A DNA stretch of 40,238 nucleotides from Acidobacteriota bacterium (GTDB lineage Bacteria > Acidobacteriota > UBA4820 > DSQY01). The DNA is taken from positions 1-40,238 of the forward strand of contig JAKBES010000008.1 of assembly GCA_021833665.1 (NCBI GenBank). The letters run 5' to 3'. A program made the position numbers and the translations under genes. Of the stretch, positions 1 through 40,238 are shown one piece after another; the first letter of the stretch is position 1; the number at the start of each line of letters is the position of its first letter. The notes beneath the pieces were generated by a model, which was not told where the DNA came from, did not search any database, and worked only from the letters and a program-made list of their open reading frames with translations.

Positions 1-483
1 AAGCCGCAGGGCTACCAGGTGATCGGCGCCCGCGCACTGACCGCGTACGGCGCCCCTTTCAGCCGCTACCTCCTGGTCTCCTGCGACGCCCGCTTTCTCA
101 TCCCGGAGGGGACGCCCGTAATGGGCTCAGGCGGGGCCGTGGGCCACGTGCAGGGTGCGAGCGGCACCCTCCACAAGGTCATCCTGCTCACGGACCCCAG
201 CAGCGCCGTGGGGGTCGCGTCGGAGCGGGCCGGGGTCAAGGGGGTCGCCGTAGGGAAAGGGAGCGACATGGAAATCCGCTGGATCTCTAATGAATCGGAC
301 GTGCGCGTGGGTGACATTTTTGTGACCTCCGGCGAGGACGGGGTTTTCCCCCCCGGCTTGCGCGTGGGCACGGCCGTCTCCGTGGAGGACGGCGGCGACT
401 ACCTGAAGAAGATCACCCTGAGCCCCAGCTCCAAGATGGATCAGCTCACGTGGGTACTCCTGTTGAGGAAAACCGTTGGCTAA
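1..483 (+). CDS. mreC: Rod shape-determining protein MreC, C-terminal part (5' end outside window)
   Basis: The frame is open from base 1, so the gene begins upstream of the window; about 160 residues of the C-terminal part are visible. MreC is a periplasmic, membrane-anchored scaffold that links MreB to the RodA/PBP2 elongation machinery. The visible part fits the MreC beta-barrel region: a stretch ending in YQVIGARAL, then a glycine-rich segment MGSGGAVGHV, a run of hydrophobic strands, and a late SGEDGVFPPGLRVG segment resembling the MreC 'tSG..g.fP.Gi.VG' motif. The downstream order mreD, mrdA, rodA supports the call strongly. The stop TAA at 481-483 overlaps the mreD start by 8 bp, which implies translational coupling. 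Confidence 0.9.
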   Translation, partial: KPQGYQVIGARALTAYGAPFSRYLLVSCDARFLIPEGTPVMGSGGAVGHVQGASGTLHKVILLTDPSSAVGVASERAGVKGVAVGKGSDMEIRWISNESDVRVGDIFVTSGEDGVFPPGLRVGTAVSVEDGGDYLKKITLSPSSKMDQLTWVLLLRKTVG

Positions 484-958
484 GCGCCTGATCCCGGTCC
501 TCGTGCTCCTCCTCCTGGCGGCGGGCGTTCAGACCCTCATCCCGCTCATTTCAGGAGACCTGACCATCGCCAATCCCTACCTGGCCGTCCTGGTGCCCCT
601 CGCCATGCGCAGCGGCAAGATGGGGGGGGTGTTGTGGGGAGCCGTTCTGGGAATTGTAAGCGACGCCTACTTCTCGCCCTTCGTGGGCTTCCACGGCCTT
701 TCCTTCTGCATTCTCGGGTACGTTTTGGGGTGGATGGGCGGCAAGCTCCTCATCGGCGGCATCCTGCCCATGGCCATATTTGCTTGGGCGGCCTATGTTT
801 TGGATGCGGCGGCCGTAGCGGGCCTGTACCTGTTGCTGGGCCTGCCCCTTGCCTCGCCGTTTTGGGTTTTCGTCCTGCTGGGGAGCCTGATCACGGCGGC
901 GCTTACCGCTCTTTTCGAACCCGTGGCCCGGCGCCTTTACCGGAAGGACCAAGCATGA
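476..958 (+). CDS. mreD: Rod shape-determining protein MreD
   Basis: A 160-residue, very hydrophobic protein with about five predicted membrane segments and a short basic C-terminus (RRLYRK). This is the size and topology of MreD, the inner-membrane partner of MreC in the elongasome. The start is a TTG at 476 inside the end of mreC, the only start consistent with full length; the first hydrophobic segment begins almost at once. The stop forms an ATGA overlap with mrdA at 955. MreD sequences are poorly conserved, so the assignment rests on topology, length and position between mreC and mrdA. A run of eight G at 622-629 lies in the coding region. Confidence 0.85.
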   Translation: MAKRLIPVLVLLLLAAGVQTLIPLISGDLTIANPYLAVLVPLAMRSGKMGGVLWGAVLGIVSDAYFSPFVGFHGLSFCILGYVLGWMGGKLLIGGILPMAIFAWAAYVLDAAAVAGLYLLLGLPLASPFWVFVLLGSLITAALTALFEPVARRLYRKDQA

Positions 959-2916
959 ACCTCCCGCTGGACTCGGGTCTGCCCGCCAAGACGGCCTTCC
1001 TCAGAGTCGGGCTCTGGACCGTGTTCCTCCTGTTCGCCCTGCGCCTTTTTTACCTCCAGGTGCTGCACGGGGACTACTACCGAACCCTGAGCGAAAACAA
1101 TTACACCCGTACCATCGTGCTCCGAAGCCCGAGAGGCATGCTCCTGGACCGCAACGGCAAGGTCCTGTGCCGCAACCGCGTCAGCTTCTCTCTGGTCCTG
1201 GACGCGGCGCGGGGAGGCTCCATCGACGAGACCCTCTCGGCCATGCGGCGCATCCTGGACTTCACCATGGACCGGGCCCAGGTGGACGCCGCCCTTCGCC
1301 GGAGCCCCGTGGCATCCCTCGCCGTGCTGGCCAGGGACGTGCCTCCCTCCTGGCTCCAGAAGATCGAAGCCCACCAGCAGGAGCTCAACATGCTCCGCAT
1401 CGAGATGGAGCTCAGGCGGGACTATCCCTACGGCCTCTATGCCGGCCACGCTTTGGGTTACGTCGGCCTCCTCTCGCCCGAGGACGCCGAGCGCATGAAG
1501 ATCAAGGAAACGGACCCCTTCATCGAAGTGGGCAAGTCGGGAGTGGAGAAGACCGCAAACGTCCGTCTCATGGGGGTGAACGGCCGGAGGACCGCCCAAG
1601 TCAACAGCCTGGGCCGCGAGGTCGAGGACCCCAAATTGCGCCTTCCGGGCGTGGGAGTCCAGGAGGATCCCGTACCGGGCAAGCCGCTCAACCTGAATCT
1701 CGACATGGACCTTCAGACCATCCTGGAAAATGCCTTCGCGGGCGAGACGGGCTCGGCGGTCTTCATGAATCCCAACACCGGCGAGATCCTGGCCTGGGTG
1801 AGCGAGCCCGAGTTCAACCCCAATCTCTTCTCCGGAACCGTGAGCGCCTCCGCGTGGAAGGAGCTGGTGGATGATCCCACGCGCCCTCTTCTGAACCGCC
1901 CCATCCAGGGTGCCTATCCTCCTGGCTCCACCTTCAAGCCCTTCGTGGCCCTCGTGGGCCTGCAGGAGGGCCTCCTCTCCGCGAGCACGGTGTTTACCTG
2001 CGGAGGCGTGTGGGACTACGGCGGCCACCCCTTCCACTGCTGGAGCAAAGGCCACGGCACCATCGACCTCATCACCGCCATCCAGAACTCCTGCAACATT
2101 TACTTCTACCACGCGGGAGACCGCATCGGCATCGAGCGGCTGGACAAATGGGGACGCCTTTTTGGCCTGGGACGTAAGACCGGCGTGGACTTGCCCGGCG
2201 AGACGAGCGGCGTCCTCGGCTCGCCGGAGTGGAAGGCGAAGCGGGGCCTGGGCCCGTGGTATCCGGGAGAAACGCTGCCCGTCAGCATCGGCCAGGGGTA
2301 TCTTACGGTCACCCCTCTCCAGCTCCTGAGCTTTTACTCCACCCTCGCCACGGGAGGAACGCGCTACCGGCCCAGGCTCATATCGGGCCCCCCCGAGGTC
2401 CTCAGTACGGTGGACGTCTCGCCTGAAGCGCTCGGCGTCGTGAAGGAGGGACTCGCCAGGGTCGTGAGCAGCGGCACGGGGAAGGGATGCCAGATTCCCG
2501 GCGTGGAGGTGTGCGCCAAGACGGGAACGGCTCAGGTGGTGCAGGCCAGCTCTGGAAAGAACACCTACTCCCTCGATAAGGCCGAGCGGGACCACGCGTG
2601 GATCGCCGGGTTCGCCCCGCGCAGCAACCCCACGGTGGCCTTCGTGGTCATGGTGGAGCACGGCGGCCACGGCGGCGACGTGGGAGCCAAGATCGCCAAG
2701 GCCGGCCTGGAGTATCTCTTCCTCGGCAAGAAGCCCGGAGAGCTGATCGGACCGCCCAAGCCGGCTTCCGTGCCTCCCCCGCCCCTGGCGGAGCCGGAAA
2801 TCCCCACGGACCTGCCCCCCGAGGTTCCGCCTCCCCCGCCAGAACAGCCCACGCCCGAAGGCATCCCCCAGGGGACCATTCAGGACCAGAACGGGCCCGC
2901 TGGGGTGCGCCCGTGA
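955..2916 (+). CDS. mrdA: Penicillin-binding protein 2 (elongasome transpeptidase) with proline-rich C-terminal tail
   Basis: A 653-residue class B PBP that crosslinks peptidoglycan during cell elongation, working with the RodA glycosyltransferase. It has an N-terminal membrane anchor (about residues 18-36), the PBP dimerisation domain, then the transpeptidase domain with active-site STFK (nucleophile near Ser325), an SCN motif and KTGTAQ (near residue 522). The ATG at 955 overlaps the mreD stop by 4 bp and puts the anchor at the usual distance; longer upstream readings overlap mreD and are not credible. The last 55 or so residues, after the catalytic domain, are unusually rich in Pro and Glu (PPKPASVPPPP, later VPPPPPEQ), a low-complexity periplasmic tail most PBP2 proteins lack. 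The stop overlaps the rodA GTG by 4 bp. Confidence 0.95.
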   Translation: MNLPLDSGLPAKTAFLRVGLWTVFLLFALRLFYLQVLHGDYYRTLSENNYTRTIVLRSPRGMLLDRNGKVLCRNRVSFSLVLDAARGGSIDETLSAMRRILDFTMDRAQVDAALRRSPVASLAVLARDVPPSWLQKIEAHQQELNMLRIEMELRRDYPYGLYAGHALGYVGLLSPEDAERMKIKETDPFIEVGKSGVEKTANVRLMGVNGRRTAQVNSLGREVEDPKLRLPGVGVQEDPVPGKPLNLNLDMDLQTILENAFAGETGSAVFMNPNTGEILAWVSEPEFNPNLFSGTVSASAWKELVDDPTRPLLNRPIQGAYPPGSTFKPFVALVGLQEGLLSASTVFTCGGVWDYGGHPFHCWSKGHGTIDLITAIQNSCNIYFYHAGDRIGIERLDKWGRLFGLGRKTGVDLPGETSGVLGSPEWKAKRGLGPWYPGETLPVSIGQGYLTVTPLQLLSFYSTLATGGTRYRPRLISGPPEVLSTVDVSPEALGVVKEGLARVVSSGTGKGCQIPGVEVCAKTGTAQVVQASSGKNTYSLDKAERDHAWIAGFAPRSNPTVAFVVMVEHGGHGGDVGAKIAKAGLEYLFLGKKPGELIGPPKPASVPPPPLAEPEIPTDLPPEVPPPPPEQPTPEGIPQGTIQDQNGPAGVRP

Positions 2917-4022
2917 AGAACACGCTCAAGGCGTATGTCGCCTACGGCGACCATCTCACCACCCTCTTGTTCCTCGTCCTCCTGGCTGGCGGAGCGGTGA
3001 TGGTGCGCTCGGCCACCTTCGGCACCAAGTTCGCGCCCCTCGCCGAGCGCCAGACCACGTGGTGCTTCGTGGCCGTCGCCGCCTATGTCCTGGCCACCCT
3101 CGTCCCCTACGAAGTCTGGATCGAATACAGCTACATCCTCTACGGGCTGTGCATCGTGGTGCTCCTGGGCGTCATGATCTTCGGGCACTCCGTGGCGGGC
3201 TCCCGGTCCTGGCTCGTCCTTGGCCCCGTGGGGTTCCAACCCTCGGAGCTTGCCAAGGTGGCCGCGGCCCTCGCCGGCGCGGGCTATATTAAAGATCTGT
3301 CGCACAAGGTGATCGGGATCAAGGAATTCTCCATCCTCACGGGCATCATCGCCCTTCCCATGCTGCTCACGCTCTTCCAGCCGGACTTCGGCACCGCCAC
3401 CACCTTCCTGCCCATGATCCTCGCGGCCTTCTACCTGAGCCGAATGGGCCTGAGCCAGATCCTCAAGTGGGCGGCGCTGGCGGCCGCCCTGGGAGGTGTG
3501 GTCTTTGTGCTGGGTTGGTTCACGTTCTTCAAGCCCTACCAGAAGGAGCGCGTCCTTACCTTCCTCAATCCCGCATCAGACACCCGCGGCGCGGGCTATC
3601 AGGTGCACCAGGCGAGAATCGCCGTGGGGTCGGGAGAGCTGACGGGAAAGGGACTCTATTCGGGCACCCAGAACCGCCTCAATTTTCTTCCGGCACCGCA
3701 CACCGACTTCATCTTCGGCGTCATCTGCGAGGAGACGGGTTTTCTGGGCGCCGTGGCCCTCCTGGCGGTCTTTTTCGCCCTATTGGGGCGGTTTCTCAGC
3801 ACCCTCCTGGTGGCGCGGGACATGGAGGGCCGCTTTCTGGTGCTCTGCGCCTTCTCGGTGATCCTCTATCATCTCTTCATCAACGTGGGCATGGTCATCG
3901 GCCTCGTGCCAACCACGGGCATCCCCCTGCCCTTTCTCTCCTACGGCGGGTCCTCCCTGGTGGGCCTCAGCCTCTTCGTGGGCTTGGCGGCCAATGTCCG
4001 CGCTCACCGGTTTGTACGATGA
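2913..4022 (+). CDS. rodA: Peptidoglycan glycosyltransferase RodA
   Basis: A 369-residue polytopic membrane protein of the SEDS family, which polymerises lipid II into glycan strands as the partner of PBP2. Family signatures include GSRSWLVLGPVGFQPSEL near residue 100, FQPDFGTA, and the C-terminal run VPTTGIPLPFLSYGGSS. About ten membrane segments are predicted. The GTG start at 2913 overlaps the mrdA stop (GTGA) and gives a normal RodA N-terminus; a longer same-frame reading from 2598 would run inside mrdA. The end overlaps the next gene by 4 bp (ATGA at 4019). Confidence 0.95.
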   Translation: MKNTLKAYVAYGDHLTTLLFLVLLAGGAVMVRSATFGTKFAPLAERQTTWCFVAVAAYVLATLVPYEVWIEYSYILYGLCIVVLLGVMIFGHSVAGSRSWLVLGPVGFQPSELAKVAAALAGAGYIKDLSHKVIGIKEFSILTGIIALPMLLTLFQPDFGTATTFLPMILAAFYLSRMGLSQILKWAALAAALGGVVFVLGWFTFFKPYQKERVLTFLNPASDTRGAGYQVHQARIAVGSGELTGKGLYSGTQNRLNFLPAPHTDFIFGVICEETGFLGAVALLAVFFALLGRFLSTLLVARDMEGRFLVLCAFSVILYHLFINVGMVIGLVPTTGIPLPFLSYGGSSLVGLSLFVGLAANVRAHRFVR

Positions 4023-5035
4023 ACCGGCGCTACGCCCGGCAGGCGATCCTCCCGTGGCTCGGCGAGGCGGGTCAGGCTCGATTGGGGGCCGCCACGGCGG
4101 CGGTCGTGGGCCTCGGAGCCCTGGGGTGCACGTCGTCCTCCCTCCTGGCTAGAGCCGGCGTGGGGCGCCTCCTGCTCGTGGACCGGGATTTCGTGGAGAC
4201 CTCCAACTTGGCGCGGCAAGTGCTCTTTACGGAGGCCGATGCCGCGCAGCGGCTGCCCAAGGCTGTGGCCGCGGAGGCTCACCTGCGGGAGGCCCGGTCG
4301 GACCTCGCCACGGAGATTTTCGTGGCGGACCTGGACGCCGAGCTGGCCAGACACCTGTTTGCCCGGTGCGATCTCGTCCTTGATGGCACGGACAATTTCG
4401 AAACCCGCTACCTCCTCAACGACGCCTCGGTCTCCACCGGGAAGCCCTGGGTCTACGCGGGAGCCGTGAGCACCTACGGTTCGGTCATGCACTTCCGCCC
4501 CGGGGAGACGGGCTGCCTGCGCTGCCTTTTTCCCCAGGCACCCGCCCCGGGCTCGGCCCCCACGTGCGACACGGCCGGCGTCCTTGGACCCGCCGCGGCG
4601 GCCGTGGCGGCCATCCAGGCGGGCGAGGCCATCAAGCTCCTGGCGGGACGGGCCGACCTGTGCGCCTCGGGCCTGCTCACCCTGGATTTGATGACGTGGA
4701 CCTTCGGCCACTCGCCCGCCTTGCGGGATCCCGACTGCCCATGCTGCGCGGAGCGGCGTTTCGACTTTCTGGAGGAGCACTCGGGGAGCCGAACCTACCG
4801 CCTGTGCGGCCGCGACGGCATCATGGTCCTCGCACCCAAGGGAACGCGCCTGGACCTTAAAACCATCGAGAATCGGCTCTCCTCCATCGGGCCCGTGTTC
4901 TCAAATCCCTACCTCCTTCAGACCGAGTGGGAGGGACACCGCGTCACCCTCTACGAGGACGGAAGAGCCCTCATCCAGAACACGGGAGATCCGGCGCGCG
5001 CCAGGACCCTCTATGCGAAATACTTGGGGATGTGA
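4019..5035 (+). CDS. ThiF/MoeB-type E1-like adenylyltransferase with extra C-terminal domain
   Basis: A 338-residue E1-like enzyme that would adenylate the C-terminus of a sulfur carrier protein (ThiS, MoaD or similar). The nucleotide loop GLGALG is at 31-36, followed by a DRDFVETSNLARQ segment typical of MoeB/ThiF. A zinc site is formed by C166/C169 and C240/C243, and C183 in PTCDTAGVLGP is the candidate catalytic cysteine. After the zinc site comes an extension of about 85 residues (roughly 253-338, ending in LYAKYLG). It is not a rhodanese domain but resembles short C-terminal domains I recall on MoeB-like proteins of other phyla. The gene overlaps rodA by 4 bp, an unexpected partner for cell-wall genes. 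No thiS, moaD or thiG lies nearby, so the carrier cannot be named. Confidence 0.85.
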   Translation: MNRRYARQAILPWLGEAGQARLGAATAAVVGLGALGCTSSSLLARAGVGRLLLVDRDFVETSNLARQVLFTEADAAQRLPKAVAAEAHLREARSDLATEIFVADLDAELARHLFARCDLVLDGTDNFETRYLLNDASVSTGKPWVYAGAVSTYGSVMHFRPGETGCLRCLFPQAPAPGSAPTCDTAGVLGPAAAAVAAIQAGEAIKLLAGRADLCASGLLTLDLMTWTFGHSPALRDPDCPCCAERRFDFLEEHSGSRTYRLCGRDGIMVLAPKGTRLDLKTIENRLSSIGPVFSNPYLLQTEWEGHRVTLYEDGRALIQNTGDPARARTLYAKYLGM

Positions 5036-5146
5036 GGCTAAGAACCGCATTCGAACTTCGGAAAACGGACAAGGAAAGGCGATTTGCCACCAAAACACAA
5101 TGGCACCAAGAGGGTTCGAGGATCGCGACGTACGGGCTGAAAGGGG

Positions 5147-6211
5147 ATGCTGAGGCGGGGGGCGAACGTGAAAAGCGAGCAAAACGGCCCTAGGCTTTGG
5201 ACCTGCCCTCTGTGGCCGCTGGGCATGGGGTTCCTGGGCCTAGCAAGGCTCAAGGCCTGGTGCTACGGCCGCCGGTCCGCCCCCGTGCGCCTGGGCCGCC
5301 CCACCGTCTCCATCGGCAATCTGACCTTCGGCGGAACGGGGAAAACCCCCTTCGCCCTGGCCATGGCCCGCGTGCTCCTGGAGATGGGCGAACGTCCCGG
5401 GGTCCTCCTTCGAGGCTACGGACGGCGAACCCGCGGCGCACGCCGCGTGGACCAGGCCTCCGCGCCCGAAGAGGTAGGGGAGGAAGCCCTGCTCCTGGCT
5501 CGCGCCCTTCCGGGGACTCCGGTGGCCGTGGGCGAGCGCCGCGAGGAAGCGGCCGCTCTCGTGCGGGAACTCTGCTCCGTGTTCATCCTGGACGACGCCT
5601 TCCAGCACCTGCGCGTCCACCGCGACGTGGACCTTCTGCTCGTCGATGCTTCCCGTCCCGGCGATCTCCACGCCCCGCCCGTGGGCCGTCTGCGCGAACC
5701 CCTTTCGGCGGCGAAGCGGGCCTCCGTCCTGGTGGCGACGCGCGGCGAGGTGCACCATCTGGCCCCCTCGCTCCTAGGATGGACTGAAGGCGTGCCCCGC
5801 GTGAGCGCCCGCTTCGAGTGGGAGCCCGCGCCCCTGGGCTCTGCCCTTTTCCCCTCCTGGAAGGCCCTGGGCGGCGTGCCGGTCGTGGCCTTCGCGGGCG
5901 TGGGCCATCCAGAATCTTTCTTTGAGCAGGCCCGGGCCGCCGGCCTATCCCTGTCCGCGCGCGTTGCTTTCAGAGATCACGCCCGGCCCACCGCCGCCCG
6001 CCTGCGACTCATCCTCTCCAGAGCTCGGGAGACGGGCGCGGGGGCGGTCCTCACAACGGAGAAGGACGCCGTAAAGTGGGCTCCGCTGTGGCCCGAAGGC
6101 CTCCCTCTCGTCTATCCGCGGCTCACCACCCTCCTTGAGGGGGACGTGGAGGAGCTCCGCGCCCGTCTGGCCGAGGCATGCCGCCCCGGGGCAAGCCTCG
6201 GACGGCAATGA
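5147..6211 (+). CDS. lpxK: Tetraacyldisaccharide 4'-kinase LpxK
   Basis: A 354-residue kinase that phosphorylates the 4' position of the lipid A disaccharide precursor at the inner membrane. It has an N-terminal membrane-associated segment (about 22-40), the family signature SIGNLTFGGTGKTP with the Walker A loop at 62-68, and DDAFQHLRVHRDVDLLLVDA near 150, matching the LpxK 'DDGfQH' region. The start is uncertain. ATG 5147 has a purine run directly against it, and GTG 5168 is seven codons downstream with GAGG about 12 nt upstream; neither is ideal. The gene follows a 111-bp AT-richer gap, so it may have its own promoter, but I could not identify boxes there. The stop overlaps priA (ATGA). Confidence 0.92.
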   Translation: MLRRGANVKSEQNGPRLWTCPLWPLGMGFLGLARLKAWCYGRRSAPVRLGRPTVSIGNLTFGGTGKTPFALAMARVLLEMGERPGVLLRGYGRRTRGARRVDQASAPEEVGEEALLLARALPGTPVAVGERREEAAALVRELCSVFILDDAFQHLRVHRDVDLLLVDASRPGDLHAPPVGRLREPLSAAKRASVLVATRGEVHHLAPSLLGWTEGVPRVSARFEWEPAPLGSALFPSWKALGGVPVVAFAGVGHPESFFEQARAAGLSLSARVAFRDHARPTAARLRLILSRARETGAGAVLTTEKDAVKWAPLWPEGLPLVYPRLTTLLEGDVEELRARLAEACRPGASLGRQ

Positions 6212-8640
6212 GCCCCTCGCCCTCTCGCTCCGCGGACCCGCGCCGTGTCGTCCAGGTGGCTCTTCCCCTTCCACCCCGTGGCACCTTCTCCTACCTGGTA
6301 CCCGATGGCGTGGAGACGCCCCTGCCCGGCTGCCGCGTCCGGGTCCCCTTCGCAAGGGCGGAACATATCGGCTATGTGGTCGAGGACCCAGCCGCCGTTC
6401 CTCCTGAATCCCTCAAACCCTTGAAAGACATCCTCGATCAGGCCCCCCTCTTCCCGGCCGATCTTCTCGAGTTCACCCGTTGGATTGCGGACTATTACCT
6501 CGTGTCGTGGGGTTCGGTCCTCAAGTGCGCCTACCCCTCGGGGCTGGATCCGGCCCCCCGGTCCAAGTACAGGCTGGCCGAGCCTCCGCCGGATGCCGAT
6601 CCGGGCGACATCGCTCCCCTCCTCCACTGCCTCGCTCAAGGGCCGCGGGCTCTGGCCGCCCTGCGAGCCTCCCTGGGGCCGGGCGCCGATGCCCTCACGG
6701 GCCGGGCGGTGCTGGAGGGCTGGGTGGATGAGGAGACTTCCTGGAAGACTCGCAGGCGCTACGCGGGGGGCGACCGGATCGCCCTCCTCCTCACCCGGGA
6801 GGAGGCGCACACGAGGATCGAGGACGGAGACACTCCGTCCCAATTCGCCAAGACCCTCGGGGCCCTCTTGGCCTTCGAGGAACGGGGATTCCCCACGGTG
6901 GCGGATACAGCAGCCGCGGCCAAGGTGCCCCAATACGTCCTTCAGGAGATGGCCGAACTGGGATGGATCGAACTGTTCGGCCTCCTCCCCGCCAAGCTCC
7001 CGGGTCGTCCTTCTCCGCACGTGCTGACTCCCGCGCAGCAGGAGGCCATCGGCGCCATCGGCAAGGCGCTTGAAGGAGGGCGGCACGAGACGTTCCTCCT
7101 CTTCGGCATCACGGGCTCGGGGAAGACCGAGGTCTACATGAGGCTCATGGAACAGGCGGCCCGAGACGGGGGGTCCGCCCTCTATCTCGTCCCCGAGATC
7201 TCCCTCGCCTCCTTCCTCGCGCGCCGCCTCCTGGAGCGATTCGGAAGCGACGTAGCCATCCTCCATTCCTCCATGACCGAACACGAGCGCGTGCGCCAGT
7301 GGCGGCGAGTGGCCGGAGGCGGCGCGCGCATGGTCATCGGACCCCGCTCGGCCCTCTTCGCGCCCCTCCCAAGCCTGCGCCTGATCATCGTGGACGAGGA
7401 GCACGACGGCAGCTACAAGCAGCAGGAGTTTCCCCGCTACCACGCCCGGGACGCGGCCGTGCTGCGAGGGGCCAAGGCCGGGATCCCCGTGGTCCTGGGG
7501 TCGGCCACGCCCTCGGTGGAATCCTTCTACAACGCCGTGGAAACTCGAAAGTACACCCTGCTCAGCCTGCCGGAACGAACCGGAAAGGCGGTTCTGCCGC
7601 CCGTGAAGGTGGTCGACATGCGGGAGGAGTTCCGCGCTTCGGGCCAGCGTCTCACCCTCTCCAGGAGCTTGGAGACGGCCCTGGAGAGCGCGCTATCCGC
7701 CGGACGCCAAGCCATCATCCTGAGGAACCGGCTGGGGTTCTCCACCTTCGTCCTGTGCCGTGAGTGCGGGAAGACCATCCAGTGCGGCCAGTGCTCCGTG
7801 GCGCTCACGTTTCACCGAAAGGCCTCCCAGCTCCGGTGCCACTACTGCGGGCGCATGGAGCCGGTGCCGGAAACCTGCCCCTCATGCGGCGGAGAGGTGC
7901 TGCAGTTTCTGGGCGAGGGGACGGAAAAAGTGGAAGACATCCTGGCCGGCCGGTTTCCCCAGGCGCGGGTGAGGCGCATGGACCGGGACGCCGTGAGGAC
8001 AGCCGCGGCCTACGACACCCTCTGGCGGGACTTTGAGGGGGGGGGGGTGCAGATTCTGGTGGGAACCCAGATGGTCGCCAAGGGACACGACGTGCACAAC
8101 GTGACCCTCGTGGGCATCCTGGGAGCCGATTTTCTTTTGGGCATGCCCGACTTCAGGGCCGCCGAGCGCACCTTCCAGCTCATCACTCAGGCCGCGGGCC
8201 GGGCGGGCAGGGGGGAGGCCGCGGGGACCGTTGTCCTCCAGTCGTACCACGTGGACCACTACGCGGTTCAGGCCGCCAGCGGCCACGATTACGTCACCTT
8301 TTACGAGAAGGACATCCGGTACCGGCAGCTTGTAGGGTATCCGCCCGCGGGGGCGCTGGCGCGCGTCGAGATCCGCCATCCGGACCCCGCCAAAGCCGAG
8401 GCGCTGGCGAACCAAGCGGCCCGGGCCTTGCGCGCCCCCGGCGCCCGGGGGGTGCGCATCCTTGGCCCCTCGGAACCCCCCCTGGCCCGGCTGGAGGGCC
8501 TTTACCGGCGCCACATCCTCCTGAAGGCGCCCGCCCGCCATCAGCTCCGGGCTCTCCTCGCCTCACTTCTGGACGGTCCTTTGGGCCGCCATTCGGGGAA
8601 AGCCCTGCTCGTGGAGGTGGACCCTTACGTCCTCATGTGA
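6208..8640 (+). CDS. priA: Primosomal protein N' (PriA), replication-restart helicase
   Basis: An 810-residue superfamily 2 helicase that reloads the replisome at stalled forks. An N-terminal 3'-DNA-binding domain is followed by the helicase core: Walker A GITGSGKTE near residue 302, a DEEH box near 396, and SATPS after it. A cysteine-rich zinc module spans about 517-560 (CREC, CGQC, CHYC, CPSC), then the C-terminal helicase motifs GTQMVAKGHD and TQAAGRAGRG. The start at 6208 was chosen for the ATGA overlap with lpxK; an in-frame ATG at 6178 would add ten residues inside lpxK. A run of eleven G at 8037-8047 encodes a Gly-Gly-Gly loop in the second helicase lobe. Confidence 0.96.
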   Translation: MSPSPSRSADPRRVVQVALPLPPRGTFSYLVPDGVETPLPGCRVRVPFARAEHIGYVVEDPAAVPPESLKPLKDILDQAPLFPADLLEFTRWIADYYLVSWGSVLKCAYPSGLDPAPRSKYRLAEPPPDADPGDIAPLLHCLAQGPRALAALRASLGPGADALTGRAVLEGWVDEETSWKTRRRYAGGDRIALLLTREEAHTRIEDGDTPSQFAKTLGALLAFEERGFPTVADTAAAAKVPQYVLQEMAELGWIELFGLLPAKLPGRPSPHVLTPAQQEAIGAIGKALEGGRHETFLLFGITGSGKTEVYMRLMEQAARDGGSALYLVPEISLASFLARRLLERFGSDVAILHSSMTEHERVRQWRRVAGGGARMVIGPRSALFAPLPSLRLIIVDEEHDGSYKQQEFPRYHARDAAVLRGAKAGIPVVLGSATPSVESFYNAVETRKYTLLSLPERTGKAVLPPVKVVDMREEFRASGQRLTLSRSLETALESALSAGRQAIILRNRLGFSTFVLCRECGKTIQCGQCSVALTFHRKASQLRCHYCGRMEPVPETCPSCGGEVLQFLGEGTEKVEDILAGRFPQARVRRMDRDAVRTAAAYDTLWRDFEGGGVQILVGTQMVAKGHDVHNVTLVGILGADFLLGMPDFRAAERTFQLITQAAGRAGRGEAAGTVVLQSYHVDHYAVQAASGHDYVTFYEKDIRYRQLVGYPPAGALARVEIRHPDPAKAEALANQAARALRAPGARGVRILGPSEPPLARLEGLYRRHILLKAPARHQLRALLASLLDGPLGRHSGKALLVEVDPYVLM

Positions 8641-8660
8641 GGAGCCGGCCTCCTCTCGGG

Positions 8661-8689
8661 TTGATTCGATCCCTCAGTTCCGATATGGT
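8661..8689 (+). promoter_or_regulatory. Candidate sigma-70 promoter for the TPR gene
   Basis: TTGATT at 8661-8666 and TATGGT at 8684-8689 are separated by 17 bp, each matching four of six consensus bases. The expected transcript start is near 8696, at the AAGGAGG ribosome-binding sequence (8696-8702), so the leader would be only about 17 nt. Confidence 0.4.
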
Positions 8690-8712
8690 ACAGCGAAGGA
8701 GGATCAACCCCC

Positions 8713-9864
8713 TTGGCCGATCCCGTCTCCCTCCGACCCGCGCGACGTGGCGGGGCTCTTTTTGGGACGCGGCTCCTTGCGCCGCGAACAGCGGGAGCTC
8801 TTATGCTCGCGTGCGTCCTTCCTTGGCTTACCACCCGCCTCCCGGCCCAAAACGTCGCTCCGGCGAGATCCGCGGAGCTTTATGACACCGCCGCTTTTGA
8901 TGGGGCCCAGCGCGCCCTGAAGGCGGGAGACCTGGCGGGGGCCATGCGGGGCTATTGCCGCATGTTCGAAAGAAGGAGCGAGGGCCTGTGGACCATGAGT
9001 GTCATCCTCCTGTGCGATCCGGGAAAGGTCGCCGAGTACGTCGCCATGATCCGAAATCCCTCACCCGTTTTCGTTCAAGCCAAGCAGTTCCAGGGCCAGT
9101 GGTGCTACCGCGTCTGCGCGGGGGTCACCCGGAGCCGCGGCGAGGCCGTCCGGTGGAGAGCGCTGCTCCCCGAGAAGCTTCAGGCCGAGGGACCTTTCCC
9201 CGTCGAGATCCTCCGCCCCTGCGAGGGGAACCCGGGGGGCGCCCCGTCCGAGGTCGCAAGTCCAACGGCCACCGTGACCCCAACGCACTCGGATTCAACC
9301 CCCGCGACCCCGAAGGCCCCCCCCGCCCTTCCCGAACTCACGGGGGCCACGGCGCCCTTGGCGGGAGTCCAATCTCCCGCCAATCGGGCCGAGGGTGAAA
9401 CGTGGTTTCAGAAGGGGTTGACGGCTCAAGCCAAGGGGCGGAGGCGCGAGGCCGAAGAGGACTACCGAAAGGCCCTCGAGGCTGACCCTGGGCGCCCGGA
9501 GGTGCTCAATAATTTGGGAGTCCTGTACCTCCAGCAGAACCGCTACACGGAGGCCCAAGCGCTCTTTCAGCGGGCCTTGGACCGTGCGCCCGCCTACTCC
9601 AGGGCCCATCTGAACCTGGCGGGGGCCCTCTGGGGACTTGATGACCGGGACCACGCCATCCTCGAAGCGAGAAACGCGGTGACCCTAGACCCCACCGACG
9701 TAAGCGCCCATCTCACCCTGGCATCCTTCCTGTTGGCCGCGGGCGAGAAAGCCGCCGCCGCAGACGAAGCGCGGCGGGTCCTGTTGCTGGATCCTGGAAA
9801 CTCACAGGCCAAGGTCTTTCTGGCCTCGGCCGCCCCCGCGGCCAAACCGGGGGCCTCCCCTTGA
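8713..9864 (+). CDS. Exported or membrane-anchored TPR-repeat protein
   Basis: A 383-residue protein of unknown specific role. The N-terminus has a basic region then a hydrophobic stretch (about residues 20-45, ending LPAQ) that could be a signal peptide or anchor. Residues 50-150 form a poorly recognisable domain containing several cysteines. A Pro/Thr/Ala-rich linker (about 175-220) leads to about four TPR helical repeats (from residue 228; for example RPEVLNNLGVLYLQQNRYTE), which usually mediate protein contacts. The TTG start at 8713 is supported by AAGGAGG ten bases upstream; an ATG at 8803 would remove part of the hydrophobic region. It has a candidate promoter of its own and converges on the lipoprotein gene at 10070. 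Confidence 0.8.
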   Translation: MADPVSLRPARRGGALFGTRLLAPRTAGALMLACVLPWLTTRLPAQNVAPARSAELYDTAAFDGAQRALKAGDLAGAMRGYCRMFERRSEGLWTMSVILLCDPGKVAEYVAMIRNPSPVFVQAKQFQGQWCYRVCAGVTRSRGEAVRWRALLPEKLQAEGPFPVEILRPCEGNPGGAPSEVASPTATVTPTHSDSTPATPKAPPALPELTGATAPLAGVQSPANRAEGETWFQKGLTAQAKGRRREAEEDYRKALEADPGRPEVLNNLGVLYLQQNRYTEAQALFQRALDRAPAYSRAHLNLAGALWGLDDRDHAILEARNAVTLDPTDVSAHLTLASFLLAAGEKAAAADEARRVLLLDPGNSQAKVFLASAAPAAKPGASP

Positions 9865-10010
9865 GGGACACCTGACCATCCAAAACCTGGGCTTCGCCTG
9901 CCCCGCCCCCCCCCGGCATGGGTTGTCTCATGAGGCGCCGGCGACAACGGGTGGAGGCCTTTTGGGGATTGCCACCGCGAGGCGCCATGGAGCGGGCCGA
10001 ACCGGCGGAA
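9865..10010. other. Intergenic spacer between convergent genes
   Basis: Non-coding stretch after the TPR gene and before the lipoprotein terminator. It includes a run of nine C at 9906-9914. I see no convincing plus-strand terminator or gene here. Confidence 0.5.
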
Positions 10011-10043
10011 AGCGAAAAGGCGCCCGGCTCTGACCAGGCGCCT
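10011..10043 (-). terminator. Rho-independent terminator of the lipoprotein gene
   Basis: On the minus strand the inverted repeat AGGCGCC / GGCGCCT (arms at 10037-10043 and 10018-10024) is followed by TTTTCGCTTT. It lies 27 bp after the stop of the lipoprotein gene. Confidence 0.7.
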
Positions 10044-10069
10044 CGTGGGTTCGGAGCTGCGGGGCGAGG

Positions 10070-10588
10070 CTAGTTGAGGGGGACCTGTTCCAGGTGGACG
10101 TCGTCCACCCAGCAGGTACCGGTGCCACTCACCAGGAGGTTGAGGCTGACCTTGTCAGGCTTCTGTCCCTTCTGGACGATGGCGAAGACCTCCATGGGAG
10201 TCCACGCTCCCGGCCCCTTGGTGGTCTGGTAGGTGTTCACCTCACCGCCGTTCTTGAAGTGGATGATCATCTGGAGGGAAGCATCTCCCAGAAGGTCTTT
10301 CACGTTGACTTTGGCCTTGTAGACGTATTTGGCGTTCTCCGCGCCCGGTGCGGACACCTCGAAAAGCCTGACCGTGCTTGGCTGATCCACGGTCACCTTG
10401 AGGGAGCCGGCCCCGTCCGCGGAGAATCCCTTGTCCAAGCTGACCACGTCCGTTGAGATAACCTTATCCATGCTGTCGCAGGGGAAATACTCAATGTCGC
10501 TGGGTTTTCCCGGGCCCTTCTTGTTGCAGCCCGCGGCAGCCACCAGCAGTGCCAGTACCGCTGCGGCCATGATACGGTTGGTCTTCAT
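10070..10588 (-). CDS. Putative lipoprotein with carbohydrate-binding-like beta-sandwich domain
   Basis: A 172-residue protein with a lipoprotein signal peptide: MKTNRIMAAAVLALLVAAAG followed by Cys21. The mature part has alternating hydrophobic strands (GAGSLKVTV, YVYKAKVNVKDL, ASLQMIIHF, VSLNLLVSGTGTCWVDDVHLEQV). The closing 'WVDDVHLE' pattern is typical of CBM4/9-like jelly-roll domains, where a final strand reads 'y.DDv.l'. The specific ligand is not predictable. The start at 10588 has GAGGAGG five to six bases upstream; a longer in-frame reading to 10792 runs through the neighbouring gene. It lies 49 bp after the zinc-ribbon gene on the same strand and ends at a terminator. Confidence 0.75.
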   Translation of the reverse strand: MKTNRIMAAAVLALLVAAAGCNKKGPGKPSDIEYFPCDSMDKVISTDVVSLDKGFSADGAGSLKVTVDQPSTVRLFEVSAPGAENAKYVYKAKVNVKDLLGDASLQMIIHFKNGGEVNTYQTTKGPGAWTPMEVFAIVQKGQKPDKVSLNLLVSGTGTCWVDDVHLEQVPLN

Positions 10589-10637
10589 TCCAGCCTCCTC
10601 GCGTTCGGTTTGGACCCGGTCCCCCCCGGGCCTGGGC

Positions 10638-10940
10638 TTAATCCAGGTCGATGTCCCGCTTGACCGGGCCCACGGGCCCTTCCTTGGCCTTCTGGAACAG
10701 ATCCTGGAACTTCTTCTCAAGGACATCCTTCTTGCTCTTTTCGGCGCGGACCGACTCTTGAAACTTCTCTTCGGCCACGCGCTTCTCCTCATCGAGGGTC
10801 CTGAGGCGGGCGTCGAAGGTGGCCTTCTCGCCCGTCGAAGGCGGGGCCTCGTGGCTCACCACCACGCGGGCTTCCGCGTCGAGGGTCAGACGGGCCCCGC
10901 AACAGGGGCAAGTCACGGTGTACGTTGTCTCGTCGCTCAT
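10638..10940 (-). CDS. Small zinc-ribbon/coiled-coil protein, hypothetical
   Basis: A 100-residue protein that I do not recognise as a named family. The N-terminus carries one CPCCG knuckle (about residues 11-15, TVTCPCCGARLTLD), half of a zinc ribbon, so metal binding would require a dimer or other ligands. Residues 45-85 are highly charged and predicted to form a coiled coil (LDEEKRVAEEKFQESV). The start at 10940 has AGGAG seven bases upstream. It appears to be the first gene of a two-gene unit with the downstream lipoprotein, and it is divergent from dtd across 92 bp. Confidence 0.65.
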   Translation of the reverse strand: MSDETTYTVTCPCCGARLTLDAEARVVVSHEAPPSTGEKATFDARLRTLDEEKRVAEEKFQESVRAEKSKKDVLEKKFQDLFQKAKEGPVGPVKRDIDLD

Positions 10941-11032
10941 GTCACACTCCTGTGTCAGCATACCAAAGAAGGCGCCAGGGAGCCAAGAGGGTCCCTCGCC
11001 TTGTGGTAAGGTTTAGGGTTGGGAGGTGCCCG

Positions 11033-11500
11033 GTGATCGTGGTCGTGCAGCGGGTGAGCCGGGCGTGCGTCCGCGTGGGCGGGCGGCCGGTGGGATCCAT
11101 CGGCAAGGGCCTGCTTGCCCTGGCGGCGGTGGAGGAGGGGGACACGGAGGCCCAGGCGGACTGGTGCGCCAGGAAAGTCGCCGATGCAAGAATCTTCTCC
11201 GACGCCGCGGACAAGATGAATCGTTCCGTACGTGACATCGATGGCTCCGTCCTCGCCGTGAGCCAGTTCACTCTGGCGGGGGACCTCCGCAAGGGAACCA
11301 GGCCTTCCTTCTGCCACGCGGCCCGGCCCGAGGCGGCCCAGCCCCTCTTCGAACGATTCGCCGAGGCCATCGGCCGGCTGGGCGTCCCTGTGGAGAGGGG
11401 GGTCTTCCAGGCCATGATGGAGGTGGAGTTGGTGAATGACGGCCCGGTGACGATTATTATACGGCGAAGCCCCGGCCGAACCGTGAATGGAGTGGACTGA
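11033..11500 (+). CDS. dtd: D-aminoacyl-tRNA deacylase
   Basis: A 155-residue protein close to the usual length of about 145-150. It hydrolyses D-amino acids wrongly attached to tRNA, acting in the cytoplasm as a homodimer. It begins MIVVVQRVSRA as the family does and contains SQFTL (about residue 79), KGTRPSF and the C-terminal NDGPVTI, which corresponds to the cross-subunit 'GP' motif that confers chiral selection. GTG 11033 is chosen because GGGAGGT lies five bases upstream; longer readings lack family similarity. It is followed by a 90-bp gap and then the ferredoxin-NADP reductase. Confidence 0.93.
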   Translation: MIVVVQRVSRACVRVGGRPVGSIGKGLLALAAVEEGDTEAQADWCARKVADARIFSDAADKMNRSVRDIDGSVLAVSQFTLAGDLRKGTRPSFCHAARPEAAQPLFERFAEAIGRLGVPVERGVFQAMMEVELVNDGPVTIIIRRSPGRTVNGVD

Positions 11501-11590
11501 TGGCGACCGGACCCTGTGGAGGCCGGTTCATGGAACCGATCGCTTTCAGCCGGAGATGGAGAAGCCATACCGTTTTCCACGGAGGTTTGA

Positions 11591-12406
11591 ATGGCCTTGC
11601 CAGAGCTTAACGCCGTCGTCGCGCAGCGCATCGAAGTGGCTCCCGGACTCATTATTCTCCGCGCGGCCCCAGAGGGATGGGCCCTGCCGGACTTCCACCC
11701 CGGCCAGTTCACGGTCATCGGCCTTCCTCCCAGCGCGCCGAGATACGCTTTCTCAGACCCAGAGGACACGCCGCTGGAGCCCGATAAGCTGATCCGCAGG
11801 GCCTACTCCATCGCCTCATCTTCGGTGGACCGGGAGTACATCGAGTTTTACGTGACGCTCGTCAACTCGGGGGCCCTTTCCCCGCGGATCTTCGCCCTCA
11901 AGGCGGGGGACCGCCTGTGGCTTTCGCCCAAGATGACCGGCATGTTCACCCTCAAGGAGGTCCCCGAGGACAAGAACGTCGCGCTGGTGGCCACCGGCAC
12001 GGGCTTGGCTCCCTACATGAGCATGCTCCGCACGCTCCTGGAACCGGGGGGACCGAGGCACTTTGCCGTGGTCCACGGTGCCAGGAGATCCTCGGACCTC
12101 GGGTACCGGTCGGAGCTGGTGACCCTTCAGCGCATCTGCAAGAACTTCGCGTACATTCCTGTCATCAGCAACCCCGAGGAAGATCCCGTTCCGTGGCTTC
12201 AGGCCACGGGCTGGGTTCAGGACATGTGGAACTCCGGCGCGGTGAACCGGGCCTGGGGGATGGAGGCGGCCCCGGAAAATACGCACGTCTTCCTCTGCGG
12301 CAACCCCGCCATGGTGGAAACCATGGTCTCCATCTTAGAAGGCCAGGGGTTTTGCGAGCATACGCGCCATAAGCCCGGGCAGATCCATGTGGAGCGATAC
12401 TGGTAA
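11591..12406 (+). CDS. fpr: Ferredoxin/flavodoxin-NADP+ reductase
   Basis: A 271-residue FAD enzyme that moves electrons between NADPH and ferredoxin or flavodoxin. The FAD-binding barrel holds RAYSIAS (R70-S73), followed by the NADP-binding domain with GTGLAPYMSMLRT (about 136-148), HGAR and the CGNPAMV segment. The protein ends in ERYW; a C-terminal Tyr-Trp resembles E. coli Fpr, where the end stacks on the flavin. ATG 11591 has GGAGGT five bases upstream. Its stop is eight bases before a heptamer repeat array that leads into the xerD-type gene. I see no ferredoxin gene in the window, so the partner is unknown. Confidence 0.92.
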   Translation: MALPELNAVVAQRIEVAPGLIILRAAPEGWALPDFHPGQFTVIGLPPSAPRYAFSDPEDTPLEPDKLIRRAYSIASSSVDREYIEFYVTLVNSGALSPRIFALKAGDRLWLSPKMTGMFTLKEVPEDKNVALVATGTGLAPYMSMLRTLLEPGGPRHFAVVHGARRSSDLGYRSELVTLQRICKNFAYIPVISNPEEDPVPWLQATGWVQDMWNSGAVNRAWGMEAAPENTHVFLCGNPAMVETMVSILEGQGFCEHTRHKPGQIHVERYW

Positions 12407-12413
12407 GCGCGTA

Positions 12414-12452
12414 GTGAAGAGTGAGTGGGGAGTGAGGAGTGAGGAGTGAGGA
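12414..12452 (+). repeat. Heptamer tandem array (GTGAGGA-like) spanning the reductase-xerD junction
   Basis: Units in order are GTGAAGA (12414), an 11-mer GTGAGTGGGGA (12421), then three copies of GTGAGGA (12432, 12439, 12446), after which the sequence breaks to GAAGCAC. The array fills the gap between two same-strand genes and contains the predicted GTG start of the recombinase (12439) and its GAGG-type ribosome-binding sequence. Confidence 0.9.
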
Positions 12453-13362
12453 GAAGCACCTGAACGCCGAGAAAGAGAAGGCTCCCTGGCCCAACGAACT
12501 GGCCCTATTCCTGGACCACATGACGGTAGAACGGGGTCTTTCGCCCAGGTCGGTGGAAGCTTACAAGAGCGACCTTCTCCGTTTTTTCACCCACTGCAAG
12601 AAGGCGCCGGCCGAGGTGCGCCGAGAGGACGTGAGGGCGTTCATGGCGGGCGAACACTCCGCCAGGAGAGCCGCGTCCACCGCCGCCAGGCGCCTCGTGG
12701 CGATCCGCTCCTTTTATCGGTTTCTCATGCTGGAACGCAAGGTACCCGCGGACCCCACGGAGAACGTGGATCCCCCAAGGGCTCTCAAGCGGCTTCCCGG
12801 CTACCTCACGACGGAGGAAGTGGAGCGGCTCCTTGCCGTGCCCGATCCCTCCAGGCCTCTCGGGTTGCGCAACCGGGCCCTCCTGGAAGTCATGTACGCC
12901 ACGGGGATCCGGGTCTCCGAGCTCACGGGCCTCACCCTCGATCGGATGAACGCCGAGGCGGGCTTCGTCCTGGTCATGGGCAAGGGAAGCAAGGAGCGTG
13001 TGGTGCCCTTGGGCGAAGTGGCTCAGGACTGGGTGGCGCGCTATCGGTCCGAAGCCAGGCCGCTGCTTCTCAAGGGCCGCTCCGCTCCGGCGCTCTTCGT
13101 GACGGCTCGCGGAGGAGGCATGACCCGGCAGATGGTGTGGATCATGATCACCTCAAGCGCCCGCGCCGCCGGCATTACCAAGCACCTGAGCCCGCACACC
13201 CTGAGGCATTCCTTCGCCACGCACTTGCTGGAGCACGGAGCGGACTTGCGCGCGGTCCAGATCCTCCTGGGCCACGCCGATATCTCCACGACCCAGATCT
13301 ACACCCACCTGGAGCAGGAACGCCTCAAGCGGATCTACAGGCAGTTCCATCCGAGGGCGTAG
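12439..13362 (+). CDS. Tyrosine recombinase XerC/XerD
   Basis: A 307-residue tyrosine recombinase that most likely resolves chromosome dimers at dif during division. The N-terminal SAM-like DNA-binding domain (about 18-105) precedes the catalytic domain, which has the full set R158, K183, H253, R256, H279 and nucleophile Y288 ([15 protein letters not shown], then [14 protein letters not shown]). The length fits Xer rather than a phage integrase. I cannot tell XerC from XerD by eye, though the single-copy style resembles XerD. GTG 12439 lies in a repeat unit; no other good in-frame start precedes the domain. It converges on a DUF4190-like gene with only 21 bp between stops. Confidence 0.9.
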
Positions 13363-13383
13363 CACCGGGCCTCAGGCAGCGCG

Positions 13384-13710
13384 TTAGTGCATCCCCTGAG
13401 CCATGTTCTGCAGAAAGCTCATGCCCCCCCAGAACATGATCCAGAGAATCTGGAGGCATCCCACCACAAGAGAGAGGATCCCCAGGATGATGCCCGCGAC
13501 GGCGAAGCCTTTTCCTTTGGGAGAACTCTCCAGGCGCTTGATCTTGCCGTTCTCAATGAAACCCAGAACCAGCGCTGGGATGCCCGCGAAGATCCCGCAA
13601 CAGCAGAACCCCAGAATCCCCAGCACCAAGGCGGCAATGGCCATGCCGCTGGCCTTGTCCGGGTAAGCAGGAACTGAAACCGCGTCGTAGGTCCGATTTT
13701 CGTCGCCCAT
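13384..13710 (-). CDS. DUF4190-like small membrane protein
   Basis: A 108-residue protein with two long hydrophobic segments (about 24-50 and 66-98). The first contains GMAIAALVLGILGFCCCG and a GIPALVLG motif, typical of DUF4190-type proteins, whose function is unknown. Between the segments is a short polar loop (ENGKIKRLESSPKGKG). The start at 13710 has AAGGGG six bases upstream; an in-frame ATG at 13728 has poor spacing. It sits downstream of the chemotaxis operon on the same strand but is probably separate. Confidence 0.75.
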   Translation of the reverse strand: MGDENRTYDAVSVPAYPDKASGMAIAALVLGILGFCCCGIFAGIPALVLGFIENGKIKRLESSPKGKGFAVAGIILGILSLVVGCLQILWIMFWGGMSFLQNMAQGMH

Positions 13711-13763
13711 CGCTTTCCCCTTCCCCATCCCTTATGACAGCCCTCTGGCGCCATGAAACGTGT

Positions 13764-14249
13764 TCAGCTTAACACCCGGACGCCCCATACCGCCAGGATC
13801 AGGACGATGAGGCTTAAGGTGACCCCAAGGAAGGCGGGCTTGTCGAAGATCTCCACGGGCGGCCTGCGGCGCAGCCACATCCAGGGCAGATAGCCGAGGA
13901 GGAACGCCCCCGCGAGAAAGACGGCGGTCCCCGCGGGCTGGGCCTTCACGGCCTCCAGCGGATGGCCGTGCATCATCCAGGCGAAGGCCGTGGTCATGCC
14001 GCATGAGGGGCAGGGCTTGTGGAACATTTCGTAGAACCCGCAAGGGGGCAGGTGAAGCTGGGTGTGGGTGCCCAACCCCGCCGGATCGGGATGAACCCAC
14101 CCCGCCAGGGCAAACACCGTGATCAGGGTCGCAAGGACGACGGCGTAGGCTGCATGGTCCAGGAGCGAAAGCCGTCCCGGCGCCTCAACCTTGGCTTCCG
14201 AAGCGAGCTGACTCAGCGGGGGAGACTTCATGGGGGCGGACCGTTTCAA
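13764..14249 (-). CDS. DUF2752 family membrane protein
   Basis: A 161-residue protein with three predicted membrane segments (about 32-51, 107-124, 141-158). It carries the DUF2752 signature: a cysteine in PPCGFYE, then KPCPSCGMTTAF near residue 80. The function is unknown; in other genomes such genes sit near diverse exported or membrane systems. The start is either TTG 14249, which overlaps the cheC stop as TTGA, or ATG 14231 six codons later; neither has a clear ribosome-binding site, so coupling to cheC is likely. It is the last gene of the chemotaxis run. Confidence 0.75.
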   Translation of the reverse strand: MKRSAPMKSPPLSQLASEAKVEAPGRLSLLDHAAYAVVLATLITVFALAGWVHPDPAGLGTHTQLHLPPCGFYEMFHKPCPSCGMTTAFAWMMHGHPLEAVKAQPAGTAVFLAGAFLLGYLPWMWLRRRPPVEIFDKPAFLGVTLSLIVLILAVWGVRVLS

Positions 14250-14869
14250 CCCTTTTGCTGCAGTCTGTCGATGGCCGTGAGGATGGTCTCGATGGAGCCG
14301 GGATCGGGCAGGAGGCAGAAGTGGCCCGTGAAGGTTTTGTCCCGGGTGGCGAAGTCGGTCTGGATGACAAGCGCCTGGTGGGTCACTTCCGCGAGCTCGA
14401 TCAGGAGCAGGTCCACCACCGCTTGCGCCATGTCCATGGAGAACGCGGGTATGGAGGGGATGAGCGGAATTTTGAGCAGGGAGCCGATGGCCGTCAAGTA
14501 GGAGGACGTCAGGATGTTGCCCACCTCCTTCAGCGCTGAAATTTCCATGTCCCCCAAGGGCCTCTTGGGCCCATTACCGTCAAAGAGAACGGTGAGGAGG
14601 TGCTCCGCCGACGTGCGGGACATGACCACGAGCATGTTGCCTCGCGACCCGCCGTAGACCCTGAAGAAGAGCCCCACCACCTCCTCTTCGAGCCCGCCCA
14701 GCCTGTGGGCCACTTCTGAAAAGGGCACCAGGTTCACCGCGGGAACCTCGAGGGTGATGACGCGCCGGGTCATCTGGTGGAGGGCCGTGACCGCGTGCCC
14801 GGCACCGATGTTGCTGATCTCGCGGAGGGCGTCCAGCTCCCGATCTTCGATGGGGTGAAACGTGGCCAT
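14246..14869 (-). CDS. cheC: CheY-P phosphatase CheC
   Basis: A 207-residue CheC-type phosphatase that removes phosphate from CheY to reset the chemotaxis signal. It has both copies of the active-site helix motif (D/S)x3Ex2N: D13-E17-N20 in LDALREISN and S111-E115-N118 in ISALKEVGN. Two intact motifs argue for CheC rather than CheX. It starts two bases after the cheA stop and overlaps the next gene. No CheD partner is present in the window. Confidence 0.9.
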   Translation of the reverse strand: MATFHPIEDRELDALREISNIGAGHAVTALHQMTRRVITLEVPAVNLVPFSEVAHRLGGLEEEVVGLFFRVYGGSRGNMLVVMSRTSAEHLLTVLFDGNGPKRPLGDMEISALKEVGNILTSSYLTAIGSLLKIPLIPSIPAFSMDMAQAVVDLLLIELAEVTHQALVIQTDFATRDKTFTGHFCLLPDPGSIETILTAIDRLQQKG

Positions 14870-14871
14870 GT

Positions 14872-16788
14872 CTAGTCTCCTTCTCTCCTGATGAGGACCC
14901 GGCCGTCAAGAACGTAGGCGATCTCTCCCGTGGCCAGAAGCGCCCCGCCCATCCACTCCGACACCATCTCCAGGGGCGCGCCCCAGGGCATGATCACCAC
15001 CCGTTCTCCCTGGTAGACCCGGCTCACGAGGAGCACCCGGTCGCCCTGGGGATGGACCAGGCGCAGTCCCGCGCCGTCCCGCCCCACCGGGCCCGCCCTC
15101 CATTCCAAGACGGGCAGGAGTTCCTCGCCCGCTTGAAGGAAGCGGCGGGTTCCGGACCAGACCAGGGGCGCGCTGGAGAGGGGATATATGTGCTGGATCT
15201 GGGAGGCGGGGATGCCGTAGCGAACCTCGTCGTCCCATCCGAAAACAAGGACCCTGGTGAGGGTGGTGGCCGAAGGAATGACGAGGGTGAACCGGCTTCC
15301 CCGGCCCTTCTCACTGGCCATTTCCAGGTGGCCCCCCAAGGACTCCACCGCGGACCTCACCACGTCGAGGCCTACGCCGCGGCCGCTCACATCGGTCACT
15401 TCCTTCCGGGTGGAGAAGGCGGGCGCCGTAAGCAGGTCGAGGAGTTTGGAGTGGTCGAGCAGAGCCGCCTCATGGGGGGCGAAGAGACCCCGGTCCACGG
15501 CGGCCTGGCGGATCGCTTCCACATCGATGCCCCGTCCGTCGTCCGCGAAGGAGATGAGGAGGGCTTCCGACTCCCGCCGGATGTCGAGGGTGAGCCGGCC
15601 GCTCTCCGTTTTTCCCTCGCGCCGCCGTTCTTCTGGCCCTTCCAGGCCGTGGTCCATGGCGTTGCGAACGAGGTGGTTGAGGGGATCCAGCAGCCGCTCC
15701 AGAAGGCCCCGGTCCACCCGCTCTTCGGCCCCTGAGACGGTGAGGCTCGCCGCCTTTCCGAGCCGGGAGGAGAGTTCCCTCGTGGTGCGCCCCAGGCGTT
15801 CTGCCAGGACTTCAAAGGAGACCAGCCTCATGGACAGGACGCGGTCGAAGAGGCGGTTGAGGTGGACCCGCTCCGACTCCAGCCAGAAGTGGTGACGGCG
15901 CTTTTCTTCGGGCCCCAGCGCGGCTTCGAACTGGTTCAGATGGTAGAGGAGGTCCGAGGCCTGCTCTCGCAGGGCGTCCAGGTCTTCTGGAGACACCCGC
16001 ATGCTCTGCACGAGGGTCCCCTCGGTCCCGGACCGTAGCGGCGGGGCGGAGGCCTGCTCCAGATCCACGTCGGCCACGTCGGGGAGGCTTCGGAGGGAGA
16101 GGGCCAGATCCTTGAGGAGGGGTCCTGGCGGAACCAGGAACACGGCGGAGCGGAGGCCCTCCTTCACGATGTGCTGGAGGTCGGGTTCCAGGACGGCCGA
16201 CGGCTCCTCGGCCTTGACGCGCTCGGCCATGACCATGAAGCGCGCCGCCGGCAGGGGACACGACGGGTCGATGGAGACCTTGATCCGGGCCCGGGGCCCG
16301 GGGGCGGGTGGGGGGCTGCCCGTAACCGGCCTTCCCGGACCCTCGACCGTGGCGGCCGCCTTGCTCGCCTCAGTGCCAGTCGGGCCGGCGGAGGGGAGTC
16401 CGGCCTCGGGCGAGGCCGAGGCCGCCCCCAAACCGGCCACGGACGCCTCAACCCTCGGGGCCATGGCCCCGTCGGAGGACTGGCGCTCCACCGCGTCCAT
16501 GCAGGCGTCCAATACGTCCACCGCATCCAAGGCCGCCGCCCGCTGCAGGGGCGTGGCCTCGGCGCCTTTCCTCCAATGGTCGAGAAGGGCTTCCAAATCG
16601 TGGGAGAGGCGGCTGGTGAGCTCGAACCCCATGGAGGCCGCCATTCCCTTGAGGGAGTGGGCATGCCGGAAGAGGTCCGTGACGGCGTCCACGGAAACGG
16701 GCCCCTCCAGCGGGAGGCCACGCCGCAGGAGGCTCACGTGCTCTCGGCCCTCACTCAGGTAGAGTTCGAGGTACTTGGATAGGTCCAT
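14872..16788 (-). CDS. cheA: Chemotaxis sensor histidine kinase CheA
   Basis: A 638-residue kinase that passes receptor signals to CheY. Domains in order: Hpt (1-105) with phospho-acceptor H44 in HAHSLKGMAA; an Ala/Pro-rich linker (about 112-166); a P2-like region (167-245); the P3 dimerisation helices (about 265-345); the ATPase domain with N-box NHLVRNAMDHGLEG (371-384), DDGRGID (416-422) and GRGVGLDVV (469-477); and a CheW-like P5 domain (about 508-638). The P2 region is not an obvious match to the E. coli CheY-binding domain. The start has GAGG about five bases upstream. It lies between cheY and cheC on the same strand. Confidence 0.95.
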   Translation of the reverse strand: MDLSKYLELYLSEGREHVSLLRRGLPLEGPVSVDAVTDLFRHAHSLKGMAASMGFELTSRLSHDLEALLDHWRKGAEATPLQRAAALDAVDVLDACMDAVERQSSDGAMAPRVEASVAGLGAASASPEAGLPSAGPTGTEASKAAATVEGPGRPVTGSPPPAPGPRARIKVSIDPSCPLPAARFMVMAERVKAEEPSAVLEPDLQHIVKEGLRSAVFLVPPGPLLKDLALSLRSLPDVADVDLEQASAPPLRSGTEGTLVQSMRVSPEDLDALREQASDLLYHLNQFEAALGPEEKRRHHFWLESERVHLNRLFDRVLSMRLVSFEVLAERLGRTTRELSSRLGKAASLTVSGAEERVDRGLLERLLDPLNHLVRNAMDHGLEGPEERRREGKTESGRLTLDIRRESEALLISFADDGRGIDVEAIRQAAVDRGLFAPHEAALLDHSKLLDLLTAPAFSTRKEVTDVSGRGVGLDVVRSAVESLGGHLEMASEKGRGSRFTLVIPSATTLTRVLVFGWDDEVRYGIPASQIQHIYPLSSAPLVWSGTRRFLQAGEELLPVLEWRAGPVGRDGAGLRLVHPQGDRVLLVSRVYQGERVVIMPWGAPLEMVSEWMGGALLATGEIAYVLDGRVLIRREGD

Positions 16789-16821
16789 CCCCGCCTCACC
16801 GGTGGCCGGGACCCGGCCCGA

Positions 16822-17190
16822 TCATCCCGCCACGACGGAGTCGAGGACCTTGAGCACCTTCTCCGCCGAGAAGGGCTTAACGATAAAGTCCTTGGCGCCT
16901 GCGGCGATGGACTCGATGACCAGGGCCTCCTGCCCGAGAGCCGAGCACATGACCACCCTCGCCTTCGGGCTCTGCTTGAGGATCTCCCTTGTGGCCTCGA
17001 TTCCGTCCATCTGGGGCATGACAATGTCCATGGTCACCAGATCGGGGCTGAGGCTCTTGTACTGCTCCACCGCCTCCTGGCCGTTGGCGGCCTCGCCCAC
17101 CACCTCGTAGGCTCCTGAATTGACGAGGATATCCCGGATCATGGCCCGCATGAACATGGCGTCGTCCACCACGAGTACCTTATGAGGCAT
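16822..17190 (-). CDS. cheY: Chemotaxis response regulator CheY
   Basis: A 122-residue stand-alone receiver domain. The acidic pocket is D9/D10, the phosphorylation site D55 (LVTMDIVMP), the switch residue S83 and the conserved lysine K105 (DFIVKPF). Phospho-CheY would act on the flagellar motor or another output. The start at 17190 has GGAGG four to five bases upstream and lies 11 bp inside the end of cheW. CheA and CheC follow, so kinase, regulator and phosphatase are co-transcribed. Confidence 0.93.
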   Translation of the reverse strand: MPHKVLVVDDAMFMRAMIRDILVNSGAYEVVGEAANGQEAVEQYKSLSPDLVTMDIVMPQMDGIEATREILKQSPKARVVMCSALGQEALVIESIAAGAKDFIVKPFSAEKVLKVLDSVVAG

Positions 17191-17635
17191 GCTCCCTCCC
17201 TGTTGATTGGCTGCGAATGGCCAGGGCCATGGCCCTGGCAAGTTCGGCGGCCGCGGCCGCCGGATTGATGACGCTGACCCACACCTCCTGCCAGGGGTAA
17301 ACCCCGGCCCAGATTCCTTCCGCCCCTTCCTCGCGCAGCGCGAGCTCGTGGAAGGGGATGACGCTCTCGATGGCCGGAACCGCGAAGCCCAGGTTCGGCG
17401 CGGGCGCGGCCAGCCGCAGCAAGAGTCCCTCCTGGAAGGATTCCTCCGCCTCCCCGATGAGCGTCGACGTGTTCACCACGGTGATGAGCCGCCCCCGCAT
17501 GAACGCCGTGGCCATCAGGTGGGGGAAGGATTGAGCCAGCGGGAAGAGGCGCGGCATGGCGGCGATCTCCTCGAGGTGGCCCGTGGCCCAGCCCACCCTG
17601 CGCGTACCGATCCTCGTGACGAGCAACTGCTGCAC
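17180..17635 (-). CDS. cheW: CheW-like chemotaxis adaptor
   Basis: A 151-residue single-domain CheW-like protein that would couple the receptor to CheA. The pattern of two small beta-barrels is visible (LVTRIGTRRVGWATGHLEEI, RGRLITVVNTSTLIG, LGFAVPAIESVI), but several residues common in CheW are changed, so it is a divergent member. The start is GTG 17635 with AGGAG about nine bases upstream; the gap to the receptor gene is 31 bp. The Ala-rich C-terminal tail overlaps cheY. Confidence 0.82.
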   Translation of the reverse strand: MQQLLVTRIGTRRVGWATGHLEEIAAMPRLFPLAQSFPHLMATAFMRGRLITVVNTSTLIGEAEESFQEGLLLRLAAPAPNLGFAVPAIESVIPFHELALREEGAEGIWAGVYPWQEVWVSVINPAAAAAELARAMALAIRSQSTGREHAS

Positions 17636-17666
17636 CCTGGAGATCTCCTGGCGGGTTCCGGCCCCG

Positions 17667-18908
17667 CTATAGCTTGAATCTGTCCACGAGGGACCGGAGG
17701 CGGTTGGCCTCCGAAAGCAGGGCCTGGGCCTGCTGGTTGATGGACTCCATGCTGGCCGTGGTCTCCTCCGTGGCGGCGGAGGCCTCCTGGGTGCCCGCGG
17801 CGTTGTCCGTGGCCACGCCCTGAATCTCCTCCATGACGCCGCTGAGCTGTTCCATTCCCTCGGCTTGGCTCACGGCTCCCTGGGCGATGGTGCGCACGGA
17901 ATCCTGCGTTCCCGTGGCTCCGGCGGTGATGCGCGTGAGAGCCTCGGTTACGGCCGCGGTCTTGCGGTGCCCCAGTTGGGCCGCCGTGCGCGTTTCTTCC
18001 ATTCGGGTGGAGACTTCCTGCGTCCGCCCCGTGATGTTCTGGGCGAGGCGCGCGATCTGAGCGGCCATTTCCCTGGTGTTCTCCGCCAGACGGCGCACCT
18101 CCTCGGCCACAACGGCGAAGCCCCGGCCCGCTTCCCCGGCCCGGGCCGCCTCGATGGTGGCATTGAGGGCGAGGATGTGGGTCTGATGGCTGAGGGTGGT
18201 GATGCCCTCCACGAGGGCATGGATCTCCGTGGCTTGGTCCTTGAACGTGTGGACCTGGCCCGTGGACTGCTCCACCTGGGCCAGGATGTCGCTCATGGCC
18301 CGGCTCGCCTCCTCGGCCGCGGCAGCGCCCTCGGCGGCGCGGCGGGCGGAGACCGAGGCCTCCTCCTCCGCGGAGCGGCTCCGGTCGGCGATGACGAGGG
18401 CCGTGGTGGCGATCTTTTGGGTCACCTCCGCGGCGCGCTCTACGCTGGATGCCTGGGTTTCGGCCCCTTTGGCGATGTTCTGGATGTTGGCCGCCACTTC
18501 GGATGTGCTGGCGGTAACCTCGGTGGTGGAGACGGACAGGTTCTGGACGGCCTCGTACATGAGGCCCGTGCTGGTCTGCACCTGCCGGACGATATCGCGG
18601 AGGCTTGCCATCATGGTCCTGAGTGACCCCGCGAGCATCCCCACCTCGTCGTCCGTCTCGACCCGAACGTCCTGCGACAAGTCACCCTCGGCCACCTTTT
18701 GACTGGCCTCCGCCAGGCTCACGAGACGCCTTGTCAGGAAGCGGGCCCCCGCCCACGCCGATAGGAGGGCCATGGCCAGGCCGGTGAAGAAGACGATGAG
18801 GCGGTTCTGGGACAAGTCGTGGGGGTTGATCCAGTAGTCGAGGGCAAGGCCCACGAGGATGGGCAGCATGACGGCGCCGACGAAGGCCCACGCGATTTTC
18901 TTTCTCAT
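17667..18908 (-). CDS. Methyl-accepting chemotaxis protein lacking a ligand-binding domain
   Basis: A 413-residue receptor-type protein. Two membrane segments (about 5-25 and 37-58) are separated by only about 11 residues, so there is no periplasmic sensor domain. A HAMP domain follows (about 58-112), then a long helical signalling region whose hairpin tip contains [20 protein letters not shown] and [13 protein letters not shown], the CheA/CheW contact site. It must sense through the membrane, HAMP or a partner protein. ATG 18908 overlaps the cheR stop (ATGA); a longer reading to 18962 runs into cheR. Flanking helices are Ala/Glu-rich and could hold methylation sites for CheR. Confidence 0.93.
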
Positions 18909-19705
18909 CCCGCTCCCCCAGTCCGTTCGTAGATGCGTGCGTCCCTCTCCACGAGGGCCCACGGCCCCAGGGCGGCGCGGGGCAGGATCTCCACGCGCCC
19001 CAAGACCAGGAGTCCGCCGGGGACCAGGGCCCTCGCCGCCTCATGAAGGAGGCGGCCCTGGGCCGATTCAGTCAAGTAAATGAAAAAGTTTCTCATCATG
19101 ACCAGGTGAACGCCGTCCGCCGGTATTCCGCCGCCCAGATCACAGCAGACGGGCTGGATGCGGGCGGCGATGTCCTCCGTTATCCTGGACGTCTCTCCCT
19201 CGCCTCTAAAATACCTCGCCCTCCGCCGCAAGTCCACCTTTTCCGTGGAGCGCCGGGGCCAGAAGCCGGTTCGAAGCGCGCTCAGAGACCCGCGGGATCG
19301 GTCCAAGGCCACGATATGGCCCCGCAGGCCGAGCTCGCTCATGAGGATGGCCAGGCTCACCGCCTCTTCCCCGGTTGAGCAGGGTGCGCACACGGCGCGG
19401 AGGGTGGCCCACCCCGGGCGGGACGTCCTGGCCACGAGTTCCCGGCCCAAGGCATGAAACACTTCGGGATTCCGGAAGAACTCGGTGGTAGGCACCAGGA
19501 ATTTGGAGGCGAGGGTCAGGGCCTCCGCGGGTTCGCCGCGTATAAGGGCGAGATAGGATGGCACGTCCGGTGTTCCCGTGGCCCTCATGCGAGACCAGAG
19601 GCGCCGGGCCAGGAAGGCGGGACGGTAGATCTCTCCCTCCATGCCCAGAGCTTGGGCCATCCAGGCCCTCAGGGCAAGCAAATCTTCGTCCTTGAGCTTC
19701 AGCAT
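18905..19705 (-). CDS. cheR: Chemotaxis methyltransferase CheR
   Basis: A 266-residue SAM-dependent methyltransferase that methylates receptor glutamates for adaptation. An N-terminal helical domain (about 1-75) is followed by the Rossmann domain with [12 protein letters not shown], corresponding to the CheR 'CS.GeEpYSlA' motif, and [13 protein letters not shown], corresponding to 'RNvliYf'. The substitutions (A-V for P-Y, F-F for V-L) mark it as divergent. Start at 19705 overlaps the amidohydrolase stop by 7 bp; the ribosome-binding site is weak, so coupling is likely. A much longer open frame continues upstream antisense-like through the amidohydrolase and is not used. No cheB is seen. Confidence 0.9.
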
Positions 19706-21120
19706 GGCCGGTCCCCGCTGGGAGGCGGAGCAAATACGAGCCGCTGGGATTCGGAGGTCCGTCCCAGAGCCTCGGGTGCCTCGCAGCCAAGGAGCGTGCA
19801 GGCAAAGGCCGGATCCATTTGATGCGGCGGAGCATACGCGCGAAGGACGTCCTCGACGGAAAGGCGCTCGGAGGGATCCTCCCGGCCCGCGGCCGCGAGG
19901 AAGTTGCGCGCGGGATCTGGCGGCTCGATGGGAAAGTCTGTGCCCATACGGAGGGGCACTCCTGCCCGAAGGAGGGAGCCCCACCGGTAGGCCCGGGACA
20001 TTCTCCGGCCGAGACGGCGGCCCGCCCAGCTTCTGTCCGAGAGATAATGGCAGGGCTGAATGCCAGCCGCGACTCCCAGGACTGCCATGCGTCTCACGTC
20101 GTCGTCCGAGACGAGCTGAGCGTGCTCTATGCCCAGGCCCGCCGTGCCCCACATGGCAGCGGCGTCCAGGACTTGCCCCACGGCCCGGTCGCCGATGGCG
20201 TGGACCGCCGGCACCAGCCCCGCCGCTCCCGCTTCCTTCAAGACACGAGCCATCTCCTCCGTCTCCCACAGGAGAAATCCCTCCGTGCCGGGAGCATCGC
20301 TGTAGGGCTCGCGCAGCGCGGCGCCGCGGCTTCCCAATGCGCCGTCGGCGAAGAGCTTGATCCCTCTCAGGTGAAAGCGGGAGCCCGTCGCCGGGGCGGG
20401 CAGATCGCGCTGGCCGGGGCGCACCCACGCGAAGCCCTCTACGGGAAGGGGCAGGGCCCCCTCGCGGTCCAGCGATGCCAGGACGTCCACGTGGGCGGGC
20501 TCCAGTCCCATGTCCGTGACCCCGGCGAGGCCTGCCCCTCGGAGGTGATTCAGGGCATTGAGAACACGGCGGCGCAGATCCCCGATTGAAGGAGCAGGAA
20601 CGTGGGCCGCCAAGCGTTCCATGGCCGTGTCCAGGAGGATACCCGAAAGGCGGCCCCCGTCCCGCAGGAAGGCGCCGCCCGGAGGATCTGGAGCGTCCTC
20701 GTGGATGCCCGCGACGGCCAAGGCCATGGAATTCACCCAGGCGGCGTGGCCATCCACCCGCCGTAGATAAACGGGCCGGCGGGGAAATAGGCGATCCAGC
20801 GATTCGCGGCCCGGATAGACCCCTCCCCAGAGGTTCTGGTCCCAGCCGAATCCTTCGGCCCACGCGCCCGGCACCAGGCCAGCCGCCGCCCGGACCAGGC
20901 ACGTCAAGGCCTCATCCACGCTGGAGCATCCGCGAAGGTCGGCTTGCTCCAGTAGGGCGCCGAGCCATGCCACGTGGCCGTGGTGGTCCCACAGGGGCGG
21001 AAGGATAAGGAGGCAGGGGGCTTCGCGCAGCGGGCCGTCAGAGGGCAGGAGGGAGGCTACCCCCGGTTTGGGGGCGACTTGGACGGGACCTTGGCCTGGT
21101 ACCCATCGAAAGAGGTCCAA
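19699..21120 (-). CDS. Amidohydrolase family 3 (YtcJ-like) metal-dependent hydrolase
   Basis: A 473-residue metal-dependent hydrolase with the TIM-barrel amidohydrolase motifs: the first metal-site HGH (H47/H49), IKLFADGALGSRGA with its lysine near 258, AVHAIGDRAV, IEHAQ, and GTDFPIE near the end. Relatives act on amide or ester bonds of small molecules; no substrate can be assigned. There is no signal peptide. The start is TTG 21120 with a G-rich purine run five bases upstream. It overlaps cheR by 7 bp, so it appears to head the chemotaxis operon, an unusual arrangement. The N-terminal portion before the HxH is short (about 45 residues), smaller than in typical YtcJ proteins. Confidence 0.88.
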   Translation of the reverse strand: MDLFRWVPGQGPVQVAPKPGVASLLPSDGPLREAPCLLILPPLWDHHGHVAWLGALLEQADLRGCSSVDEALTCLVRAAAGLVPGAWAEGFGWDQNLWGGVYPGRESLDRLFPRRPVYLRRVDGHAAWVNSMALAVAGIHEDAPDPPGGAFLRDGGRLSGILLDTAMERLAAHVPAPSIGDLRRRVLNALNHLRGAGLAGVTDMGLEPAHVDVLASLDREGALPLPVEGFAWVRPGQRDLPAPATGSRFHLRGIKLFADGALGSRGAALREPYSDAPGTEGFLLWETEEMARVLKEAGAAGLVPAVHAIGDRAVGQVLDAAAMWGTAGLGIEHAQLVSDDDVRRMAVLGVAAGIQPCHYLSDRSWAGRRLGRRMSRAYRWGSLLRAGVPLRMGTDFPIEPPDPARNFLAAAGREDPSERLSVEDVLRAYAPPHQMDPAFACTLLGCEAPEALGRTSESQRLVFAPPPSGDRPC

Positions 21121-21192
21121 TCAACCCCCTTTTGGCCGTGGCTCAATTCGGGTGCCCCTCGTCCGCCACCCGCACGCTGACGAGCGAGAGCG

Positions 21193-21225
21193 AAAAGTCC
21201 AACCGCGGACGCCCGAACCGGGCTT
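21193..21225 (-). terminator. Possible weak terminator after the PLP enzyme gene
   Basis: On the minus strand GCCCGgttCGGGC (21223-21211) is followed by a second small hairpin GTCC...GGAC and then TTTT. The stems are short, so this is tentative. Confidence 0.3.
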
Positions 21226-21247
21226 CCCTTTGGGTCCCCCTGTCCCC

Positions 21248-22552
21248 CTACAAGGTTCCCAGCGCTTCCTGGAGATCCCGTTGAATGTCTTCGACCCGTT
21301 CGAGACCCACGCTGATCCGGATACCTCCCGGATCGATGCCGGCGGCCACTTGGGCCTCTACGGGGAGGGGCGCGTGGGTCATGGAGGAGGGATGCTCGAT
21401 GAGGGTTCGGATCTGGCCGAGGGAAACGGCCAGGGTCACGCTCAGGGCGTGGTCCGCCAAATGGTTCATGACCTTGCGTCCGGATTCCCTCGCCTCTTCG
21501 GGGCTGCCCTTCAGAACAAAGTAGATCAGGATGCCCGGGGCGAACTTCCCGTCCGAGTCCACCATCTGCTTCTGAGCGAGGGCGTGCTGCGGATGGCTGG
21601 GCAGGCCGGGATAGACCACGCGCGCCACGGCGGGGTGTCCGTCGAGGAAACGTGCGAGGGCCAGAGCCGTCTCCATCTGCCGGCCGGTCCTCAGACCGAG
21701 GGTCGGCAGGCCGTAGACCAGGGGCGGCCACGCGGCTTTCGGGGCCAGAGGCGACCCGAAATCTTTGCGGAAAAGGAGGATGTCCGGCTCCAGAAGGCGG
21801 GGTCCCACCCACATGCCCCCCATGTCGGTGCCGAAGCCGCCCACGTTCTTGGTGATGGACTCCACCACCACGTCGGCACCGAGGGTGAGCGGACGCTGGC
21901 AGAAGGGCGTGGCGAACGTGTTGTCCACGACGATGAAAATCCGCCGCTTCTTGGGATTCCGAGCCGCGTTGGCCCTGTCCACCGCTGCCCGGACCGCGCC
22001 CACGTCCACCAGCTCCAGAATGGGGTTGCTGGGCGTCTCGAAATACACGGCCGCCACGTCCTGAGTGAGGGCCTTGTCCAGGGCATCAAGGTCGAGGCAG
22101 TTCATCATTTTGACCGTGACCCCGAAGCGGGGCAGCCAGTTGGTCAGGAGCGAGTAGGTGCACCCGTAAAGAGTGTGGTGCGCCAGCACCGTGTCCCCCG
22201 ATTTGGCCAGGACGCAGAGACTGGCGGCGATGGCCGCCATACCCGTGGAAAAGGCAACTCCGCACTCGCCCTCTTCCGCCGCCGCCATGTTGTCCTCGAG
22301 CATGGAACGGGAGGGCTCGTCCAGCCGGTCGTAGATGTAGATGGGCGGGTGCGTGTGGCGGTTGAACTCGGGGTTCGCGAACTCTTGAAACCCTTCGGCG
22401 CCCCGCTCGGCGCTGCGCAGGCGATAGGCGGCCGACGCCGAGATGGGCGGCACGATATGATCGCTGTAGTCCCAGTGGGGCGAATGGAAATCGCCGTGGA
22501 TGAGTCGTGTCTCCTTGTGATATCCCCTGTCGTGCTCGTGTTTTCGGGTCAT
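21248..22552 (-). CDS. Cys/Met-metabolism PLP enzyme (cystathionine gamma-synthase / methionine gamma-lyase family)
   Basis: A 434-residue PLP-dependent enzyme that carries out gamma- or beta-replacement or elimination on sulfur amino acids. The PLP lysine is K235 in SITKNVGGFGTDMGG; earlier come FSTGMAAIAA (phosphate contact), the catalytic tyrosine region HTLYGCTYSL, and DNTFATPF with the conserved Asp. The family comprises cystathionine synthases and lyases, O-acetylhomoserine sulfhydrylase and methionine gamma-lyase, and I cannot separate these by eye. The N-terminus (about 50 residues, with DFHSPHWDYSDHIVPPI) is longer than in most members. ATG 22552 has GGAG six bases upstream; the longer reading to 22612 lacks a ribosome-binding site. 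Confidence 0.88.
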   Translation of the reverse strand: MTRKHEHDRGYHKETRLIHGDFHSPHWDYSDHIVPPISASAAYRLRSAERGAEGFQEFANPEFNRHTHPPIYIYDRLDEPSRSMLEDNMAAAEEGECGVAFSTGMAAIAASLCVLAKSGDTVLAHHTLYGCTYSLLTNWLPRFGVTVKMMNCLDLDALDKALTQDVAAVYFETPSNPILELVDVGAVRAAVDRANAARNPKKRRIFIVVDNTFATPFCQRPLTLGADVVVESITKNVGGFGTDMGGMWVGPRLLEPDILLFRKDFGSPLAPKAAWPPLVYGLPTLGLRTGRQMETALALARFLDGHPAVARVVYPGLPSHPQHALAQKQMVDSDGKFAPGILIYFVLKGSPEEARESGRKVMNHLADHALSVTLAVSLGQIRTLIEHPSSMTHAPLPVEAQVAAGIDPGGIRISVGLERVEDIQRDLQEALGTL

Positions 22553-22771
22553 GGTTCTCCCCCCTTTAGGCAGGTTATAGTTTACACCATACCCGGCCGT
22601 TACGAGCCCCACCGTGGGACTTTGCTTTCGGTAGATTCTTCTGGACGATGGGGCGGGCCAAGCCGAGCTGGCGCCTCCTTCCGCGCGGCGACCACCTGCT
22701 CCGCCCCATCACGGCGGGTTGCCCGGGAGGGCCGCGGCGGAGGGCTGCGCCGCCCATCGCGCGGCGGCCGG
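22553..22771. other. Intergenic region upstream of the PLP enzyme gene
   Basis: About 220 bp without a supported gene. On the minus strand TATAAC (22579-22574) could serve as a -10 box for the PLP gene, but I found no matching -35. The rest is GC-rich with short inverted repeats and no clear coding pattern. Confidence 0.4.
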
Positions 22772-22809
22772 CAAACATGAACGAGGGCGGGCTCGTAAAC
22801 CCGCCCTCG
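22772..22809 (-). terminator. Strong Rho-independent terminator after the peroxiredoxin gene
   Basis: On the minus strand a perfect 10-bp stem CGAGGGCGGG / CCCGCCCTCG (arms 22800-22809 and 22782-22791) with an 8-nt loop is followed by TTCATGTTT. It lies just after the peroxiredoxin stop. Confidence 0.85.
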
Positions 22810-22831
22810 CCGGTGTCCCGCAGTGCAGCTG

Positions 22832-23416
22832 CTAGGAGTTGTGCTTCTGGAAGTACGCCTTCGACCCGCTCGGGTCGGCCTTCATGGTGTCGTCGCCGGG
22901 CTTCCAGTTGGCGGGGCAGACCTCGCCGGTCTTCTTCACGGTCTGGATGGCTTGGAGGGTCCTCAGCACTTCGTCCACGTTGCGCCCAATGCCCAGTTCG
23001 TTGACGGTCGCATGCTGGATGACGCCTTCCTGATCAATGATGAAGAGTCCGCGAAGCGCCACGCCGCCGCCGTTGAGCACATCATAGTCCCGGCTCAGTT
23101 CTTTCTTGAGGTCCGCCAGGTGCGGGAAGGGTAGCGAACCCAGGCCGCCTTCCTTCCGGGGCGTCTGCTGCCACGAAAGGTGGACGAAGGTGCTGTCCAC
23201 GGAGGCCGCCATCACCTCGGCCCCAAGCTTCTTGAAGTGATCGTAGGCGTCGGCGAAGGCCGTGATCTCCGTGGGGCAGACGAAGGTGTAGTCCAGGGGA
23301 TAAAAGAACAGCACGACGTACTTGCCTTTGTAATCGGAGAGCTTGATCTTCTTGAAACCGTCCGCTACCACCGCATCCATTTCAAAGTCCGGAGCCTTCT
23401 GTCCTACCAGAGTCAT
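22832..23416 (-). CDS. Typical 2-Cys peroxiredoxin (AhpC/Prx1 type)
   Basis: A 194-residue thiol peroxidase that reduces hydrogen peroxide and organic peroxides. The peroxidatic cysteine is C47 in FVCPTE and the resolving cysteine is C167 in EVCPANW. It has both the GGLG motif (90-93) and a C-terminal YF (188-189), features of the overoxidation-sensitive class in which the C-terminal helix slows disulfide formation. ATG 23416 has AAGGAGG six bases upstream. It is a monocistronic unit closed by a strong terminator; no AhpF or thioredoxin reductase gene is adjacent. Confidence 0.95.
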
Positions 23417-23726
23417 GTTGGGCCTCCTTCCGCGCACCTAGCGCTCGGTTCGGGTTAGACAAACTTCTTCGGGGAATCCCCCCACTCACTACTCAGCAAA
23501 GGGCGTGCCATGCCAAACCGACGATTTAAATGGCGTTGTTTCTCGCGTGAAACCCAGCAGGGCCTTGGGGCGTTACACCAAGGGAACGAGAATGGTTCGC
23601 CGCCGCTCGGCGTTCAAGGGTTATGGAGAGGGAGAATGCCCGCAACTAATAAGAGGCCCAGGGACCGTGTTCGTGCGGGCCAAGTCTGGTACGTCACTTG
23701 CTGAGGCTCACCTTTGTGGAGGCCCG
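23417..23726. other. Intergenic region between peroxiredoxin and PTPS genes
   Basis: About 310 bp between divergent genes, with AT-richer patches around 23515-23560. Near 23478-23495 the minus strand reads GTAGTGAGTGGGG, resembling the heptamer array at 12414. A 64-codon frame (23510-23704) ends in WYVTC and faintly recalls the N-terminus of Y1-type transposases; I do not call it a gene. No clear promoter boxes were found for either flank. Confidence 0.4.
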
Positions 23727-24134
23727 ATGCAGACTCTCTTGACGGTCAAGACCCATTTTTCCGCCGCACACCGGCTTTCCCAGCCGGCCTGGGACGATGA
23801 CAAGAACGCCCAGGTCTTCGGACTGTGCGCCAATCCCAACGGCCATGGGCACAACTACGAGTTGGAGGTCACCGTGGAGGGTCCCGTGAACCAGGAAACG
23901 GGCATGATCCTGGACATGAAAGCCCTCAAAACTCTTATCCAAGAGGTGGTTCTTGACCGCGTTGACCACAAGCACCTGAACCTCGACGTGCCCTTTCTGA
24001 GAGGGATCATCCCCACGGCCGAGAACCTCGCCGTGGCCTTTTGGGAGGTCCTGGATCCCAGGATCCCCGCCGGGAGACTGTATGAACTTCGACTCCAAGA
24101 AACCGAGCGCAATATCGCCGTCGTCCGCCGCTGA
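23727..24134 (+). CDS. 6-pyruvoyl-tetrahydropterin synthase, mammalian-like type
   Basis: A 135-residue protein that would convert dihydroneopterin triphosphate to 6-pyruvoyl-tetrahydropterin. Zinc ligands are H15, H40 and H42; the catalytic cysteine C34 sits in [11 protein letters not shown] (C-x5-HGH), with D80-H81 in [10 protein letters not shown] and E125 in QETERN. This matches the animal enzyme's spacing and neighbouring residues closely, whereas QueD enzymes of queuosine synthesis usually have C-x3-HGH. ATG 23727 has GGAGG five bases upstream. folE, which supplies the substrate, overlaps its 3' end. Tetrahydrobiopterin-type product is inferred; no sepiapterin reductase is in the window. 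Confidence 0.88.
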
Positions 24135-24765
24135 GGCCGCCGACCTGCACCGTTCCGTGGGCGCCGCAGCGGCGCTCCACTTCGTGCCCATGGAGGAGGA
24201 TCGGCTGGAGCCGGGCGACGCCATGGAGCCCATGGTGTCGGGCATGATCGAGGCCCTCGGCGAAGATCCGGCCCGCGAGGGGCTGGAGCGGACCCCCCAC
24301 CGCGTATCCAAGGCCATGCGGTTTCTGACGTCCGGGTACACCACGGACCTGGCTGAAGTCGTGAATGGGGCGGTCTTCGACGCCGAAGGTTACCAGGAAA
24401 TGGTTTTGGTCAAGGAGATTGAGTTCTACTCCCTCTGCGAGCATCACATGCTCCCCTTCTTCGGCAAGGTCTCCGTGGCCTACCTGCCTCACAAGAAGAT
24501 CATCGGCCTCTCCAAGATCCCCCGGCTGGTGGATGTCTTCGCCCGGCGGCTTCAGGTCCAGGAGCGCATGACCCAGCAGGTGGCCGGAGCCATCGACGCG
24601 ATCCTCGCCCCGAGAGGCGTGGCGGTGTCGGCTACGGGGTTTCACCTCTGCATGGCCATGCGCGGGGTGGAGAAGCAGGCCAGCCAGACCACCACGACGG
24701 CGTTTACGGGGCTGTTTCTAGGGGACAGGGACCTTCGCCGGGAGTTTCTCGTCCAGATTCGATAG
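24082..24765 (+). CDS. folE: GTP cyclohydrolase I
   Basis: A 227-residue enzyme that turns GTP into 7,8-dihydroneopterin triphosphate, the entry step to folate and biopterin. Zinc ligands are C119 and H122 ([13 protein letters not shown]) and C190 ([10 protein letters not shown]); [10 protein letters not shown] and the [16 protein letters not shown] segment are also typical. ATG 24082 has GGAG five bases upstream and lies 53 bp inside the PTPS gene; an in-frame ATG at 24190 lacks a ribosome-binding site. The first 45 or so residues are a non-conserved extension. The overlap suggests coupled synthesis of two consecutive enzymes. Confidence 0.95.
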
Positions 24766-24823
24766 GGCTAACGGCTGCATCGAGCGGCGAGCCTCCCTCC
24801 GTCGAGCAGAACCGGCGAGGGGT

Positions 24824-24841
24824 GCCCTGAGGCGTCAGGGC
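24824..24841. repeat. Inverted repeat between convergent genes
   Basis: GCCCTGA / TCAGGGC with a 4-nt loop, including the stop codon of the minus-strand Ntn-hydrolase gene and lying about 60 bp after folE. No T-tract follows on either strand, so a terminator role is only possible. Confidence 0.4.
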
Positions 24842-26145
24842 TTCAGGTCCGAAACGCTTACGCCGCCCGGCGCCCCGGCCTGAATGGCTGCCCTAGGGAC
24901 TTTGGGGAGGCCGGGAGCATTCCGGCGCCTGGCCTCCATGAACGCGTTCACCCCGTCCAGCACTTGCCGGGCCAGGCCCCCTTGGAGATCAGCCAATTGG
25001 GAGGGAGATGGCGCCTGCCTGCGCCAGGATGACGTGGCGGCCTCCACCTGCCTGAAAACCGTCGCCTCCTGAGCCAGGAGCGGGGCCAGAATACCCGTCT
25101 TGGGATCGCTGAGGGCCTCCTGGTCCATGTATTTCTTGAGATCGCCCCTCGTCTCCGGGTAGAGGGCGTCACGGACCGCGTCGAAAGCGACGTTCAGCGG
25201 AGCGGATTCAGCGGAAGTCCCCATGTCGATGGGAACGGAACCGGCGGCCGCCCAAACGGGGACCGCCACGCCCGCCGCGGGGAGTCCCAGGATCACCCAC
25301 GCCGTGGCCAGGGATGCCGGCTCCGAGGGCCCCGGGCCCTCGAAAAGGACGCAGGAGGAGGTATCAAAGCGGCAGATGCTGTCCGCGGTGTAGGCGTAAG
25401 GCGGGAAGCCCTTCTTGCGCCACGCGCCTGGGTAGGATCCGATGCGGGCGTTGGCGGTGTCGCGGCTCACGTCCTTCAGCACGCTCTGGGCGTTCAGGGC
25501 GTGGGCCTTGACCAGGCCTTCTAGAAGGGCTTGGGCCCGGTCGTGGCGGAGGAACCCCGTTCCCTTGTCCAGGCTCGCCGACTCGCTGTAGTTGCTTCGG
25601 ACGAGGAACCCGCGGGGAGCCAGAAGAGGATCGTCGGCGTTGAATCGCTTGTAAGCGTGCATGCCCGTTTCAAAATAGCAGGCGCCGCCCTTGGCATCGA
25701 TCACGCCGAAGTTGGCCGAGACGTCGCGGCCTCCCGCGTTGGTCTTCTCCAGGAGGGATTGGAAATCCCCGACGCTGGCGCAGGTCTGCAGGGCGAGCTT
25801 CATGAAGGCCCCCTCGCCCCGCGTGTCCTTGTCCACTTCCATGTTGTAGGAGGCGGCGTTCATGATGGCGAACCCTTCCGCGTTCATGCCCGCCCAGATC
25901 TCCATGCCCGCCGCATCGCCTTTGTTGACCAGGCCCACGTAGGGATACGTGCCGTCGGCGCAGTACACGACCTGGTTGTGATGGTCGTCGGCGTCACGGT
26001 TCTTCCAGAGAAGGGGCCGCCCGTTGGTGGTGGCCGAGGCCGCCACGACGGCGGTGGTGCACGCCGCGGTGGGCGGACCCCACGAGGCCGTCAGCGCCAT
26101 GGCCAACATCGGCGTCAGCGCCCAGGATCCGGGGGATCGTTTCAT
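24835..26145 (-). CDS. Secreted Ntn-hydrolase, C45/choloylglycine-hydrolase-like
   Basis: A 436-residue exported protein. A signal peptide (1 to about 28) ends just before C29 of CTTAVVAASATTNGRPLLWKN. In C45 and choloylglycine-hydrolase families the N-terminal Cys after cleavage is the nucleophile, and the following 'r.LlwkNrD' is conserved. Further matches are AGMNAEGFAIMNAASYN and SANFGVIDAKGGACYFE. Relatives hydrolyse amides such as bile-salt conjugates, penicillin V or acyl-amino acids; the substrate here is unknown. The residues just before C29 only weakly resemble a lipobox. ATG 26145 has GGAGG seven bases upstream. It is divergent from rlmN and apparently alone. Confidence 0.78.
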   Translation of the reverse strand: MKRSPGSWALTPMLAMALTASWGPPTAACTTAVVAASATTNGRPLLWKNRDADDHHNQVVYCADGTYPYVGLVNKGDAAGMEIWAGMNAEGFAIMNAASYNMEVDKDTRGEGAFMKLALQTCASVGDFQSLLEKTNAGGRDVSANFGVIDAKGGACYFETGMHAYKRFNADDPLLAPRGFLVRSNYSESASLDKGTGFLRHDRAQALLEGLVKAHALNAQSVLKDVSRDTANARIGSYPGAWRKKGFPPYAYTADSICRFDTSSCVLFEGPGPSEPASLATAWVILGLPAAGVAVPVWAAAGSVPIDMGTSAESAPLNVAFDAVRDALYPETRGDLKKYMDQEALSDPKTGILAPLLAQEATVFRQVEAATSSWRRQAPSPSQLADLQGGLARQVLDGVNAFMEARRRNAPGLPKVPRAAIQAGAPGGVSVSDLKP

Positions 26146-26220
26146 GAAGGAGCCTCCAAGCAAGGCGCCTAGTGTACGGCCGCGGCGCCCTCCAGGGAAG
26201 AGCCAAGAAGCCCCTCCCGT

Positions 26221-26249
26221 TTGCCAACAGCATCCCGTTCAGCTAGATT
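26221..26249 (+). promoter_or_regulatory. Candidate sigma-70 promoter for rlmN
   Basis: TTGCCA (26221-26226) and TAGATT (26244-26249) are 17 bp apart, with five and four of six consensus matches. The expected start is near 26256, on the GGGAGG ribosome-binding sequence, giving a leader of about 15 nt. Confidence 0.55.
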
Positions 26250-26270
26250 GAGAAGGGAGGCATCGGATTT

Positions 26271-27350
26271 ATGGCACCAACCGGCTCGGCGGCCCTCATA
26301 TCCCCTAAGATACTCCTCCTTGGTTTGGACCGGCCCGGCATCGCCGCCGCCTGCGAGGGCCTCGGCCTGAAGCCTTTCCACCACCGGGAGATCTACAAGT
26401 GGATCTACGCCCGGAGAACCTTGGACCCCATGGCGTGGACCAACGTGCCTAAAGCCTCCCGGGCGCTCATGGCCTCGCGCGCCTTCTCTGGCCTCCCCGA
26501 GGTGGTGGGAGACCAGGCAGCTGTGGACGGCACCCGTAAATTTCTCCTGCGCCTCGGCGACGGCCAGACCGTTGAGTGCGTCTACATCCCGGACCGTGAG
26601 CGCAGAACCGTGTGCGTCTCCTCGCAAGTGGGGTGCGCCATGGGATGCACCTTCTGTCTCACAGGCAAGATGGGGCTGAGAAGAAACCTGACGCCCGGGG
26701 AGATCCTCAGCCAGTTCTTCGTTCTCGAGTCCCGGACGGACATTGCCGAGACCTCCTACAACGTCGTATTCATGGGTATGGGAGAGCCCATGGCCAACCG
26801 CGCCAACCTGGAGGCGGCCCTTGCGCTGCTGGAGGACCCCGAGGGGATGGCCGTCTCCCCCCGCCGCATCACGGTCTCCACTTCCGGCCTCGCGGAGGCC
26901 CTGGAAGCCTTCGCCCAAAGCCCCGTGTGTCCGCGCCTTTCTCTCTCCCTCAACGGGGCCAGAGACGACTTGCGCACGCGCCTCATGCCCATCAACGCAA
27001 GGTATCCCCTGGCCAATCTCCGGCGGGTTCTCCAGAACCTCACGCGCAAAAACCGGGAGCGGATCTCGCTGGAGTACGTCCTCATGGGCGGGGTGAACGA
27101 CTCGGAGCAGGACGCCAGGGACGTGGCGCACTTCGCCCGGGGGCTCAAAGTCAAGGTGAACCTCATTTCCTTCAACGCCGCTGAAGGGTTGCCCTACCAG
27201 CCCAGCACGCCCCAGGCCACATCGGCCTTCCAGGAAGTGCTCAACAGGCAGGGGATTACGGCGACACTGCGGCGCAGCCGGGGATTGGACATCCTGGCGG
27301 CCTGCGGCCAACTGGCCCGCAAGCATTGGGACGAAGGGGTCTCCCCTTGA
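26271..27350 (+). CDS. rlmN: Dual-specificity 23S rRNA/tRNA adenine-C2 methyltransferase RlmN
   Basis: A 359-residue radical SAM methyltransferase that makes 2-methyladenosine in 23S rRNA and some tRNAs. The [4Fe-4S] cysteines are C122, C126 and C129 in GCAMGCTFC; FMGMGEP follows, and the C-terminal catalytic cysteine is C345 in DILAACGQL. Those fit RlmN better than the resistance enzyme Cfr, given the housekeeping context. ATG 26271 has GGGAGG ten bases upstream. The stop overlaps the next gene's TTG (TTGA). Confidence 0.95.
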   Translation: MAPTGSAALISPKILLLGLDRPGIAAACEGLGLKPFHHREIYKWIYARRTLDPMAWTNVPKASRALMASRAFSGLPEVVGDQAAVDGTRKFLLRLGDGQTVECVYIPDRERRTVCVSSQVGCAMGCTFCLTGKMGLRRNLTPGEILSQFFVLESRTDIAETSYNVVFMGMGEPMANRANLEAALALLEDPEGMAVSPRRITVSTSGLAEALEAFAQSPVCPRLSLSLNGARDDLRTRLMPINARYPLANLRRVLQNLTRKNRERISLEYVLMGGVNDSEQDARDVAHFARGLKVKVNLISFNAAEGLPYQPSTPQATSAFQEVLNRQGITATLRRSRGLDILAACGQLARKHWDEGVSP

Positions 27351-28099
27351 GACGCCGGGCCACGGCCCTTATTATTCTCGCTCTCGCCGCCTTGCCGGCG
27401 GCGGCCCAACTGCGCGTGGAGCGAGACCGCAACGGCCGCATCGTCATTACCAACAAAGGGTCCGCCGCCGCCGCCCAGCTCGCGGCCCCCGAATCGGCCC
27501 AGCCCATCCCCAAGGTCACGGCGGCCCAACGCCAGGCCATCCAGGGCAAACTCAAGGCGGCATGCTCCCGGACGGGGTTGGACTACAACCTCGTGACGGC
27601 CCTCGTACACGCCGAGTCGGGGTTCCAATCCAATATCATCTCCCGCAAGGGCGCCATCGGCCTCATGCAACTCCTCCCCGAAACGGGAAGGCGCTTCGGC
27701 TGCAGCGATCCTTGGGACGTGGACGAGAACATCACGGGGGGGACCAATTTTCTGGCCTACTTGAGGGACCTCTTCGGGGGCGATGTCCCCCTCATGCTGG
27801 CCGCCTACAACGCGGGTGAAAACGCCGTGCAGAAATACAGCAACAAGATTCCGCCGTACGCGGAAACGGTCCGTTACGTCTTCGCCATTCTGGCCGACTA
27901 CGGCCGGCCGGCGCTGGTGGAGGCCGCCAAGGCCAAGCTCGCCTCCCCCTCGGACTTCAACCGGTTCTACGTGGCCAGGCGCAATGAGAAGCCCGTTTTC
28001 AGGACCTACTACATGTACTTCGAGAAGGGCGTCCGCACCATCGTGGACTATCCCCCCAGCGGAGTCACTTTTGTTCCCATCGTCTATAAGGACGAGTGA
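27347..28099 (+). CDS. Lytic transglycosylase (SLT domain)
   Basis: A 250-residue exported enzyme that cleaves peptidoglycan glycan strands, forming 1,6-anhydro ends. A signal peptide ends at about AAA20-Q21. A short DUF4124-like strand segment (QLRVERDRNGRIVITN) precedes the SLT domain: catalytic E90 in HAESGFQSNIISRKGAIGLMQLLPETG, and AYNAGENAV later. TTG 27347 is preferred because it overlaps the rlmN stop and has GAAGGGG seven bases upstream; a TTG at 27326 would add seven residues. It converges on the membrane-protein gene at 28204 across a repeat-filled gap. Confidence 0.9.
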   Translation: MRRRATALIILALAALPAAAQLRVERDRNGRIVITNKGSAAAAQLAAPESAQPIPKVTAAQRQAIQGKLKAACSRTGLDYNLVTALVHAESGFQSNIISRKGAIGLMQLLPETGRRFGCSDPWDVDENITGGTNFLAYLRDLFGGDVPLMLAAYNAGENAVQKYSNKIPPYAETVRYVFAILADYGRPALVEAAKAKLASPSDFNRFYVARRNEKPVFRTYYMYFEKGVRTIVDYPPSGVTFVPIVYKDE

Positions 28100-28107
28100 C
28101 TGTCCGG

Positions 28108-28198
28108 GATAAGGAAATGAGGCGATGAAGGGAGTGGGACGCCGTCGCGGGCGATGAGAGAGCGATCCCTTATGTCCGCATCCCCCCATCCCCTCATC
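28108..28198. repeat. Two opposed octamer arrays (GATGAGGN-like) between convergent genes
   Basis: Plus-strand units: GATAAGGA, AATGAGGC, GATGAAGG, GAGTGGGA (28108-28139). Minus-strand units: GATGAGGG, GATGGGGG, GATGCGGA, CATAAGGG (28198-28167). Four units on each side face one another across about 27 bp, so transcripts from either direction could form a long imperfect hairpin. This may act as a bidirectional terminator. Confidence 0.75.
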
Positions 28199-28203
28199 TC
28201 GTC

Positions 28204-29262
28204 CTACTCTTCCAAGTCCTCGCGTTCCTGAGAGTTGAGCCGCGCCAAGGCGGAGCGGTACGGCCAATCCTCGATGAAGCCTTCCTCCCGAAGCACTTGA
28301 AGCTTGGCACGGTGGTACTCCCAGTAGTCGTCCAGGTGAATTTCATCCAGGCGATCGGCGAGGTGAACCAGGCGGGCGAACCAGGCGAGGGCTTCCCGGC
28401 GCGGTGCCCTGCGCCACCACGGGAGGTAAGGAGTTCGGGCCGGCTGGGGACCCGCCGCCACTTCGACCGCCGCCCCCGTCAAGGCCGCGGCGCCAAGGGC
28501 AAGGGCAAAGAATGCGCCGGCCGATCCCCAGATCCACGGGGTCAGCGCCTCGCCGCTCCCTCGCGCCGCTTCGGCGGCAAGGGCGAGGCTCACGGCCCCC
28601 GCGGCCAGGGCCGGACCGATGAGGACCCATGGCGCGCGCCAGGCCAGCCGGATGGGGGGTTCCAGTGAGGCCAGGGAAAAGAACATCCGGCTGGACCGCC
28701 CCAACGGACCCCTGCTTTCCAAGACCACGCGGTCGTAGAGAAAGACGCAGGTCCACAGGCTCAGCGTTCCTTTGATGGCCAGGCGGCCCTGATCGAGGCC
28801 CTCGAATACGTTCTGTAGGGCGAACCGGTGTGCCGTCACCCGGAGGCTGAGCTCTCCGAGGAAGTCCTCGAAGGAGCGTCCATCCAGTCCGTGGAACGCG
28901 GCGATCTCGTATCCGTCGTAGTCGAATACTTTGACCGTCCTGAGGCGTGCCCTCCAAACGAGGAGGGCCCAGGCGGCGCCCAAAACCGCCGCGTTAAGCC
29001 CCGTGAGGGCCTCGGATGGGCCAAGAAGGAAGGCTCCCGCGGCCCACGCCAGCGTGAGGATCGTGAGGATGGCCAGCTGCCACACCGGCAGGCTCTGGCT
29101 GCTGTAAGTGTCCCATATCTCCCCGTAGGGAATGATCTGCCTGTGGGTGGGCACGGAGGAGGTGAACTCCTCCCTCAACAAGCCCCTCCCGTCGAGGGTG
29201 AAGCGCACCAGGGTTCCAGCCCAGGGCCGCTCTTCGTGAACCAGAGACGCATCACGGGGCAC
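28204..29262 (-). CDS. Integral membrane protein of unknown function
   Basis: A 352-residue protein that I do not recognise. Two adjacent hydrophobic segments (about 62-82 and 88-105) precede a soluble stretch of about 110 residues, then two more membrane segments (about 208-230 and 240-262). The C-terminal about 80 residues are polar and acidic (LADRLDEIHLDDYWEYHRAK, then EEGFIEDWPYR). No catalytic motif is visible. GTG 29262 overlaps the lptE stop by 11 bp and has GGAGG nine bases upstream; an ATG at 29316 would overlap lptE by 65 bp. Co-transcription with lptE makes an envelope role plausible, but this is inference. Confidence 0.7.
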   Translation of the reverse strand: MPRDASLVHEERPWAGTLVRFTLDGRGLLREEFTSSVPTHRQIIPYGEIWDTYSSQSLPVWQLAILTILTLAWAAGAFLLGPSEALTGLNAAVLGAAWALLVWRARLRTVKVFDYDGYEIAAFHGLDGRSFEDFLGELSLRVTAHRFALQNVFEGLDQGRLAIKGTLSLWTCVFLYDRVVLESRGPLGRSSRMFFSLASLEPPIRLAWRAPWVLIGPALAAGAVSLALAAEAARGSGEALTPWIWGSAGAFFALALGAAALTGAAVEVAAGPQPARTPYLPWWRRAPRREALAWFARLVHLADRLDEIHLDDYWEYHRAKLQVLREEGFIEDWPYRSALARLNSQEREDLEE

Positions 29263-29779
29263 CGGGGTTGGCCTCCATGATGGTGGCCACGAGGGCCCGT
29301 GCAAAATCCCTGGCAACCACGTCGTAGGCCACCACCTCTTCGCTGATGTAGTTGCCGGGCGTCGAGGAGCGCTCGTAGACTTCGCTGAACCGGTATCCCT
29401 GGGACTCGAAGAGGACCTTCCCGTCGCGGCTGGCCAGACGGACTTTCGCCGTCATGGTCACCTGGTACCGGTTGGCGCGGCCCGCCGAGTCGTAGGAAAG
29501 AGGCGCCACGCCGTAGCCCGTGATAGCTCCCGTAAGGACCGCGTCAGCACCCTCCTTGGAAGACTGAACCTTCACGCGGGCGCGCTGGGCCAGCTCGCGG
29601 GTCACGGCCTCGGTGACCCGCTGGTCGAGCTGCAGGACCGGCACTTGCCGCTCGAAGGGCAGGACGGCCACCACCTTCACCGACGGCGGCAGGGCGCCGC
29701 CCGTTCCGAGCAGGTGATAGCCGCAGGCGGTGAAGAGCAGCGCCACGGCCAAAGATGCGACGGCGAATCCGGCCCTCAT
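29252..29779 (-). CDS. lptE: LPS-assembly lipoprotein LptE-like
   Basis: A 175-residue lipoprotein with signal peptide and lipobox FTAC followed by GYHL, the mature start characteristic of LptE. LptE plugs the LptD barrel that places LPS in the outer membrane. The mature domain shows alternating strands (VKVVAVLPFERQ, ADAVLTGAITGYGV, YQVTMTAKVRLA) as in the LptE two-layer fold. It is downstream of leuS, the same neighbour as in proteobacteria. The ATG at 29779 is inside the last unit of an octamer array that also supplies AGGAG. lpxK at 5147 confirms that LPS is made. Confidence 0.85.
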   Translation of the reverse strand: MRAGFAVASLAVALLFTACGYHLLGTGGALPPSVKVVAVLPFERQVPVLQLDQRVTEAVTRELAQRARVKVQSSKEGADAVLTGAITGYGVAPLSYDSAGRANRYQVTMTAKVRLASRDGKVLFESQGYRFSEVYERSSTPGNYISEEVVAYDVVARDFARALVATIMEANPGAP

Positions 29780-29812
29780 CTCCTCATCTCCTCATCCCGT
29801 CATTCCCTCATC
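29773..29812 (-). repeat. Octamer tandem array (GATGAGGA-like) at the leuS-lptE junction
   Basis: Five consecutive 8-bp units read on the minus strand: GATGAGGG, AATGACGG, GATGAGGA, GATGAGGA, GATGAGGG. The last unit contains the lptE ATG, and the preceding units supply AGGAG as a ribosome-binding sequence. The array fills the 39 bp between the leuS stop and lptE. Confidence 0.9.
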
Positions 29813-29818
29813 ACCACT

Positions 29819-32272
29819 TCATCGAACCACCAGGGTCACGATTTTCCCCGGAACCACCATCTCCTTGACGATCTGCTTCCCTTCAAGGTGGCCCGCCACC
29901 TTCTCGTTCGCTTTGGCCGCGGCCAGCACTTCTTCGGCACCTGCGTCCGCGGGCACGGTGATTTGCCCCCGCACCTTGCCGTTCACCTGCACCGCGAGGG
30001 TGATCTCGTCCTCCTTCGCAATGGCCGCTTCTGAGGATGGCCACGGGCCGTCCACGAGGAATCCGTCGTGACCCAACATCTGCCACAGGGCGTCCGCGAT
30101 GTGCGGGGAAAAGGGCGAGAGCATGGCCACGAGGGATTCCACGGCTTCCCGAAGCACGTAGCGCTCCTGGGGCGTCTTCCCGTAGCTCGCCAGGTAACCC
30201 TGCGCGGCGTTGACCAGTTCCATCAGTCCCGCGATGGCCGTGTTGATCTTGAGGCGGTGGTCCAGCTCGGCCGTCACCTTGGCGATGGTCTGGTGGGTCT
30301 TGCGCCGCAAGAGAGGCACCTCCCCTCGCGGCTCCTGGACGGGTCCCTTCAGATCCTCGGCCAGGTCCTCCACCAGGGCATAGACCCGGTTGAGAAAGCG
30401 GTAGGCGCCCTCGGCGCCGCTGTCTTTCCAGTCGAGCTGGTCCCAGGGCGGCGAGAGGAAGAGCATGTTCAGCCGGACCGCGTCAGCCCCGTAGCGGACG
30501 ATCATGTCGTCGGGCTCCACGAGGTTGCCCAGGCTCTTGCTCATCTTGGCCCCGTCCTTGATGACCATCCCCTGGCACATGAGGCGCTTGACGGGTTCGC
30601 CGAAGGGCACGAGGCCCAGGTCGCGCAGGACCATCGTGAAGAAGCGGCAGTAGATGAGGTGCATGGTGGCGTGTTCGATGCCGCCGATGTAGAAGTCCAC
30701 CGGGGTCCAGTAGCGTACCGCCTCGCCCTCGAACGGCGCGCTCTCTTCGCGCGGGCTGCAGTAACGAAAGAAGTACCAGGACGAATCCACGAACGTGTCC
30801 ATGGTGTCCGTTTCGCGGCGGGCCTCCCTTCCACAGGCGGGACACGCCGCCTTCACGAAACCCTCGTGGGTGGCCAGGGGGCTCTCGCCCTTGCCGGTGA
30901 ACGCCACGTCTTGCGGGAGGAGGACGGGAAGCTGGTCCTCAGGTACGGGAACGATACCGCAGACCGGGCAGTGGACGATGGGGATGGGCGTGCCCCAGTA
31001 CCGCTGCCGCGAGATACCCCAGTCTTTGATGCGGTAGGTGACGGTGGGTTCTCCGAAGCCCTTCTCCTTGGCGAAGGCACCCATGACCGCCATGGCCTCC
31101 CGGTTGGGCAGGCCCGTGTAGGGCCCGCTGGATTCGAGCACGCCGTCCGCCGGTGCCGCCTCCGCAAGCCGGTCCGACTCCAGGGCCCCGCTCTGAACCA
31201 CCACCCGGATGGGCAACCCATAGGCTTTCGCGAATTCGAAGTCCCGCTGGTCGTGGGCCGGGACGCTCATGATGGCGCCCGTGCCGTAGTCCATGAGGAC
31301 GAAGTTGGCCAGGTAGATGGGGATGCGCTCGCCGGAAAAGGGATTGATGGCGAAGGCTCCCGTGAAGACGCCCTCCTTCTCCTTGCTGGTGGACCGGTCG
31401 TGGGTGCTCTGGGCGCGGACCCTGGCCTGGAACGTCTCCACGGCGGGGCGCCTGTCCTGAAGGGTGACACGGCGGGCCGCCGGGTGCTCGGGCGCCAGCA
31501 CCAGGAAAGTCGCGCCGTAGATGGTGTCGATGCGCGTGGTGAACACGCGGATGGGCTCCGTCTGCCCTTCCACGGCAAAGTCCACGAAGGCACCCTCGGA
31601 GCGGCCGATCCAGTTACGCTGCATGGCCGCCACTTCGGGAGGCCACTGGCCCAGCGCGTCCAGGTCGTCGAGCAGCTCCTGGGCGTAGTCCGTGATGCGC
31701 AGGAACCACTGCTCCATTTCCTTGACCGTGACGGCGTTGTGGCAGCGCCAGCACGTCCCGTCTTCCACCTGCTCGTTGGCCAGAACCGTGGCGCAATCGG
31801 GACACCAGTTCACGGAACGCTTGGCCCGGTAACACAGGCCCTTCTCGAACATCTTGAGAAAGAACCACTGGTTCCAGCGGTAGTACTGGGGCTCGCATGT
31901 GCGCACTTCGCGGGTCCAGTCATACAGGAATCCCATGCGCCGCAACTGGCCCTTCATCGTGGAGATGTTGGCGTCGGTCCACGCCTTGGGGTGCGCCCCG
32001 CCCTTGATGGCCGCGTTTTCCGCCGGGAGCCCGAAGGCGTCAAATCCCATAGGGTGGAGGACGTTTTTGCCCCGCATGCGCTGGTAGCGCGCCACCACGT
32101 CGCCGATGGTGTAGTTGCGAACGTGGCCCATATGGATCTTGCCCGACGGGTACATGAACATTTCAAGGCAGTAGAACGGCGTCCGGGACGGATCCTCCGC
32201 CACGGTGGCTACGCCCGCCTCTTCCCACCCCTGCTGGAAGCGGAGCTCGACGGCGTGTGGATCGTAGGGCAT
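29819..32272 (-). CDS. leuS: Leucyl-tRNA synthetase
   Basis: An 817-residue class I aminoacyl-tRNA synthetase of bacterial size. The HIGH motif is HMGH at 47-50 (PSGKIHMGH) and KMSKS lies near residue 575 (GAKMSKSLGN). A zinc module CPDC...CWRC lies before the CP1 editing domain, and a second CPVC/CPAC pair lies later. ATG 32272 is chosen over GTG 32278 because GGAGGAGGG precedes it by five bases. It has its own promoter and appears to lead lptE and the membrane-protein gene. Confidence 0.97.
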   Translation of the reverse strand: MPYDPHAVELRFQQGWEEAGVATVAEDPSRTPFYCLEMFMYPSGKIHMGHVRNYTIGDVVARYQRMRGKNVLHPMGFDAFGLPAENAAIKGGAHPKAWTDANISTMKGQLRRMGFLYDWTREVRTCEPQYYRWNQWFFLKMFEKGLCYRAKRSVNWCPDCATVLANEQVEDGTCWRCHNAVTVKEMEQWFLRITDYAQELLDDLDALGQWPPEVAAMQRNWIGRSEGAFVDFAVEGQTEPIRVFTTRIDTIYGATFLVLAPEHPAARRVTLQDRRPAVETFQARVRAQSTHDRSTSKEKEGVFTGAFAINPFSGERIPIYLANFVLMDYGTGAIMSVPAHDQRDFEFAKAYGLPIRVVVQSGALESDRLAEAAPADGVLESSGPYTGLPNREAMAVMGAFAKEKGFGEPTVTYRIKDWGISRQRYWGTPIPIVHCPVCGIVPVPEDQLPVLLPQDVAFTGKGESPLATHEGFVKAACPACGREARRETDTMDTFVDSSWYFFRYCSPREESAPFEGEAVRYWTPVDFYIGGIEHATMHLIYCRFFTMVLRDLGLVPFGEPVKRLMCQGMVIKDGAKMSKSLGNLVEPDDMIVRYGADAVRLNMLFLSPPWDQLDWKDSGAEGAYRFLNRVYALVEDLAEDLKGPVQEPRGEVPLLRRKTHQTIAKVTAELDHRLKINTAIAGLMELVNAAQGYLASYGKTPQERYVLREAVESLVAMLSPFSPHIADALWQMLGHDGFLVDGPWPSSEAAIAKEDEITLAVQVNGKVRGQITVPADAGAEEVLAAAKANEKVAGHLEGKQIVKEMVVPGKIVTLVVR

Positions 32273-32297
32273 GCGCACCCTCCTCCAGAATCAGCTA

Positions 32298-32326
32298 AGT
32301 ATAGTCGTGTGGGCTGGAAAACGCAA
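32298..32326 (-). promoter_or_regulatory. Candidate sigma-70 promoter for leuS
   Basis: On the minus strand TTGCGT (32326-32321), a 17-bp spacer and TATACT (32303-32298; five of six matches). The expected start near 32291 gives a leader of about 19 nt to the leuS ATG. Confidence 0.6.
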
Positions 32327-32348
32327 GACTGAGAAGGGTTTACGGGGC

Positions 32349-32390
32349 CACTCAAACGAGCAAGGGGAGCCTCATGGCTCCCCTTGCTCG
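32349..32390 (-). terminator. Strong terminator after the TPR gene
   Basis: A perfect 15-bp stem (arms 32357-32371 and 32376-32390) with a 4-nt loop, followed on the minus strand by TTTGAGTGG. It separates the TPR gene from the leuS promoter; its symmetry could also stop plus-strand transcription. Confidence 0.85.
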
Positions 32391-32411
32391 TCTAGGCCCG
32401 CGTACAGGTAG

Positions 32412-33461
32412 TTACTTTTTCTTCATCGCTTCGATTTTCTTGATGGTGTCCGCCACGCTTTTCTTCTCTTGCTCGTTCTTGGACACCTGCATGTACTGTT
32501 TGAGCAGAGGCAGGGCATCCTGGGCCTTGTCCATCATGATCAGGGCCCTGGCCTTGCCTTCCAGCGCCATCTCGCTGTTCGGCCGAATGGCCAGGAGCTT
32601 GTCGTAGTAAACGATGGCGTTGGCGTAGGCGTCTTTGGCGACCTTGTCGGCCGCCGCGACCTCGGCTTTGTCTTTCGGGTTCTTCACAGCCGCCGCCGCG
32701 TCCTCCGCCTCTTTCATATAGAGGCCGGCGACGGTCTGGGTGATGGCCGGCTTGTAGTTCTCGTTCTTGGTCACATCCAGGAAGGCCTTCAGGGGCGGAA
32801 TGGCCTTGCCGAATTCTTTCAGTTTGAGGAAGTTCTGGCCCTGCGCGAGGAGCGCTTCCTCGCCGTTGGGATTGAGGGAGACGGCCTTTTCAAAATACGG
32901 CACCGCCTTGTCGTACTGGCCCTTGTCGTAGTAGATCACGCCCGCGGAATAGGCCACGTTCTTGTACGCCGGGTCGAGCTTGTAAATCTCCTCGTACTGG
33001 TTCAGGGCATCGTCCACCTTGTTCTGCTTGTCGTAGATGACCGCCAGGGAGTAGCGGAGATCGAGCTTCGTGGGGTCGATGTCCAGGACCCGCTTCAGGG
33101 TTTCGGCGAGCTTGACCATGTCGTTCTGTTCCTGGTAGCACGAGGCCTCGTTCAGGAGGGCCGCGGTGCCAAGGGGATCCAGCTTGACCGCCTCCTCGTA
33201 GGAGGCGATGGCGTTGGGGTAATCCTTGAGTTTCTGGTAGGCGATGCCGAGATCGATGTAGAGCCCTTCCGTAACCTGCTTGGCCTCGATGAACTTCTTG
33301 GCCAGGTCCACGGCTTTCTGATATTCGCCCTTGTTGATCAATTCCTCTATCTTCGGACTTTCCTGACTTTTGGCTTTGTCCTTGGGCTTATCTGCCGCCC
33401 AGACACCCGCCGACACGGCCACGACGGCACCCAGGACAAACCCCAGCGCTAAACGACGCAT
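32412..33461 (-). CDS. Exported TPR-repeat protein
   Basis: A 349-residue protein with a signal peptide (1 to about 22, cleavage near VWA|ADKP) and six or more TPR units covering residues 35-335 (for example LYIDLGIAYQKLKDYPNAIA and VAYSAGVIYYDKGQYDKAV). It is rich in Lys and Ala, and a charged insert (about 258-285, KNPKDKAEVAAADK) interrupts the last repeats. TPR domains bind other proteins; no partner can be named. ATG 33461 has GAGGAGG six bases upstream. It is transcribed alone between a TTGACA promoter and a strong terminator. Confidence 0.85.
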   Translation of the reverse strand: MRRLALGFVLGAVVAVSAGVWAADKPKDKAKSQESPKIEELINKGEYQKAVDLAKKFIEAKQVTEGLYIDLGIAYQKLKDYPNAIASYEEAVKLDPLGTAALLNEASCYQEQNDMVKLAETLKRVLDIDPTKLDLRYSLAVIYDKQNKVDDALNQYEEIYKLDPAYKNVAYSAGVIYYDKGQYDKAVPYFEKAVSLNPNGEEALLAQGQNFLKLKEFGKAIPPLKAFLDVTKNENYKPAITQTVAGLYMKEAEDAAAAVKNPKDKAEVAAADKVAKDAYANAIVYYDKLLAIRPNSEMALEGKARALIMMDKAQDALPLLKQYMQVSKNEQEKKSVADTIKKIEAMKKK

Positions 33462-33498
33462 CCTTGACCTCCTCGCCCCCCAGGGGCACAAGGCCCGT

Positions 33499-33527
33499 AA
33501 GGTAGCACTCTCCCCCGAGCGTGTCAA
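33499..33527 (-). promoter_or_regulatory. Sigma-70 promoter for the TPR gene
   Basis: A perfect TTGACA (33527-33522 on the minus strand), 17-bp spacer, then TACCTT (33504-33499; three of six matches). The expected start is near 33492, about 30 nt before the ATG. The -35 lies 20 bp from the TATAAT serving the opposite gene. Confidence 0.55.
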
Positions 33528-33547
33528 CGAAGGGACCCTGTTTATAT

Positions 33548-33553
33548 TATAAT
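33548..33553 (+). promoter_or_regulatory. Consensus -10 box upstream of the receiver/GGDEF-like gene
   Basis: A perfect TATAAT within an AT-rich patch (33541-33556), 22 bp before the ATG at 33576. I see no good -35 at 16-18 bp, so an activator or alternative spacing may be needed. Confidence 0.4.
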
Positions 33554-33575
33554 AACAAGGAGAAGGAGGCGCCCC

Positions 33576-35237
33576 ATGGCGCAGGTGCAAGCCAGCCGCG
33601 GAGAGCTCTGGAAGAAGTACTACGACATCAGCCAGGACCAGCTCCAGGAGCTGGACCGCCAGATCGAGGCTCTCGGCCAAGCGCCTTGGGAGCAAGGCCC
33701 CCTGAGATCGGTCCAGCGCGTCTTCCACAACTTCTCCGGTTCGGGCGCCTTGTACTCCGCTCCCCAGGTGAGCGCCCTGGGCGGGGAAGGCGAATACATG
33801 TGCTCGAGCATCCTTCTGGCGGGGCGGGCCATCGGTGAGGGTGAGCTCCAGCAGATCGAAGGCCTGGTGCGCCGAATACGAGCCGAGTTCCAGAACCTCA
33901 TGAACGCCGCGGCCAAGGCGTCCGCGCGTCCGGCCAAACCCGCGCGCGGCATTCCCCTCCTGTTCCTCCTCGCCCCCGAGACCCCCGAAACGAAGGCTCT
34001 TGCGGAGTATCTGAGCAAGCGGCGCGTCCAGGTGGAAATTCTGCCCACCATGGCCGCGGCCGAGCGGAGGCTGGACGCGGGTCTGCCCGATCTCGTGGCC
34101 GTCAGTCTCAAACTGGACGGCGGCTCGGCCTACGATTTCGTGCGAAGCCTGAGGATCATCGAAGGGGAGCCTTCCATCCCCGTTCTTCTCCTTGGCGAGA
34201 GCCAGCGCTTCCTGGACAAGGTCGAAGCCATTCACTGCGGCGCCGATGGTTTCGTGGCGGCCCCTCCCGACCCCGCCACCGTCCTCAAAAAGTTCAAGGC
34301 CATCACGGCCAAGCACAAGGGGGTGGCCTCCAAGATCCTGGTGGTCGAGGACGATCCGGCCCAGGCGCGCTTCGTGGAGGAGTGCCTCGTGACAGGCGGG
34401 TATCAGGTCAGCGTCTGCCAGGACCCGTCTCTTTTCGAGGCCGACCTCTACGCGTTCCACCCCGCCCTGGTCTTGATGGACGTGCTCCTTCCGGGAGCCA
34501 GCGGTTACGACCTCGTGCGATTCATGCGGCAGGAGGAAGGCTTCGCGGCGATCCCCGTGATCTTCATCACGACCGAGGGGCAACGCCGAAGCCAGATCCT
34601 CGCCGCCGAAGCGGGAGGAGATGACTTCCTGGCCAAACCCGTCACGGCGGAAGATCTTCTCTCCATCGTGCGGTCCAGGCTGGCGAGGCACAGGGGTCTG
34701 CAGGACCTGATGGACCACGACGACCTGACGGGGCTTCTGGCTCATACGCCTTTCCTGCGCGAGGCCCGCCTCTGCCTGACCCGTTACAGCCGGCGGAAGA
34801 TCGCCTACGCCGCGGTTTTGTTCCAGGTGGATCGCCTGGACGAGCACGCGGCCCGGTACGGCGCCAAAGCGGGTGACACACTCGTAGTGGGCCTCGCCAA
34901 GTTCCTCCAGCGAAGAATTCGCCAGACGGACGTCATGGGCCGGTACGGAGACCAAGAGCTCTCGGTCGTCCTGGAGCACCTCTCGGAAACGGACGCCCTG
35001 CGGCTCATCCAGCGCCTGCAACAGGAGTTCCTGTCCATCGAACATCCCATCGGGGGAGATCGCAATCTCCGGGCCACGTTCAGCGCCGGCATCGCCATGG
35101 CCGGCCCTCACATGAAGACCCTCAAGGACTGGCTCGATCACGCGGGCGCGGCCCTCCAAGACGCCGTTCGGCAGGGCGGCAACAGGACGATTTTTTTCGG
35201 GCGGGCCGGCGGTGAGGCTACTTCCCCATCATCCTGA
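33576..35237 (+). CDS. Hpt / pseudo-receiver / receiver / degenerate GGDEF signalling protein
   Basis: A 553-residue multidomain protein. Residues 1-115 look like an Hpt domain with candidate H51 (FHNFSGSGALY). Residues 125-245 form a receiver fold with S177 where the phospho-aspartate should be (DLVAVSLKLDG), so it is a pseudo-receiver. Residues 252-370 form an intact receiver with D259/D260, D302 (LVLMDVLLP) and K354. Residues 382-545 are a GGDEF-like domain whose signature reads GDQEL (458-462) in place of GG(D/E)EF, so diguanylate cyclase activity is unlikely. It could be a phosphorelay scaffold. The start follows AAGGAGG by six bases. Its 3' end overlaps holA by 20 bp tail to tail. Confidence 0.85.
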   Translation: MAQVQASRGELWKKYYDISQDQLQELDRQIEALGQAPWEQGPLRSVQRVFHNFSGSGALYSAPQVSALGGEGEYMCSSILLAGRAIGEGELQQIEGLVRRIRAEFQNLMNAAAKASARPAKPARGIPLLFLLAPETPETKALAEYLSKRRVQVEILPTMAAAERRLDAGLPDLVAVSLKLDGGSAYDFVRSLRIIEGEPSIPVLLLGESQRFLDKVEAIHCGADGFVAAPPDPATVLKKFKAITAKHKGVASKILVVEDDPAQARFVEECLVTGGYQVSVCQDPSLFEADLYAFHPALVLMDVLLPGASGYDLVRFMRQEEGFAAIPVIFITTEGQRRSQILAAEAGGDDFLAKPVTAEDLLSIVRSRLARHRGLQDLMDHDDLTGLLAHTPFLREARLCLTRYSRRKIAYAAVLFQVDRLDEHAARYGAKAGDTLVVGLAKFLQRRIRQTDVMGRYGDQELSVVLEHLSETDALRLIQRLQQEFLSIEHPIGGDRNLRATFSAGIAMAGPHMKTLKDWLDHAGAALQDAVRQGGNRTIFFGRAGGEATSPSS

Positions 35238-36207
35238 GCAGGTGCCTCTCGACGATGGCCCATGGCGGCCCGGGGTCGCCCTTCAAGGCCAGGTCCAGCT
35301 CGAAGAGCGCGCCCAAGGCTTTCCGAACGCGGGTCTCGGGCCACTTGGAAGCGACGCCGAGGAGTTTCTGGGCCGGGAAGGGATGGTTGAACCCCAGGCT
35401 CTTGAAGGGAATGTCCCGCCGCTCCGCCCCTCGCACCTCCAGGCCGTGCATAAGCAACAAGGACCTGAACTGCTTGGCGAGCATGCCCACGAAGAGGAGG
35501 GGCACGGAATCGGGATCCTGGGCGATACGCTGCAGGAGGTCGAGAAAGGGCCTCACCTCGCCCTTGAGGAACGCATCCTGCAGGTCCCACTGCTGGGGCG
35601 TCCCGCCGGCGCCCAGAAGGGCCTCCACGTCCTCCGCTTCAAGGCGCTTCTCCTCGTTCCTGTATAGGCACAGAAGGTCCAAGGCGGAGACGAGCCTCCC
35701 CACGTCTCCGCAGGCCCATTCGTCCAGGGCCGCCGCCGCCGCCGGGGCGATGGAGAAGCCTTCGGCGCGCAGGCGCTTGGTAACGTACTCTCGGCCGTTG
35801 CGGGGCGTGCACGAGCGCGCGGGAACCTTGTCCATGAGGGCTTTCCAACGCGCCGGGACCTTCTTCTCGGAGAGGTCCCCTACCACTTCTACAAGCAGGG
35901 CGGTGGATTTCGCGGGGTTGTCCAGATATCGGCCGAGGGCCTTCAGCAGATCGTCGGAGGCCGATTCGGCCTGCCTCAGGCGAACCACCTGGCGTTCGCT
36001 CCACATGGGGAGGGTATTCAGCTCTACGCCGAGCTGGCCCGGATCGAGGCCGGCCGCTGAAACGTTCGCCGCTCCGTCCTCGCCGCCCCACCGCTTGGCC
36101 CACCCGCGGGAGGCTTCATCCAGGAAGCGGCCGTCCTCCGCCCATAGGAGAAGGTTCTGCGGATAGTTCCCCGCCCCCCCCTTCTCCTTCTTCTCATCAC
36201 TCCGCAC
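35218..36207 (-). CDS. holA: DNA polymerase III delta subunit
   Basis: A 329-residue clamp-loader subunit that opens the beta clamp. It shows HolA-like features: an N-terminal segment with NLLLWAEDGRFLDEA, the LPMWSERQVVRLRQAES strand-helix, a middle segment around GDVGRLVSALDLLCLY, and a C-terminal collar domain (WDLQDAFLKGEVRPFLDLL, then LAKQFRSLLLM). Family identity is weak at sequence level, but the pattern is consistent throughout. The only useful in-frame start is GTG 36207, inside a heptamer array. Upstream is oppC (48 bp), and downstream it overlaps the receiver gene tail to tail. Confidence 0.85.
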   Translation of the reverse strand: MRSDEKKEKGGAGNYPQNLLLWAEDGRFLDEASRGWAKRWGGEDGAANVSAAGLDPGQLGVELNTLPMWSERQVVRLRQAESASDDLLKALGRYLDNPAKSTALLVEVVGDLSEKKVPARWKALMDKVPARSCTPRNGREYVTKRLRAEGFSIAPAAAAALDEWACGDVGRLVSALDLLCLYRNEEKRLEAEDVEALLGAGGTPQQWDLQDAFLKGEVRPFLDLLQRIAQDPDSVPLLFVGMLAKQFRSLLLMHGLEVRGAERRDIPFKSLGFNHPFPAQKLLGVASKWPETRVRKALGALFELDLALKGDPGPPWAIVERHLLRMMGK

Positions 36208-36267
36208 TCCTCACTCCTTTTTACGTTTCACTTTTCACTTTTCACTTTTTACTTCTCACTCCTCTAC
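36194..36267 (-). repeat. Heptamer tandem array (GTGARRA-like) at the oppC-holA junction
   Basis: On the minus strand, from oppC toward holA, the units are GTGAGAA, GTAAAAA, GTGAAAA, GTGAAAA, GTGAAAC, a 10-mer GTAAAAAGGA, GTGAGGA, GTGCGGA, GTGATGA, then GAAG. An imperfect GTAGAGGA precedes them. The oppC stop (TGA) and the holA start (GTG at 36207) both lie in repeat units. Confidence 0.9.
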
Positions 36268-37341
36268 CCTCGGGTCCAGCGCGTCGCGGACCCCATCGCC
36301 CACGAGATTGTACGACAGAACCGTGAGGAAGATGGCGGCGCCCGGGAAGAGGCCCAGCCACCACTCGTCCCAGTAACGCGTCACGAGGTTGAGGATGTTG
36401 CCCCAGGAAGGATCGGGGGGCTGGACCCCGACGCCGAGGAAGGAGATGGCCGCCTCCATGAGGACTGCACCCGCCACGTCGAAGGTGGCGTTCACCAGGA
36501 GGGGCGTCATGGCGTTGGGCAGAATGTGCCGCAAGGCCAGGCGAAGGGGCGAAGCGCCCAGCGCCTTGGCCGCGGCCACGAAGTCGGCTCCTTTCATGCG
36601 CATGAATTCGGCCCGGGCGTACCTCGCCATGCCCGTCCAGGAGGTGGCGGCGATGACCACGGTGATGGTCCAAATGTTGAGGTACTTGGGGTCCATGACC
36701 GCCACCGCCGCGAGAATGAGGAAGAAGGTGGGAAAGCAGGCCATGACTTCGATCAGCCTTGATACGATGAGGAGATCCAGCCAGCCGCCGGCGTAGCCGG
36801 CCACGGCCCCCACCGCCACGCCCAGGAGGCCCGAGAGGCCCACGGCCAGGAGGCCCACGAGCAGGGACACCTTGGCCCCGTGCAGAACCCTGCTCAGCAC
36901 GTCCCGGCCGCTGTCGTCACAGCCGAAGTAGTGGCCGGTGCGCCAAGACGGCGGCGTGTTCACGTCGTCGAGGCGCTGCTGGAAGGGCGAGAAGGGGACC
37001 GGCGGAAGGAGAACGGAGCTGACCTTGGGATCGGGACGGGTCCTCTGGTTGAGGAGCCAGTCCGGATCCTCCATGAGGCGCAGGCTCACGGCATCCCGTT
37101 TCAGAAGGCGGTTGAGCGGGAACAGGCCGCGGAAGGCCGTAAAATGGGCCGCCCCTTCGTAGCGAATGAAGAGCGGTTCGTTGTTGGCCAGGAGCGGAGC
37201 GAGGTACGCCGCGAGCGCCAGAAGGACAAGGAAGGCGAGACCCTGCACTGCCCCTTTGCGCCGGGCGAAGGTCTGGAAGGCCGAAGGCCCGGGCGCGCCG
37301 TCTTTGGCCTGCTCCCCGTCACGAGGACCCGCGGTTCCCAT
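36256..37341 (-). CDS. Peptide ABC transporter permease, OppC/YejE-like
   Basis: A 361-residue inner-membrane permease of the binding-protein-dependent type. After the first membrane segment (about 33-51) comes a periplasmic loop of over 90 residues, starting NNEPLFIRYEG, longer than in classic OppC and reminiscent of YejE. Five further membrane segments follow; the ATPase-contact 'EAA' loop reads AAAKALGASPLRLALRHILP. FLGVGVQPPDPSWG is the usual OppC C-terminal signature. ATG 37341 begins two bases after the oppB stop. The stop lies in the heptamer array before holA. Confidence 0.9.
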   Translation of the reverse strand: MGTAGPRDGEQAKDGAPGPSAFQTFARRKGAVQGLAFLVLLALAAYLAPLLANNEPLFIRYEGAAHFTAFRGLFPLNRLLKRDAVSLRLMEDPDWLLNQRTRPDPKVSSVLLPPVPFSPFQQRLDDVNTPPSWRTGHYFGCDDSGRDVLSRVLHGAKVSLLVGLLAVGLSGLLGVAVGAVAGYAGGWLDLLIVSRLIEVMACFPTFFLILAAVAVMDPKYLNIWTITVVIAATSWTGMARYARAEFMRMKGADFVAAAKALGASPLRLALRHILPNAMTPLLVNATFDVAGAVLMEAAISFLGVGVQPPDPSWGNILNLVTRYWDEWWLGLFPGAAIFLTVLSYNLVGDGVRDALDPRVEE

Positions 37342-37343
37342 CC

Positions 37344-38393
37344 CTACTCCAGCCTCATCCTTGGATCGGCCACGGAGTACGCCACATCCGTCGCGAGGTT
37401 TGAAAGGAGAACCGCCACGGCGCCCAGGAGCGACTCGGCCATGATGAGGGGATAGTCGCGGCTGTAAATGGCACGGACGTACATCTGGCCCAGGCCCGGC
37501 CAGGAAAAGATCTGCTCGATGATGACGCTGCCCGAGATGAGAGCGGGCAGGAGGATCCCCGATAAGGTCAGGAGCGGGATCAGTGCATTGCGAAGCCCGT
37601 GCCGGTAGAGGACGGCCGCTTCGCTCACCCCCTTGGCCCGTGCCGTGCGGATGTAATCCTGGCTCAGCACGTCCAGGAGGGCACCCCGGGCGAACCGGGA
37701 CAAGAATGCGAGCCCGCCGTAGCTCAGGCAGAGGGCCGGCAAAGCGGCGTGCTTGAGGATGTCCCAGGCCTTTCCCGCCGCGGACATGGCCTCGAACCCA
37801 TCGGAGCGCATGCCGAGAAACGGCAGCCACTGCAGCCGGACTCCGACGAGGAGGATGAGGAGGATGGCCACCCAGAAATTGGGCAGCGAGAAAAGGGCGT
37901 ACAGGGCCACCGAGCTCGCCTTGTCGAACCATCCCCCGCGCCTGGCCGCCGCGTGAAACCCCGTGGGGAGGGCCACCACGGCCATAAGAAAAAGCGCCAG
38001 GGCATTCAGAAAAAGCGTCGCCGCGAACTTGCTGCTCAAGAACTGATTCAGGGCCGACCCCAAGGAGCCGCCTTCCGCGAGGACGCGCGCCGGGGCGTTG
38101 AAGAACACCTCAGAGACGGGCCGCCGCTCCGAGAAGGAATCGCCCATGGATCCCGTGGCCAGGGTCCCCAGCCATCGGCCATATTGGACGTACCAGGGCC
38201 GGTCCAGCCCATACCGCCGCATGAGGGTTTGGTAGTCCTGCGGATTCATCTGCCTCACGGCGGCTTCGCCCGAGGCCTGCGCCGCGGAGAAAGGATTGCC
38301 CGGGGCCAGTTTCATCACCGCAAAGACCACCGCGGTGATGAGCAACACCGTGGGCACCATGAGCACAACGCGGCGAGCGAGGTAGTTCAGCAC
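37344..38393 (-). CDS. Peptide ABC transporter permease, OppB-like
   Basis: A 349-residue permease that forms the channel with the OppC-like protein. It begins MLNYLARRVVLMVPTVLLIT, the normal OppB start, then has a periplasmic domain of about 100 residues (RYGLDRPWYVQYGRWLGTL) and the C-terminal transport domain with RTARAKGVSEAAVLYRHGLR as the ATPase-contact loop. An extra segment of about 25 residues (near VFFNAPARVLAEGGSLG) comes before the second membrane span. GTG 38393 is chosen by family alignment; TTG 38405 adds four residues and neither start has a clear ribosome-binding site. The 129-bp gap to oppA has no gene. Confidence 0.9.
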   Translation of the reverse strand: MLNYLARRVVLMVPTVLLITAVVFAVMKLAPGNPFSAAQASGEAAVRQMNPQDYQTLMRRYGLDRPWYVQYGRWLGTLATGSMGDSFSERRPVSEVFFNAPARVLAEGGSLGSALNQFLSSKFAATLFLNALALFLMAVVALPTGFHAAARRGGWFDKASSVALYALFSLPNFWVAILLILLVGVRLQWLPFLGMRSDGFEAMSAAGKAWDILKHAALPALCLSYGGLAFLSRFARGALLDVLSQDYIRTARAKGVSEAAVLYRHGLRNALIPLLTLSGILLPALISGSVIIEQIFSWPGLGQMYVRAIYSRDYPLIMAESLLGAVAVLLSNLATDVAYSVADPRMRLE

Positions 38394-38522
38394 GGGCGGA
38401 CCCAAGGAGAGAGGTGCGCGGAACGAGGCCCACGGCGAGCCTGGAGGCGACGGGCGGCCTTCACCTCCGCTGTCATCGCGGGTCCACCGGCTCTCTACTT
38501 CGTTGAATCATGAGCCCCGTCA

Positions 38523-40238
38523 CTACCGTAAGTCCTTCGGCACCCACCACTCCTTCACGGACGGATACCAGGTAAACAGCCCGTACCCCGCCCGGCTCAC
38601 CCGGACGTTCTGGAACTTACTGCGCACGGCAATCATCTGGCTCCCCATGAAGAGGTAGGTGTGAGGTTGATCCTGGGCCACCAACTCGTGAATGCGCCAG
38701 AAGGCCCGCTGGCGGGCCCCGCGGTCGAAGGTGCGCTGCTCCGTCTCGATGAGCCGATCTACCTCGGGGCTCCTGTAGGACACGTCGTTCTGCCCCGTCC
38801 CCATGCCATCGGGAAGGAGCTTGGCCTGAGAAGAGTGGAAAAGGCCGTAAGGGTCGGGATCGTCTCCCAGGCTCCAACCCGAGAGGTAGGCCTGAAACTG
38901 GTGCCTGCCGGTGCGGTCCAGGAAAGCGCTCCACTCCACCTTTCGGATGGCCATGGCGACGCCTACCCGCCTCAAGTCCTGCTGGAAAATCTCGAGGAAG
39001 CGCGAGAACTGGTCCACCTCCGCGGGTACCAAACACTCGAAAGCTAGGGGCTTGCCGTCCTTTTCACGGACTCCGTCCCCGTTCCGGTCCCTCCACCCAG
39101 CCTCATCCAGAAGCGCGGCGGCCTTGGCCGGATCGTACGGGTAAGGCTTGATGGCGGGGTTGCTCTCCCAGCTTCCCGGATAGAAGGGTCCTGAACACGC
39201 GACCCCGTGCCCGTCCAGGACCTTGTCCACGACACCCTGGCGGTTCGTGGCATAGGGCATGGCCTGCCGGACCCGCCTGTCTCCGAAAAAAGGGTTGGAG
39301 CCGTCCATGTTCCAACCCAAATAGACGAGTTGACGCCCGTAGTACTCAAACACTGAGGCGCCTCTGAGAAACGCCTTGTCCGCCTTAACCTGGCGCCACT
39401 GCTCCGCGGAGATGGCCGTGAGATCGAGCTGGCCCGTTTGGTAGGCCGCCAGCTGTGTCTGTTCCTGGGGAATGATTTTGAACACCATCGTATCGAGGTG
39501 GGGCCGAGTTCCGAAGTAGCCGAGGTTTGCCTTCAAGACGATACGCTCCCCGCGCTTCCACTCCGCGAAGCGGAAGGGCCCCGTACCGACGGGGCGCGCG
39601 TCCGCGGACCCCCTGTTGAAATCCTGGCCGCGGCCCCTGGCGTAGCCGTAGACGTGCCGGGGCATGATGTGAAGATTCCAGGCCATGAGTCCAGGCGCGT
39701 AAGGCTCCTTCCAGGTCACCTTCACCGTGAAATCATTCGTCTTTTCGACTCTGGCCACGGCCTCAAAGCTCGACCGCTTGTTGATGGCGTCCACGTCGGG
39801 ATCCATGCACGCCTCATAGGTAAAGAGCACGTCATCGGCCGTGAAAGGTTTACCATCATGCCATTTCACGCCTTTACGCAGGTGGAAGGTCGTGGTGATG
39901 TTGTCGGGGGAGTTCTCCCAGGTTTCCGCCAGAACGCCCACGGGGTTCATGTCCTGGTCCACGTCCACGAGCGGGTCATAGATCCACTTGTAGACCAAGT
40001 AGGACACCATATCGTTGGCGATCAACGGATTGAGGGTGACGGCGTCGGCGGGGAGCGCGCGGGTGAACGTGCCGCCGTCTTCCGGGGCCTTGGCCTCCAA
40101 TCCGGGGAGAACCGCCACGGTACGCTCGGCTGGAGACGGGGTGCCTGCCCAGAACGGCGCCGCAAGCCCGCCGGCCAGCATCAGAACCAGGGCCGCGGCC
40201 CACGGCCCTCCCGCCGCCTCCCGCTCCTTCCTGCTCTC
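38523..40238 (-). CDS. Peptide ABC transporter substrate-binding protein (5' end outside window)
   Basis: A periplasmic solute-binding protein of the SBP_bac_5 family, which captures oligopeptides or nickel-type ligands for the permease pair downstream. The frame stays open to the window edge, and the signal-peptide core (WAAALVLMLAGGLAAPF) continues upstream of the ATG at 40181, so the true start is probably outside the window. Family matches are TLNPLIANDMVS, FHLRKGVKWHDGKPFTADDV, ARPVGTGPFRFAEWKRGE, and VRQAMPYATNRQGVVDKVL. No OppD/OppF-type ATPase is visible here. Confidence 0.92.
   Translation of the reverse strand, partial: ESRKEREAAGGPWAAALVLMLAGGLAAPFWAGTPSPAERTVAVLPGLEAKAPEDGGTFTRALPADAVTLNPLIANDMVSYLVYKWIYDPLVDVDQDMNPVGVLAETWENSPDNITTTFHLRKGVKWHDGKPFTADDVLFTYEACMDPDVDAINKRSSFEAVARVEKTNDFTVKVTWKEPYAPGLMAWNLHIMPRHVYGYARGRGQDFNRGSADARPVGTGPFRFAEWKRGERIVLKANLGYFGTRPHLDTMVFKIIPQEQTQLAAYQTGQLDLTAISAEQWRQVKADKAFLRGASVFEYYGRQLVYLGWNMDGSNPFFGDRRVRQAMPYATNRQGVVDKVLDGHGVACSGPFYPGSWESNPAIKPYPYDPAKAAALLDEAGWRDRNGDGVREKDGKPLAFECLVPAEVDQFSRFLEIFQQDLRRVGVAMAIRKVEWSAFLDRTGRHQFQAYLSGWSLGDDPDPYGLFHSSQAKLLPDGMGTGQNDVSYRSPEVDRLIETEQRTFDRGARQRAFWRIHELVAQDQPHTYLFMGSQMIAVRSKFQNVRVSRAGYGLFTWYPSVKEWWVPKDLR

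Follow-up and report, generated by a model that had tools for sequence, protein, structure and literature searches.

A GTGARRA heptamer array at the oppC–holA junction of an Acidobacteriota genome and its probable use as the holA start

Introduction

In an Acidobacteriota bacterium, the stop codon of oppC and the start codon of holA lie in one tandem array of GTGARRA-like heptamers. A second such array, elsewhere in the same 40,238-nt stretch of DNA (the window), holds the start of xerD. Are these arrays translation signals in their own right, or intergenic repeats that genes have come to use? Many bacterial genomes have an excess of heptameric repeats for which no cause is generally accepted, and this lineage separates the explanations. 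We conclude that the oppC–holA array is probably a slippage-prone, lineage-specific intergenic heptamer repeat that has been co-opted as the ribosome site and start of holA.

Two published repeat families are relevant. Heptameric GGGAATC and GGGGA(C/T)T repeats of unknown function occur in Xanthomonas and Nostoc (Rehm et al. 2015, PMC4692102). They lie in sense within 50 bp of a stop codon or in antisense upstream of a start, always nearer to the neighbour on their 5′ side. TAACTGA direct repeats occur in Beggiatoaceae, cyanobacteria and Bacteroidetes, and the forward repeats overlap the end of an ORF by up to 18 nt (MacGregor 2015, PMC4679880). The literal string GTGAGGAGTGAGGAG had no match in the literature text searched.

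The Array at the oppC–holA Junction

The first-pass annotation of this DNA described a minus-strand GTGARRA array containing the oppC stop and the holA GTG. Both are present, but the array (36194..36259, minus strand) is less regular than that description implied. Read from 36259 down to 36190, its nine units are GTGAGAA, GTAAAAA, GTGAAAA, GTGAAAA, GTGAAAC, GTAAAAA and, after a 3-nt break in register (GGA, 36215-36217), GTGAGGA, GTGCGGA and GTGATGA, followed by GAAG. Four of the nine match GTGARRA exactly, five have one mismatch, and nowhere in the array do three exact units occur in succession. Apart from this reading of the units, the array is supported by its presence in a congener, G002, and by an excess over shuffled sequence: the window has 15 two-unit matches with at most two mismatches against 2.1 expected, and none of 100 shuffles reached 15.

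The gene oppC (36256..37341, minus strand) encodes a peptide ABC transporter permease with the Pfam domains OppC_N and BPD_transp_1; its called start is at 37341, and the longest ORF extends to 37932. Its TGA stop (36256..36258, minus strand) comes from the first array unit, giving a 4-nt overlap of oppC with the array. The DNA polymerase III delta subunit gene, holA (35218..36207, minus strand; NCBIfam TIGR01128, 149.9 bits against a cut-off of 80), begins 48 nt from that stop with a GTG (36205..36207, minus strand). From the upstream in-frame stop to the conserved region, no other ATG, GTG or TTG occurs in this frame. An in-frame TGA lies 6 nt upstream of it and the next in-frame start (36103) falls inside the conserved region, so it is the only credible start. 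An AGGAG formed by the array (36214..36218, minus strand) is a candidate Shine–Dalgarno (SD) sequence with a 6-nt spacer to the GTG. The predicted N-terminus is MRSDEKKEK, and the initial ~13 residues (MRSDEKKEKGGAG) form a variable tail. As read from the sequence, the array supplies the end of oppC together with the predicted start and a candidate ribosome site of holA. Since all frames close in the array and the start lies within its last two units, the holA frame should not shift with the number of units upstream.

Starts within Arrays and the Frame Arithmetic of the Unit

The holA start had been placed in the penultimate unit, as at xerD, and this is correct at both positions (36207-36205 and 12439). 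The sister array at xerD (12414..12452, plus strand) consists of GTGAAGA, GTGAGTG with a register shift, GTGGGGA and three GTGAGGA units, and it is also found in G002 and G003. The gene starting in it (12439..13362, plus strand), earlier labelled xerC/D, encodes a tyrosine recombinase that scores above the cut-off of the XerD model TIGR02225 and fails the NCBIfam XerC model. Its predicted N-terminus is MRSEEKHLN. The likeness of MRSEEK in XerD to MRSDEK in HolA is confirmed and is a reading of the heptamer unit.

With a kinase-like gene and a D-2-hydroxyacid dehydrogenase gene, there are four independent loci with the start in an array, in three genomes, or seven sites counting orthologues in G000 (the genome of the window), G002 and G003. 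This set excludes G002 L146, where the start is probably over-extended and the frame passes through a second repeat arm, and L102, which has two units and none upstream of the start. The dehydrogenase start lies in an 8-nt ATGAGGRR array (L195, G000:C267 near 8910; L197, G002:C91 near 5104). Each of its units holds an ATG start and a TGA stop, making it an octamer counterpart of the GTGARRA starts.

The phase of these starts is limited by the code. Seven is 1 mod 3. Reading from a GTG in a perfect array, the frame remains open if the array ends after one or two units and runs into an in-frame TGA if it has three or more. This leaves only the last and the penultimate unit as places for a start, since a third unit within the ORF would bring in a TGA stop. 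All four independent loci use the penultimate unit, which under an even choice has a chance of 1/16, and two of the four had generated the hypothesis. The recurrence of this geometry, which had been taken to speak against coincidence, is supported, and the preference for the penultimate phase survives only in a weaker, code-limited form. The last-unit phase is permitted by the code yet occurs at none of the four loci, which counts against our proposed explanation. A further supposed regularity, that the arrays end in GAAG, is true of the oppC–holA array but is no signature: GAAG follows only 3 of 147 arrays, two of them orthologous xerD sites, and we rejected it as an array terminus.

The same arithmetic restricts overlaps at gene ends to 4, 11 or 18 nt, with 12, 9 and 15 cases, respectively; a single 25-nt overlap belongs to a degenerate array. 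Throughout (GTGAGGA)n, an AGGAG stands 6 nt ahead of each GTG. Among 441 genes of this genome, the spacer after AGGAG or GGAGG has its mode at 6 nt (58 cases; 5 nt has 42 and 7 nt has 51); the gene caller gave a small bonus to SD-like motifs, which affects the height of this peak but hardly its position. The heptamer can serve as a start site because its sequence combines a stop, a start and an AGGAG at the genome-modal spacing. A search of the genome bin with a 16S 3′-end pattern gave no match.

Conservation in Relatives

The nearest named relative is Acidobacteria bacterium WY4.bin4 (G002, L031), whose HolA is 92% identical. The xerD and holA arrays are at syntenic places in it (JAKAKG010000203.1) with changed lengths: the gap holding the array is 32 nt in the window and 21 nt in G002 at xerD, and 48 and 68 nt at holA. 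The differences, 11 and 20 nt, are not exact multiples of 7. Among the other gaps, 16 of 20 compared agree within 1 nt. Two further window spacers differ strongly in length from G002, 9865-10069 being 205 nt against 414 and 22613-22831 being 219 nt against 144. Since the window comes from a 408-contig metagenome draft, an assembly artefact or coincidence has to be considered. We regard this as next to inconceivable given the same arrays at syntenic places in another genome and the far fewer matches in shuffles, and it is refuted by the conservation in G002.

The holA GTG is at the same place in L034 and L031, and the aligned codon is ATG in L043 and L032. Homologues across the family align only from about residue 11–14 in HolA and 8–18 in XerD, so these tails are dispensable. 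The first-pass annotation attributed the likeness of the two N-terminal peptides only to the repeat DNA, which is too strong. Without an array, holA of G001 reads ATG AGG GGT GAT GAA AAC AAG (MRGDENK), holA of G010 has a GTGA overlap start and MRKSEEKKE, and xerD of G006 has a GTGA overlap start and MKLRSEEEKR. Translation of two heptamer units gives the MRSxE peptide, but no array is required for it to exist. The arrays either grew from two-unit seeds at tight junctions or shrank back to such seeds.

Another origin can be considered, in which an ancestral NTGA stop/start overlap of an operon junction was tandemly duplicated into RTGAGGA units and the start arrays descend from a translational-coupling site, not from a general intergenic repeat. 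Array-less relatives of three of the four loci do have NTGA overlaps: for XerD, GTGA in G005 and G006; for HolA, GTGA in G010 and G012 and TTGA in G009 and G011; for the kinase, ATGA or GTGA. The dehydrogenase junction in G000 and G002, with its 8-nt ATGAGGRR repeats and an ATG start within the array, would fit, as would the two-unit seeds in array-less holA of G001 (ATGAGGG GTGATGA) and xerD of G006. However, overlaps of four bases are frequent, with 53 pairs of neighbouring genes in the G000 sample, which makes them weak evidence, and the same picture would result if arrays in G001 and G006 had been lost down to two units. Duplication of an overlap also leaves the antisense and convergent arrays, much of the family, unexplained. 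We consider this origin possible but doubtful. The junction in the window itself differs from NTGA coupling by termination and reinitiation: the unit contains the GTGA motif, and relatives use NTGA overlaps at these junctions, but the oppC stop and holA start are 48 nt apart and do not overlap.

Genome-Wide Placement

GTGARRA is abundant in this genome, with 200 two-unit and 100 three-unit matches, making about 100 runs of at least two exact units. It is likewise abundant in the same-genus G002 (162) and G001 (24) and in G003 (116), with few or none in the rest of the phylum. Placement statistics cover 173 arrays in four related genomes, with genes from a hexamer gene caller whose starts were not curated. 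The DNA sampled was 0.57 Mb of G000 chosen around arrays, stretches of G002, G003 and G006, and 0.2 Mb of G000 contigs without listed arrays; except for this last set, the sample is array-biased. A control with the reversed pattern is uninformative for GTGARRA, which read backwards gives the same array.

In 71 of 83 gaps with a sense array, the array reaches the preceding stop or comes within 12 nt of it, where random placement within the gap would give 24.5. The earlier annotation predicted enrichment at gene starts, and this is refuted: only 6 of 77 overlap the following start (10.5 expected), and 9 of 77 lie at or within 12 nt of it (19.8 expected), a depletion. The arrays strongly prefer gene ends and have no preference for gene starts. 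In either orientation, the array is closer to the neighbour on its own 5′ side, by 121 to 20 among 141 gaps (p = 8e-19), and 45 of the 141, about a third, are antisense to both neighbours.

These figures bear on whether the arrays are dedicated translation elements, that is, start cassettes that set initiation or coupling of the downstream gene. The content of the unit would suit that role, G002 retains the GTG and array at both window loci, as does G003 at xerD, and the four start loci share one phase. However, the arrays avoid the zone upstream of starts, and in the antisense third the unit yields neither a start nor an SD. Heptamers lacking GTG or TGA also obey the same position rule, 122:29. 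We therefore consider a dedicated start element unlikely.

A Polarity Independent of Motif

The rule extends well beyond GTGARRA. Period 7 dominates the intergenic DNA sampled, with 277 arrays; period 8 follows with 80, and no other period exceeds 31. The autocorrelation peaks at lag 7 with harmonics at 14 and 21. The preference for the 5′ neighbour shown by those other heptamers is also found in period-8 arrays (61:12). The polarity is 15:1 in G000 contigs without a listed GTGARRA array, 16:3 in G009 (a different family of the same order) and 6:0 in G005. The heptamer arrays on the G009 contigs L211-L220 that give its purine polarity are of other motifs, AAAATTG and AAGGCTG among them.

Both edges of a spacer take part. 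Among G000 spacers of 90–500 nt, arms in the left half are purine-rich in 59 cases and pyrimidine-rich in 7, and those in the right half in 6 and 56; purine-left with pyrimidine-right occurs in one spacer 26 times and the opposite combination never. Many spacers pair a purine heptamer array on the left with a pyrimidine array of another motif on the right, as at L064 14912-, L077 509+ and L086 6069-. The pyrimidine heptamers at right edges include TCCCAAA, CTCGCGT, TCAACTC and CTGCTCC.

A further possibility is that the repeats are selected as G-quadruplexes, or as elements forming some other structure close to gene ends, the proposal made for the GGGNATC heptamers. In its favour, the position rule is shared with the G-rich repeats of Xanthomonas and Nostoc. 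However, arrays with no GG, such as GTGAAAA types, follow the rule as well as those with GG (41:8 and 91:15), and most of the oppC–holA array is without a G tract. Nor are the opposite arms of one spacer specially complementary, native pairs being no better than swapped (p = 0.14), and a hairpin between arms was rejected as a general explanation. The position rule held with and without G tracts and over many motifs, which makes G-quadruplex selection unlikely as the general cause; as the reason for the arrays studied here, we consider structure highly improbable.

Spacer cores as a shared mobile element were also rejected: gap-to-gap matches in G000 are mostly repeat-like or terminators, with no common core. 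G003 has 283 non-periodic gap-to-gap matches, far above G000 or G002, which may represent a separate dispersed intergenic repeat.

In spacers of this acidobacterial order, 7-bp and 8-bp arrays of free motif have the purine-rich strand pointing away from the nearest gene, at both edges and for any gene orientation. This may imply one boundary-directed process, mutational or selective, independent of motif, G-quadruplexes and translation signals, with the GTGARRA starts as a by-product; we put this forward tentatively, as somewhat short of an even chance.

Discussion

Our preferred reading, a slippage-prone repeat co-opted at holA, can be put in steps. Slippage or tandem duplication would presumably lengthen and shorten the arrays within the few bases that separate genes. 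They favour the sense position at the preceding stop codon, the 5′-neighbour rule. Very short spacers, that of oppC–holA among them, would be taken up entirely by the array, which would enter the next gene. Each GTGAGGA unit carries TGA and GTG, and together with the unit after it an AGGAG placed 6 nt before a GTG. With three such units in a row, no frame of the upstream gene stays open and a well-spaced start is available in all frames, and for that reason the insertion would be tolerated and its final part used as the holA ribosome site and start. The penultimate phase and the shared MRSxE peptide would follow because at most two units fit in the downstream ORF before an in-frame TGA. That the cell uses the array AGGAG and GTG at holA is presumed. 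The location, frames, spacing statistics, conservation and length change in the congener and genome-wide position bias are the observed basis for this reading. Slippage alone does not account for the purine-rich strand pointing away from the nearest gene across motifs and orientations.

These arrays belong with the intergenic heptameric simple-sequence repeats of Rehm et al. 2015 in the dominance of period 7, the 5′-neighbour rule, and the sharing of loci with length variation. As in Xanthomonas and Nostoc, the unit is 7 bp in at least two copies, mostly non-coding, at the same junctions in close relatives and of variable length. They differ from the G4-forming GGGNATC class, which has three-G tracts in each unit and a preference for four units, whereas GTGARRA has at most GG. 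Unlike the published arrays, GTGARRA is mixed with many other heptamers, GG is not needed, arrays often occupy both spacer edges, the unit holds a start, a stop and an SD, and a few arrays serve as gene starts. The 5′-neighbour rule was published for GGGNATC; here it is independent of motif and of GG tracts. What is new relative to the published heptamers is the other motifs, no need of G tracts, both-edge arrays and occasional use as a gene start.

The TAACTGA repeats share the 7-bp intergenic arrays, the stop codon in the unit and the 18-nt limit on overlap with ORF ends. However, that unit is different, and its arrays are found chiefly a few nucleotides before gene starts, with no SD, whereas sense GTGARRA arrays are depleted within 12 nt of starts and carry AGGAG.

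A neutral repeat can become a gene start and ribosome site with the protein unaltered beyond its tail. Matching N-terminal peptides such as MRSEEK call for caution, as they can reflect shared repeat DNA and not a shared signal. At L074 11744-11851 (minus strand), heptamer units compose a 24-nt higher-order repeat (GTGAGGAGTGAGGAGGGTAAACCA).
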